Positions 1 to 64,000 of a stretch of DNA of 64,000 nucleotides are shown here, in pieces. The position numbers were made by a program, and so were the translations under genes. Origin of the DNA: Corynespora cassiicola (taxonomy: Eukaryota > Ascomycota > Dothideomycetes > Pleosporales > Corynesporascaceae). The stretch spans positions 5,208,001 through 5,272,000 of the forward strand of contig JAEUWY010000002.1 in assembly GCA_022059125.1 (NCBI GenBank), read 5' to 3'. The notes beneath the pieces were generated by a model. The model was not told where the DNA came from. It made no database searches and saw only the letters and a program-made list of their open reading frames with translations. Positions within the stretch are counted from its first letter, which is position 1; the number at the start of each line of letters is the position of its first letter.

Positions 1-2724
1 CAAGTAGTTAAGACTTGCCTGGCCCAAGGTTACAATGGATACGAGGTCACGAGGGAGGGGGGATGCTACAAACGCGCAAAAGAATCATGGTAACATCCCG
101 GTCGCTTGGCTCTTAGAAATCCACTCAAGCTTAAGCCAGCATACTAAACTCGATGTGTCGGCGCATCTTTCCTCCTCTCGAAAGTTCGCTTGGGTGCCAC
201 GTCAGCAGTATGATGCTAAAACTGACTTACCCGCGACTTTTGCAAAAAATTGATTAAAATCCTGCCGTGATCGGAAGTGGGCGCGAGTCTGAAAAGCATA
301 CTCAGCAAGTCACTTGGACGCCAAGGTGGGTGACGGAAGGATGCCAGATATAGCACAGGGCAAGCTGATTGGTCGCATGTCAGAAGCCGACGAGCTGCTA
401 GCGAGTGGTGTGCAGAAGCCATGATTGCTTCTTTTGATCGAAAAGACGGTCGCCGGCAAGCGAAGTGTAGCACGGCCGTGTCATGAGAAGCGAGGCCTCT
501 GGCACAACATGACGGTCCAACGCGCACCCAGGCCAGACGTCACGCGTGGCTATGTTTGAGGTGGATACGATATGGAACCACACCGGATAGCCAGGGCTGG
601 ACTCATGGCAGGACGACGACACGGCCGGCGGACCCGACAGAGTGGTACGCGCACGAGTTGACTCCTGAGAATACCCTGTCAGCCAATCACGACGATCACG
701 GGCGGGGAAAGGCCGCTCTGACGCCCTCGAGATAGAAAACGAGCCGAAAAGCCCCCAGCTCGTGTCTCGATTCCTGGCCCAGGGCCGAATCATGGCGCCG
801 TCTTGACATCACCGGGGACAAAAGAATCTGAGATGGGATGCCGCAGAGCTGCAAACATCAGCCCATGTCAGAACCCCCTCGCCCAAGTGCCCGCTCGAAT
901 CAGTGCTGCCTGCAAGCCGTGGGCGCCGACAAGGAATCCACGGGAAGCCAGGCCCTCCCTGTTAAAAGCCTCTGATATTGCCAGGGATGGCACGCACCTC
1001 GTCTGCGATAAAAGCCGGCAGAAAGAAAAGTCGATTCGGCGCCCAATCAGCGGAGACGCGTTGGCGTGCGAAAAATTGACGCTTATGCAGAGACGTTGGC
1101 AGACTCGAGAGCTCGGTTAGAGAACAGCGGCAGTTCTGAGCAAAAGATTGAATGACAGTCTCTCCTTTTGGCATCGCAAAAGGGTGGCGCGTCGCGTCAG
1201 GTCCTGCGCGCGCGAAGAATCGGGGCTGGCTTCCTGTCAGAGTCGGATCGTCCGTTCCGTTTCAATCGCTCGATGGCTTCTTTTCCGGTTGGATTGCCGG
1301 CCCTGGCCCACCAGCCCTTCCCTCGCATGGCGGCATGCCCAGCTCGCCTTGTGGGAAATCTGCGAGAGGATGCTGGCGCCTGCGCTCGCTCCCAGGTCGC
1401 AGAGGCAGCGACCCTCAAGGGCGTGCGGGAAGCAAGGTCGAGGGGCCCTGAAGGCGATCTCCACGCCTGGCCAGCGTCATGGAGCCCGCGAACTGCTTGT
1501 TCCAACGTACATGTTTTCCAACCCCCCTTGACCGGGCTGAAGGAAATTTATTACCCACCCCAAATCGATTCGAAAAAAATTATTCAAGAGACGGAATAAA
1601 AAAAAAGCAAGCCGGCAACGGTCCCGGCGAGTCAAAGGCTGCAGCAATAAGCACGCGGGTCCAGAAGTGTTTTTCGAGGGTGCTAGCCGCTTTGGAGGGC
1701 AGAAATTGTGTGCGCGCGGAGAAGACCCTGCCGACCTTGGACTTTTTCTTACAGAAAACGGTCGCTCCCCTCGGACTTGCATGCCGATCACCACCCAGGC
1801 ACTTCAGCCGGGGCTAGCATGTGTTTCAACCTTGGTTGAAAAGCTCCGGCAATAGTTTTGGCACCGATACGGCAGTCGAGAATGATTTCTGCAGGCCAGC
1901 ATCGCAGGAGAATATTGATTCCTAACCCAATCAGCACGCAGTCCGGCATGGCTGAGGCTGGTTCATGGGTTGGGTTGATGGAGTCAAACGCCCTCCGTCC
2001 TCCCATCCTCGGCGACCGGGGCAGGACGCCTGTAATCTTTCCGCGGGCTGGGGAAAGGGATACGGGACGAGTCGGGATCCATGGATGGCAGCCACTTGTG
2101 TAGCACACCACCACCCCCCTGCGATCGTCGGTTGACGAAAACGGCATCCCTGCTTCCCGTCAGCGCGCCGCCCATTGGCAAGGGCGGGCATTGCGGAGCG
2201 TTGACTCTCAACGACATCCGCTATGGCGACGGCTCGGGAAGGCAGCGAGCTTGTCAAAGCCAAACCATCGAATGGCAGGAAAACAAGATTTATTGGGCCA
2301 ATAGCTTGTTTGATTAGAAGGGCCGCGGTGCGACTGCGATCGGGACGATGCTGCTGCAGTAGAACCTGCACATGACGATGGCAGCGTCTCCTTCTTCGTA
2401 GGGGCCTAGGGGCATGGCTGGGACGGCCCAGCTGACCATGCCGTCGAATGCACGTCGCCGCCAGACGGAGCCTTGAGTGACAGTTCGGCTGTATCGAGCC
2501 GGCTAGGCCACGGCCATGGGGCTGGGGGAGGAGGGGTGGCACAGCGACTCGGAGTGCCGCAGCATGTGTGGCTCGCGCCGCCGCTGACGAGATGCCGATG
2601 GGGAGCGGGCAGGGAGGGCAGAGAGGGAGAGGTCGGCGGTGGGGATTGACTCGGCGAGGTAGACGAAGGTTTGCTTGTAGCGCCCCGCGAAGGGTAGGCG
2701 GCGGCGGCGGCCGTGGTTGGCAGA

Positions 2725-2763
2725 CACGCAGGCACGCAGGCACGCAGGCACGCAGGCACGCAG
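2725..2763. repeat. Tandem repeat, 8-bp unit CACGCAGG
   Basis: Nearly five uninterrupted copies of an 8-bp unit are visible. It lies in non-coding DNA and gives an artificial Arg/His/Ala repeat in any frame that crosses it. Confidence 0.9.
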
Positions 2764-3558
2764 ACGGGGCAGGCACAGGGCAAGGCGGAGCAGGGGCGGC
2801 CGGCGGGCGGGAGAGGTCGGTGGTGGACGGAGGGATGAGTCGCGACGCGCACAGTCTGGAGTGCTGCGAGGGCATCGAGGACGGGCGGTGGCCGTGGTGT
2901 GGGCTGATGTGCGGCTCGCAGCGTCGTGGTGCGGTGCGCGCCCGGAGAGCTCTTGGGAAGCTCTTGGGAGGCTCTTGGGCGCAGGTCGGTTTAGAGTTAA
3001 TCGTCGCTCGGTACCTGAGTTGTCGCCCTTGTCACTTGAACAGGCCAGCTCGATGCTCCCAGGGTTTTCTCCGCACTCCACTGCGAACGCCTCGCTCGGA
3101 ACATTACTTAATCATGTACCATGTCACGATCGCTGGCCGGGAGCGGCCACGCCAACGAGCGGCGACGGCACATGTGAGTCGCGACGTGTTTCCGCTGGGC
3201 GTCGCAGCGTCGTTCTGGAAAGCTGTCAGCCGAACTCTGCTGCGGCTCTCTCTGAAGCCCAGCTGGAGCGCGGCCAACGCCCTGATGCGCGACGCGCGAT
3301 GCGCGATTGGCGGCCGCGCGTCGCGTTTCAGGGCCGGCGTGGGCAACGTCCAGGCAGAACGGCTCGCCGACGCGTGTGGGACTTGGTTGAGCGTGCTTGG
3401 GAGACGGCACGGATTCGGCCATGCATCGCAAACAGTCAATGCTCGGCGCGACACTGACTGATGGGCACGGCGGTTGCGGGCCAAACGCGAGAGGCAGCGG
3501 GCAGCAGGCAGCGCTGCAGCTCCCAATTCCCAGCTCCCGCCAGCCCACGCCTCGACTT

Positions 3559-3580
3559 GAGTCGAGTCGAGTCGAGTCGA
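3559..3580. repeat. Tandem repeat, 5-bp unit GAGTC
   Basis: About four and a half perfect copies of GAGTC. The same pentamer array recurs at about 11453-11470 in the second gene-poor stretch. Confidence 0.9.
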
Positions 3581-4344
3581 GGCGACGGGCAACTGGAGGC
3601 GACCGACGGGCAAAAGTGCGCTGTTGTTCGCGACGCCGCGTGCGCTCGCGTCCGGGCATGAAATGCAATTAAACGTGTTATACATGGCATCCGACCGTTA
3701 TGGACGGCGACGAGGCCGACATGTGCCGGCGCTGCCGAAACGGGCCAGGCAGGGTGGGCACGGGCGGCCATCGCATGAAGTCGTCGCAGCCCTCGTCGGC
3801 GGCTTTGCGAGCTTGGGGGGCCCTCGAGTCCACCCTCGGCCCCCCCTGACGAGTGCCAGGCCTGGCAGGGCTGCCCGTTCTGGCTACGCCGCCTCACGAT
3901 CTTGACAGCGCCGTGGGCGATCGTCGCAATGATTGTCGCTCTGCTGTCCTCCTCCCGTCTCCCGAGAGCCATTTCCGCGCAGCCATGAGGGACCACCCCC
4001 TCCCCTCGCCCTCGTGGCCGATCCGGGCTAGGCCGCTTGCTGCCTGGTTGGGCGCGGTCGACGGCGCTGCAGAGGCTGCCATGTTGGTGTGGCCGTTTTG
4101 GGCGCGCCATCAGTCGGTGCATTGAGGAGCGCCACCGGGCCAATCCAGCGCCAGGCGGTGGGCCGCTGGGCTGGTGGTGCGGTGCGACTTGCAAAACGGT
4201 CGCCTACCGGGCGGGAGAGAGGGAGGGAGGGAGAGACAGACTGAGAGCCATCTACCTGTGGCGGTCACTGCCGGGCCATGGGCGCGCTGGTTGGCAGGCG
4301 AGACACGGCGGGCGCCCACGCACAGAGGGGAGCATCCGTGGAGG

Positions 4345-4398
4345 ATGCTGGCCTGGCTGGCCTGGCTGGCATGGCTGGCAGGGCGGGCAGGGCGGGCA
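4345..4398. repeat. Imperfect tandem repeat of CTGG/GGCGGGCA units
   Basis: A run of GCTGGCCTG-type units grades into GGGCGGGCA units. It is simple-sequence DNA in the non-coding region and explains the Trp/Leu/Ala-rich spurious frames there. Confidence 0.85.
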
Positions 4399-5354
4399 TG
4401 CGATGCTGCTGGCACGGCGGAGCTGCTGCAGGGGCGATCGAAGCAGAAGGTGCCAAAGGCGCAATCGTGTATTTACCCGAGTAGGATGACGGCCGACTCC
4501 TCCTATCTGGAAGAGAATGGGATGGCATGCGACGATGGCATGCGACGGAATGGGAGCGCGTCGCGCGTGGTGGCTAATTTTGCCGCACGCACTGGAGCGC
4601 AGCCAACAGCACGCTCGTCATTCCTTCTTTCTTGCCTCTGGCGCCGCCTACACTTGGGACCTACGGTGTAGCTACCGCGTGCCGCCGTGCACACGGTGTA
4701 CGTAGGTAGGCAGGTAGTCGAGGTACAGCCCAACCCACGCGCGCAGCCACTCCACCCACTCGGCCCACACCACACCTGCCTGGCGGACCCACCGACCTGA
4801 GCGAGGGCAGCGATTCGCATCCGCGTCCGCATCAGCATGGCCGTGGTGCGCGTCGAGGGCAGAGGGCGGCGGGCAGCAGGCGGCGGCGATCCCTGACCCC
4901 GGCGGCGCAGCGCTCGCCCGGCGGCCTCGACAGCCGCGGGGCTGGGCGGTCGAAAACAGGTCGCAGCGCCGGGCGTGCAGCGCAGTGCAGCGGCGTGCAG
5001 CGGCGTGCAGCAGCCAGCAGGGGGGCGGCAGGGAGGTGGCTGGCCCCGGGAGGCGTTAGTTGTTTTACGTTTATTTCACGGCCTGCTCCACCTCGGCGCT
5101 CGCTCCCACCGCCAGCTCTCCCACTTGTGCCCCCCAGCGCCCCCGTCCGCGCCATTTGCTCGCTCTGGCACGCTCTGGCAAGTCGCAAAACCAGGCCCGA
5201 CGTGCTCCTGCTAGCGCCTCAGAGCCGTGGCCCACGGGTGCGCGTGAAATTGCGCAGGCTACGCTACTGCATCCCAACTGCACCCTCGTCCGCCCGCGCC
5301 CGGACCTCGCTCGAGCCGGCTACCTCGACACCACCGAAGGCAGTAATAATAACA

Positions 5355-8300
5355 ATGTCGCAGTCGCATCCCCCAGATAGGGCCCGGAAGTATAAGGAAG
5401 AGCCGGCTCCTGTAGCGGCGCAGAAGATGGTGAGTTGACTCTGCTCCCTGCTCGTTTTCCCTCCCATCCTCGCTCGCTCGCTCGCTCCCCCTCCCCCCAT
5501 CGTCGTCGGTCGTCCGCCCTGCACGCTGCACCCTGCACGTCCTTGGTTCCATCAGCGCCCGTCGCCCGTCGCCTCCCTACGACCGTTGGAGTTTCGACCG
5601 CTTCCCGTCGCTGTCACCACCGCGCGAGGCTTCATCCTCGCTCCTGTTGCATGTTGCTGCAGCCAAAGCAAGCCGCACCCACGCTCGACTCCAGGGCCCC
5701 AGCACACAGCGCCCGACCACCTCCCCAAAAGACCCCCGGCGACCCCAGCGCGCGCCTCTCTGGCTACATGGTATGCCCTTCCCATGCCCTCCCATGCCCT
5801 CCCCGCCAAGCAGCCCTGCTACCCAAACCCCAAACCGCCCTTCCCCTGCCCTTCCCTGTCGCACCTCATCTCCCATCTGCCCTCTGCCGTCGCCGCGCCC
5901 ACCTCGCCCACCGAGCCATCGCTGCAGCGGCATCCTTGCCACCCCCAACCCACGCCATTCCGCCGCCCACCGCCCATAGCCCTCTGCGTTGTCACCCACC
6001 CAAAGGCTGCGCTCCCCATCCTATAACTAAATCCTACCGTCCTGTCGTCCATCGAGACCCTGTCCCTCGTACATCTCTCCAAGCTGCAGACCGCCGCCGC
6101 CAAAGGACACCCCCCAGGGCGAATCACTCTTGACCGCAACTCGCTTCCTCCCCCCGCCTCGCCAATCGCCTACCACCCCCACTACCCTCTACCACCACCA
6201 CTACTTACCACCGACTATCCCCTGCCCTGCCCTACTCTTACTCTTTCTGCTCCCCCATCGCACTACCTTGCCCTGCACCGCCGCCGCTTGTTCTCTTTTT
6301 TCTACTCTTCTACTCTACATTTTATTTTATTCCGCCTGGCTCCATCGCTGACCTGCGCGCTCGCGCCTTCCAGCATCACCCCCACCCGGCGCAAGGCTTG
6401 CCACCGCCAACCCACCACCCGCAACATCCACAACACCAACCTCATCCGCAGCACCAGCAACACCCCCAGCACCCCCAGCACCCCCAGCATCCGCAGCACC
6501 ACCCGCGGCCCGGCGTAGTCCAGCACCACCAGCACCCGCCAGAGTCGCCGCACCAGCCCCAGCCGACTCAGTCTCCCGCTCAGGCCCATTATCCGTCGCC
6601 GCACCCGTCCAATCCCCAGGTGCCCCCGCCGCACCAGTCGCCGTACGTTCAGCAGATCCAAGGCCCGCCCGGTCCCCAGCAGCAGGAGGTCCCCTACTAC
6701 CCTGCCCACCCGAGCCCGTACAGCACCAACAGCGCGCCCAGCAACTATTCATCCTCAGGTACGTGTCTTTTTTTTTGGTGCACTGTTTTGTTTTGTATTC
6801 CGCCTCTCGTGACGCGCCTTCGCACGCCTGACGAGCGCGTGGTCTCAAGCTTTCGCTTTGGGCCTAGCTCCGATCGGTGGCGGCAGACAGGCAGCACCTC
6901 ACCGCACACCCCGCCGAGACCGTCATGATAAACCCCTTGAGTGCCCATCTAACTCGGCGCACAGAGAACCCAGAGCAGCTCATGGCCGCCGCAACCATGA
7001 ACAGGGCGGCGGGTTTCCCACCACCGCTGTCGTACCACACGCCGCAGTCAAACTCGCCAGCGTCGGTCCAGTCGCCACAGCACGACCAGCACGGAAGGCC
7101 CATCTACGGCCAGCCCCCGAGCCAGATGCCCCAGTCCATGTACTACACGCCCTACGCATCGGCCGGCGTACCCCAACAGTCGCCCTACCCTCAACATCCT
7201 TCGTCTCAGCAGCAACAGCAGCAGCAGCAGCCGCCCATGCCGACTAATTCGCTGCTCATGTCCCACCAGCAAGGACAGCAGATGCACCACCCGCACCAAC
7301 CTCAGCCACAGACGCCCGGAATGGCGACAGGAAGCCCCAAGTCGCGATTGTCGCAAACTCCCCTGCAGACTCCTCTCCAGCGTCCGCCATCCAACTTGGG
7401 CCCCCCACACGCTCCTCCACAGGGCCCTCCCGTCGGCACCCCCAACATGCATCCCGGAAACGCTGCTGGCTCCAACGTCAACCCTAATGCTGCCCCTGGC
7501 CCGATTCCCGCAACTACGCCCCTTGTTGTGAGGCAGGATCAGAATGGCGTTCAATGGATCGCCTTTGAGTACTCTCGCGATCGCGTCAAGATGGAGTACA
7601 CGATCCGCTGCGATGTTGAGTCTATCAACGTTGAGGAGCTCCCAGCCGACTTCAAGACTGAGAACTGCGTCTACCCGCGCGCATGCTGCGCCAAGGACCA
7701 GTACAAGGGCAATCGCCTTCACTACGAGACCGAGTGCAACACAGTCGGCTGGGCTCTGGCTCAGCTCAACCCCTGCTTGAGGGGAAAGCGCGGTCTGATC
7801 CAGCGTGCTGTTGACAGCTGGCGCAACAGCAACTCAGACCCTAGACTGAGGAGTCGACGCGTGAGGAGGATGGCCAAGATCACCAACAGGAAGGCTGTAG
7901 CAGCTACGCACCCCGGAAACCACATGGCTGGGCCAGGTGGACCAGGTGCGCCCGGCGTGCCCAACTCGGCTGGGTTGTCAGCGCCACCACGACAGCCGAA
8001 TATGGGAATGGGAGGCCCGCAGATGCATCACCACCATGAGCATCCTGGCGGTCCTCAGGGAGGTAATGACGATGTTAGCGGTATGTTTCACCAGATGTGA
8101 TGATGCGATAAGCGCGAGTGTTGGGCACTTTTGAATGATACCTCCTGTCGTTTCTGCACTGCATGTATATTACACTCCTTGATGTAATTCCCCCTTGATA
8201 CCACTACCCCATGCACATACACATACACACACTACACACACACATCACTACGCACATGGCTTGTTTGCGCCACACTGTATCATCCGTTCTGCGCCCTAGA

Positions 8301-9243
8301 GGGGAAAAAGATAGCTTGCTGCGTTAGGCGTGTACGCTAATCCCTGATGAGCCCGGCTAATATTCACCCAGAAGCACACACACATCATCACCAAGCGCCA
8401 AACGGCCAGAGTTCGCCAAGCGATGTTCGAACAACTCAGAATTTCTACCCTAACTTCCCCGGAAGTGAGTCCGTAGCAGGCTCCAGCGGCATGCCTCCCA
8501 TGCACGACGGCATGAGTCACCCGCCAGCTCCATCCCACGGCGCCAGCGTGCCCGTTGCCAAATCCGAGCAAGACGAAGAAGAGAGGAAATTGGCCATGTT
8601 CGGCGACCTACCAGAATCTAAGCGCCGCAAGTTCATCCTCGTCGACGACGCACAGCGGGGAACCCGAGTCCGAGTGCGAGTCACCCTCGACACCGTGAAG
8701 ATGGAGGAAATGCCAGACTCGTATCGCAAATCCAACTCGGTATTCCCCCGGAGCTACTTCGCCATGCAGATGACTTCTCCTCCGGCTAGTCCTCGAGGCA
8801 GCAAGGTGTTCAGCGATGAGGCGGACTTGGAGAACGATCCGAGTTTCCCACTATCTGGGCAACAGAACGTCCGCGTGCCTACTCTCGACGGAGAAACCGA
8901 GGTGCCTAAGCCCCGCCTGACGCGCGCAAAGCGCTCAAAGGAGATTACACTGAACGATCTCGGCTACCGCATGAGCTGGAGCCAGAGCCGTGTCTTCGCG
9001 GGAAGGACATTGTTCCTGCAGAAATCTCGTAAGTCCCCGGCCAACGACAACAACGACGATGAGGGTTACGATGCTAACATACCACTAGTGGATGCCTATC
9101 GCAACAAGATGCGAAGCAGCATGATGGGCGCAGGCCAAGACGTCACCACGGTGGCGCCACACTTTGAGACGCGGGTTGGAAAGCGTAGGTGGAACGAAAG
9201 GATCGAGAAGAGCAAGAAGTCGAGGCGCGAGGGCTCTCCTTAA
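5355..9243 (+). CDS. DUF8032-domain transcriptional regulator, RfeG-like (5 exons, 821 aa)
   Basis: Exons 5355-5429, 6374-6758, 6887-8080, 8372-9028 and 9089-9243 join in frame. The introns are 944, 128, 291 and 60 nt; GTGAGT, GTACGT, GTATGT and GTAAGT donors are present. Residues 26-370 are rich in Gln, His and Pro, as in fungal transcription regulators. Residues about 377-490 contain the conserved block starting WIAFEYSRDRV and including VYPRACCAKDQY, which I match from memory to DUF8032 proteins annotated as transcription factor RfeG in Aspergillus. A second, weaker copy of the block begins near residue 650 (RVRVRVTL ... EEMP ... VFPRSYF). A basic tail follows. The start ATG has a good context (acaATG). 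The last intron is 60 nt without stops, and the 291-nt intron contains a stop, so the gene can easily be mis-split into two. Role by family: probable nuclear DNA-linked regulator; target genes are unknown. Confidence 0.8.
5430..6373 (+). other. Long first intron of the DUF8032 gene (944 nt)
   Basis: The donor is GTGAGT after codon 25. The acceptor is CTTCCAG at 6373, with a CGCTGAC branch-like site about 20 nt upstream. Both ends are phase 0. The intron is C/T-rich and far longer than the 45-75 nt introns elsewhere in the window, so it may hold regulatory sequence or an alternative exon. Confidence 0.65.
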
Positions 9244-10627
9244 GAAGCTCGCGGTGAGAAGAGCCGGAGTCCTAATGCCCTGGTCTACGCTTGCAGGTGT
9301 ACCCGCTTTTCCGAACCACTTGCAGGGACCCCATACAAGACGACCGGGGTTGTTTACCGTTTTCGGTACAGCTCACATGGCATGCGACGACACTCTTGTT
9401 CGTCTGCGTTACCCACAAGCGTGTTTCAAGGATGCCTTGGGTTTCAGGAATCCATATCGCCTCCTCATTATCACTGTTGCATCCCTCCCCTCGGGCGATG
9501 GCTCTGGCGACGGAGATGATGGGTTCCCGAGTCAATCATGGCATCTGGCTGGCTGGGCCTAGCACCCGCCGGCCTCATGGCGGGAAGCGGTGCCACGATG
9601 AACCCTACGGCTTTTTGCAAAATTCGGGCATATTCCTTCTGTAATGGCATTTGATACCCTGTCCCGCAAGTCATGCTACTCTTGCGGCGACTCTCTGCCT
9701 GCCCCCGCCCGGTCTGACGAGGATACTACATCTATGGTCGGACATGTCTTCTCTGTTCTATACCTGTATGAAACCTTAATGACTTGCCGACCACGCCTTT
9801 TCGATTCCTTTGGATGGAACCGAGGCTTGGTTGTTTCTATATGACGGGAAGGTAACACTGTGTAAGGAAAAAGCTAAACTGTTTTTGGGTTTCTCTCTTT
9901 GAAGGAAGCAGGCGAGGCATTGAATCGGGGTTTTTTGTTTCACTTGGTTCTCTTTCAGCGTGGGAGTTGTGTTCTATTTTCGGGCGGGGGCAAAGGGCGA
10001 GGGGAAAAGAATGGGACACGAACTCTATCTACCATGATTGTATGTCTCGATCTCGACCCATGTTCTCTTCCTTCCGATCTAGCAGGGGTTCGTCTTTTGA
10101 TATTTGCAAGCTTCTCTCTATCTGGCTCTGTTTTTTCTTGTCTCCTTCCTGCGTGGATTCATTTTAGACCGGGGTGCCGTGGACAATGGAAACGTTATAA
10201 ATGGAATAGTACATGAACTCTTTTTTTTTTGTCCGTTATCTAGTACAAACAACTGGGATGTAGTGGTGAGTGAAGGGGTACCAGGACTGGGTAAGCTGCA
10301 GGTTTGCTTTTGCGCTCCCTCCCCTCCCTTCCCTCTTCCCCGACCCGACCGTTGGAAATATGCCTGCCCGAGCTGCGTGATCAGGCAGGATTGGGGGGGG
10401 AGGGGGGTGCAGAGCGGTGCGGTGCGGTGGGTTGGACTGGGGGCGTGTGCAAGGGTAGGGGACGGGTAGGGTAGGTAGAGCGTAAGCAATCAAGACAAAC
10501 CACGCCCGGACGGCCTTGTGCTGGAACGCAGCGGCTATTCTGGCCGAGGGGGAAATGGAAAGGCACCGCACGGCTTCACATCGCATCGCCTTCGCGCCCG
10601 GCCAATGCACCCGATGGATGGCGTGCT

Positions 10628-10668
10628 ATGCATGCATGCATGCAATCAATCAATCAATCAATCAATCA
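10628..10668. repeat. GCAT palindromic repeat followed by ATCA microsatellite
   Basis: Four GCAT units (self-complementary) run directly into six ATCA units. It is simple-sequence DNA in an intergenic region, with no coding capacity. Confidence 0.9.
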
Positions 10669-12574
10669 GGCAACGAGCGGACGGAGCGACCCAGCTCTGG
10701 AATGTGCCGGGGCGGACTGACTTGATGACTTGACCTGAATTGTGAGCTGAGGGAGTCGAAGGCTGAAGAGCAAACGCGCCGCAATTTCCCGCGTGCGGGC
10801 ATGTGTCGCAAGAGAGCGGCCGCTTTTGGGGGTCATGCTCCGCGGCGCGGCGCGGGTGTGGGCGCGGCAGGCGTGCGGGAAAACGCAAGGGCACGGACGG
10901 GTGGTGCTGGCTGGATCATGGCAGGGCGGCAGGGGGGGGGTGTGGGTGGTCTGGGCGTTGGTGGGTGGTGGAGGGGTGCATGGGATGGGATGGGGGTTTT
11001 GGTATAGGAGGGAGAAGGGGAGGGAGAGTGGGTGAAGGGGAAAAGGGGTGGAAGGTTGGGGTGGTGTGGTGTACTGCTGGCTTCTACACTGGGCTGCCAA
11101 TTCTCCAGAAGCCTTTTTTTTCCCACTCTGTTTGAAGGATGACAGACGACAATGTGACAGAGCCAAGGCTCCCTTCCTCGGAACCACGCTACATCCGCCT
11201 CCCACCTAACCCTCCCTAGCCCGCCCTCTTGCGCGTGAACCGGAGTTCTCGCGCTACGCCGTTTAGCCCCGTCGGCACCGCACCAGGTGGAACTACCCAT
11301 CCATCCTGCCCACCCACCCAGCTAGCCCCATCTACACAACCACCAGCTGGGCATCGAAAAAGCACACCAGGCGGAAACGGGCAACCGTACGAGACTGCTC
11401 GACTCGACATGGGCGCGTGCGTACAGCATAGCACAGCATAGCGAGCTTGGTAGTCGAGTCGAGTCGAGTCGCTCTTCTCTCCGCTCGCACGCGCATACCG
11501 CTTCCGCTTGCGCATTTGCATGGCGAGATAGATCAGCGTCTGCATCGCCTTCACCGCCGCCGCCGCCGCCGCCGCCATGATTGATTGCACGCTCGGACGG
11601 GACTGAACCGAATGATTGACGGCCGTATACACGCCCTCGTCCTCACCCACCTCCAGCTCCCCTCCCGCCAATAACCACCTCAGCACCCAACTGCCGACAC
11701 CACCATGGGAGCTCTCTGGCCCCCGAACAAGGACCCTCCCTCCGGCCTCGACGCACTTCTGCACATCCCACTCTCCTGCCATCCGCCAGTGTGCTGACCC
11801 GACTACTGACGGACTGACTGAGTCGTTGTAGCGTCTGCGGCTGCGCGCTTCAAGACAGGCACGGCACTAGGTTAGGTCGGGGATGCCCGCCTTGTCAAAA
11901 CGTCAGCTGTTATGGCGGCCGGCGGGGTCGCGCACACACGCCACACCATGCGCGCTACGCATAGGTTAGGTACTCGGGGCCGCAACGTCGACGTCGTCGT
12001 CGTCTCCACGCATGTTCGAAAAACCTGCGTGTGAGAGACGAGTCGGAGCAGGTCCGAAAAATGCCTTTCCAAGCAAGTCGAGTAGGAGGTGGACGGGCGG
12101 TCGGACCGGGGATAACGGGGATTTGGGGGCCGGGTACTTGCTTTCGCGTTATTTCCTTGTCCTATTCCACCGCATCGCAGCGCATCGCAGCGTCGCGTGG
12201 CAGGGCAGGGCAGGGCAGGGCTCCCGATCGGCGGTGAGAGACTATGTGGGAAAAAAAACGGCGCCTGGGACTCGGAACGCGCGGCGGGAAGAAGTCATTT
12301 TTCTTCTTTTGCCTTGATTTTTCCTCTCTTATTTTCGGAAGCCCGTTTTGGATGCGCATTCGCATTTCCTTGTTTGGTGCTGGGAAATCGGATGAGAGGA
12401 AAGGCGAGGGATGGGATGGGATGGGATTGGGCCCATTCTTCGGCAAAGATACGTACAAGGCAAGTTTTGATGTCGGAAGTTATTTCAGACCATTGATGCC
12501 CGGTGGGTGTGCATGCAGGTACCCAGCTGTTGGCGGCGAAAAATGGCCTGTCCGTCTGTATGCACATCGGCGCC

Positions 12575-12634
12575 CCCCTCCCTCCCTCCCTCCCTCCCTC
12601 CCTCCCCCAGCAGCGCACCGCACCGCACCGCACC
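12575..12634. repeat. CCCT microsatellite and adjoining CGCAC repeat
   Basis: A polypyrimidine CCCT array of about eight units is followed by four CGCAC units. A C/T-only strand of this length could form triplex or other non-B structure. Confidence 0.85.
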
Positions 12635-13701
12635 GTACCTTGGAGCAGAACCATGCATCGCAGTCGATTGAACCACAGGACCGCTGCACCACAAGAGCAG
12701 CCACGAGAGCGGCACTAGACACCGTCGTCCCATGGATTCATACTCCCCCTCCTCGCGAACCTGCACACGCGCCCGCCATACATGACCCATGCCCTGCCCT
12801 GCCCTGCCCTGCCATGCCCTGCCCTGTCACCCAATCGCACACCCAGCAATCAGCGCCGCGATTCCCCCTCTTTCGTCCCGATCCGCACAAACCTAACAAA
12901 AACCCGCCTGGCGCTCAACGCGGCGGCGGCGCCCACGAGAAAGGAGCAGGGGGGGGGGAAACAAGCCCCGCAAGCCACACACCGCCGTTCCTGGCCCTCT
13001 CTCTTTCTCTCTCTCTCTCTCGCGCCTTCGTCTCGTCGTCGCCTGCCTTGCCTGCCTTGCCCAGCTGCTGCTGCTGCTGCTACTGCTTTCCCCGCCCGAC
13101 GCTACGCTACGCCAAACGCTTGCGCTACCTATGCTACGCTACGACGTCGCCAACGCAGGGGACGCACGCATAACCCCGACCGCGCTCCTTGCGCGCCAGC
13201 CAGCCAGCCAGCCAGCGAGCGAGCTTGCCAGCTTTTGCTCCTCTTTTCTAACCTTTGTGTGTGTGCTGCCTGCCTGCCTGCCGTCCAAAACACGCGCAGA
13301 CGTGTGACAGCTTGGCAACCGTTTTTTCTGACGTCGCATCGCCGCGTCGCCGCGTCGTCGTCGTCGTCTCGCGCCGCACCACCCATCCCATCCCATCCCT
13401 CAGCATCAATAAACGAAAGATGTGAAATGGACAAGCGACCCGGCGGCGAGTAAGCATCCGGAATCTAGACCCTTGGTTGCTGCAAAGTAGCGCTTCCTGC
13501 ACGCATGCAAGCACGCACGCACGCACGCGAGCATCCACCCACTGATCCCGCGATCCGAAATTCCACACATGGCTGAGATTGGAGGCTAGCCATCACGTCC
13601 ATCCATCTAGCTAGCTAGCTAGGTAGCCAGGTGGATTAGCAACGGCGGGTACACGTTCCCGTCCGTGGACAAACGTTTTGCCGGGGGGGGGGGAGGCATG
13701 G

Positions 13702-13725
13702 GCGGCCGGCCGGCCGGCCGGCCGG
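13702..13725. repeat. GGCC repeat, fully self-complementary
   Basis: About six perfect copies of GGCC follow a run of ten G residues. The array is its own reverse complement, so it can fold into a hairpin and may be prone to sequencing or assembly error. Confidence 0.85.
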
Positions 13726-14684
13726 GCCAACACGTGGGAACCTTGAGTCCTTAACGCGTAACGCGTAGAGAGTTGCGCTGCTGTGGTGCTGTGGTGCTGA
13801 GCTGAGCTGAGCTGAGCGAGGGGAGGGGGCGGACGGCTGGTTCCTGAGCGGCGGCAGGGTGTGCACCGACGGGTGGCCGGGTAGCGTGGTCAGTCAGCGA
13901 CGGGGGGGGGGAGGGGGCAAGAAAACCTGATCGTTACGTCTTTTTTTTTCTCTCTCTCTCTCTCACGACCGGCGGGCGGGGCGCATTCAACAACATACTA
14001 GTAGTGTTTTGAAGCGCTGGGGGCGAGGCAGTATGAAGCAATATAGCACCCTTTTGATATAGGCAAGGCGGCTTGCTTAGTGGTCAATACCGCTGCCGCG
14101 ACAACGAACAACCCGGGAGCAAAAACCCTCTTATGGGCGGGAATTGCCATGAATGATGAAAGAGGATCGTGTTCTCATTTGCAATTTTTCATTCGTCTGA
14201 GGGACGACTTGTGTCGGGCTATTCAAACTAGTAAGGTTCCGATATTGCCCTGGGTGCAGTCCGTCCACCGTACTTGCGTTGATCCCATCAACTGGCTCCT
14301 GCTGCTGCTACTGCCCCCCCGACCGACCGACCCCATGATACGCGAGACGAGCGTCATGGGGGGGATGCAGATTGATCGAATCCAACGGAGGGGGCCGCGG
14401 GCCATCTCCGCGATACGAAAGATTAGATCTGATGGGGTGTCTAGACCTCGCCGGGTCAGAGAGTCATGGCGGATTGCGGGGACTGAAACGGATGCTATGA
14501 CCGCTGGGTAATCTACTGCAGACAGCGGTGGCCGCTGGGGAAGGCTCGAAACATATCTGACATGGGTTCTCTATTTTCGGGGCCAGTGTTTTTCATTCAC
14601 TTGTTCCATCCTCTCAGCGGCTTCCGAGTGCCCGGCCCATGAGGCAAGGTTTGGCTGTCGTCGGCCGGTACACATCGTACGACA

Positions 14685-15884
14685 TCATGAGCGATTTGCC
14701 CGTCCACTCCGTGTTGACTTGGCGGACCCAGCCCGAGCTTGACTTGCAGCAGTCGGTGCATCGTAGGACCTGATAGCGCGTTTCTTGGACGAGCTGTTGG
14801 GGTTTGAGTCTCCCGTATCTGTGGCCTCACTGGTGGCCCTTCGTTTCCGACTCCCAGACGCGGGCTCGGCCTGAGCAGACTCGCCCCGCGGAAGTTTGGA
14901 GTCGACACCACCACTCTCCTTGGCCTCGATCTTGGGCTTCGCCTTAGAGGAAGACGCAGCCGGCGGGCAATTCGTGGACCGATTGGCAGTAGAGTTCGAG
15001 CTAGGCGGATCGTTGCTTGAAGATGCTGCTTGGGCATTGCGTTGTTGGGCGATCCACGACAAGAGATTGCCTTCGGTTTCGTCATCGTCTCCCTCTTCCT
15101 CCTCCTCGCCGGCTTGATTGAGCATGGCGTCTGCCATCTCTCCTGCAATGTCGTCGCCCGCATCCTGGTCATTTGCCATGCGCATAGCAAACTCTAGGAG
15201 TTGTTGGGGATCCATTCCTTTGAGCGGGCCATCGGCGGCAGCAAGACGGTCTTGCAGGACGGCAAGCAATGCTGCAGGATCGAGTTCAGCACCATCTTCC
15301 TCGTCGTCGGCGTCCCCGATTTCCTCAGTCATGGCCGTATCCTTGGTCTTACTCGTGTGAGACGTGTTGACGTCGCTGGACTCTGCTGGAGGCGATACCA
15401 TGGTCCATTTGGGCGTGGGGGGCATGCGCTCTCTCCAGTCTGCGAAGAAGGCGTACGTCTCGGCTTTTCCATCCAAAACTTTTGTCTCAGACTCTCTGCT
15501 CTTTTGCGATCGCCATATCACAGGAGGCAGGCTGGGCTCCGGGATATCTGGGTCGTCTGGAGCAGCGGCAGCTGCAGCCTTTCCCGTGGCCAACTTTTGT
15601 CTCTTCTTGCTGCGGCCTTGTCCTACGCGTCGCTTTCTCTTTTCACCAGGCCTCACTTCTTTGCCTCCTTTGTGTATGGAGAAATTCGCATCGTCATAAC
15701 CATCGGACGCATACTCGATGTCGATGTAGTAATCAAAACGGTCCCAGTCCACGTCATAGTCGGAATCGCCGTTGTGGGAGGGCGGCGGGGAGGGTACGAC
15801 ATGCTCGGCCAGCTCATCGGCCATGACATATTCATCCTCGACATAGAGCCAGTCGAGGTCGTAGTCGTCGCCGTAGTCGCTCAT
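14685..15884 (-). CDS. Acidic/basic low-complexity nuclear-type protein, function unknown (399 aa)
   Basis: A single exon. I chose the ATG at 15884 because the protein then starts MSDYGDDYDLDW, a clean acidic start; the extra 40 upstream codons look like leader. Residues 1-75 are Asp/Glu/Tyr-rich. A basic cluster (EKRKRRVGQGRSKKRQK) near residue 80 resembles a bipartite nuclear localisation signal. The middle holds a short conserved-looking segment (AETYAFFADWRERMPPTPKW), then an acidic helix-rich region with LDPAALLAVLQDRL and DPQQLLEFAMRMA. The Ser/Arg/Lys-rich tail carries a second basic cluster. I do not recognise a catalytic domain. It is transcribed away from the MCC alpha gene, sharing about 540 bp of upstream DNA. 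A chromatin- or transcription-related role is only a guess from composition. Confidence 0.75.
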   Translation of the reverse strand: MSDYGDDYDLDWLYVEDEYVMADELAEHVVPSPPPSHNGDSDYDVDWDRFDYYIDIEYASDGYDDANFSIHKGGKEVRPGEKRKRRVGQGRSKKRQKLATGKAAAAAAPDDPDIPEPSLPPVIWRSQKSRESETKVLDGKAETYAFFADWRERMPPTPKWTMVSPPAESSDVNTSHTSKTKDTAMTEEIGDADDEEDGAELDPAALLAVLQDRLAAADGPLKGMDPQQLLEFAMRMANDQDAGDDIAGEMADAMLNQAGEEEEEGDDDETEGNLLSWIAQQRNAQAASSSNDPPSSNSTANRSTNCPPAASSSKAKPKIEAKESGGVDSKLPRGESAQAEPASGSRKRRATSEATDTGDSNPNSSSKKRAIRSYDAPTAASQARAGSAKSTRSGRANRS

Positions 15885-16428
15885 GGTTGAGATGCAAAGG
15901 GAGCGCGCAACGCCGCACGCTCGCTTCTTGTCAGTGTTGATGTCGATCGAGGAGCGACTCAGAGACTGTCCTGAGTTGCAAGGTAACGCAAGCGGGTGCA
16001 GCAAAATTGGTTCGGAGGTTGCCGGGGGTGCTGAGGTGTCAGGCAGCTAGACGTATCGCGACTGCGCGTTGGAGAGAGATGCGAGGCTGCTCATCGGGGA
16101 GCTATGTCAGCAGAGGCGCCCGGATCTCCAGGGGGTGCCTTCATTCCACCAGGGCTCGAGCGGCGCCGTGTGCAGTGGTCGCGAGGGCGCGCAGAGACGG
16201 CACAGGGCGCTATCGATCGTCTTTGGTGTTGATGCGTCGTCGAGTAAACACGCGCGCCCCTCGCCGGTCCGCCTCTCTGGATGGCGTGTGCCAAGGCTGC
16301 GGTTCGCGACGGCTTAGGGTGACCGAGGCTCCCCAGATTCGCTCTCTTAGACTGCTTTCCCCCACAAACAGTCTTCTCCCGTAGCTTCAATCCAACCTGT
16401 TCTTTCACGTCTGGTCCACTCTGTGAAA
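15885..16428. promoter_or_regulatory. Shared upstream region between two divergent genes
   Basis: The start codons of the acidic protein (minus) and MCC alpha (plus) are 544 bp apart. Both promoters must lie here or overlap the leaders. I see no clear TATA box, and no binding site is claimed. Confidence 0.6.
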
Positions 16429-18756
16429 ATGCGCGCCTTTCGGAAGTCTACTCACCTCTCCCGCCAGTTCCTGACGGCCAATGCCGCCCGCCACAGCTCC
16501 TCGAGCGCGTCCACCATCAAGCCGCTGACTTCAGTGCTCATAGCGAACCGTGGAGAAATTGCTCTGTAGGGCCTTTGCGTGAGGATGGACTCCGCCATTT
16601 CTGACTTGAGCATAGACGAGTCGGCCGTACTGCCTCGGAGTATGGCATCCGGACGACCACCCTCTATACCGATCCGGACGCAAAGTCCCAGCATGCTCTG
16701 AGCTCACCATATGCCGTGAACCTCGGTGACCCTTCAGCATATCTCGATGGAGATCGCATAATACAGATTGCCAAAGATCAGGGCTGTCAGGGCATACATC
16801 CGGGCTATGGCTTTGTACGCCTCTCGGGTCCCCAACTACGCATGGACTAACCCGAGCATAGCTGAGCGAGAACCCAGCCTTTGCACGAAAGTGCACGGAG
16901 GCCGGTATCACATTCATCGGACCTCCATGGAAGGCCATCGAGGCCATGGGAAGCAAGAGGTACGGCATGTCGATCGACACCCTGAATGTTTGTTAACATT
17001 ACATCCAGTGAGTCAAAGGATATCATGATTGCTGCCGGGGTCCCTTGTATACCCGGATATCATGGCACAAATCAAGACCCTGAACACCTGAAGGCAGAGG
17101 CACAGAAGATTGGATATCCCGTGCTGCTCAAGGCCGTAAAAGGCGGGGGCGGAAAGGGGATGCGTATTGTGAACAAGCCCGAGGAATTCTTTGACCAATT
17201 GAACTCGGCAAAGAGAGAAGCCCAGAATTCGTTTGGTGATGAAGTCATGTTGGTAGAAAAGTACATCACTACACCCAGGCACATTGAGGTCCAGGTGTTT
17301 GCGGACAAGCACGGCAACTGTGTCGCATTAGGCGAGCGCGACTGTAGTATCCAGCGACGACACCAAAAGATTCTAGAGGAGTCTCCCGCACCGCATCTAA
17401 AAGAAGAGATCCGACAGGATATCTGGGAAAAGGCCAGGGCTGCTGCTCTTGCGGTCGGTTACGAGGGTGCCGGAACCGTCGAGTTCATCTTCGATAACGA
17501 GACTGGCGAATTCTTCTTCATGGAGATGAATACCAGGCTCCAGGTCGAGCATCCTGTGACTGAAATGGTTACCGGCGAAGACCTCGTCAGGTGGCAGCTC
17601 ATAGTGGCTGAAGGTGGCCGTTTGCCTCTTACTCAGAAAGAGATTGAGCAGAGGATAAAGGAACGAGGTGCTGCCATCGAAGCGCGCATCTACGCCGAAA
17701 ATCCCGACATGAACTTCATCCCCGACTCTGGTCTCCTCCTTCATCTGCGGACGCCAGAGGCCACACCTACTGTTCGGATAGACGCGGGATTTGTCGCGGG
17801 CGACGAAGTGTCTTCACATTATGACCCCATGATTGCAAAGCTAATCGTACAAGGCCCCACGAGAGAAGCTGCAATCCAGAAACTCCGCGCGGCACTGGAA
17901 GAATATGAAGTTGCAGGACCCATCACCAACATTGAGTTCTTGAAGAAGATTTGCGTCAGCCCCGACTTTGTCGCCGGCAGCGTAGAGACTGGCTACATTC
18001 AAAAGCACCACGAAGAGCTCTTCACTCCTGAGCCTCCTGCCCCCGAAGTCTACGCCCAAGCAGCCCTCGGCCTCGCCCTCCAGCAAATCGCCTCTTCCCG
18101 CACCGACCCCTTCTCCGGCCCGCCCGTCACAGCCGCCGGCTTCGGCAGCCCCTACCAGAAGCGCGAATTCAACCTCGTCGAGATCCCCGCCGACGGCAAG
18201 GGAGACAGCACCTCGACGCCCGTCCAAGTCGTCCAAACTGCGCCCTCGCAGTTCGACATCACCGTCAACGGCACCACCTACCCCGCCGTGACCTCCACCT
18301 TCTCGCCCTCCGCGAACAACCTGACCTCGTTCTATCCGCACACCCGCCTCTCGACGACCTTCATAAGGGATGGGGATCGCCTCACCTTGTTTCAGCAGGG
18401 CCGCCAGTACCGCCTTCAACTCGCCATGCCCAAGTGGGCAGAGAAGGCGCTGGGCATCAAGGATGTGACGAACAGCGTGCTCGCGCCCATGCCGTGCAAG
18501 GTGCTCAGGGTGGAGGTAGAAGAGGGCGAGAGCGTCAAGAAGGATCAGCCGCTCGTCGTGATTGAGAGTATGAAGATGGAGACTGTGATTCGGAGTCCGC
18601 ATGATGGGGTCATTGCAAGGGTGGTGCATGGGAAGGGGGTAAGTCGCGACCTTCTTTTTATTTGTCTTTGTTGGGGTGTGGGATGTGGCTAACTCCTTAT
18701 AGGATCTTTGTAAGGCGGGGACGGCGTTGGTGGAGTTTGTGGAGGAGGAGAAGTAG
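16429..18756 (+). CDS. mccA: 3-methylcrotonyl-CoA carboxylase alpha (biotin-carrying) subunit, mitochondrial (705 aa)
   Basis: Exons 16429-16565, 16616-16814, 16862-16959, 17009-18638 and 18703-18756 join in frame (introns 50, 47, 49 and 64 nt). The subunit carboxylates its biotin and, with MCC beta, converts 3-methylcrotonyl-CoA to 3-methylglutaconyl-CoA in leucine breakdown in mitochondria. The N-terminus is rich in Arg, Ser and His without acidic residues, fitting a presequence. Then come the biotin carboxylase start (LIANRGEIA), the glycine-rich ATP loop (KGGGGKGMR), the [12 protein letters not shown] motif, the [14 protein letters not shown] catalytic segment, and a C-terminal biotinyl domain with the ESMKMET biotin-lysine motif. 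Length fits the family. Acetyl-CoA carboxylase and pyruvate carboxylase are excluded by length and by the lack of their transferase domains. No MCC beta or isovaleryl-CoA dehydrogenase gene lies in the window, although these are often clustered in Aspergillus. Confidence 0.95.
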
Positions 18757-18822
18757 GGGTGAGCTGGAGGTTGGGGGGTTGGGCTAGGAAGGGGACTGAG
18801 GCAATGGATTATGACGTAATGC

Positions 18823-18828
18823 AATAAA
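18823..18828 (+). terminator. Possible polyadenylation signal AATAAA
   Basis: A canonical AATAAA lies about 70 nt after the MCC alpha stop codon, within an A/T-rich stretch. The cleavage site itself is not known. Confidence 0.5.
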
Positions 18829-20251
18829 AATATTGAATCTTTCTTTGAATGTCTGAAAGACGCCCCATGAATATGCCTATCCTGATGATCTGTCGACTTT
18901 TGGTCAACGTGTATGAAAAAAGAGAGGAAGGATCCAAGTGACCTGTCCCATCTATGCAAGAATGTTTCCACTAGCGAGGACAAAACTGTTCTTCTCTTTG
19001 GACGAAGAGACTAAGTCGAACTTGTTGATTCTATGTTGTGTGGGTCTCAAGGAAGCGCCGTCCCAGAGTTGACCCTTGGAGCTGTTGCTTCCCGAAGTTG
19101 TTGTTGGTGATCGCGTGGTCTAGGTGGCTGCGGGGGCTCGAGGGGATGTTTGTATCGATTGTACTGTGTCATAAAGAGTCAGTCAATGGTTTATTGAGGC
19201 TTTGAATGATAGGAATAGTGAGAGCATACAGCAATCATGAAAAGTTTTTGGCTTTGCCATAGTAGGAGCAAGTTCACTATGAGACTGAGAAGGCTCAGCA
19301 CGAGATCGCAGACCGCTTCTGGCGGGAATGCTGAAGACTCAACCATAATAATTGTTTATTCAGGATGGGCTTGGAGGTTCCCTTACGCAGGGAAGGAGTA
19401 TATTCGTACAGAGGAGGTTCTAATGTTGCCATATCAGCCCGGAAGCTGATCTAGTTTATATGCCTTTGGGAAAGTACTTTCGCTTTTTAATCACTAGAGG
19501 CTCAGACCTTCATAAGGATTGAGGCAAGACACAGACATTGTAGGAAACGTCGTGGTTGGCTATTCAGAATTGAGACAAGCTGTCTATGGCGCAGCCACCA
19601 TTACTCACCGGTACTCACCGGCGTATCTGACGGGTTGCTGCAGGGCCACTGCACACTAAGATAATCACTCAACCAATTGAGATCGAAGCAAGCTTCAATT
19701 TGCCATTTCTCAGATCAGATACGACGCGAAGTGCGGGGATCCTGTAGTGTTGGCCAGATCCGACACCATGGACTGAACGGTGATTATTTCATGAAGATCT
19801 TCTGTTCAGGCTGCCCTCGACGGCGTTGCCCCCAGGATTTTCAACCATCCCTTCGACACGAAAGCGGCATGTCAGCTCCCGATCGGCCACTTGCCGTTAT
19901 GCGGGTAGCACGGCTTGATCGGCGCTCGACTGTTGTCTGCTCACGTGTCGTAAGCTCGCGTGTGGGGCCGCCGATAGAGGGCGCATGATATCAGGCATTC
20001 AGACAATCTAGGGTCTGTCCCAGAGACTAAACGGCTTTCTAATTGATCTTTAGAGTCCAATTATATCGCTCATATTCCGTCCAATCCAACAGCCAAATCC
20101 GAGCAAAAGTGCCAGCATCTTATATACTTGGTGGTCCTTTTGTCCAGCTTAGCCTTGGCATCTTCCACATTTTGTATTCATAGGGAACCACTCACGTAGA
20201 TATTGCAGATAAGAATTTAACCCACTCCTTCGGGTTTCTCATCGCTTCGTA
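18829..20251. other. Intergenic region; upstream of the Clr5-domain gene
   Basis: No gene is supported. Open frames are short (70-103 codons) and lack motifs. Base composition falls from GC-rich to AT-richer after about 19.2 kb, marking the start of an accessory-looking segment. A TATATA box at 20121 probably belongs to the next gene. Confidence 0.55.
20121..20126 (+). promoter_or_regulatory. TATA box of the Clr5-domain gene
   Basis: TATATA lies about 130 nt before the ATG at 20252, a usual distance for a fungal gene with a short leader. Confidence 0.5.
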
Positions 20252-21657
20252 ATGCGCAAAAGTCTTGGGCAGGCACCGGAGCACCCGGCCCGTGTTTGGG
20301 AAGCCCACCGACTGCTTTTCACTAAATTATACAGAGACGATAATAAGAAACTGGAGGATGTTCAGCGAATTTTGAATGAAGAGTACAAATTCTATGCCAC
20401 GTACGTCCTTCTATAGTCTATGCGGTACCGATAGCTAAGCTTGTGTCTAGCGCAAGACAGTACAAACGAAAGATCTCTGGAGAAGAACTCGAAAGCGGCA
20501 GATAAACAGCACGCACTTGATAAATTGGAAAGCCTCAATATTGACCTCGATACAAGATTTACATACAAATCAGAGGAGAAGGACATCGCCTCTCATAAAA
20601 TCCGAAGATTCGCGAAGTCACAGGGTATTAGACATCAGGGATCAAATGAAACCCCACGAGAATTCTCACTTTCCGGCATACTCGGTAACCAAATTAGTGC
20701 AGCCTACGATGCGTTAGCTCGCGAACATCTCTCTCATATTTATATCCCACAAGGCACTGTGACTAGTGGGATGCTGCCACCAAGTATTCAGCATACAAGT
20801 ACATACGATATGGAACTATGCCAAACGATGTCTTGGGTACGTGTATCTTGTATATTCAAACTATGGAAATAGCTGATATGAGCCACAGGGTTTCCTCTCC
20901 AAAAGCGTGAGAGATTTGGAATCACTTGCTTCAGTTCAATGTGACCAAGTTACTCTATCAATACCTATCACAGCTTTTCTGCAGTTGGGAAAGGCTGTAT
21001 TGAGAGCCTTGAATTCTGAAATAACTCCAATTTCTTTACTCATGCTCTATATCCATAGACTAAATAGTGAGATCATTAGCGATACAAGCCACGGGTAGTT
21101 ATCTTGATATGGACTCGGAGCTGGCACTCAGCACCCAAGACTCAATCACAGACACTATTTCGGGCCGAGTAAATACTTGCAATACGTACACAGGAGTAAT
21201 GTATGATGATAATTTGAGAATGATAGATTTTCTCAATGGGATGTGTAACATTTGGGAAGATGTGTCAGCAGATGGAACGGCCACCAGCTTGCGCAACAGT
21301 CCGATCGAAGGCGGAAGCACACAAACTTCCAAAAACGGCAAGACTCCAGAAATAAAAATTGATACGTGCGAGTCCTGGCAGCTATCGCCTCCAACAAGCT
21401 TGTCGTTTCCGAGCGCCTTGCTCGATTCACCCATACAGATGACAATGCCAACATTTGCAATTGGAGACGCGTTTTTCGAAGATACACCACTCGAAATTAA
21501 TCAGGCTCATGAAAGTGACCCTCCTGATCTTGACCTGTATCTCGATTCTTCGTTATGGTCAGACTGCTTCGAGACAACACAGACGGAAGGAAATCCAGCT
21601 TTGCTTTCAGATCATCCCGCCATGACAATGGATTTTTCGGGAATCGGGGGGTTGTAA
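20252..21657 (+). pseudogene. Clr5-domain gene, reading frame disrupted
   Basis: Exon 1 (20252-20400) encodes a clear Clr5 N-terminus: W, two basic positions, LYRDD, LEDVQRIL and the ending KFYAT. A 50-nt intron (20401-20450, branch GCTAAG) should then give ARQYKRKIS, the Clr5 signature, but that frame hits TAA at 20503. The continuation expected in the family (LEKNSK) is in the next frame from about 20477, where the usual W-G is missing, so a small deletion is the likely cause. Using a second AG (20459-20460) restores an open frame of 244 codons (20252-20400, 20461-20836, 20889-21098) but deletes RQYKRKI. A further 180-codon open stretch in another frame (to 21657, acidic, Ser/Thr-rich) cannot be joined with good splice sites. 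Clr5 domains occur in fungal heterochromatin and other regulatory-type proteins. Either a decayed gene or one with unusual splicing; I favour decay. Confidence 0.6.
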
Positions 21658-22399
21658 GCCTCCAACAAGTGACCAAAAGCCAGCAGTTTAGCCTAATAAT
21701 AGCGAAGCTAGTCTTTAATAAGGTGTGTCGCCGAGTAGAGGATTCCAGGACCTGGCCCATTGATATTGGCACACATTGCCGCTTTCTTTGTTCGAACAAC
21801 AAGAAAATTACACGTGGATAGGACTCGAATCATATTATCAATGGTACCTTTACCTTTCTCGAATGGACGAGATGGAGAAAAAAGGCAGTGGCAGCAGAGC
21901 GTATGTTCGGTTAGCTTCAGCCCTTTAGACACGCGTCATAATGTTGCCTCATGAAGCTTCTGTTGCGTCTACTCGTGTAAAGATGAGGTATTCAAGGTTG
22001 TGACCGCGGCTCAAAATCACTGTGATAAAGATAGTTGGCTACTTTTTAGCAGGAATTACTCTGTTGTTGTTGTTTTTTCAATAATCTCACGCCCGTCCAC
22101 CCGTAAACAACCAATGTAACGAAAAGAATAATAGATAATTTGGATAACAAGCAATACTACTTCTCGAAATTTCAATAATACTATAATGCCCCCCTTAAGT
22201 TACACAAAAGAACAATCAAGTTATGGCGGATCGCCACTCGGCTGGGAACTTTGAATCAAAGCCCGCCAAGAAAAATGATTGATGATACTTGCTGACACAG
22301 CCCAAATAATCAGTAATGCATAAATTTTTATTTTCATGTAATAATTGTAATGTTTACTTTTATTAAATCAGCCTTATTGAGTGACTCTAGCTGTACAGC
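21658..22399. other. AT-rich intergenic region
   Basis: No gene is supported. The part from about 22000 to 22400 is markedly AT-rich with TTG repeats and long A/T runs. It contains the promoter of the DUF7587 gene; no convincing TATA box position could be fixed among the many A/T runs. Confidence 0.55.
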
Positions 22400-24387
22400 A
22401 TGCCACGTCATGTGCAGGCATCAAACCCCGCTCGGGAAAACCAGCCAGAACAAAACTCCCCAACTTTGCCTCTATCATCCAAAGAGGTCCTGAATATTTC
22501 AGCTGTGAGCCCTAAAGCTACTATGGGAACCAACGTCGAGGAAATAGCGGGTTCGGTTCGCGATCTGAGCATTGTCGATGCAGCTCAGGATGGCGGACAG
22601 GAACCCCTCCGCTCAGCACGCAGCCATCTAGCCTCCCTTCAGGACGCCATCAGCAGGCTTATTGAATCAACCAATACCATTAATTCAAATGTTCAATCTG
22701 TGAAATCCCTAGTCGACGATGCGAATTCCTCCGGTAACCTGCCTATCACAGAGGTATGCTCGCTCAGTGAGGCAACCAAAAACCTTACAGCAATCACTTC
22801 CAATATTCGAACCACTATCGATGCGCTTAATGAAGCGATAGAAACGTCTGTTATCACAAATCTCAAGTCGCTTGGAAATCAGAGCTCCACGGTTGTTCCC
22901 AAAATTCTATCACATTTCGACGAACAGATCAAAGACATTGTCCGGGAAGTCCTGAATAAGACCAGTAATCCGGAGGAGGTGTTGTGGAAGGTTGCTGAGG
23001 AGTGCTACAAGCAAGTGACTAGCTCTTCTGGAGTCCTCCACGCCGATGACTATTTTGTTCCACTCAAGGAAGCTAGTCTGGGATGGCCGTATGATCACGA
23101 TTACGAGAGGGAAAAATACTACGAGCACGAGAGTCGCCTTGAAGCAGACGAACTCTATTCTGCAGCTTTCCAAAAGAAAATCGAGCGCAAATTGGAGGCC
23201 GACAGGAAGTCTAAGCAGAGTTGGCCGGATTTTTGGGTCCGTGTGTTGAACAGTTCACCTGGTGGGCCAACCTTGTTCTATCCGCCAGCAAGCTGTTACG
23301 CCCAATCTTTGAACTTCGACGCTGTTCCAAAGTACTTGTTTCGAACATTTGACTCGGCTAGCTCAGGGATAAATGACAAGAGCGTAATAGCTTCTACCGC
23401 GAGCAAGTTTGGATCACAGGGAAAAAGGCGCACTGATATTCTGACACTGGAAAGGGATAGTGCAACAAATTTACTACATAAGCACCTGGACAAATCGTGC
23501 TTTGAAGGATATGGGTATGATGATCTTATGTCCTGGACAAGCTCCCTACTCTTCGCCATTCAGTACGCGCTCTGGAGGCACAGAATCCGCCTATGCTGCC
23601 GGTCCGACATCAAGATATGCGTGGTCGACACCGAGAAATTTCCGCGAGGACAGTTTGTGCAAGATCTGTACTTACTCAAAACGTACCATGCAACTGCCAA
23701 AGAGTTGGGCGGTTCAGCAGAAAGTTTTTTTAAATTTCGTTCCGAGAATAAAGATTATTATAATGGCGAATACCTTTCTCAAGGAGCGGTGAACCATGCA
23801 GGTAGATCCTGCGTAGTCTCTCTGGAAGACTTAGAACAGGCCGGACTCTTTCAACTGTATCCCAAGTTTGAGGACGCCAAAGGTAATGAGAAGTGGGCAA
23901 AACGAGTACTGGAACTGCGTAAAGAGTGGTCGGTGGAGCAAGAAACGACCGATGAGGAGATTCGGCTTGCGCTCAAAGTATCGAACTGCTTCACTCAATT
24001 TAAGCCTTCCGATATAGCTACCATCCTCCTGAGTTTCAAAAATCGCAAATACAAAAGGCAAGATCCCACAAGTAAGTAGCTACTTTCGTACTTTTATTCG
24101 ACATCAATTCTACCAGCAACGCCTAACTAACCTAAGACAATCCAGATCGGTCGAACGAACAGCGGCCGGAATGGGCAGATAAGCCAGACGAAGTCCGTCG
24201 ATACTGGATTGCTACTGAAAAAAATGACTCCTACAATACACTTCCTCACGCACGGCTCAGTAATTCGTCTCCAAAAGATTACAGGACGCTGCGAGAAGTC
24301 TTTGATCAAAGTTTCTTTCGCCCCAATGTCAGCGGATGTGAGCGATTCCAGAGGGAATCGGGCACTTCGAGGCAAGCATTTGTATAG
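22400..24387 (+). CDS. DUF7587-domain protein with N-terminal coiled-coil-like region (637 aa)
   Basis: Exons 22400-24071 and 24146-24387, with a 74-nt intron (GTAAGT, branch CTAAC). Without the intron, translation stops at 24079; splicing adds 80 residues. Residues about 70-190 are helical, polar and heptad-like. Residues about 308-500 match the fungal DUF7587 family as I remember it: PKYLFRTFD, SWTSSLLFAIQYALWRH, DTEKFPRGQF, NGEYLSQG and HAGRSCVVSLEDLEQAGLF. The order R315, S378-W-T-S381, E457 resembles the R-S-E residue order of cholera-toxin-type ADP-ribosyltransferases, an inference treated under findings. No signal peptide or membrane segment is seen. The C-terminal 80 residues are charged and unlike anything I know. 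Substrate and role unknown; DUF7587 proteins are common and variable in filamentous fungi. Confidence 0.8.
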
Positions 24388-25080
24388 TTGTCCCGCAGTG
24401 AGTGAGTGAATGAGGATGGAAGTAATGGTTAGCTTTGTTCGAAGGCGATGCAATGTCGTTAGTAATGATACTACCGTCATCTAGTTCAACACCAACAAAA
24501 AATTAGTAAGAAAGAATTTGTCACCTTGTTGAATTGGGTAGAAACATTTAGTATACTTGAGTGTAGGGTATGGCGGCTGTTCCGTTACAGGTGGACGGAG
24601 GTCACCTTGGCTCTGAATGCCTTACTGTCTGTACATGATGCTTATTCCTGAGCCAGTAAAGAGGATAACAAGGAACTCCTAAATTCAGTTCTTTGGATGG
24701 CTCTGGGTATTATAGCTATAGAGTACATCATAGTGCGATAGTTGACGGACGAATATGTGGGATGATGAGGAGGCTCGGTGTTACCGCGGCAAATTAGTCA
24801 TCAAGGCCGGTGAGGGTTGCTCCCGCAGTCTAGTTGCTCCCACCAACAGCATGCTGAATTACGGAGCTGTGTTCTCAAATCCGAATCTCCGAGGCTTACA
24901 CAGCTGCCGGACGAACATGTTCGAAGTGGGCCGAAGCTCAAATGAGATAGAGGATGCTCACAGGACAGTTAGCGTGACGTCTTGATTGCTAAGCGCGGAC
25001 CTTCAGTCATCGAGCGATGCAGCTCTACCCAGGTACGAGGCCGAGCTACATTCTTAACCCCTCATCGGCCAATTGAGCCA
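24388..25080. other. Intergenic region between the DUF7587 gene and the GST
   Basis: No gene is supported. An open frame at 24755-24985 has no recognisable features. Composition returns to about half GC toward the GST gene. Confidence 0.55.
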
Positions 25081-26118
25081 ATGACCATGTCTTTACTGCG
25101 GCCCCTCACTTATATACGGCTGCATCCCGCTTCTCGGAGCTTGCCCCGCATCGCGCAAACATTCAGCTCCCATTTCCATACCTCGAGACCATCATTCCAA
25201 ACAGCACCCGACATGGCCGAACGACCGACCGGACTGATTGCTAACAAGGGCATCGAGCTCCTTACCTTTGGCACGCCCAACGGCCACAAGGCGTCGATTC
25301 TGTTGGAAGAGTTGAAAGAGGCCTACGGCAAGGTAGGTCCTTGACACGCGGCTGGCGCGGTGCATGCAACTAACACGGGGGCAGGACTACACGTACCAGA
25401 GCATCAACATCGGGCAGAACATCCAGAAGGAGCCCTGGTTCACCAAGCTGGGGCCTAATGGACGCATCCCCGTCATTGTAGACCACGACCAGGGAGGATT
25501 CGCGGTGCAGGAGGGTGCCGGTAAGTGCAGCGGGTATAGGGTCCATGGACGCGACGGCAACTGACGGCGACAGCCATCCTTGCCTACCTCACCCGGCACT
25601 ACGACCCCGACCACAAGTTCAGCTTCACCGATGCCCTCGACATCTCGCGTGCGGAGCAATGGATTGCCTGGCAGCACGGTGGTCTGGGCCCGATGCAGGG
25701 CCAGGCTAACCACTTCAACCGTTTCGCACCCGAGCGCATCGGCTACGGCATGCAGCGATATACCGGCGAGACGGAGCGGCTGGTGGGGATCCTGGACACG
25801 CAACTCAAGGACAACGAGTACCTGGTCGGAAACAAGTACAGCATCGCTGACATTGCGAGCTTCGGCTGGGTCAACATTTTGCGGTTCTCTGGCGTGGACC
25901 TGGACGCGTTCCCCAACTTGAAGGCGTGGTGGGCGCGCATCAGCGCGCGTCCGGCGGTGCAAAAGGGACTCGCGATCCCCGCACCGGGCTCTTTTGGAAA
26001 CGACAACTATCTCCAGCGGTTGAAGGACGACCCGGAGTTTGCGCAGAAGGAGAAGGATTTGAAGGAGCAGATTGACGCCGCCAAAGAAAAGTACGGCTAC
26101 AAGTTTTCTTCACCGTAA
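25081..26118 (+). CDS. Glutathione S-transferase, Ure2/nu-type, with possible mitochondrial presequence (310 aa)
   Basis: Exons 25081-25332, 25385-25520 and 25574-26118 join in frame (introns 52 and 53 nt). The thioredoxin-fold N-domain shows LLTFGTPNGHK and LGPNGRIPVIVD, with EGAAILAYL for glutathione binding. The all-helical C-domain ends with YGYKFSSP. The TFGTPNGHK start is typical of Ure2-like and bacterial nu-class transferases, which have glutathione transferase or disulfide-bond reductase activity. From the first ATG, residues 1-44 form a basic, Ser/His/Arg-rich leader without acidic residues (up to the D before M45), fitting mitochondrial import. An internal ATG at 25213 (gacATGG, strong context; MAERPTG) would give a 266-aa cytosolic form. 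A TATATA motif at 25111 inside the leader supports an internal promoter. The second ATG at 25087 is also possible. Confidence 0.88.
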
Positions 26119-27468
26119 GCGCTCGGCATGGAAGAGCCGTGGGGAAAGAGGAATCTGTAATTCAATGAGCCCCATAATAGAAGTCCAAGATGAACATGCC
26201 CGAGCTCTGAACGGAAGCCGTGATGCCGAGTTCGGCGCGTAGTTGGCAGCCATGAGGCTCCGCTTGGGGACACAAGACTGAGGCAGGCACCCGACGAAGA
26301 GCGGGTTTCAAAGGCGGGCGGCACCCCAAGGAACGGCCACCTGTCGACGGGGTTTCGTGTTTTGTCGGTGGATGAAACGGCGTGGAGAGGTGGTGAGCCT
26401 GTCTGGCGTGGGTGTGCTGTGGTGAGCCGTCAGCCAATCAAGGCGGGAGCGGGCCCCTGCACCAGAGGCGAGCGCTACGCGGGCGCCAGTGAGGTAGGCC
26501 AAGACACGACAACCTGCGGCAACACACCCTCTCTGGACCCTCTCTGGGCCCTCTCTGGGCCCTCTCCAGGAGATCTCCAGGCCATCTGCCCCGTGGTCGA
26601 CCATGGCGGCGGCGACAACGGCGTCAACGGGCTTGGGCTCAGCCAAGGGGAGTCTGTCACTGCACCACGTATATAAGCGGATTGTCCTGGTACTTCACCT
26701 CTCCCGTCACGACGCAGCCCTCTTTCCAGCATCCATTCACCTTTGCATTTCCCTTTCCAATACCCTTCTCGGCTTTGACAGCTGCCTCTTTATTGTTTGG
26801 ATTTCCGACAGCAGCCCGGCATTTTTCCATATATAATACCCATTTCTGCACAACGCCCTTGTTCAACAGCACAGCAGTCACTGGTCCTCGAAGCGAGACG
26901 TCCCTCTCCAACAACAAGTTTCCCCCCTTGTCGCACCCACAGCCCTGCAGCCTTGCAACTTGCAACTTGCAACTTGCACTTTGCAGCTTCCCTGTCGATC
27001 ATTCTACGAATAGAGCAGAGGACAAGCAGCCCACCTTGGACCCTGGCCCGCCCGCCGCTGCCCACCTTCCCAGTCCTGCTCGCCATTCGTCATACCGCGA
27101 TCCGCGAGGCGAACTTCTTCCATCCGATAACAGCGACGGACCCCCCGCCGCCGCCGCCTCGGACCAGCCAGCTCTGAGTCTTCTTCTTTCTGACTGAACA
27201 ATCCATTGTGTTGGTCTTGCACAACGCTATTGTGCCCCTGCACCCGCCCGTCGTATTAATTCTCTCCAACCTCGACTTGCCCTCCACCTCCACCAAACCT
27301 ACAGAGCCTCCCATTCCTCTTGCAAACACCCACCTACCCACCTAAGAGTCTTTCTTCGAGCCTTTTTTTTTTTTTTCCCTGAAGCAACCGCCAAGAAGGT
27401 GTGCCTTGCTTCCCAACACCAAACCCTCTTATCTATTGTCCCAAAAAGGAAACCACAACACCACCAAC
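26119..27468. other. Intergenic region and long 5' leader of the MARVEL-like gene
   Basis: No gene is supported. From the TATA box at 26670 the sequence is C/T-rich with many short open frames and stops, as expected for a long untranslated leader of about 750 nt. A leader intron is possible but no clear pair of sites was fixed. Poly-T at 27364-27376 precedes the coding start. Confidence 0.5.
26670..26676 (+). promoter_or_regulatory. TATA box TATATAA
   Basis: TATATAAG at the border between a GC-rich segment and a long pyrimidine-rich leader. It is the best promoter candidate for the membrane protein gene that starts at 27469. Confidence 0.5.
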
Positions 27469-27999
27469 ATGGTCGCATTCATGGCCCCCCTCGCCGTCAA
27501 TGTTGGCAAACGCGTCTTCAACAAAATGCGCAACAAAGACTCCGACGCCTCCAGCACCCCTACTCAAAAGCGCACCTACGTCCTGGGAGCAATCCGCGTC
27601 CTGCAATTCGCGCTCGGCATCGCCGTAATGGGCCTCTACGTGGAAGACTGCATCAACGCGCGCAAGGCCGGCAAGTACATGGACCCCAAGTGGGTCTTTG
27701 CCCTGTCGACGGGCGTCATCTCCGCCGTCGTCGCCTTCGCCTTCATCTGGTCGTCGACGTTCAAGCCGCACCTCTTCTTCCCCGTCGACGCCATCATCTG
27801 GCTGCTGTACCTGGTCGTGTTCGGCATCTTCGGCAAGATGTACATCACCGAGGATCCCGAGGGCAATGCCGGGATCCAGCGCATGAAGAATGCCGTCTGG
27901 GTCGTGCTCGCCACCTGGCTCTTCTGGACGGCTACGGCGCTGTGGGGTGGGCTGGCGCTTTGGAGGCAAAAGAAGGCGAGGTCGCAGTCTGTTGTTTAG
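27469..27999 (+). CDS. MARVEL-type four-helix membrane protein (176 aa)
   Basis: A single exon; the ATG at 27469 (accaacATGG) follows a long leader. Four hydrophobic segments are readable: VLGAIRVLQFALGIAVMGLY (about residues 40-62), WVFALSTGVISAVVAFAFIW (about 80-100), VDAIIWLLYLVVFGIFGKMY (about 106-128) and AVWVVLATWLFWTATALWGG (about 142-164). N- and C-termini are basic and cytosolic by the positive-inside rule. The spacing and the R-V-L-Q-F start of helix 1 fit the fungal MARVEL family, whose members sit in plasma-membrane or vesicle domains. No signal for enzymatic function. The neighbours give no hint of its partner. Confidence 0.8.
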   Translation: MVAFMAPLAVNVGKRVFNKMRNKDSDASSTPTQKRTYVLGAIRVLQFALGIAVMGLYVEDCINARKAGKYMDPKWVFALSTGVISAVVAFAFIWSSTFKPHLFFPVDAIIWLLYLVVFGIFGKMYITEDPEGNAGIQRMKNAVWVVLATWLFWTATALWGGLALWRQKKARSQSVV

Positions 28000-29056
28000 G
28001 CGGGCCCCCTCTGCATGCTTTAGACGCTGCTTTTTTTTATGCCGGGTGTTGGGCGAAGGGAGGGCTTGAGCAACGTTTGCTGACGAGGCCGAATAGGCTG
28101 TGGATGTCGAGATCGAGCTCAAGTTCTCTGTTTGACGGACCCGCAACCGCACCCGCACCCGCACTCCGCCGCCTTGTTTCCTCTACTGCTCGTTGCGAGT
28201 CGCTGGGTGCGTCGCGGCGGAATCGGGGGATGGGGCTGGATCGGAAGGGATTCGGTTGCATCTCTCTCCCTCCCTCTCTCCTTTTTTTGGTCTCAGAATA
28301 GAATTGTTGTTTTCATTATTATGTGGAGGGAAGAACACGTGTGGGCTGCGGTTTTCCTTTTTGTTGTATCGATACCCTTGCTGTACTGTCTTGTGCGGCG
28401 TGCTGGTTGTTTTAGTTGAATGAAGTTGATTTTGTACACTGGAAGAAGACGTGTGAAGTCTACAGAATCCATTAAAAGCCAAGGCTCCTGGCCTTTTACA
28501 AAGTCCTTGACTACTTCTGCAGTACTAACAGAAAACCTTATAGCCTGTGTGTTGTAGGGTGAAGGGACCTGATATAGGCCATATCTTGTTTCTTTATATA
28601 CCCCTGTGTTGATTTATATGGCCCTCCCATATATACCCCAGCAGTATCAACGTGTCAGTTTTGTCATTTAATAGATAAATACACAATACAGTCAATGGTT
28701 CGACATGGAGCTTCAAATGGACTATGTTGCTACCAACCGGTCCGCTCGAATAGCAAACATTCACCCAAGACTTCTCTTCCAGCCAATCCAATTCCACTCA
28801 GGAAAAAGTGAACCATAGTTCTGGGTAGCTTAGCTGTGACGAGGCATGTGTAACTGGAGTAAGTAGTACAGAGGAGAGAAAAGAATCCATCTTTCTTTTG
28901 CGCAAGTTTTACCTTGATAAAGGTAATTTGAAAGAGTAGTGCATTATGTGCCGCGCTAGTAAATCGGATTTCCGTTCCCAAAGGACCTAGAATCTCTTCC
29001 TCCTGAAAAATAAGCGTACAATATATGATGAGACGCTGGATGAACCGGGCTTTTCT
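28000..29056. other. Convergent intergenic region
   Basis: Lies between a plus-strand and a minus-strand gene, so it holds two 3' ends. Short open frames on both strands have no features. The section 28590-28640 is rich in TATATA motifs without an associated gene. Confidence 0.55.
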
Positions 29057-30296
29057 TCACGAATACTCCGCTGCTTTCGCATGCTGAGCTTGCCGATATT
29101 CCTCACCATCCTTCTTGCACTTCGCATCCCATTGCCGCCTAAGGATAGGCCAAACGAACAAGCCCACTATGACAGCCAACAAGGAGTCGACAATGCCGAG
29201 ACCCCTTTTAGGTGACGGACCAATCATGTTGGAAAACAGCAGAGCCGACTCGAAGGAATCATCGCAGATTGCGAATTCCCCCTTCCCAACGGCTGCGATG
29301 ATTTTACGGGCAACCTCCTCCGCGGATGGGAAGCGCTTCTGCAACTCTTCGAGTGATCCGGTGGTTCCTTCGATTTGCTTTGTCAATTCTGGCTTCTTCT
29401 TTTGCTCCTCCATGAAAGCTCCGGTGATGAAATTCGATGGAAAGGCACAGTGCACAGTGTATCTTGATGCTGGACCCGAGTGTCGTATCGCTTCCATTCT
29501 CAATGTGTCTGCCAGCGCGCGCACAGCGCATTTCGAAGCTTCGAGCAAAGTCAGCGCGAATCCCGGCGCAAGTTTCAGCGCAAACGAAGAATAAAATGAC
29601 GTACGGGTATAGGCCGTGTAGCCAGGCAGGCCCACGAAGGCGCCCGCACTATTTATGAAGACGATTTGCCGCAACTTGGGGGTCTTTGCCGGGGCAGCTT
29701 TCGTGTCGTCTTCAGTCCAGATCTTGAAAATCGACTGTGCACTGTATGCCGAAGTGAAATAATTGTTTCGCATGCAGCTGTCAAGATCCGTGGCATCAAT
29801 GTCTGTGAGAAATCCGCACTGGGTGGCGGTTCCGCCAGCCACGCAGTAGACGATATCCGCGAGGCGGGGCTGAGCTCTGAAGGTGGTTTCGACCTTTGTT
29901 TCTAGTCAGATGTCTGGGCCACGTGCAATGCGACGTGAGTTTCCAGAGTCGTACCTCTGCTGCATTTGCCATATCTACAGATACGGCGTCCACTTGTTGA
30001 GTGTCATTTCGCCTTGCGGCACGGATTTCGTCTCGGGCTGCATCAAGGGGCCCCTGTCTACGTGCAAAAATCGTAACATGAGCGCCTACTACTGTGAGCG
30101 ATTTCCTTATCTCGAGGTTTTTTTGGTTTACCTTGTGCTGCTAGCAACTTGGAGATCTCTTTGCCAAGATCTCCGGAGCCTCCGATCACGTAGACGGTCT
30201 AGGTAGTGTGTTAGAATCCATCGTTGATGGTGCCTGGCAGCTCTTTTCACCGCCACTGGAGGGAACGGATGATACCTTATCGCTTAGGTCCTTCAT
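29057..30296 (-). CDS. 3-ketodihydrosphingosine reductase (329 aa)
   Basis: Exons on the minus strand: 30296-30276, 30198-30132, 30085-29955, 29893-29605 and 29538-29057, all in frame. This short-chain dehydrogenase reduces 3-ketosphinganine to dihydrosphingosine with NADPH at the ER, the second step of sphingolipid synthesis (yeast Tsc10, human KDSR). Visible motifs are the cofactor loop VIGGSGDLGKE, AHVTIFARR, the N-S-A-G segment, and the catalytic Y-T-P-S-K. That last motif appears only after removal of a 66-nt stop-free intron (29604-29539), which would otherwise insert 22 residues inside the active site. A C-terminal hydrophobic helix (SLLAVIVGLFVWPIL) and a basic tail (RRQWDAKCKK) fit membrane attachment. 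The ATG at 30296 gives MKDLSDKTVYVIGG, a normal SDR start. Confidence 0.92.
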
Positions 30297-31187
30297 TTTT
30301 GCGGATTGAAGCAGATCAAACGACGATTAAAAACCGATGGCCTTGCGATGATTGTATGCGAGAGATTGAATCGAAGGTTGGTGTCGAAAAGGAGCTGTGG
30401 GCAGAGGCTGGCGTGCTGGCGCTGGTGGAGCTGAACACAGCCCTCCGCAGTGGGCCTTGCGGGTATGCAGGAACAAGCTTGCTCAAGGCTGGCGCTAGGC
30501 TAGGCAGATATTCTTAGTCCTCGCATCGGGCGATATTAGGCCCCAGAATTGTCGTGGAATGGTGTTGAGCAGATGCAAGGCTGACCGTCTCTGCCTGAGA
30601 CCGTTTTGCCGGAATGCGGCACAGCGATAGTGTATCGATTTCATTAATTTCCAACCCCTCGTTAAACGCCGACCCCTGCAAATGTCCCCTTCTGGCCATA
30701 ACTGAGTGGGGGAGGGCTGTGTCGGGTTTCGACCCCAGCAGATGCTACTGTCGCACTGCCATCCTCGACCCAGCTCGTATTGCCGAAAAGTCGGTAGAGA
30801 TGCTGTCGTTTGTACCGTTGGGGCTAAAGGTGGTCCCTCGCTTATGTTGTTCCACGAGGATCGGACTCCGATTTGTGCTGACCCAGCGTTGGAAGCACTC
30901 TACGGCGATTTCCATATCGCGATGGGTTTTTCTGGATCATACGTCTGGTGGGGAGATGTGATTTTCCCTGTCCATGCAGATGTGGAAGAGATGCAATCCT
31001 TCTCCACAGGGCACACAATCGACTTTCGCCCCATGGAACTAACAATGGTCTAGCTGATTTTCATGACACAAGGTAAAGTATGTATCGCTGTTGAAGATGA
31101 ATCTTATTTATTTCCTGCGGTAGCCCCCCTCAAGCCTTCCCTAGACGTAGACCGACTTCTTGTCATTACTATCTGCCTTGATACAAG
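30297..31187. other. Divergent intergenic region
   Basis: Upstream of both ketosphinganine reductase (minus) and the rhodopsin-fold gene (plus). Overlapping short open frames at 30614-31053 have no recognisable motif and no homology I know. No TATA box is obvious. Confidence 0.5.
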
Positions 31188-32572
31188 ATGCCTTCCCAAC
31201 AAGAGGACTCAAGCGTTCTCGATGCCTTCATGGAGATGCTTCTTGACTCTCCGGCACTTGCTCCCCCGCCTGGAGTTGAATCCAACTTCATTGACCCTCC
31301 GAGTCGTCGAGATCTGAGCCTAGGCATTCTTATCCCGTTCCTTGTCATCGTGGTCACGATGACACTGATACGCCTTTACGTTAAACTGTTCATTGTGAAG
31401 AAGTTGCATATTGAAGACTGTAAGCTATGCTCACGGATATTTGTGGTATTAGAATTGACTTGTGTCGAATAGACTTTCTGCTTCTCGCATTTGTTAGTGA
31501 TTTTCGCAGTTTTTCATCCATGCTTTTAGACGCTAACCTCTTTGCAGGCCTTTGAGATAGGCCACTATGTGCCACCATTCCACATCTACACATACGCTCC
31601 CATAATCCATCAATGGGACATGCCTATCAGAAACATCAAGAAATTTCTCCTTGTAAGAGCACCAGAATAACAGACATCTTCCCTCCACCTCGCAATGCTC
31701 ATGTTATCCTACAGGACTTCCACGTGGGGGCAATCTTCTATGAAGCGACGATACTGGTCCTAAAAAGCTCCATCTTGTTGCAATTTCTCCGAATTTTCAT
31801 CCCTCGAGGCGATCGCTCTTTCACCTTCTGGATGACTCATATCGTTCTCTGGACGAACGCCATCTTCTACTTCATCATTATCATCATGCAGATCTTTGCC
31901 TGCAAGCCAATAGCCAAAATATGGGACCCAATGATCACCGAGGGCAAATGCCTGAACACCGAGTTACTATATCTCGTGTGTGCGAGTTTCAACTTCGCAC
32001 TGGACGCTGCCATCTTGATCTGGACCCAAAAAGTCATCTGGAGCCTGCAGATGTCTACTGCAAGGAAGCTCAAACTCGGAGTCCTCTTCCTTGCCGGTAC
32101 AATGTAAGTTTTATCCCCCTCCGCTAGGAGCTTTGCTAATGCATCACACAGCGCATGTGTTTTCGGAGGCTTGGGCGTGTACATGAATGTTCGGCTGCTC
32201 CGGACCGAAGATCAAACCTATATAGCGGGTATCATGGCCCTGTATACCTTCCCCGAGACCGCGTCAGGATTCTTGGTCCTATGCCTCCCCGTTTTCCCCA
32301 AATTCTTCAAATACATCATGGTGAAGTTTTTCCCTGGGGCTCCGGCCTATTTCAAAGACCTCAAGGAGAAGCTTTTCCCGACAAAACCAAGATCGCCACA
32401 TGCATATGCAGCCCGAGAGAATGAGGACAGGAATGAAAGGCGGCAGAGGAGTTTGTGGCATATTACGACCGATGCATCGATGTCGCAGTCCCATGTTGAC
32501 ACTATATCAGTAGAGCCAAAGCACAGCAACGCAGGGTCTAGCGAAAGTGGAAAGGGTTCAGTGGAGGTTTAG
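31188..32572 (+). CDS. Fungal rhodopsin-domain (PTH11-like) seven-helix membrane protein (388 aa)
   Basis: Exons 31188-31419, 31473-31492, 31548-31652, 31715-32103 and 32152-32572 join in frame; exon 2 has only 20 nt. The protein has seven hydrophobic segments, including ILIPFLVIVVTMTLIRLYV, FYEATILVLKSSILLQFLRIF and IVLWTNAIFYFIIIIMQIFAC. The K-K-L-H-I-E-D-Y-F motif after the first helix, the F-A-C-K-P-I-A-K-I-W-D motif, and the G-K-C-L-N-T segment with its Cys are hallmarks of the Fung_rhodopsin family (SAT/PTH11-like). A Ser/Arg-rich cytosolic tail of about 90 residues follows. Family members act as plasma-membrane receptors in some pathogens, but most are uncharacterised. No CFEM domain is present at the N-terminus. 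Ligand unknown. Confidence 0.88.
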
Positions 32573-33106
32573 ATCGGCATCGCGTTTCGACTGGCCCAGG
32601 GGGAATGTGGAAAAGGAAAGCTGCAGGTCTGCTTTATTTTGTTGGGTAGCCCCGCTGCTCGCTCTACAATTCGAGTCCATTACAAATCAAAGCATTCAGC
32701 TAAGCAATCTCATTCTAAAATAACTTCACGATAGTGTCCTGCAATGGGTGATGGGGTTTCAGGCCCGCTGCTTGGGGTATCTCTCCTATTAGCTCGCCAA
32801 GAGCACATCAAGCCATGGAAAGTTAGAGAGTGAGAATCCTAGCCCCAGACAAGTTTAGCCCCCAGCCAAAACACGCCCAAGTGCAACACAGCCCGATCGT
32901 ATTTGATGATTTGGCCCCCGACTTTCTGGGCACTGTTAGATTCGGATGCCTGAAGACGCGAGGCCGAAGGTTTTTGCTTTCTTCAAATGCGACGGCCCTT
33001 TCTTCTTTGCTGTCTGTTCTTCTGTTCTGTTCGAAGTGCGACGTAATTAACAGCCGATAACGAGCACCGGATACCTTTTTATCTAACGCAAGACACCACA
33101 AGAGGG
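32573..33106. other. Intergenic region
   Basis: About 530 nt with the 3' end of the rhodopsin-fold gene and the promoter of the next gene. No coding features; the open frame at 32830-33060 lacks motifs. Confidence 0.55.
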
Positions 33107-34257
33107 ATGTTGAAGCAAGGGGTACGATCGGCCATTCTAATTTCTTTACTGGCACTGGGCCACGCACTGGAGGTCTCGCCTGGGTCGCCATGCGCTTCGC
33201 GATGCTTGGACAAGCCAACAGAAGGGGATCCGAATAATCGGGACGACTCATTGACGTGGAATACGGATCTGTCATGTTTTGACTGGCAGTACACACAAGA
33301 AAATGGGACAGATGTGGGAAAAAAGTTTGCAGACTGCCAGGCGTGTATGCAAGCAAGTGCATACGAAGACAACGAGTGGCGAGAGCGTGACACAGGATGG
33401 TTTATGTGTGAGCAAGTCATTGGAAATGAAGCAGGTTCCTCTACTGACAACATATAGTCAACAACAAAGGGACGATAGACTGGTGTCTCTTTGGAAAATT
33501 CGCAGAAGAGTCGAATCCCAATATTACCGACACGTTTCCCTATCGCCAATGCAATACTGCTTGCAGAAATATTCAATCCGCAAGTGACTTCAGAATAAAA
33601 TCTGATCCCCGAGGCTACGAATTCTGCGATCACAATGGTGATTACACGACGGACCCAGACGAGTGCATATCATGTCTGTACAACACCACCGGGTTAACGA
33701 TACTGGGGAACAGTGAGTCCAACCGCGAAGCTAAGTGCTTCATTAGCTGATGTCAACCAGTCCTGTCGACAACACGCGAAATGTGCAAAACGAAACCAGG
33801 CAAAATATTTGACTACAACCACAACGTCTACACTGCATCCCGACTTCAAATATCTTCTATCACGTCTTCGTCGTCGGCTTCTAGCACTACTGCACCGTCG
33901 CAATCTCCTGTACCCAACCCCAGTTCCGAGTCCAGCGCGGACTCTGGCATCTCAAAAGGCGCCATTGCAGGCATCGTTCTTGGTGCTTTGATTGGTATCA
34001 TCGTTGTTTTGGTTGGGATTCTCTTGATACTCAAGAGGGCGAAGAAGAGGCAAGCAGCTACATTGAAGGGCGAAGAGAGTGGGGCATCAGGCATACCAGG
34101 AAGCAATCCATATAACGAAATGGAATCTCAAGGAAAAAATGATCACCCTTACCAAGGTGGACTGTACGAAACGGACGGTCACACTAGTCCAGTCGAGCTT
34201 TCAGCTGGACGCGCGACGGCAGAATTGCCGTCTCACTTGAATCGGCCTGGGTTCTAG
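33107..34257 (+). CDS. Cys-rich type I membrane glycoprotein, fungal-specific (350 aa)
   Basis: Exons 33107-33407, 33458-33712 and 33761-34257 join in frame (introns 50 and 48 nt). A signal peptide (MLKQGVRSAILISLLALGHA) is followed by a Cys-rich ectodomain of about 200 residues with paired motifs C-x-x-C and several N-x-S/T sites, then a Ser/Thr/Pro-rich stalk. One transmembrane helix follows (AIAGIVLGALIGIIVVLVGI), then RAKKR and a cytosolic tail of about 75 residues. The layout (Cys-rich head, Ser/Thr stalk, single helix) resembles fungal cell-wall stress or surface sensors, but there is no WSC or CFEM signature. Function therefore open; surface sensing is an inference from architecture. 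Confidence 0.78.
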
Positions 34258-34575
34258 ATATCATATCTCAAGGGAATTAGATGTTTCAAGAACTATAGTT
34301 TTACTCGTCCTGTCATAAGCTAAAAAGCCCAGGTTGTGTTGCAAAGCGTTCACTTTCACTCCACATCATTCCAAAGTGGCTTTGACAACACGTAGAAAGT
34401 GTGAAAGCTGGTCAAAGCCAATATGTAAGATCCTTTTTTTTCATGACTTGAAACTCTTCATTACACGTCATGAACCGTGGAACTCTACCTCAACACGTTT
34501 GACAATTATCGACCAAGTCTCGCACACAGCACCACCACCTCACACCGCACCCCACCGCCACAGTAATAAAAAAAC
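34258..34575. other. Short intergenic region
   Basis: 318 nt with nothing recognisable beyond A/C-rich leader sequence immediately before the ATG at 34576. Confidence 0.5.
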
Positions 34576-35702
34576 ATGGCTGTAAGTATATAATTATCCC
34601 TAAAGCTGCCTCAGTACTAAAAACGCGAAGAAAAAGCGCGGATGCAAAGGCGGCAAAAAGCACAACACCAAAGCCAAGAACCAGGAAGACAAAAAACCAG
34701 ACGATGGAAAACCAGACGACAAGGGCCTATGCGACAGAAAGCCAGATGCGTAAGTAATCTTTCAGTCTCTATTCACTATTTATCAACCACCTAATCTGCA
34801 GCACCAGTGGGACAAGCGCGCCGGCCAATATCGAACGGGACACCACACCACTCAAAAACGACTTGAGAAAGCCATCCTGCTCCATAGATCCCCCTTTCAA
34901 AAACCTCGCCTTCCTAGAAGACGACCTCGAAGCCCTCGAAAACTCCTCAGACTCCTCAGGCCCCAAAGATCCCCCAAGCCCCAAGCCAGCCCCCCACCCC
35001 AAGCCCCGAAACCCCCACGACCACAGCCTCACCCCCATCGCCCCCGACCCCAACAACGAATCCGAACAAACAAAACGCACCCGCAACTTCTGGTTCGCCT
35101 GTTGCAAAGACCTCTACATCGTCCCCTCCGCCTCCGCCTCCGCCTCCGCCGCCTCCTCCCCTCCCCAACCCCTCACCCACCCCAACACCATCTCCGACCC
35201 CACCCCCAATCCCTTCACCACAGCCTCGACCCTCATAATCGAAAGCTCAAAACCTTCCTTCGGCTACGACCTCAGCACCCACGCCATCGTCCCCATCCCC
35301 CCCACCGCCTTCCTCAGCCCCACCACGCTGTTCAAAACCGGAACCCTGCATCCAAAGGCGGCGACGTGGTTCTCGCGGCTCGCGTTCCGCAACGGCGTGG
35401 CCGACGTGCGGCGGCGGCTGCGGGGCGCGCGGGGCGTCAGCAATTCGTTCGTGATGGCGCATCGGAACCAGCTGGTTTTGTTTTCGGACGATGAGATGAG
35501 GCACAGGTCGGATGTTGGGGCTATGGTTGTGGAAATGGTGGGGAAGGGGGGGTATGGGGATTTGGATTTGGGGAGGTGTGTGGTGGGGGTGCGGGAAATT
35601 GGGGAGGTGGGGTTTGTGCTGGAGGAGGTGGAGGAGTTGAAGTCGGTGGTGGTTGCAGAGGTGGTTTGTGAGTGTGGGCGTTGGGGAGGGGAGCAGGAGT
35701 GA
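34576..35702 (+). CDS. Lys- and Pro-rich protein of unknown function (341 aa, tiny first exon)
   Basis: Exons 34576-34581, 34631-34749 and 34802-35702. The first coding exon is only ATG GCT; its intron has GTAAGT, a near-perfect TACTAA branch site and AAG acceptor, and gives MAKKRGCKGGKKH in frame. Residues 1-45 are strongly basic then mixed charge (repeated K-P-D-D). A Pro/Ser-rich low-complexity section follows, including a Ser-Ala repeat at about residues 140-150. The last 150 residues look folded (FGYDLSTHAIVPIPPTAFLS, WFSRLAFRNGVADVRRRLRG) and end in an acidic Val-rich tail. No family recognised. Codon use is strongly C-ending in the first half and G/T-rich in the last 200 nt, an odd internal contrast. 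Confidence 0.65.
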
Positions 35703-36252
35703 TGATCCGGTCGGTGGAGAGGAGGATTGGTATTGGAGCTTACTAGATAGAGTTTTGCAGGGTTCAGGGCCTGGAGTGATGGTTACATGCAGCCTGATTA
35801 GATACGGAGACGCAAAATCTTCTAGGGTATGATCTGCATTTTCGGCCTTGGTAGCCTAGCTCAAGTAAATGATGATGCATATGAAACAGCTGGCTGTAGC
35901 ATTCACACATAGTAAGGGGTATATGAAAAAGCGAGGGCTTTATGAGGAGAAAAGAAGAGATGATATATACACAACCGACCTTGATAAAACGACGTTCAGC
36001 TGCAGTTGTGACACCTGTCCGTACTATTACAAGCGATACCTGGAATTAGAATAAGAAAAAAGACCTCATGTAGAAAAAAACGGCCCAAATTGGGGCGAGC
36101 CCTAGGAAATGGTATATCATGTGAAGTCGAAAGTTGCACAGCTGCATTCAATTGGAGATGAAGAGCAAAACAAAACAAAAGGAGTGTAGATCCAGAAGAG
36201 GAAAATCCAGAAGGGGTACTAGTCGCAACCCTGGAATATTTAGGGATGGAAA
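35703..36252. other. Convergent intergenic region
   Basis: 550 nt between two 3' ends, AT-rich with no supported gene; a 61-codon frame at 35869-36054 has no features. Confidence 0.5.
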
Positions 36253-37543
36253 TTATTGTATCATCCATTGACATCGGCAGCTGTTTGCCAAAGGCATTGG
36301 CTGCATCTTGGAAACCGTCATGTTGGTATTAGCCCGAGGAATTTGGCGCACGGAGCCATCATCAACTAGACTGAGCATTATCGGGGTAGATTCCCGTATA
36401 AGTGTCCCATCTGATGTGACATTCATCTTTTGGCAATATGGTTGCGTGCTGTTGCGCGTTCGTTGCTCGGTAATCTTGAGAACATAGGGAAAATATGGCA
36501 ATTCCGCGGCCTGCGTATCGTTTCCTATACTCGTTTTCAAAGTTTTGTTCGCCGAGCTAGATTTTTGGTCGACATAGATAAACCCTTCTAGCTGGGTTTC
36601 ATTGAAAGCGCATTGCCATACACTATCTCCGGGCTCCACTTTTGTCGAGGAGTCGGTTGTAGGAACTCGGATTTCACCTTGGGGACCGAGGGCCTCTTCC
36701 CGAAGTATGACTGTGCGATTATAAGATGTATGGAAATAGTATGCTGGACCATTTGCTGAATTCGAAGGGCTCATCAGTTGCTCTAGCTCTACAGGCTCTA
36801 TGCTGTAGGGCTGTAGTCCAAGAACCCCGCTATTGGATCCACTTAGAGGGCCGAGTGACACTATTGTTAGGGTTGATTGATCCGAAGATGATGGAAGAAC
36901 ATTTAGCTGAATCAATTGATCCGAAGTGCAGCCCCAAGCCAGAGACTCATTGCTTTTTGCAAGACAAGCCCAGCTTTGTTGTTGAACATTACCCAGAGGA
37001 ACCACAAATGTCCCACGTTTAATTGAGGGAAAATCCGGCATCGGGGACAAGTTGCTCGGATCGATGGATTGAGTATTGGTAGCTTCATTCGATCTATTTT
37101 TCATGTCAGCGTGAGAGTGCTTACCCATGTGCGTACCATGGAGCATACTTTTTGGAGGATTCCCCTTTCGTTGCCAGCAGACTTAAACCAACGGTCAGTG
37201 CCACGACTGCCAGTGAACTGACCACGAGCCAGGTTTTCTGTTTTGAAGACAATCGCGACCACCTTGATTGAGGTATCCTTGGCAGCGGTTTGGTCGAAAG
37301 GGCAGTGCCCGAGTTTGGAACTACTTCCTTTTCTTCCGTGCCGGGTGACAATATCTTGGCGTACGAACCGTTTTGTCTCTCGATTGGGACAAGTTCGATT
37401 CCGTCTTCATAAGGTGTTGCGCTTGTGTCTGCTGTATATGTCTTGGAGATTTCTCTCTTTAGGTACTCTGCTGGGAATGTGGTATGAATACTGGGTAAGG
37501 CAACGCTCGGTATGCTGTTCAAAGGCCTGCGTGGGATCCGCAT
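36253..37543 (-). CDS. Type II single-pass membrane protein, fungal-specific (419 aa)
   Basis: Exons 37543-37125 and 37093-36253 on the minus strand. Residues about 1-105 are cytosolic and Pro/Ser/Thr-rich (S-T-K-P-L-P-R-I-P repeats of basic-proline type). One transmembrane helix follows (TWLVVSSLAVVALTVGLSLLA), and then an ectodomain of about 280 residues with many N-x-S/T sites (NRT, NES, NET, NKT, NST, NVT, NMT) and several Cys. This matches a widespread uncharacterised ascomycete membrane family (possibly DUF7820, from memory). An in-frame TAG just upstream supports the ATG at 37543. The intron is only 31 nt in the simplest model; a 70-nt version (37124-37055) also keeps frame and drops 13 residues. 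Function unknown. Confidence 0.7.
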
Positions 37544-39827
37544 GGAGGTCGACTAGGCCGTAGCCACTGATATTCGGATACATGAAACGAAAAAAAAAAA
37601 AATAGATGTTGGGTCTCAGAAAGAAGGACTGTTAGTGCCGGCCAGCGCCACTGACTAACAATAGAGGCCTAACAAGAAGAGGACAGCATGCCGACGAAGA
37701 TAGCAAGACGCGGTCTAAAAGTATCTCCAGCATTGGAGATATATCAGGTCTTTTGGTAGCACACCGAGAGATGCCATGCAAATGCGAAGCTTTGCAGGCT
37801 GTTTCATCTGCACCGTGCCGCATCCTGGTGGAGTGCCGCCACTCGCATCGCAGGGGTCGCATTGGCGGGCTGCGAACACTGCGCCGTGGAGATTGCTGTA
37901 GTCGACCGCGAATTCATGCCCTGCACTATTACAGCCACGCTATCCAGCTCTTGGATGGGGCAGAGAATCGAGGGTTCGCGATCGAAAAGCGACGCGGAAA
38001 GGATTGGCTGTACCTTCACCTCGTCGCCAGATGTGGACCGTGCTTTAACCGCCAGAGATCCTCCACACTGCCGTTAGTGGTCGGTTTACTCGCAGCTGCG
38101 CCATAGACAAGAGCCGACCCCTCTTGAGCGTTCGGGGGCCTTTGGAATACTTACCGAGGGTTCATGAACACCTATCGTCTGTGTAACGCCCCCTCGTTGT
38201 ATGTTGCTCTGCATATACGAAGTTGGGCCGGAAACTAGACTCGCGAGCCTGGAGCACGACTCGCACCCGTGCGAAGCAGTGGCCTGAGTTGAGTAGAAAT
38301 TACTCGAACCCAGAGCGCAGGCAGAGATGTTGAAGAAAACAAAAAGAAATGAAGAATACCCACTGGAGTAGCATGCTGATGATTATGCCGACATCCTATG
38401 GCACCTCTGAATGCTACGCGGCACAGGAACGAGCTGCTTCCGACCCTCGGAGTAATCATGGGGCCAAAAGATATCGAGGTCCAGGTCGTACACTGCCCTC
38501 TAGGATCGGCTAGAGATGCGCTCTGCAGGTGCCCATACCGTAGGTTTGCACGCGCTGCCTTCTCGCCATGAATGTGCAGTATTCCAGCGTGTGACGCGGT
38601 TGGGCGCCTTGCAGAAAGGCGACAGAGGTCCGATATCCAGCGTTAGACCCAGCGCACCTCACAGGTAATTGGCTCATCTGCGCTCAAGTCGCACAGGATA
38701 CGTCGGCGACCGAAAAGAATCGAGGCGCTGGGATGTACACGAGAGTCGAAACTTGGGGTCCTTGTCTCACGCCGCGAAAATACTCGCTTGGGTGTGGGCA
38801 ATAGTTGACAGTAGTCCACATGGATTGTACATGAGGTATGAATCATCTTGCGATAACGGACCTAGAGAGCTTCGTGTGTGAGAATTGGGATGGTAACATC
38901 AGCCGCGACAGAGCAAGTCCGATGGGGTAGGGAGACATGGAGCATCGAGAGCGTATCTAGGCCCTCAAGGGCCCAGGTGCGCGAACAACGCTATTCCTGA
39001 TCGGATCTGCCGAGGTTCCGATAAGATAGCCGCACCTCCGGCTTGAGTCTCCAGACGCCCCTGTGGAGAACCCCAACATGCTGTGTACGAATGGGGAAGC
39101 CGAGATCACTCTGTGCAGCTCGAGCCGCGAGTGATTAGAACTCCTGAAGGGTTCAGCCCCAAGCATCCCCGCAAAGGGGCGCGGACAGGGTTGCGAATCC
39201 CGAATTACCGGCTACTTTGCCGGGGCCGTTCCTGACTTTGCAGGTACCGCCCAACTGGGCACAGGCACCGGACAGTATTGAGTGAATCCAAAAGTCCATT
39301 GGTTTCGAAGGCCATATTTCGCAAGCTTTGGGCGCCTCTGCTGCTCAAGCCAAATCCCGTCCTTGTGACGAAAGACTTTCGTAACGACGTGGTGCCTTCG
39401 AGTTCTCAACCGAGCCTAGCAGCATCCACCACCCTCCCAATGCTTTACGGGTCTCGTAAAATTAATCTTGTAGCTGCGTAGCGTACTCTAGGGAAAAGAC
39501 GAAGGAACATACTACACGTACTTCGCGAACATTACTGGCATTTTTCCATATCACCAGCGAAATACATTCCCAAAAGGTTTCCCGGGTTACCCCACTTATT
39601 CCGACTACGAGTAGCTAACCGTTTGTGGTATGACTAGGATACCCTGAGACACTATGATGGGCTTCTTAGTAGCTGTCGTGAGCCTCCATTGAGCAGGTAT
39701 ATCGTAGGTTGCAATAACGGCGAGCTTGGCCGTTGCAAGTACAAGCTCCAGGAATGTATTTAAGATGCAGATTTCCTGACCAAAAGTTGATTACCAGACA
39801 CGAGTCTTTGGGAAGAATCCAGCCAAA
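37544..39827. other. Large intergenic region with no supported gene
   Basis: About 2.3 kb. Open frames up to 117 codons (37753-38106) are Arg/Cys/His-rich with no motif. A poly-A run lies at 37588-37602. I see no transposon remains, tRNA or long repeat. Confidence 0.5.
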
Positions 39828-40480
39828 ATGCACCTCAAGAACATCATTGCAAGCACTTTTCTCGTTGCCGCTGTTTCATCAGCGCCTACCGAAGAGAAGA
39901 AGATTCTCGAGGTCATTCCAGGAGAAGGTCTTCCCAGCCTTGAGTCTCTGGGCTTGACAGCCGAGTATTTATACTCTCTGCCAGCGCCCACGACACCCGG
40001 TTAGTCCTAAAATCCCTACTACACACCAATATCTAGAATCAATGGGCTAACGAAATCAAGTGCCGCGGTCTCCATTGGAAAAGCGAGTCATTCTTTGCCA
40101 GTCCAACAACTGCGCTGTGGACGATGCAATTGCCTGCTATCATTATCTGCGCAATCTTGGACGGCAAAATTGCGTCGTCAACCGTGATTCAACCTTTTGC
40201 ACTGCAGGGGGCTGTAAAATAACCGGGAAGTCGGTGCTCACTGAGAGTTCTTGGTGGTGCGTATATCGGCGTGCAGCTTGAATCATGGCAGACTGACCTG
40301 GATAGTGAACATGTCGCTGTAGGTGTTCTTGCCGTCATTGACGGATGTACCAACACAGCAGGCCGCACTGGAGGTGAGCAATGCAATTTTACAGCGGTGA
40401 GATATGGGACTAATCCGACACTAGGTCGCGACGTTGCATATGGCAATGGGAACTTGCTTGTGGATACTCTGCGCCGCTAA
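39828..40480 (+). CDS. Small secreted Cys-rich protein with Kex2-type propeptide (180 aa)
   Basis: Exons 39828-39999, 40061-40256 and 40306-40480 join in frame (introns 61 and 49 nt; donors GTTAGT and GTGCGT). A signal peptide (HLKNIIASTFLVAAVSSA) is followed by an acidic propeptide of about 45 residues and a Leu-Glu-Lys-Arg site, the usual Kex2 cleavage signal. The mature part of about 110 residues then begins with nine Cys including C-x4-C, and has G-R-T-G-G and a Gly/Asn-rich end. This is the layout of processed fungal effectors and killer-type proteins, but I cannot assign a family: Ecp2/Hce2 and KP4 were considered and fit only loosely. It sits alone between non-coding DNA and a phosphoesterase gene. 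Confidence 0.72.
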
Positions 40481-40758
40481 AGTACCACGTTTTGACTAGC
40501 ATGATTCGTAGTTGAACTCAAGCGTCCAAATTTCAAATCATTGCTATCCGCGACATTGTGAAGAGGATCCACCGTGCTTTGCTTTATTTGGTGACCATAG
40601 GCTAGGGAGGGGGTCCCAGCTTCCATGCTGATCCGGCGAGCTAGCGTGAACTTGGGCCAGCCGATGCCCCGCAATTCGAGTCTGCTGTCGCAAATCTTTC
40701 TGTGAGGTACGTACAACACTGCAGAGATCTCCGATCCCCAGCCCCCCTACTCGTGACA

Positions 40759-41628
40759 ATGCATGGATCAAGGTCGATTTTCTCGGGCCAGTCGTCCCGA
40801 ACAACTTTCCAGATCATGTCGGACTTGCATCTCGAAGTTGGCCAACAATACTCCACATTCAACATCGATGCCTACGCAGATTATCTCATCTTAGCAGGGG
40901 ATGTAGGCCGGTTGGTAGACTATGAGTCTCTCTTGGGCTTCTTGAAGACTCAGACCGACCAATTCAAGCGTGTGTTCTACGTCCTCGGAAATCACGAGTT
41001 TTATGGTGGTACATACGATGCCGGCTTGCAAACTGCGGCGAGGCTTGAAAAAGAACCTAGCTTAAATGGGCGGCTGGTTCTGTTACATCGGACCCGCTAT
41101 GAGGTTCCCGAGTCCAACATCTCCATCTTGGGGTGTACCCTATGGTCCAGCATTCATTCATCGGCAGCAGAAATTGTCCGATCCAAAGTCAAAGATCATC
41201 GAAACATACAGAATTGGACCATCGAGCAACATAACGCGAACTTTGCATTCGACGAAGAGTGGCTCCGAAACGAAGTAGAGGCCATTCGGAGTGAAGACAG
41301 TGAGATGGATGACCCGAAGACGACGCGTGCGATACTCGTCATCACGCATCATGCTCCATCTGTCGAGGGCACGTCGAGTCCAAAGCATAGCAACAACCCT
41401 TGGACTTGTGCATTCGCTTCAGATGTAGTTTCGAAAGGAGAATGGCCTGGCGTAAAGTCTTGGGTTTTTGGGCACACACATTACACTACGGAGTTCGAGA
41501 AAGATGGGATCAATGTCGTGAGTAACCAACGAGGTTATGTGATAAGAGAATCCGGAGGGGATTACGCCGGAATTGAGAAGAGCCAGGTACATAGTTTCGA
41601 CCCCAAGAAAGTGTTGGTCATGCCATGA
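40759..41628 (+). CDS. Calcineurin-like metallophosphoesterase (289 aa)
   Basis: A single exon. The metal-binding motifs are all present in order: MSDLHLE (D-x-H), LAGDVGR (G-D-x-x), LGNHEFY (G-N-H-E), THHAP (H) and FGHTHY (G-H-T-H), defining a two-metal phosphoesterase. I chose the ATG at 40759 (gacaATGC), 19 codons inside the longest frame, because the protein then starts shortly before the first motif, as in relatives (T-F-Q-I-M-S-D-L-H-L-E); 40702 is possible. Such fungal enzymes are usually annotated as Ser/Thr phosphatase-like or cyclic nucleotide phosphodiesterase-like, but the substrate cannot be read from sequence. No signal peptide, so probably cytosolic. Confidence 0.88.
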   Translation: MHGSRSIFSGQSSRTTFQIMSDLHLEVGQQYSTFNIDAYADYLILAGDVGRLVDYESLLGFLKTQTDQFKRVFYVLGNHEFYGGTYDAGLQTAARLEKEPSLNGRLVLLHRTRYEVPESNISILGCTLWSSIHSSAAEIVRSKVKDHRNIQNWTIEQHNANFAFDEEWLRNEVEAIRSEDSEMDDPKTTRAILVITHHAPSVEGTSSPKHSNNPWTCAFASDVVSKGEWPGVKSWVFGHTHYTTEFEKDGINVVSNQRGYVIRESGGDYAGIEKSQVHSFDPKKVLVMP

Positions 41629-42957
41629 TAGGTCGATAATACTCATCCCGTTGGACGAATTGGATCAAGTCGGACCATTGAACGACCATTGCAGTTGATT
41701 GAATGACTCTGGAAGCTTTCAGACCTCCTGCTTAGGAAATACCTAGGTACCCTTGGACTGCGACGTTGTGAAAAGCACCGTCACGTGAATGATGATGCTG
41801 TCGCAAGCTGGGAAAGTGCGATGAGACGACATGATACAAGCTTGGAAGCTGTTTCACTCCCTAACGTCGGTCCACCAAGACTCGTCACCTGAACACGACA
41901 AACTCACATCATTCATCACGAGGTACCTATTCCGAACACTGGCTCACCATGCGCTTGGCAAGGATGATCCGGCCAACCTCCCCGACCCCGGGCTACTTTG
42001 CGCGCACGGCTTCACCAGCTTTTCAGCCCCCAATCGCCACGTGCATGATGCCGACGCACGAGAAAAAAAGGCAACATGCAACATATGCTGTGCTTACGAT
42101 CAAATTGAGATTTTTTTTTTCTTTAATCGGTAGAACAGAGTTTCAAGATCAGGCCAAAATTAGGCCTCCGCGGCGACTGAGCTGGCACGTTGATCGCAAA
42201 ACAAAGCACGACAACGAAGCAGACTTCACAAGATCAGAAGAATACATTTTAGACTGCAATCAGGTCCTGGCCATGCTATAGGGCGGCTCTCTAAATCGAC
42301 CTCGCTGCCCCGCATTTGGACCATTCCAGCCATGGTTCACACCACGGCACGTTGGCGCGAGTTTGTTTTGAGCCCTCACCGACTCACATTGCGCATCCAG
42401 CTCTGTGACTAAGCCCCCATCAAGATTTGGAACAATGTTATCGCACACAGCATTTTCTTGGACTGCGGGGGAGCTGCAGCAAACCTGGCTAGATTTGAGG
42501 CTATAAAGTGAGCGGAGGCTGTGGCGGAGCTGGACTCGTAGCTTGTCTCTGCACACCCTCAGCCTGGCCTGGGAGGCCATATCTAATTTGGTAAGCTTGC
42601 ATCTTGGGTCCCTCTAGGATTTGACCACGAGCATGCTTCTAAAAGTGGCTTGCCCAAGGCTGAGATCTACACTCGCGCATTGGCTGGTTCCAACTTCGCA
42701 TGCTCTAGTATGGCGCTGACGGACGATCGCCTGGGACCGACCGCACCACCGGCGCCGATATCATCGTCAGCTCGAACAAAAATACCAGTAAAGATGAGAG
42801 GCTGGTCTTAATATACTTAAAGACCATAACCCAGCTCCAAGGATCACTCATCACCTTCGTACTTGAGCATCAATCATCTAGCCCAGAGCCCAGCTTCGCC
42901 ATCCCCACAACCACAATACAGTTGCTCACCCAAACCTGACTTATTAGAGCAGAAAAG
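41629..42957. other. Intergenic region
   Basis: No gene is supported in 1.3 kb; frames at 41831-42281 and antisense 42580-42260 have no motifs. The part before 42958 has TATAAA at about 42500 and A/T-rich sequence at about 42810 as promoter candidates for the next gene. Confidence 0.5.
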
Positions 42958-43671
42958 ATGGGGTATCTTTTGATATTTCTGTCCAACGCTTTGCTTTCGG
43001 CCCTATCCATAACCAATCTGGGCCTGATCAGTTCCATGGTGGGCTTCCTTCACCACGAAAAAGACCATGTCGGCACGTACCGGGTGGACTGGCCCGACAA
43101 TACAGTACATTTAAAGGTCCTGCCCGAGCATCTATGGGTAGACCAAGGGCATACGAGCAATGGAGTAGCGGGTTATGGATTTTTCCTGGGCCTATTCGGT
43201 TTGTACGTCGCGTGGAGGCAAAAGAAGCGACAGGGGAACGTAAGCTGATCATTTCTCCAATGACCTCAAGTCTCGTCTGACTCTGCGCAGAAGCCTTCCA
43301 AGACTCTTTCTGCCCTGTGCATCCTACTGTTCCTGGCGGTCCTCTTTACCCTTTCTGCAATCATCTTTGTTTACCTCGTCACGTACCAAACAGACGGCCA
43401 GCAAATCTCTCCGGCCGTTGCGCAGTCGGATGTCGCCTACCCGGCCGACAAATGGACGCCCGAGACGTGGTTCCTGTCTGTGCTGGACCTCCCGCTTGCC
43501 GATCCGGCCCAACGCCACAACATCCACTGCAAGGTGGTCAACATGAAGGTCTGGCGATGGATGCTTCTTCCCATTTTTGCTGTCGATGTTCTTGCTTTTG
43601 CGTTCAGCACGGTCGAATTGATAAAGCAGAGGAAGGGTATGAGGCAGCCTCCGTTCAAGTTTGAAAATTAG
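42958..43671 (+). CDS. Four-helix membrane protein, function unknown (220 aa)
   Basis: Exons 42958-43239 and 43291-43671 (51-nt intron, GTAAGC, branch CTGAC). Four hydrophobic segments: residues 2-27 (LLIFLSNALLSALSITNLGL), about 70-86 (GVAGYGFFLGLFGLYVA), about 101-125 (LCILLFLAVLFTLSAIIFVY) and about 185-207 (WMLLPIFAVDVLAFAFSTVE). Basic loops (R-Q-K-K-R-Q and the C-terminal K-Q-R-K-G) place both on the cytosolic side. The extracytosolic loop between helices 3 and 4 is about 60 residues. The pattern resembles fungal SUR7/claudin- or MARVEL-like proteins of unknown function, without their signature residues. Confidence 0.72.
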
Positions 43672-44913
43672 GTGCATGTGCTTACAGCTCTGTAGATGGA
43701 GAAGGAGATGCAGAGCAAATGGCACATTTAATGCCCTATGAGAACACTTGCTGGCAGCCAGATCATAGTCATCACAGTGGACACATGGGGGACGCTGCTC
43801 AGCCCCTTGTGGACTCTTGGAAGCCAGGTCATCGTCGTTTTGAAAGCGGAGCATAGCGAGCGAGTTTTTTTCGGTTTGTTTTTCTTGAATACCCGGTCTT
43901 TTTTTTGTTATCGTTGCATTTGAGGAGTTTGTTTGTCGCTCATTGGGAAGGAAAAGGGTACATGTATCTAACGTGGATGAAATGTGTAATTTGTTATCAG
44001 CTATCTGATGCTGCCACAATGTGTTGAGATGCCAGGGCTCTGTTGACTTTCGGCTGAACCACGCGCGATCACAAGCTAATGGCCCTCCGACATCCTGGCT
44101 AGCGAATGCTTGTATGGCCGCAGACTAACCGGGAATAACGATCAGATGCCAAAATACCAGAAAGTCGGCGAAAACACATTTTGGGTGGAAACTGCATTTG
44201 TCGAGTGAGGGGGAGAGCTGGAGGTGTGTCTTGTTCGCCACAGCCAGAGAAGAAGATGCTGCTTCCCCAGACACCCCCAGGTTTCATTCCCCAGAAAAGG
44301 CACCGCACATGACGGCCATTCGCTAATCGTTTGGAGGGATTTTCGCCTACGCGATTTGAGCGTCACGCGGGCATGTACTTGGAGCCCATAGGGCATGGGA
44401 CCACCGAACTGCACGTTCACTGTCATCCGGCACCCAATTTCACAAGACAACCCTGCGTCCCCATGAACACATCAAGCTCGACAAACCCCCCAAAGACCGC
44501 CCAAGACATCGCACAATACCTGCAATCCCAAACCCAAGCCCAAAGCGCATATTCTTGCGAGCAGACCCGCTCAACAGGCACGGCGCGCACCCCACCCACA
44601 TTGGGCCAAGCTTAGCGAGGCTGCCTGCACGAACCTACCTCGGCGGCCTCAACCGTTGACCGAAAAAAAAGAGTGCCCCGCGGCTCAACCGCAATCCCTC
44701 CCTCCCATCGCAAGCGGGTCCCGGGCCCCCCCTACTACCTTCCCTGCCTCCCATCCCTTAAGTATCGCCCCCGACCGGCCCCCAATCGCCTCCCGCCGCA
44801 GACGAATGCTGCACCGCGCACCGCCCATCTAGACCGACGCAATCTCCTCCACGCCAACCACCACACAGACACCTCCGCGCAAACACCACCGCCCGACCGC
44901 CCGCCCGCCCGCA
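43672..44913. other. Intergenic region upstream of the acyltransferase
   Basis: No gene is supported. An antisense frame of 231 codons (44019-43324) mostly mirrors the previous gene. The last 250 nt are C-rich leader sequence. Confidence 0.5.
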
Positions 44914-46028
44914 ATGAGCTGGCTGCTCTACGCCATGGCCGGCCCGCCGCTCATCATCCTGTTCCTGCGCGGCCTGTCTGCAGTGCTGCCGCGGAGGCTG
45001 GGCGACACGCTCGCGTTTGCCGCCTTTAGCCTCACGTCTGTGATTATGCTGTGCGTGTGCGCGAGCTACGGCGTCGTGGCGAGCATCGCGCTGCGGGTGG
45101 TGGGGTACGGGGGCTTGAGCCAGTGGACGGTTGCGAGGGCGTTCAAGTGGACCATGTGGCTGAGCACGGGGGTTACGTTCCGGGTGAATGATAGTGGGAG
45201 GATTGAGGGGGGGAGGAGGGGTGGGGAGGAGGCCTTGTTGACGAGGCCGGCCGTGTTTGTGGGGAACCATCAGACGTGAGTGTTTTTCTTCTTGGGCTGG
45301 GGGTGGTGTGGAAAGATTGTGGAGTTGGAGGAGGAGGAGGACTCGTTTGGGATGGGAGAATGGCTTGCTGACGTGGAAACAGTGAACTCGATGTCCTCAT
45401 GCTCGGCTGCATCTTCCCCAAGTACACCTCGGTGACCGCCAAAAAGTCCCTAAAATTCGTCCCATTCCTGGGCTGGTTCAGTGCGTGCTCCCCTCCCCTC
45501 CCCTCCCCTCCCCTCCCCAACCGCGCTCCAAAGCTTACCCTCCCCTTCCCAGTGGCCCTCTCCAAGACCGTCTTCATCGACCGCGCCAACCGCGCCACGG
45601 CGCGCGCGGCCTTCGACAGCGCCGCCCAAACCATGCGCACCGAGCGCCAATCCGTCTTCATCTTCCCAGAGGGCACGCGCTCGTACACGGACAAGCCCGA
45701 GCTCCTCCCCTTCAAGAAGGGCGCCTTCCACCTCGCCGTCCAGGCCCAGGTCCCCATCGTGCCCCTCGTCAGCGCAAACTACGCACACGTCCTCGACGTC
45801 AAGAACCGCCGCTTCACCCCCGGCGTCATCGACGTCAGCGTCTTGCCCGCCATCCCCACAAAGGGCCTCACTGCCGCCGATGTGGATGGCTTGGTGCAGA
45901 GGACGCAGGATGCTATGCTCGCGGAGCTTGTCAGACTGAGTCATGTTACGGGCACGGGGAATGGGGTGCCGTTGCCGCGGGCGTCGGGCGTCGAGAAGGA
46001 GGGTGCGGAGCTGAGGAAGAGAATCTAG
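44914..46028 (+). CDS. SLC1: 1-acyl-sn-glycerol-3-phosphate acyltransferase (311 aa)
   Basis: Exons 44914-45275, 45383-45480 and 45553-46028 join in frame (introns 107 and 72 nt). It transfers an acyl chain to lysophosphatidate to form phosphatidate, at the ER membrane. Acyltransferase motifs appear in order: block I NHQTELD (NHx4D, split by intron 1), block II VFIDR, block III FPEGTRS, and block IV IVPLV. Two N-terminal hydrophobic segments (residues 1-20 and about 30-62) anchor the protein. K-K-G-A-F-H follows block III as in yeast Slc1. The second intron is C/T-rich, 72 nt and stop-free, so a gene caller could retain it. ATG at 44914 opens on M-S-W-L-L, directly before the first helix. Confidence 0.93.
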
Positions 46029-46714
46029 ACGGGAGGAGGAGGAGGAAAGATGGAGAGAAGATATGAGGCAAGGGGGTGTACCGTGCATGCATACATGCTC
46101 TGGCTTTGCTTGCAAGTTGCCGTACGGCGTTGCGGGAGAGCGGGCCGGCGTGGGCGTATAGGCGTTGCGATGAAGGGAATATCCAGACATGGAGCGGCAT
46201 CTGGACTGTCATAGTATTTTTTTTCCATCTCCCACAGCGCGGTTTCTTGCAGAAATGCGGGGCGCGGGTGGGTTTGGCGCTGTATACATTGCATATAGAT
46301 GGCAGGTTACTGAAGCGTCGCTGGCCGGAAGGCTGGCCAAATCAAAAGCTCAAAGTTATGGATGTGTTTCTGCGGTTGTGTGATTTTCATGAGAATTTTT
46401 TGTGCATTTGGGTGTTTCCAAGTGAGATCCATGGTTTTGTATCAGTGTACCGGGTGTTCTGTATAGCAGAATCAACGCAGTGTATTCAACTCCGGCCCAA
46501 AGCCCATATGCGGATAGAAGTGGACCCGCAAGTCCACGCTCATTGATGCTGTCCAATCCAATACGAGCACCCACCCCACACCCACAACTAACGCGTTTGC
46601 GCGACAATTGTTTTCAGGAGCTTGGTACAGGTCTGTATGTTAATATATATACCATTTAGATATTCACACTTTCATCAACCAATCAAATCAAGCGACAACC
46701 AAGTTGTCACTTCA
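46029..46714. other. Intergenic region before the tRNA
   Basis: Contains the acyltransferase 3' end and AT-rich DNA before tRNA-Tyr (for example TTAATATATATACC near 46640). No protein gene supported. Confidence 0.5.
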
Positions 46715-46800
46715 CTCCGCTTGGTGTAGTTGGTTTATCACGTTCGACTGTAATATCTGTTGTAATCGAAAGGTCCCTAGTTCGATTCTGGGAGCGGAGA
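46715..46800 (+). tRNA. tRNA-Tyr (anticodon GTA) with an 11-nt intron
   Basis: The cloverleaf was read by hand. Acceptor stem CTCCGCT (46715-46721) pairs perfectly with AGCGGAG (46793-46799), discriminator A at 46800. D-arm GTG/CAC. Anticodon stem TTCGA (46743-46747) pairs with TCGAA (46766-46770). T-arm CCTAG-TTCGATT-CTGGG. The anticodon GTA lies at 46750-46752, and positions 46754-46764 form an 11-nt intron just 3' of base 37, the canonical place. C1-G72 is the known eukaryotic tRNA-Tyr identity pair. The CCA end is not encoded, as usual for nuclear genes. Confidence 0.93.
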
Positions 46801-46809
46801 GATGATTTC

Positions 46810-46816
46810 TTTTTTT
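46810..46816 (+). terminator. RNA polymerase III terminator (T7) after tRNA-Tyr
   Basis: Seven T residues start 10 nt after the mature tRNA end, followed by a second run of six Ts at 46821-46826 as back-up. Confidence 0.8.
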
Positions 46817-46826
46817 GCTCTTTTTT

Positions 46827-47532
46827 GCGCGTGGGAAAGCAAGGCATTGATGATGGATGGGAATGCTACATGCTATTCAAACACCGGCGTTGCTACCTGG
46901 AGAGACCACACATGCTCTCTCTGCTTCGACTGCCGCCTCGCAGGCAGACCGACTTTTGCTTACTCCCAGAATCTGCCATGCTACCGTAGCCACAGCTGCC
47001 ATAGTAAGCTGGTCATGAGAGCCGCACTCTCCACCATGCGGAGATGATTGCTCTGTCGAGCAGGCGTGGTCATGGGGGCGCTGTCTCAGCCGTCACGCCT
47101 CCGTCCGGATGAGCCCATCGACGATGCCCCTTCGGGCACTTCGAGCGTGTCGCCCTGCAAACGAGAAGATGACGGGCCACCAGCAACAATGAGTCGTCGA
47201 GCGAGATCTGCCTTGCGGTCCATGACCACCCCCAAAGGCAACGCGTGGTCCCTCACAGCATCGGGGCGGAGTCTGCGGGGAGTGGCGGTGCGGGCGGGCT
47301 GTCCGGTCTCTGATTGGCTGGAAACCGGCAACACCCACCAGCCTCTCTGGACGGGTCATTTTAGGCACCCACCAAATGCCCCCCTAGCTTATAGCCAGCC
47401 GTTCCCCTAATGGCGACGACCCTCAAGGCAGTCGTATTCTCCCAGTTCTTCATGCCGCTGTCTCCCGCCGCCTTCTAGGCCAGTTGCGCCGCCATCGCTC
47501 CCCCAATTGCGTCCCCCCCATCAGCCAAAACC
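46827..47532. other. Intergenic region and leader of the HeLo-like gene
   Basis: No gene is supported; an open frame at 47048-47410 is low-complexity. Probable promoter and 5' leader of the following large gene. Confidence 0.5.
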
Positions 47533-50500
47533 ATGGAAACCATCAGCAGACTCCCGCGGCGCCTCACCCAGCTCTACTCGGACACAAAGGCCTCCTGCGA
47601 TGCCGTCGTGGACCAGGACACGCCTTCGGCCCAGCCCGAGGTGAGCGCGCTGCACCGCAAATTCCGCATACAAAAGGACAGGCTCATTGCCTGGGGCATG
47701 GACTGGAGCGACAATACCCAGGAGAAGCAGGGCGACATTGCCGAGAGCGTCGAGCGCGCCGGCCTCACCGAGACGGTAACGAGCGTGTTGGGCACCATCA
47801 AAGACATTCTGGATGAGGCCGAGGGCATGCATCCGCCCGCCTCGCCCGCCGGCGCAAAGACAGTGTCTGGGGAGAAGAGCGGGCGGCAGCCCGCATCTGA
47901 TGTACCCTCGTGGGCGGCCTCCGACCGGTCACGGTACGAGGACCTCGCCAAGGACCTGACCACCTCCATAGACATTCTCTACAATCTCTCACGGACCCGC
48001 AAGACGCAGCGAGGCGGCACCCGTGGCCTCAGTCCTGCCACCAAGTCTGTCCCCGAGCCCATCAAACCGCCAACCGCCGCCTCCGTCTTCCTCTCGTCTG
48101 ACTACAACGCATCAGACGTTACTCTTATTAACCCCGCCACTCTTCCTCCCATCGCGTCTGTCCCCAACACCCCTTCTCGCCCCGACCTTCCGCCCAAGCT
48201 CGACCCCTCAGATCTCATCCTCCCCGAGGAAGAGCCCCCGCCATACGAAAGCGTGGGCAAGTCCTCGATCCGTGTCATCGGAAAGCTGCGGTCGAGACAC
48301 AGCTCGACCAACCCCTGGAAAACCGACACCGGCAAGTCCATCGAGACGCCCGTGCTCGTCGAATACGCCACCTACGACTCGACTTATCGCTTCACTGAAG
48401 TGTCTCCGCCCACCGACCGCCTGGAGGGCCTCCTAGCTATCCTCGCCAAGCTATCAAACGAGCAGTCTTTCCACGGCACACTGACCTGCAAGGGCTACTT
48501 TGAAGACCCAAAGCAGCCTCGATTTGGACTCGTCTTTGAGCTTCCCTCGTCCGTATATTCGAGCGCTGCCGACTTGAACAAGACGCCAGAAGAGTTGCGT
48601 CCCGTAACTCTGCTCAACGTACTCTCGACGGGGTCGAAATCCCTCCACAACTCCAACAGTGCCACGCCTCCCCTGGAAGATCGCTTCCGCCTCGCCTTCA
48701 CGCTCAGTCTCACCTTCAGCAAGATCCATGGAGATAGCTTCGTGCACAAGGACGTCAACAGCAGCAACATCATCGTCTTCCGAAAGAACAAACGCCTGTC
48801 GCCGAATAGCAGGGCGTTACACTATTCGCTTCGCTCTCCCGTCATATGCTCGTTCGACCTCTTCTCCGAGTACGACATTGAGCCGTCGAGCACGATGCCG
48901 ACCACATTGAACATTTACCGTCACCCGGAGGACCCTCGGTTCACGGGTGACAAGTCCAAGCCTTACGGGCCACAGTTTGACCTCTACAGTCTTGCGCTCA
49001 TTCTCCTCGAGGTCGGCCTGTGGCAGCCCCTGTCCGACTTGTGGAAGCCAAAATATACCCTTTCCGACTTCAAGCAGCGGGTGGAAGACGTGTATATTCG
49101 CCGACTAGCCTCCAAATGCGGGACGGCATACATGCAGGCTGTGCGCGACTGTTTCTGGGCTGCCGATCGAATTGCATCAGGCGCCGAGGACTTTCAGCAG
49201 CTCTACAACCGCATCCTCATCAGGCTTCAGCGATGCTGCCTGCTCGACGAGGTCGACCCAAGTTTTGAGTATGGAGAGTTGGGTGCAGCGACGACGGCTG
49301 CCGCCGGCTCAACACAGCCAAAGCGAAAGAGCACCCTTCCGGGCCAGGCAGCAGAGATGCCACCCACAAGCCCATCGTATAAGAACGCAAAGCGGTGGGC
49401 GATAGAAAAGGGTACGCAGGCACTGGAGCGGACAAGGTCGCTGTCTAAGCCCTCGCCTACCCACACGTCGCTGTCGCGCGGTTCGTCTCAGCGGTCGCAG
49501 GCTTCCAGTATCCGCCACTCCATTTCTCACAGTCTGCACCTGACTGGTTCGCGTGAAGAGATGCCCAGGACAATTGAATGGCAAGAGCGCGATCCGCTTG
49601 AAGAGTCGGGTACCTTGATCGCCACGCCGCCAGATTCGCAGGATAGAGGCGATGCGTCGTCGCTGTACAAGGAGCGCATGAGTCACGCAGCAAGCGTGAT
49701 TCAACGCGCATGGAGGGCTTCTCGTGAATCCTCTGGCTCGAAACAAAGGTCACCATCACTCAAGGACTACAAAGACAGAATAATCTTTCTCCAGAAGCAA
49801 TGGAGACAAAGAAAGGATGTTCACGGCAACGTCATATCGGCTCTTGGCGGTCACAGCATCACTGCTCTAGGCACCAACGCCATCACTGCGTTACCTTCGA
49901 CCGGCATTCACAAACTCTCACCAAAACTCTCACCAAAAAGCGAACAAAAAGCGTTTGAAGCAAAAATGCGCAGTGGCGACCCTGCAGGTAGTCATGGCAA
50001 CCAGCCAAGCTGGCACACTGATAACTACATCACCTCGTCCATACAGATCCAGACACCCGTAGATCCTCCTGCACGCCCGAAAATGCGTCTTCATCCAATC
50101 AAATTCAACGACGAAATTACCAGAGAATGGCACCAGATTATGCTCCCTCGTCTCGAACGGCTCATCGAGCGCGTGCTCAAGGATTCCGACGAGACTGTGA
50201 GCATCGACCTCGTGGCCATTGGCGAAACGGAGGTGAAGGCTCGACCTACCATCTTGGTGACTTGCACCAGCACTGCGAGGGTCAGGTCAATCCTCAACAA
50301 GAAGTTCAAGTTCGACTCCGAGACGTACGACCTCAAGGTTCGGAATGGCAAGGTCCGTCGGTCAAAGATGAACCGCTCCAACAGGCGCGGCAAGCTTCCA
50401 CACCGTTCCATGATGAATACTAACAACTTTCACGGCGACATGTCTGTGATGAACCCGTTTCATCAGCAGCGCCCGGTCTGTGGAGCATCCATCGGAGCCT

Positions 50501-51935
50501 TTCGCGGCGAGCACTTGCCTCCGGTTTCGTATGGAGGCGTGATTCTGGTCGATGATGAGCCCTTGGGCATGAGTGTACACCATCTTTTGGATGCTCCTTC
50601 AGATGATGAGAGCGACGCGGGAGATGATTACGGCCGCAATGATGTCACTCTATCCAGTGCGACGCGTGGAAACAACGACTGGCTCATGGGCATGGGCTCC
50701 CAGCCTGGCGTGCAAATCTCACCCACGTCGCAAGTGGGCATGTGGGACCTCGAGATCTCGGACGACGAGATGCGGAGTGATTTCGATGACGAGGACGACC
50801 AAGAATCGTTCAACTGGGATGAGTCGGAGTTTGACTCCGACGCCGATGAGTCGGACGATGACCTTGTTGACTCGCAGTCTTCGCGGACAACCATCGGCGA
50901 CATTGACGGTATCGACGTCGGCTATGGCGAAGAGATCAGAATCACCCAGCCGGCTATTGACGATGTCGATGAGGACTTTTTCCCGAGCGCAGAAGACCGC
51001 GACGACGACCACTTATCCTCCCACGAGCTAGGCTACGTCCACGCCTCCTCTGGCATCCGCCGCTGGAAGCGCGGCGGCATCCTTCACGAAATCGACTGGG
51101 CCCTCCTCAAGCTCAATAAAGACCGCCTGCAACCCTACAACCTCGTCCAAGGCGGCCGCCGCTTCTGCTTCAAGCAGGAAATGGAGCAGGACCAGCTCGA
51201 CATCTCGACCAAGCTCGAACACCCCATCACACGAAACTACTACAAGCGCGAGGAAGACGAGTACCCCAACGGCGTCGCAAAGGCAGACAGCCTCGCGGGC
51301 CTCAACGTGCACTGCTTCGGCAGGACCACGGGCCTGCAGGGTGGAATGGTGGGCTCGGCAATGAGCTCGGTGCGCATCTATCGCCGCAAGACGTTTTCGC
51401 GGAGCTGGCACGTCGCGGGCGGCTTTGGAGGTAAGAACGCACTCCCACAGGCTTTGAGATTGCGCAAGCTAACAGCTGAACAGTCGGTGGCGACTCGGGA
51501 GCCTGGGTCGTGCAGAATAGCTCTCACGCCGTCGTCGGACACGTCCTCGCCTGGTGCGAGCGCAACCATATCGCCTACATTTGCCCCATGGAGGTCTTGC
51601 TCGAGGACATTAAGCGCACGCTCGGCGCTAAGCGGATCTATCTTCCCGGCTCGAGCGAGGAGAGTAGGGCTTTGGCGCGGGAGGTCGGGAGGGTGGGCGC
51701 GGCGAGGGGCATACCCCGTCCTGCGGGCCATGTGGCGTTGCCGTTCCACACCAAAGAAGAGCACAAGGTCGAAGCAGTGGAGATTGGCATCAATGCGGTG
51801 GATTCGGGTGTTGATATGGCGGCGGATGCTGAGGGGGAGGGAGGGGAGGAAGGGCGGGGGCAGGGCCGACGCAGAGTCGTGTTAGGGGCTGGGGATTCAT
51901 GCAGAGAGGGAGGGAGAGGGAGGGGTTGCATATGA
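47533..51935 (+). CDS. HeLo-like / pseudokinase / IQ / trypsin-like protease fusion protein (1449 aa)
   Basis: Exons 47533-51430 and 51484-51935 (53-nt intron, branch GCTAAC). Residues about 1-150 are helical with [17 protein letters not shown], as in HeLo domains. Residues about 274-567 have a kinase fold: V-H405-K-D407-V-N-x-x-N412 for the catalytic loop, but F-D442-L-F instead of DFG and no evident VAIK lysine, so probably a pseudokinase. Two IQ-like helices follow (I723-Q-R-A-W-R and L753-Q-K-Q-W-R). A conserved block at about 855-960 leads into a protease domain: G-M-S-V-H1016-H1017-L-L, then a strongly acidic insert (about 1020-1175), E-I-D1188-W-A-L-L-K-L, and G-G-D1303-S1304-G-A-W. 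The GDSG motif is complete only after splicing. Order and spacing fit a chymotrypsin-fold serine protease. No signal peptide, so intracellular. Individual domains are inferred from motifs; the combination is discussed under findings. Confidence 0.82.
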
Positions 51936-52965
51936 TGAGGCGTGGGGTTGGGGCTGGGAGGATTAAGGAGAGGGGGGGTGGGATGGGGGTTGCGGTCGTG
52001 CCGTAGATTGGTGCGCTGCGGGGAGTGGTTGGGTGGGTGGGCAAGATGAAGAGGTCTTCTAATTCTTTGATACCCCGGGGATTTTCCTTTTTTTTTTTGC
52101 ATGGATGGGTGGGTAGGATCATTCAATGAGTGGGTGTACGAATTCATCAACTAACTGGGTGCATTGGGCTGGTTGGTGCATCACCGAGCTGGGATCCAGC
52201 ATTGCATCATGGAGGGTTCAAGGGCTCACGAAGGCGAGTGGGAATGTACATATGAATCATGAGTTAATGATGGGATTACTTCACTCCATCGAGTTTGCGA
52301 CGTGTTTTTGGTGATGTGTTTGTGAGTGGGTGGAGTCGAGTGTTGTGGATGGAAGCTGCTGTAGGGTAAGGCTTCAGAGGGGATATGCGGATGGGGGGTA
52401 TGTGTATTGCGCTTCGGCTGTGGGAATCATGTTGGATTATTTGTGGTTGGTGGAAGGGTTTGGTGAGTGCATGGGTCGAAAACGCAATACAGGTGGATAT
52501 TCATCAAGTACTGTGTGCACGAATGTCGGTGGGTTTTTTGCGTTCTGTATGATGTTTTATTAGTGGATATGAGACTAAACAAAAGCTCCTTGTTTGCTTG
52601 CAATTGTTCCAGGCTGGGTTGAGAGTGAGAAAGTGAGAAAGTAGATATCCCAAGTAGCAAGATTCACTGGAGCGTTCACGTTCAAGAGTCTCTACTTGGT
52701 ATTAATCGAGTGAGTGAGGCAGCTAATAATAGAATCGATTTCTCCTCCTTCACCTTCCATAAAAGCTATATAAGCTAATCCTACCTTAGAACTCCGTCCC
52801 CTCTTCAATACTCTACACCTAGTCTTAGTAGTATCTTCTACTCTCATTGCTTAGTCAGTTACCTTTTGTCAACCTCATCATCAGATCCAGAGATCCAATA
52901 CAGAGACTTGCCGCGAGTTATTATCACAGACCCACCAAACTCAGACACTCGAACGTTGATCCCCA
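51936..52965. other. Intergenic region
   Basis: G/T-rich 3' flank of the large gene, then A/T-rich promoter DNA. Open frames at 52126-52563 have no motifs. Confidence 0.5.
52767..52773 (+). promoter_or_regulatory. TATA box TATATAA
   Basis: TATATAA followed by C/T-rich sequence and an ATG about 195 nt downstream (52966), a plausible core promoter for the next gene. Confidence 0.55.
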
Positions 52966-53858
52966 ATGCCTCCAAAGAAAAGACTCAAGGCTACTTCTGA
53001 AAGTCCTCCAAAGTTTGACCTGCAATATCAGTGTCTGTAACTCACAAACCATTTTAACACCAAGCTGATGTTTTAGACATCTTACCCAAGTCCTTCGAAC
53101 TGATTGCGGATGCTCAAGTAAAAGCCAAGATGTTCACTCCCATTGGATTCGACGAACCACCCAATGAATACTTTCTCACATTCATGGATGAGCTACTCTC
53201 ATATGGAGATCGCTACTGGAACTCAGCCTGGAACCCGCCGATTACGCCTCATGACGAAGCTAAGAAGAAAGACCACATTGCTTCATACAATCTCCAACCA
53301 ATGTCATCTCGCGAGTTCAAATACTGTCAAATGATACACGGAGCTCTTCATCGCTGTGGTATGGGTGTCAATGGCGGATTTAAGAGGTTCTGCGAGCTAC
53401 ACCAAGAGCGAGGCTTCATGTCGCACAAGATCATGGCAGCTTTGATTATCAAAGATGACATCAGAGCAAGTAACTACATTGAGTTTGAGACAGTGGATCT
53501 TTCCACTCTACCAGATTACCCAAACACATTCTTCGAGATCGCAAAGGAGTATACTCGGATCGCTAAGAGGTATCTCGACAACGAGGGCACACCAGTCGCC
53601 ATGGAGGACATTGACCACAGAATCTCCCACGCCGTGAGTGTGGAGAAAGTGAACCAGGACAAATTGTGGGAGCTCCGTCGGGAAAAGAATTTGCTGGAGA
53701 TACGGGACAAGTACCAAGAGTTGTTGGTGGATGGCTCGCTGAAAGAAGCCTTGAAGAATCAGGCAAGTCTCCGGGCATGGCTTTTCGACTGCTTGCTAAC
53801 ATAGTCAAAGGCTTTGAACATTACTGTGAGAAAGATGAAGCAAGAAGAAGCTGGTTGA
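52966..53858 (+). CDS. Unknown protein with a GC-AG last intron (268 aa)
   Basis: Proposed exons 52966-53032, 53077-53762 and 53805-53858. The protein starts MPPKKRLKATSES (basic, possibly nuclear). Its middle has a conserved-looking region (GFDEPPNEYFLTFMDELL, EFKYCQMIHGALHRC) and a coiled-coil-like C-terminal helix rich in Glu/Lys. The second intron has a GC donor in perfect context (CAG then GCAAGT), a TGCTAAC branch site and ATAG acceptor, 42 nt; without splicing the protein stops after 13 more codons. The first intron donor (GTCTGT) is weak, and this exon junction is my least secure. No family recognised; no signal peptide or membrane helix. Confidence 0.6.
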
Positions 53859-55096
53859 GACAAAACCAAAGCGTTTATAGCACGGTCGTTTGGTGGTAAC
53901 AATGGACGATCGAGAATGAAGTGACTCGAACATGTTCATCAGTCACCTCAATATTTTGAGCGAGGACTTTTTCATGAACACACTCGAGAATATTTATTCA
54001 ATACGAAAGGTACACAGGCAAAAACTGATGCCGTAGGAACGGTTTTGGTATCAAGTCAATCGGTGGCTTTAATCGCACGGGGTTTCTTTTGTATGGATGG
54101 ATTATCTCTTTTTCGGTTTGATATAGGCATTCGATCTTCCGCGGTGGTACCTTAGATCGCAGTGGAGCTGGTTTGCACATGGTCTTGGGCAGCGGAAGAG
54201 ACGCTCCGGAAACTACTGAACATCTATGCTAAAAGCTTCTCGATCAAATACTTGCCCAGACATTATCGTGAATCTTCTATCCGATGTAACGGTTCCAGTG
54301 CAGGATTGGATTCTGAATCTATTGCTTAATATAGCCGCATCGCTTGAACTGAACTTGCGATGTAGAGTCGAGAATGCCAACACCACGCTTCACTGCCAAA
54401 CTAGCTCCCAAAAGCAAGTTCAGACGATTAAGCGTGTATCGCGCCGTTGGAAAGCATCCAAGACCAAGCCTAGCGGGGCAGCCCCGCATGCGAATACCTC
54501 AATCGAATCTGCACTCGTTTATCAGAGTTTAGCAACCTTCCGACGATCTCTTAACCGAGCCGTTATATGCTATCTTTAGCCCCCCGCGCCGTCAGGTGCC
54601 CGCATCGCACCCCCGCGTAAGGCTGCGGCGCGACCCCTTTCATCATTGTCCCCCCCTACGACCAGGCATACTGCCATCTCCTCATCAGTCCACCCGTATA
54701 CGAATGCGGGCCTAACGATCGGCCGCCGCCCAGCTGAAAGCGCGAAAGCAGCTGACCGGCACGCGCGAATCGGCACCGAACACCAGTGAGACCCGAGAAC
54801 TCGGTATTCGTATCCGCCGCTAGACATGGCGTTGGCTCAGAAGACAGCCAATGGATATAGTGCGGCGGGCTGGGCCCTCGTGGGAAATGTACGTTTTTGC
54901 GCAAGGACGTTATATTGGAGGCTTGGGGCGATGTCACGTTGCCGTGATGAGTTTGCGGTGCGAGTATCGTGTCTTTGGGTATAAAGGAGGGGGGCCATCT
55001 CGCGCAGAGGGGATGTGCCGCATCAATTGACAGACTGACAAGCTCTGTTTTGAATACCTACTCACACTCGCTCGTACGCTCGCTTCGGACATCAAC
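53859..55096. other. Intergenic region with GC-rich patch
   Basis: No gene is supported. A perfect 6-bp GC hairpin (54473-54487, GCGGGG / CCCCGC with CAG loop) stands beside a GC-rich patch at 54580-54760 in otherwise balanced DNA. This might be a worn mobile-element end, but no target duplication or reading frame was found. Confidence 0.45.
54980..54985 (+). promoter_or_regulatory. TATA box TATAAA of the BYS1 gene
   Basis: TATAAA lies 117 nt before the ATG at 55097, with a C/T-rich start region after it; a strong core promoter for a secreted-protein gene. Confidence 0.6.
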
Positions 55097-55716
55097 ATGA
55101 TCTTCAGCACGCTCGCTATCCTCTCACTCACCATTGGCGCCCAAGCCGTAGGGCGCGCAATTGTGACCAACCAATGCGATGAGCCTGTGTACCTCTGGTC
55201 TGTCGGCTCTTCGATCGGCAACCAGGTCACCATCTCCAAGGACCAGTCTTATAGCGAGACTTTCCATCGCGACCCACAATCAGGAGGCATTGCCCTCAAG
55301 ATTACTGGCGTGGCGGACGGGCTCTTTAAGCCCAACGTCAGCCAGACCATCTTCGCATACAACCTAGACGGAAACACGATTTGGTACGATATGAGCAGCA
55401 TCTTCGGGGCAGGATTCTCGGGACGCACAATGAAAGTGACCCCGAAAGACACTACCTGCGAGGCCATCACTTGGCCATGGGGTGCGCCGCCCGCGGGAAG
55501 CCAGGTCAAGAACTGTCAGGCAGGGACTGATTTGGAACTCACGTTTTGTACGGGGCATTGCTTGCCTTCTTGGTGTAAGTATGACTTGACATTGCGGCAC
55601 TTTAGATGCTAACTGAAAGACTAGACCCTTGTGGCAACAATGCGCCAGGCGATCCAAGAGTTTGCTGCACTCATTGCATTGGATCACATCACTGTGTCGC
55701 TCCACCGAGCAGCTAA
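55097..55716 (+). CDS. BYS1-domain secreted protein (thaumatin-like antigen) (189 aa)
   Basis: Exons 55097-55574 and 55625-55716 (50-nt intron, GTAAGT, branch GCTAACT). A signal peptide of about 17 residues (MIFSTLAILSLTIGAQA) precedes VGRAIVTNQCDEPVYLWSVG, the opening of the BYS1 family (Blastomyces yeast-phase-specific protein 1, antigenic thaumatin-like). Later segments fit too: SGGIALKI, Q-T-I-F-A-Y-N-L-D-G and a Cys-rich end (C-C-x-x-C, supplied by exon 2). Exon 2 alone adds six Cys, so omitting it would leave an unpaired pattern. Role unknown; relatives are secreted, some as antigens or effector candidates. Confidence 0.85.
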
Positions 55717-55955
55717 GCTACCATGCATGAGATAATGGAAAGGCGTGATTTCAATCTTGGAGAGATGTAATATTGACATCACGGTCTTTGTGTGTTGATC
55801 TATGTGAGCAACAAGTCTAAGAGTTTGGTAATCAGTAATTTGAAATGAATATCGTTTCCAGAGATTCAGTTCTTTGAAATCGATACAAGTATATGCGCCA
55901 CGTTTATGTCTATAAATTCTACCCAGATGAGGAATTGCTGAAGAAAGGGTGTCTC

Positions 55956-56624
55956 TCATGCATCAATTGCAACACCAGCCTCTTCCTCCCACCACCCCCT
56001 GAACACCTTTAGCCTCTCCGTCCGCACTCTCGCAAGCTCCCTCCCACTATCCGTCTTCATCATCCCCTCCAACGTCTCCAACTTCTCCACAAAATGTTCA
56101 ATCGCCTCCTTCAACCCCCCCTTTCCCTTCGCCCCCGTAAAAGAAAAACACCTCGCCACACCCACCGCCCCAATGGCATCCAACCGATCCGCATCCTGCA
56201 CAATCGCCAGCTCGGGAATCCTCCCCATCACATCCAACACCTTCTGTGGATCCTTCTTCTCCGTCGAGAACGACACGTGAAGGACCAGCTCTTGCACCTT
56301 GACCGCGAGCTCGGGCTGCGCGCCTGCAGAGATCAAGAAGTCGTGCACGACGGTGGTAGGGTCCTGGCCGGCGAGAATGTACTTTTTGTCGCCAACGTCG
56401 TGCAGGAGCGCGCCGAGCGTGACCACGAGTTCATCGTAGCGGGTCTCTGGGTGCGAGGATGATTCCGAGGCCAGGAGGGTGTGCGCGAGGGCGTGGACGC
56501 GCTGGATGTGCGACCAATCGTGCGAGCAGTCGAATTGGGACATGTAGTTTTTCACGTACGATTTTGTGGCTTCCAGGAGTGCGGTTTTGGAGGACATGTT
56601 TGCTGCTGGGGATTGGGTGACCAT
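55956..56624 (-). CDS. HD-domain metal-dependent phosphohydrolase (222 aa)
   Basis: A single exon. Metal-binding residues of the HD superfamily are readable: H in CSHDWSHIQRVHALA, the HD pair in GALLHDVGDKKY, and D in VQDADRLDAIGAVGVAR. The protein resembles bacterial YedJ-type and fungal uncharacterised HD hydrolases of about 220 residues, which are presumed nucleotide or phosphate-ester hydrolases. The ATG at 56624 (cccATGG) is preferred; an in-frame ATG at 56597 would give 213 aa. No signal peptide. It faces the BYS1 gene tail to tail. Confidence 0.88.
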   Translation of the reverse strand: MVTQSPAANMSSKTALLEATKSYVKNYMSQFDCSHDWSHIQRVHALAHTLLASESSSHPETRYDELVVTLGALLHDVGDKKYILAGQDPTTVVHDFLISAGAQPELAVKVQELVLHVSFSTEKKDPQKVLDVMGRIPELAIVQDADRLDAIGAVGVARCFSFTGAKGKGGLKEAIEHFVEKLETLEGMMKTDSGRELARVRTERLKVFRGWWEEEAGVAIDA

Positions 56625-57416
56625 GGGGGAAGGAATCGACTTGGGCTGCCTTTTTCTGAAAGAATTGGCGTACGGTTCGGGGATTTATGGAGTTTTGGAT
56701 GGTGCTGGGAATGGCTTAGACGCGTTGGTGCCTGGGGAATCGGAGAGGACCGATAGGTGATCACGTAAGCTTGGCCTATCATCGTCGAGCGAAGAAATTG
56801 AAGCCTACGCTACGATTATTTTAGTGGTTTTCAAGGTTCCGGTGACAAAATTTTCAGTGAACACAGCCTCATTAGATTGAACTTGAAGACACAACACCGA
56901 GCCCTTCAAGATCGGTGAACAAAATTGTTTGGCTAATTTCGGGTGCAGGATCCAGTGGGGCTGTCCAGACATCGGAAATTTCTGAGCATTCTGGTTCTTG
57001 CTCGACGCCTTTGTATCATCCTAGCTCCTTCTTAAGTCAAGTCTCATGGCAATTTGGAAATCCATATAGTCAATTCCATGTATCATGCAATGGATATTTG
57101 ACGCAAAGTCTGCCACCCCCCAACCTTTCATTACGTCAACAGACAACTGGCGGTGTACTATACAAGGCGGAAAAGAACACGATTACAAGCGTAGTGAAAG
57201 GCAACAAAGTTTTGGTAGTCTAAAATCTCTATCTGAAGGTTAACTATGATCAGAGACATTCTAGCTGGAAGGATGAGTGGAAATAGTCGAGCTACGGAAT
57301 CAGAAGGTCTATGATAATGACGAAACTAACTGAAAGCTTGATGAAAGCTATAGTCTGCATGATTAATATTTTGGAGGTTATTAATAGAGAACGAAAGACT
57401 AATATGAGTGCATTTT
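56625..57416. other. Intergenic region
   Basis: About 790 nt without a supported gene; an open frame at 56915-57223 has no motifs. Confidence 0.5.
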
Positions 57417-59734
57417 CTAGCCCAGGCGTACGCTCTGGATATTGTGCGGAAAGTAGTCCCTGAGATCCCTTTTCTGCACGTCTTTGGTCCATTCCCAGGC
57501 GCTTGGATCATCAAGTCCAAACAAAAACTGACCATTGGTAAGACAAGTCGCCTCAAGGCGCACAAGACCGACTCGTTTCGAGACACCACCCCTTGATTGA
57601 ACGAGTAAACCATACTTATGGGCGATGATTACGCACACAACGGTCATTTTTCCAGGCTCATGGCAGATATCGTGCGTGTTTGGGAGGCTGTGCGTAAATG
57701 ATAGAGGCCAAACGAGAGCTTTTCTGCGTGAGCCTATGTAATGGACTACCGAAAACGTTGTTGAATCCCCAAGTAGCAAGTGGTCGATATATAAAATACC
57801 ATTTGGCGCGGTACATCCTTTGTAGTCCTTCCACTCTACGAAGGGGACGTTTAACACCTCGGTTTCTAGTCGTAGAATTGGTGTATACCCGAGTGTGTCG
57901 TAAGATTTGCCAGATGCGAGATCATTAGCGAAAGCTTCGTTGACTGCTACGAGTCTCCCGTCTTGGGTCTCCACATGAACTGGGACAACTAAACTGTCCT
58001 CTATATCACAACCAAGTGACATTTCATCAACAGATGCCTTCCAGCCGGCCCAGGACCAAGAAGGGAAGCCTTTTCTTTCTGTGACGGGATGCTCTGGAGG
58101 ATGGTAGTCTGATGGGTACCACTGGAGGCCCCAGAGAAGAGCTCCAGCTATGTCGTCTTGCTTCAGAATGTGGGTATCTGCCAGTAGACTGTCGCGATCC
58201 TTGTTCATCATTGTGTATCCAGTCCAACGAATTGGTAAACCCCAATAAGTTTCGATCGGGGGCTTGAGATGAGCGCAAAAGGTAAATAAGCCCTCCACGG
58301 CGTTAAGTATATCGTCGTCATATGTCAACTTCCGGTGGAAATAGTCTCTCAAGAGCGGCATCAGCCCCGATGGGTTTGAATTTTCGCCATAATACTCAAA
58401 ATGGCTGTGGTAACGATTGATGCGCCAACCTCTTCTGAGGGCGGGCAAGTCAAGATGGTGATCTTCCAATTCTAACAAAGCCCCGCATTCGAACATTACC
58501 TGTTCGTCAGTGAAGACTAAGAGCCTACGGGAGAAGAAGCTTTCTTGAAAGGTCCATCCCCGTGTGGACCACGCTGAGCGGGATAAAGAATCTCCGGGAT
58601 ATTGCAAACGCGCGGCCCACTTCTTCCCGTTCAGTTTGATTCTTGGTCTTTTTTCCCGTGGCCGCATTTGAACGCCTGGAAGACCATGCGAAGATCGATC
58701 TCCAGCAGCAGCAACGATCGTAACATACGCGTGATGGTCTTGAGAGCGAGTCAGCGTTCAGTACGTTTCGACAGTGCTGAGAGACATACATATAGAGTCC
58801 ATATGGCGCAGCTGTTGTCGTTTTTCTTCCGCGTTATCCTGGTTGATACATATTTGGTCGACCCAAAGATAACGAAGCCCAATCTGGAGCGTCACTACCA
58901 TCGCATCTTCGATAACTCTTGGAAGTTGTATGATGGACCCATCCAGTGTTTTTAGTCCGGTCATAGGACTGCTTTGTCTGGATTTACAAGATGGAGGACC
59001 CCAAACATAGCTGAGAGCGGCGTAACGATCTAGATCTGGAAGTATGGTGACAATTTTGGCTTTACAGTCGATCAACCTAAGCATTGAAGGTGCGACTGGT
59101 TGTAGTCGTGGCTCACGACAGAGTTCAGTATGATTGATTTCACATTGAGTGATCCATCTTTTGATGACTTCGTAGTCGATAGATTGGGTTTGGATATCCG
59201 GATGATGGGACTCGGACGGTTCACCGTTTCCCACAGGTACGATATTTCTGATAGTTTCGCGACGACAGCCTAATTGGGAGCCATCATCATTCCTAAACTG
59301 GATATCGATGTAGTCAGGATAACTGGACCATCGTTCGAGCCATATTTTAATACTTTTTCCTGGTTTTAACTGGTAGTCGTCGGGTAAGATTGATATGTAG
59401 AATCTACATAGTGGGCATGTGGAACCCTCGGAGATGGAAAGCTCGACATTGGCAGAACATCGATTGTATCGATTGTTTATTATCGGATAATCCATCACAT
59501 CGTCAAGATTGACCTTCTGACATTGTGTGCAAAGGTCACTGTTTTGCCAAGTCCGTTCATCTTCGGTGAAATCGAGGTTGGTGTTGCGAACTGGGTTTTG
59601 GGTTGAATCCCTTATCCGGACACTGGTGCCTAAAGAGACTCAGTACGTCAGGCGGCGATGCGCAAGATCCAAATGAGGGCCCATTGATACTCACCTTGCT
59701 TAGAAGTCTCTATCCCCATGTCTGCACTATTCAT
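57417..59734 (-). CDS. HET-domain (heterokaryon incompatibility) protein (733 aa)
   Basis: Exons on the minus strand: 59734-59695, 59629-58790 and 58738-57417, in frame (introns 65 and 51 nt). The protein starts MNSADMGIETSKQ, followed by C-T-Q-C and a later C-P-L-C pair, possibly a zinc-binding N-terminus. The HET domain shows its three blocks: RYAALSYVWG, LRYLWVDQICINQ and WSTRGWTFQESFFSRRLLVF. The block HHAYVTIVAAAGDRSSHGLPG joins blocks 2 and 3 across intron 2. The long C-terminal region (WSWAGW, PILRLETEVL) is typical of HET proteins. HET domains trigger cell death when fungal strains of unlike type fuse, and are related in fold to TIR domains. No STAND/NLR module is fused. Intact in this sequence. 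Confidence 0.92.
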
Positions 59735-60582
59735 GCTCTTACGGAGCATTTGTTAGAGCTAGTTCACACGACGGCGTGTCATAGAGCAGTGATGTTCGAT
59801 CGATCAAGGTGGTAAGATCGATGGTGGAGGCATGCCCTAGATCTCACGCGTTGCCATTTGAGGCCAATGTGGCCGGTTCTATATTGTTTTGGGTATGTAG
59901 GCCCTTATTACTCGAACGAAACGATTATCACTTAAGCGAGCTTTACTACTTATAGTATTATAATAACGTATTCTATTAGTAAGCTGCATTATCCTTGTTG
60001 GACACTAAGCCAAGTTCTTTAGCTGGAGGCTTTAGTATCTAGGGCTATACAAGTCAAATGTAGGTCATATTAAAAAAGCACCGATGATAATTTACCAATA
60101 GGAATGTACTAACTAAATAAATTCCGTTAGTAGTAATGATACAGTTACAGTGACTCTTCATGACGGGAGTGCATTCATCTACCACCAAACGTATCTTCTT
60201 CGAGAGTTGAAATTCGTCAAGGGCGTTGTATAGGCAGCCTTAAGGGCGGAATTAAGAGTTCCACAGTTTAAAACCTCCTAACGTAGAGATGTTGGGGTAT
60301 CCAAAAATGCCACAAAGAGGGCTTTGCAAGCAACATAATCATCTGTACCAAGCGTGTCTACTCACTGGCTGCACAATTAAGAAAGCTACATTTCAAACCT
60401 AGCCTTGCTCTCCTAAAGCTCATCGTGATTATGTCCGCTTCCAAAACAAAAGCTTCCATGGCCTCCGAATATATTCAAGTAGCATATGTAAAAATCACAC
60501 ACGGACCGGGGTCCAAAAATCGCAGACCGGACACACAAGGGCTACCCCTACAATGCCCGGAGACACAAAAGCGCGGGAAATC
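59735..60582. other. AT-rich intergenic region
   Basis: From about 59890 to 60420 the DNA is AT-rich with many TTA/TAA runs and no open frame over about 75 codons. It could be a repeat worn by repeat-induced point mutation, but no element can be recognised. Confidence 0.45.
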
Positions 60583-61754
60583 TCACACAAAAACCCAAAA
60601 CGCTGTAGGGAGCCCGAATATATTCGTTTTGTCTTGTGTATGAAACGCGAACTTGGCTGCTCCATATGGTGCCACCTCCATCGGATCAATCTCTTGCAAA
60701 ATCTTGATCTTCCCATTTCCTGCGGCGCTGGGGATCACGTCCTTTATGTCTTCGAATGAATCAAGAGATGCGTCTCCAACAAGCACTGCCACTCTGATAT
60801 CATCTCGAGTAAAATGATCCCAAGTGTGGTTTTCGTACTTGTCTAAAGCATTTTGTATGAATGTATTAAAGTAACTCCGGAGCTGCGATACATACTCAAC
60901 ATAACCCATAGACTGTAGAGAGTTAGCAAAATTTAAATCACACCAAAGCCAAAATGTACGCGACTGCATCAACAAAAAATCACCTTTATCTTATCAATAC
61001 CTCCACGCTCTCCTAACACGATACTAACTTCTTCCCAGACCGTTGGAAAAGTGCAATACTCCGAATATATACTGCGTAAGCTAAGATGCAGATATCCTTT
61101 CTCGTATTCCATTACCAAAATCCTGGTTTCAATTTTATTTTCATTGGCCCGATTTTCGACTTCTTCAGCATCTGCACATTCCTCGGCGGTCAACCCCAGA
61201 TTTGCGCATTGATCCAGTCTGTGCGCGAAGCATGCTGCTGCTCCTAGAGTACCCTGAATCACAGGCCTCTCTGACATGACAGCGGTGATGCCTCCTGGAA
61301 ACACTGCATCTAGGACAGCGCCTTTTGAGCTGGAATCCAGCACGCTGGGTACAAACACTCCTGAATAGATTAAATCTCCTGGTAAAGCTGCGCCCCACTC
61401 TTTAGTAGCGTTGTGGAGGGAGTCGCGCATCATGGCACTGATAGCCGTACTGTTGTGGGTATCTGGAGGCGCTGGTATAAGATTTTGGTCTTCCCAGATG
61501 TAGTGTATTCCCTGTGGCATGATGCATTTATCGTAATTTCCAATGACATCTTCGAAGTAGGCCATGAATTGCTCACCGAGGGAGTACCGAGTGATATTTA
61601 CGTCACCAGAAGATGTCACCCATGAAATGGTCGCTTCGCTCTATCCAAGGGTGACGGCGTAGGCTGGCTCGCTGGTCGTTGCGTGCGTATCGAGAATAGA
61701 GAGTGCTATGATAAAGATTGCAAGAGCGCCTAGTTGATGAACGATGAAGGACAT
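60583..61754 (-). pseudogene. Secreted Hsp70/actin-like-fold protein gene with in-frame TAG
   Basis: From the ATG at 61754 the sequence encodes a signal peptide (SFIVHQLGALAIFIIALSIL) and then YAVTLG, followed by TAG at 61643-61641. The same frame stays open for 219 more codons, and after a 71-nt intron (60983-60913, branch GCTAAC) for 109 codons to a normal stop. The downstream part has an actin/Hsp70-like look: the start of the phosphate-1 region (VTLG then ATISWVTSSGDV), R-I-L-V-M-E-Y (phosphate 2), R-V-A-V-L-V-G-D-A-S-L (adenosine motif) and DPMEVAPYGAAKFA. The TAG falls inside the phosphate-1 loop. I read it as a nonsense mutation; readthrough or sequence error remain possible. Total length without the stop would be about 366 codons, shorter than true Hsp70. 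Confidence 0.6.
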
Positions 61755-62376
61755 CGCGTGTGATTTTCTGGTTTTAATGTTGATGAGACTCCGTAAGTCG
61801 GAATAGAGCTGAGGTGCAAAAGACGCTGACAGCGTGAGCATGACCTCATAATAAGACCTATATGCTGTACAACCCAGCATTACTACGCATCAACGGAACA
61901 AAAATATGTATCCTTAAGACATTTCGGTAACAGAAAACCTCGTGTATAAAGATTTGAGTCTCGACTGTGATGCTGATTCAGCCCAGATGGCATCCTTACA
62001 TCGAAAAAGCGCGTCTGCCCCTGCATGCGTATTCCTATTAGCCGTCACTCACATACCATCTCGACAAACACGACCCTTATCCCTTGACCCATCACACTAA
62101 CGTAAAATTAGCTACGAAGAAACATTTTTTCATTCCCAACTTTTCACCCGAAAAGACTAGGTGCCTGTATAATCATATCCACGTCCGTATCCGCATTCGC
62201 ATGCTCAAAAAAACTCCTACATCGTACACCGCGGCATTCACTTCCGCTTATACTTCTGGACATGCGCCTTTGATTCCTCCCATTCTTCCACGGAGCGCTC
62301 GAGGATGTTTTCATACCGGGCTAAACGCCTTTGGTTTCTAAACGGCACTCTTTTTGGTTCTGTGCGGAGGGCAATT
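61755..62376. other. Intergenic region
   Basis: Upstream of the interrupted gene and downstream of WBP1. No supported gene; the open frame at 62084-62341 has no motif. Confidence 0.5.
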
Positions 62377-64000
62377 CTATTGCGTCTTCTTCACACTCTT
62401 CTCTGTGGGGGCCGAGTACAACCAAACCGCCACAAAGGCCACCCATCCCAGCACTGTAACCCAGATACCGCCAATCCACGGCCATGCGCCGCTAATCTGC
62501 CACGAGCGGGGCCACTCGTCATGGGCAAAGTGGCGGACTGTGACCTGGCGCTTCTCCTCGACATTGGAGAGGAAGGGGCGGCGGTAGTTGATGTAAAAGT
62601 TGAAGATGCCGTGTTGGTCGGGGGTGGTGAAGGGGACGGCGAAGATGGACGAGTCAGCTGTCTGGCCGATGGGGCTCAAGTTGAGGCGGTGGAAGGGGGA
62701 GAGCATGCTGAATTCCAGCTGGACGGCGTCGCCGGTGGGGGGTTCGAAGGGGACCCAGTGGTCGCGGACGTATTCGGAAAGTTCGACTTGGAAGTGCTGG
62801 GGTGGGGGGGTTAGCCTCCGGAAGTGCAGGAACCAGACATTAAACTTACGACGTCCTCCTTGATGCGGTAAATTTTGGGGTTGTTCTCGGGTAGGGCGGT
62901 GCTGGTATTGATCTTCTTGCTCGTCGTCTCGGAGAGGTAGTGCACGAACTTGCCGACCTTGAGTACGCCCGTCTCCTTGAAGACCCATTCGGAGACCTGC
63001 TGGACAAATTCGCGGTTCTTGGTTGTCACGGCCTTGCCGCCAATGCTGGCCTTCTCGGCAAACCAGGCGTTCTGGAGCATCTCCGCCGAGCCAACAACGA
63101 CCAGACGCGCCGAGTTATGGGCCTGAAGGGAGGTAACCAAGCTGAGCTGTGAACCAACCGCAAACGGGTCCTCGACAATATCGGCCTCATCCTTGGGGTT
63201 GTAGCTGTATGCGGTGTTCGGGGCGCGCAGAATGGGTGCAAGGAGGGGGCTCTCGTTCCCCAGCGCCTGACCAACAGCCTTGGGGACCGCAATGTAACCC
63301 TCACCACCAAAGTAGTTCTTGACGCCGGAGCGGAGGGACTCAGGGTGGGGCAGAAGGAGAACATCATGCTTCTCGGCAGCCGACTGCTCGTCGTAGTTGA
63401 AGTGGTCAACAACTAGCGCACCCTTGTCGGAGGGGATTTGGATGTCGAGTTCGAGGAGGAGGGCCTGGACAGCAGTAGGAGTGGCGTGATCACTGGAAAG
63501 CGAAACGAGAATGTTGCCCTCCTTCTTCATGAACTCAAGGAGGTTGTTCGCAGTGAGGGAGGGGCCGAGGCCTTTCGACTTGCCGGGGAGCAAAAGGACA
63601 TGGTCGTACGCGCGTTCGCCATGCTTGAAGAGGGCAACAGAATCGGCCTTGGGAGATTCAACGTGGGTTTGGAAACCGCGCGCTGAAATTGGAGTCAGCT
63701 CAATTCAATTGAAGATGTATGCAAGCTCCAGCAATTGCTTTGAATGCCGTGGGGTTCGGAGAGCTTGGAGATGACAAGTTGCACCATCTGGAGCTTCGAC
63801 TGCGCACTTGAGCTCCGATCTCTCCATAATGATTTGCATGCGCCATGGTGCCAACATTCTCCAGCTCTTGTAACCGTTAAAAAGCCAAAAACAACAACTT
63901 ACAGCTCAAATCCTCCAAAAAGACGCTATACTTCTCGCGCTCGGCCTGGTCCTCGAGCACCACCAGCAGCCTGTTCCCGGCCACACTCAAAGCCTGCACC
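62377..64000 (-). CDS. WBP1: Oligosaccharyltransferase subunit WBP1/OST48 (5' end beyond the window)
   Basis: Partial. Exons on the minus strand: 64000-63903 (continuing off the window), 63682-62850 and 62796-62377, in frame (introns 220 and 53 nt). WBP1 is an essential subunit of the ER oligosaccharyltransferase that moves the dolichol-linked glycan to Asn of nascent proteins. Visible: the N-terminal R-L-L-V-V-L-E-D start, H-V-L-L-L-P-G-K-S-K-G-L-G-P, DHFNYDEQSA, the R-L-V-V-V-G-S-A-E-M segment with MLQNAWF, the H-F-Q-V-E-L-S-E-Y beta-domain, and one C-terminal helix (IWVTVLGWVAFVAVWLY). The extreme end is K-K-T-Q, a KKxx ER-retrieval signal, as in yeast Wbp1. The missing part should be the signal peptide and first exon. 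Confidence 0.94.

What the first reader, a model, noticed from the sequence alone, without database searches (positions are those of the whole stretch)
47533..51935. HeLo-like, pseudokinase and trypsin-like protease in one polypeptide
Seen: a HeLo-type helical N-terminus, a kinase fold with HKDV-N catalytic loop but no VAIK lysine and F-D-L-F in place of DFG, two IQ-like helices, and a C-terminal domain with H1016/H1017, D1188 and GDSG (S1304) in chymotrypsin order, with a huge Asp/Glu insert between His and Asp. Known: HeLo domains drive membrane-targeting cell death in fungi (HET-S, HELLP); fungal proteases such as the subtilisin-like HET-Q1 trigger gasdermin in incompatibility. Inferred: a single-chain sensor/executioner in which the pseudokinase or IQ part controls a protease and the HeLo part is substrate or effector. 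I do not know a described system with this order.
Basis: partly seen in the sequence, partly recalled or inferred. Interest (0 to 1): 0.9.

Follow-up and report, generated by a model that had tools for sequence, protein, structure and literature searches.

The report
Ancient fungal HeLo–pseudokinase–protease fusion protein
A fungal gene encodes one long protein that joins a cell-death-type helical bundle, a dead kinase and an intact-looking trypsin-type protease; the same fusion is kept in several classes of moulds, which points to an old, apparently undescribed, regulated protease rather than to a fast-evolving killer.

The parts
47533..51430 (+). exon 1, residues 1-1299 and the first base of codon 1300
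   Evidence: open frame, splice junction; 8 homologous gene models without GDSG run on past the equivalent junction
51431..51483 (+). intron (GTAAGA...CAG)
   Evidence: GT-AG borders; removal restores GVGGDSGAW as in homologues
51484..51935 (+). exon 2, residues 1300-1449 and stop
   Evidence: conserved with homologues to about residue 1356
47560..48015 (+). HeLo bundle, residues 10-161
   Evidence: Pfam PF14479 above cut-off; hhalign E 4.9e-6 to own-genome HeLo; predicted helices 10-26, 35-60, 69-75, 79-98, 129-161
48172..49257 (+). pseudokinase (DUF7580), residues about 214-575
49690..49827 (+). two IQ-like stretches in the variable linker, residues 720-765
   Evidence: motif count: at least one in 91 of 101 of the first-search set, none in 25 named Leotio-/Eurotiomycete proteins
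50155..50361 (+). alpha/beta domain before the protease, residues 875-943
   Evidence: model of P0137 residues 1-69; the NAL1 match starts at model residue 1
50467..51653 (+). chymotrypsin-fold protease, residues 979-1356 (interrupted by the intron)
50581..50583 (+). His1017, predicted catalytic His (1016 also invariant in the family)
   Evidence: 171 of 171 rows; in paralogue L015 only this His is kept
50587..51027 (+). acidic insert between His and Asp, residues 1019-1165
   Evidence: 48 D/E and 6 K/R of 147; the His-Asp segment is net acidic in each of 170 rows; low pLDDT over model residues 163-227
51094..51096 (+). Asp1188, predicted catalytic Asp (HEIDWALL)
   Evidence: 170 of 171 rows, 1 gap
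51495..51497 (+). Ser1304, predicted nucleophile (GGDSGAW)
   Evidence: GDSGAW in 161 of 171 rows: 91 of 101 first-search, 70 of 70 third-search; of the 10 others 8 misread the junction and 2 end before it

Best explanation
An old, vertically inherited intracellular signalling protease of filamentous ascomycetes. The output is the C-terminal chymotrypsin-fold serine protease (His1017, Asp1188, Ser1304). The N-terminal HeLo bundle and the kinase-shaped domain, which does not keep kinase chemistry, form a latch and scaffold: a signal (ligand, phosphorylation or partner) received by the pseudokinase changes how the HeLo bundle packs or self-associates, and this frees or clusters the protease, which then makes specific cuts in a substrate. 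By analogy with yeast Ssy5 (cleaves transcription factors) and plant NAL1 (degrades a TOPLESS-type corepressor), the substrate may be a transcription regulator. Shown: sequence, domain identities, predicted folds, conservation of the triad, joint presence of the domains in three classes. Inferred: that it is intracellular, that it is an active enzyme, that the N-terminal half controls it, and what it cuts.
Against: No activity, cleavage, interaction, localisation or expression data. Catalytic distances were not measured; no coordinates were available. Nothing shows that the N-terminal half touches the protease: the halves were folded apart and the linker is variable. The N-terminal model is modest (mean pLDDT 69.0, pTM 0.57). 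The relation to Ssy5 rests on a weak Pfam S64 hit (2 of 58, best E 0.23), and no sequence-level match of the C-terminal profiles to any solved structure was found. In the Dothideomycete-type set the kinase loop keeps Asp (95 of 101), so a residual kinase activity there is not excluded by that residue alone.
Confidence: 0.6

Rival explanations
1. Single-chain cell-death executioner: an allorecognition or defence signal activates the protease, which cuts its own chain or a partner and releases the HeLo part to permeabilise the membrane.
For: HeLo homology; review text that some HELL domains sit in kinase/pseudokinase proteins like MLKL and that gasdermin-controlling proteases are often multidomain, some fused to predicted kinase-like domains (PMC12881547, passages). 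A HET-domain ORF lies about 5.5 kb downstream.
Against: First 28 residues hydrophilic in the 165 members measured (mean hydropathy -0.57, highest -0.23) against 0.70-1.30 in five own-genome HeLo proteins. Class-level clades and no close paralogue among own-genome matches. No gasdermin gene was recognised nearby, but only 16 of the 42 other listed window ORFs of 180 aa or more were scanned, and I had no gasdermin model.
Confidence: 0.2
2. Self-processing scaffold: the protease cuts only its own chain once, as in Ssy5 maturation, and afterwards the HeLo-pseudokinase part does the signalling.
For: Ssy5 self-cleaves between prodomain and catalytic domain (PMC12958826, passages). The stretch between the alpha/beta domain and the protease in the model is poorly predicted (pLDDT under 50 at model residues 76-89).
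Against: The first protease stretch is the best conserved part between classes (0.64-0.72) and the second is about level with HeLo (0.49-0.51 against 0.45-0.53), which seems more than a single cut needs; this is a weak argument.
Confidence: 0.15
3. The protease fold is a binding module without catalysis.
For: Divergent relatives do change the nucleophile: P0161 GDAG, P0163 GDTG, L015 GDCG.
Against: In the family itself all 161 rows that reach a correctly read exon 2 have GDSGAW, and His is in 171 and Asp in 170 of 171.
Confidence: 0.05

Closest known systems
Rice/maize NAL1 (NARROW LEAF 1)
   Different: About 17% identity in the aligned part; the solved chain (388 residues) is far shorter than the present protein; no sequence-level match. 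That NAL1 has no HeLo or pseudokinase is recalled, not tested.
Yeast Ssy5 (peptidase family S64)
   Same: Fungal chymotrypsin-like protease with a large N-terminal control part; triad H465, D545, S640 (PMC12958826, passages); weak Pfam S64 hits in 2 of 58 relatives.
   Different: Residues 1-164 of the Ssy5 prodomain are predicted disordered and no HeLo or pseudokinase is mentioned in the passages seen; membership in S64 not shown.
MLKL and fungal HELL-kinase proteins
   Same: Helical bundle with a pseudokinase or kinase (PMC12881547, passages and section 18).
   Different: Here a protease follows; none is mentioned for them in the passages seen.
HET-S and other HeLo killers
   Same: HeLo homology over most of the bundle.
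   Different: No hydrophobic N-terminus in the 165 members measured; a prion-forming domain was not looked for.
HET-Q2-like (Q2L) gasdermin-activating proteases
   Same: Protease joined to control domains; this genome also holds a DUF7580 frame that runs on into a subtilisin-like stretch (L010).
   Different: Those are mostly S8 or CHAT proteases clustered with gasdermin genes (PMC10197012, section 15); this one is chymotrypsin-fold and vertically inherited.
HeLo-DUF7580 proteins without protease (L006, L008, same genome)
   Same: Same first two domains in the same order (for L006 the DUF7580 part is by eye).
   Different: No protease follows within the open frame shown; later exons not examined.

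Membership tests
HeLo domain (PF14479) | Profile score above the curated cut-off | tested here: met
   24.8 vs 23.2 bits for the whole protein, 30.6 for residues 1-575; hit at E<=0.01 in 33 of 34 members of A5
HET-S-type HeLo executioner | Hydrophobic, membrane-inserting N-terminal helix | tested here: not met
   165 measured members (of 171) all hydrophilic over residues 1-28; control five of eight own-genome HeLo loci, all hydrophobic
HET-S-type HeLo executioner | Cell death or membrane permeabilisation | not testable with these tools
   needs expression
DUF7580 (PF24476) | Profile score above the curated cut-off | tested here: met
   29.3 vs 27 bits
Active protein kinase | VAIK Lys, HRD Asp, DFG Asp all kept | tested here: not met
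   VLVEYA at the beta-3 strand (E in 155, D in 15, gap in 1 of 171; placing by eye); HRD Asp is D in 98 of 171, and absent in 67 of 70 of the third-search set; DFG-like Asp kept in 145 of 171
Chymotrypsin-fold serine protease | His-Asp-Ser in that order with GDSG | tested here: met
Chymotrypsin-fold serine protease | Double beta-barrel fold | tested here: met
Chymotrypsin-fold serine protease | Triad within hydrogen-bond distance | not tested
Peptidase S64 (Ssy5) | Pfam PF08192 match | tested here: not met
   none in the window protein at E<=1; 2 of 58 members of A2, best E 0.23
NAL1-type protease | alpha/beta domain plus chymotrypsin fold | tested here: met
NAL1-type protease | Sequence-level homology | tested here: inconclusive
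   no PDB sequence hit with A1 or A2 up to E 10
Calmodulin-binding IQ protein | IQ motif conserved in the family | tested here: not met
   Pfam IQ in 6 of 58 (E<=1), 2 of 31 and 1 of 34 (E<=0.01); pattern count 91 of 101 vs 0 of 25

The most novel reading that the evidence does not exclude
A receptor protease kept across Pezizomycotina classes, in which an MLKL-like switch (helical bundle plus pseudokinase) drives site-specific proteolysis instead of membrane rupture: a signalling use of the necroptosis module, with the bundle's killing helix lost and a NAL1/Ssy5-like protease as the output.
Probability: 0.35. Interest if true: 0.85.

Novelty: new variant of a known kind. Interest (0 to 1): 0.66.

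Why it matters
HeLo and MLKL bundles are read as killing modules and fungal death-related proteases as gasdermin activators. A conserved family that joins the bundle and a degenerate kinase to a conserved chymotrypsin-fold protease, without the hydrophobic helix of the killers, suggests that the MLKL-like arrangement may also serve as a general switch. Pfam does not report the protease in the window protein and gives only weak hits in relatives (S64 in 2 of 58, best E 0.23; Trypsin_2 in 1 of 34, E 0.0084). The names in the listed records are of the kind hypothetical, uncharacterized, het-s, HeLo, DUF7580, ATP-binding or protein kinase; I saw no protease among them, apart from truncated names. 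So a conserved regulatory protease of moulds may have been overlooked. It is directly testable with one domain and one serine-to-alanine change.

Tried and rejected
Sequence searches of solved structures with the C-terminal profiles A1 and A2 gave nothing up to E 10; the full-length profiles A5 and A3 gave only kinase hits in the lists shown (best CLK1 E 0.0012 and IRAK4 E 0.0036). The relation to NAL1 came only from folds. NCBIfam gave nothing for the exon 1 protein. The own-genome HeLo search did not list this gene; it is a six-frame search that scores only the best candidates. IQ/calmodulin control was considered and dropped as a family trait. A gasdermin neighbour was considered: 16 of the 42 other window ORFs of 180 aa or more were scanned with Pfam and none looked like one, but no gasdermin model was at hand. 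The two trees disagree on the order of the three classes, both carry long-branch warnings and both are rooted at the midpoint for drawing only, so I claim only that each class is one side of a branch. Occurrence in Sordariomycetes is open: each protein search lists only its best 120 of 573, 299 and 844 hits, and I recognised none from that class among the names shown. The Foldseek and VIA rows shown for the N-terminal model (50 each) are all kinases, so the HeLo part has no fold test of its own.

Papers: nine searches were answered. They show listings, several of them capped (20 of 143, 10 of 27, 15 of 3,211, 8 of 20 and 8 of 192 papers); no listed title or abstract start describes HeLo, pseudokinase and trypsin-like protease in one fungal protein; 'DUF7580' occurs in no held paper. 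Papers opened: PMC12881547 (passages and section 18), PMC10197012 (passages and section 15), PMC12958826 (passages), PMC12915138 (passages including the abstract), PMC9815663 (passages; a survey of fungal NLR effector domains with no occurrence of 'trypsin' or 'serine protease'). Most subscription papers are not held, so this is no proof of absence.

Rows left out of counts: one search used 165 of 171 aligned proteins (start Met and alignable N-terminus) and 5 of 8 own-genome HeLo loci; L004 has an N-terminal extension, and L006 and L008, which are closest in architecture, have no resolved N-terminus. One search used six loci (L001, L002, L003, L006, L007, L008; L004 and L005 left out). The 171 rows are the window protein and the 170 of 313 fetched proteins that have 1100-1650 aa. 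The S1304 column count (165 S, 6 gaps) includes mis-spliced tails aligned by chance; one search is the strict count (161 of 171). Alignments A3 and A5 hold 30 and 34 proteins picked by me. Trees used 41 of the 171 rows, picked by readable names. Class names come from record names; four species were checked, the rest are recalled. The kinase and protease motif patterns and the likeness of 'GRTTG' to S64 and NAL1 are recalled.

Full report
What is there. The window belongs to a 44.35 Mb assembly of 23 contigs; the gene's best database match is a protein of Corynespora cassiicola strain Philippines, 99% identical over 94% of the query (P0001), class Dothideomycetes. The gene has two exons (47533-51430 and 51484-51935) around a 53-base GT-AG intron and encodes 1449 residues. 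The catalytic serine lies on exon 2. P0001 itself joins part of the downstream ORF at 53130 to this gene.

Conservation as evidence. In the window protein and 97 relatives over 1250 aa, H1016, H1017 and D1188 are identical in 98 of 98. Of 171 aligned proteins (1100-1650 aa, window included), H1016 and H1017 are His in 171 and D1188 is Asp in 170 with one gap. GDSGAW is in 161 of 171 (91 of 101 in the first-search set, 70 of 70 in the third-search set); of the ten without it, eight are gene models that run on past the exon 1 junction and two end before it (P0090, P0093). Of 292 C-terminal alignment rows drawn from 241 sequences, 130 cover all three columns and 129 of these read His-Asp-Ser; the exception, P0161, has another N-terminus, and one further row without the His column, of P0163, reads Thr for Ser. 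By contrast the kinase catalytic Asp is Asp in 98, Asn in 64, Glu in 5 and Ser in 4 of 171: 95 of 101 keep it in the first-search set and 3 of 70 in the third-search set, and these three (P0307, P0309, P0312) are not among the named Leotio- or Eurotiomycetes. The kinase chemistry is thus free to decay where the protease chemistry is not. Mean cross-class identity is 0.64-0.72 for the first protease stretch, 0.49-0.51 for the second, 0.45-0.53 for HeLo, 0.38-0.39 for the alpha/beta domain, 0.37-0.46 for the acidic insert, 0.31-0.35 for the pseudokinase and 0.18-0.23 for the linker.

Age and inheritance. In trees of 41 proteins, made separately from residues 1-575 and 850-1360, the Dothideomycetes (15), Eurotiomycetes (13) and Leotiomycetes (12) are each one side of a branch with high support. 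A Candelariomycete record (P0309) also has HeLo and DUF7580 in its precomputed domains and was aligned over both halves; its place differs between the two trees. The branching order of the classes differs too, with long-branch warnings. The simplest account is one old fusion inherited vertically. In the own genome the C-terminal part has, besides itself, one match, 27% identical over 79 residues.

The HeLo part is not of the HET-S killer type. The literature ties killing to an N-terminal helix with transmembrane propensity (PMC10197012, passages). Mean hydropathy of the first 28 residues is -0.57 in 165 family members (highest -0.23; the window protein -0.48), against 0.70 to 1.30 in five own-genome HeLo proteins; the best 17-residue stretch within the first 40 residues averages -0.10 in the family (highest 0.86, P0307) against 1.35 to 1.88. 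MLKL bundles do not, as I recall, rely on such a hydrophobic helix, so membrane binding of another sort remains open. The most relevant comparison, with the two HeLo-DUF7580 proteins of this genome (L006, L008), could not be made, as their first exons are unresolved.

How it probably works. Ssy5 is a fungal chymotrypsin-like protease held inactive by its own self-cleaved prodomain until a signal leads to degradation of that prodomain, after which it cuts latent transcription factors (PMC12958826, passages). Maize NAL1a is a trypsin-like protease that degrades a TOPLESS-like corepressor (PMC12915138, abstract and passages). The present family has the same kind of output domain with a different control half, an MLKL-like bundle plus pseudokinase. 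I infer that the control half latches or clusters the protease. The acidic insert could be a regulatory surface: the His-Asp segment is net acidic in each of 170 rows. This is a guess. The IQ-like stretches are confined to the Dothideomycete-type set: at least one in 91 of 101, two or more in 53, none in 25 named Leotio- and Eurotiomycete proteins, whose linkers are also shorter (medians 89 and 69 against 248 residues).

Known or new. A review mentions fungal gasdermin-controlling proteases fused to repeats or predicted kinase-like domains, and HELL domains in kinase/pseudokinase proteins (PMC12881547, passages); the gasdermin activators described are mostly S8 and CHAT proteases (PMC10197012, section 15). 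The nine answered paper searches (named in Tried and rejected, several with capped listings) showed no description of HeLo, pseudokinase and chymotrypsin-fold protease in one chain. I rate it a new variant of a known kind: each domain is known, the order and its deep conservation appear undescribed.

Verdict. The cell-death reading is the weak part. A regulated signalling protease is the best-supported account (0.6), with executioner (0.2), self-processing scaffold (0.15) and dead protease (0.05) as rivals.

Noticed in passing
L010 (G000:C1:2463338-2464051): A DUF7580 frame in the same genome runs on into a subtilisin-like (S8) stretch with DTG and HGHGTH motifs (motifs recalled); a second pseudokinase-protease fusion, of another protease class.
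   Followed up: partly
L015:46-1761: Distant paralogue (27% identity over 79 residues) with GDCG in place of GDSG and a kept His and Asp: either inactive or a cysteine nucleophile in a chymotrypsin fold.
   Followed up: partly
P0161, P0163, P0164 (protein ids): Pleosporales proteins that carry the same protease domain behind other N-termini; P0161 has GDAG and P0163 GDTG, suggesting duplication, domain swapping and loss of catalysis.
   Followed up: partly
L006, L008: HeLo-DUF7580 proteins without a protease in the frame shown, with HKGLRSAN and HKALRADN in the catalytic loop: more pseudokinases behind HeLo bundles.
   Followed up: no
53130-53804: The public gene model P0001 fuses this downstream ORF to the protease gene; a likely annotation error.
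   Followed up: no
57417-59498: A HET-domain gene (PF06985, 76.3 bits on the 58758-59498 ORF) about 5.5 kb downstream on the other strand.
   Followed up: no
46715-46800: ARAGORN reports an odd tRNA-like sequence (four-base anticodon) just upstream; may be a tRNA with an intron that the bacterial setting misreads.
   Followed up: no
50587-51027: The acidic insert contains short stretches conserved between classes (for example TQPAIDDV), so it is not a mere acidic spacer.
   Followed up: no
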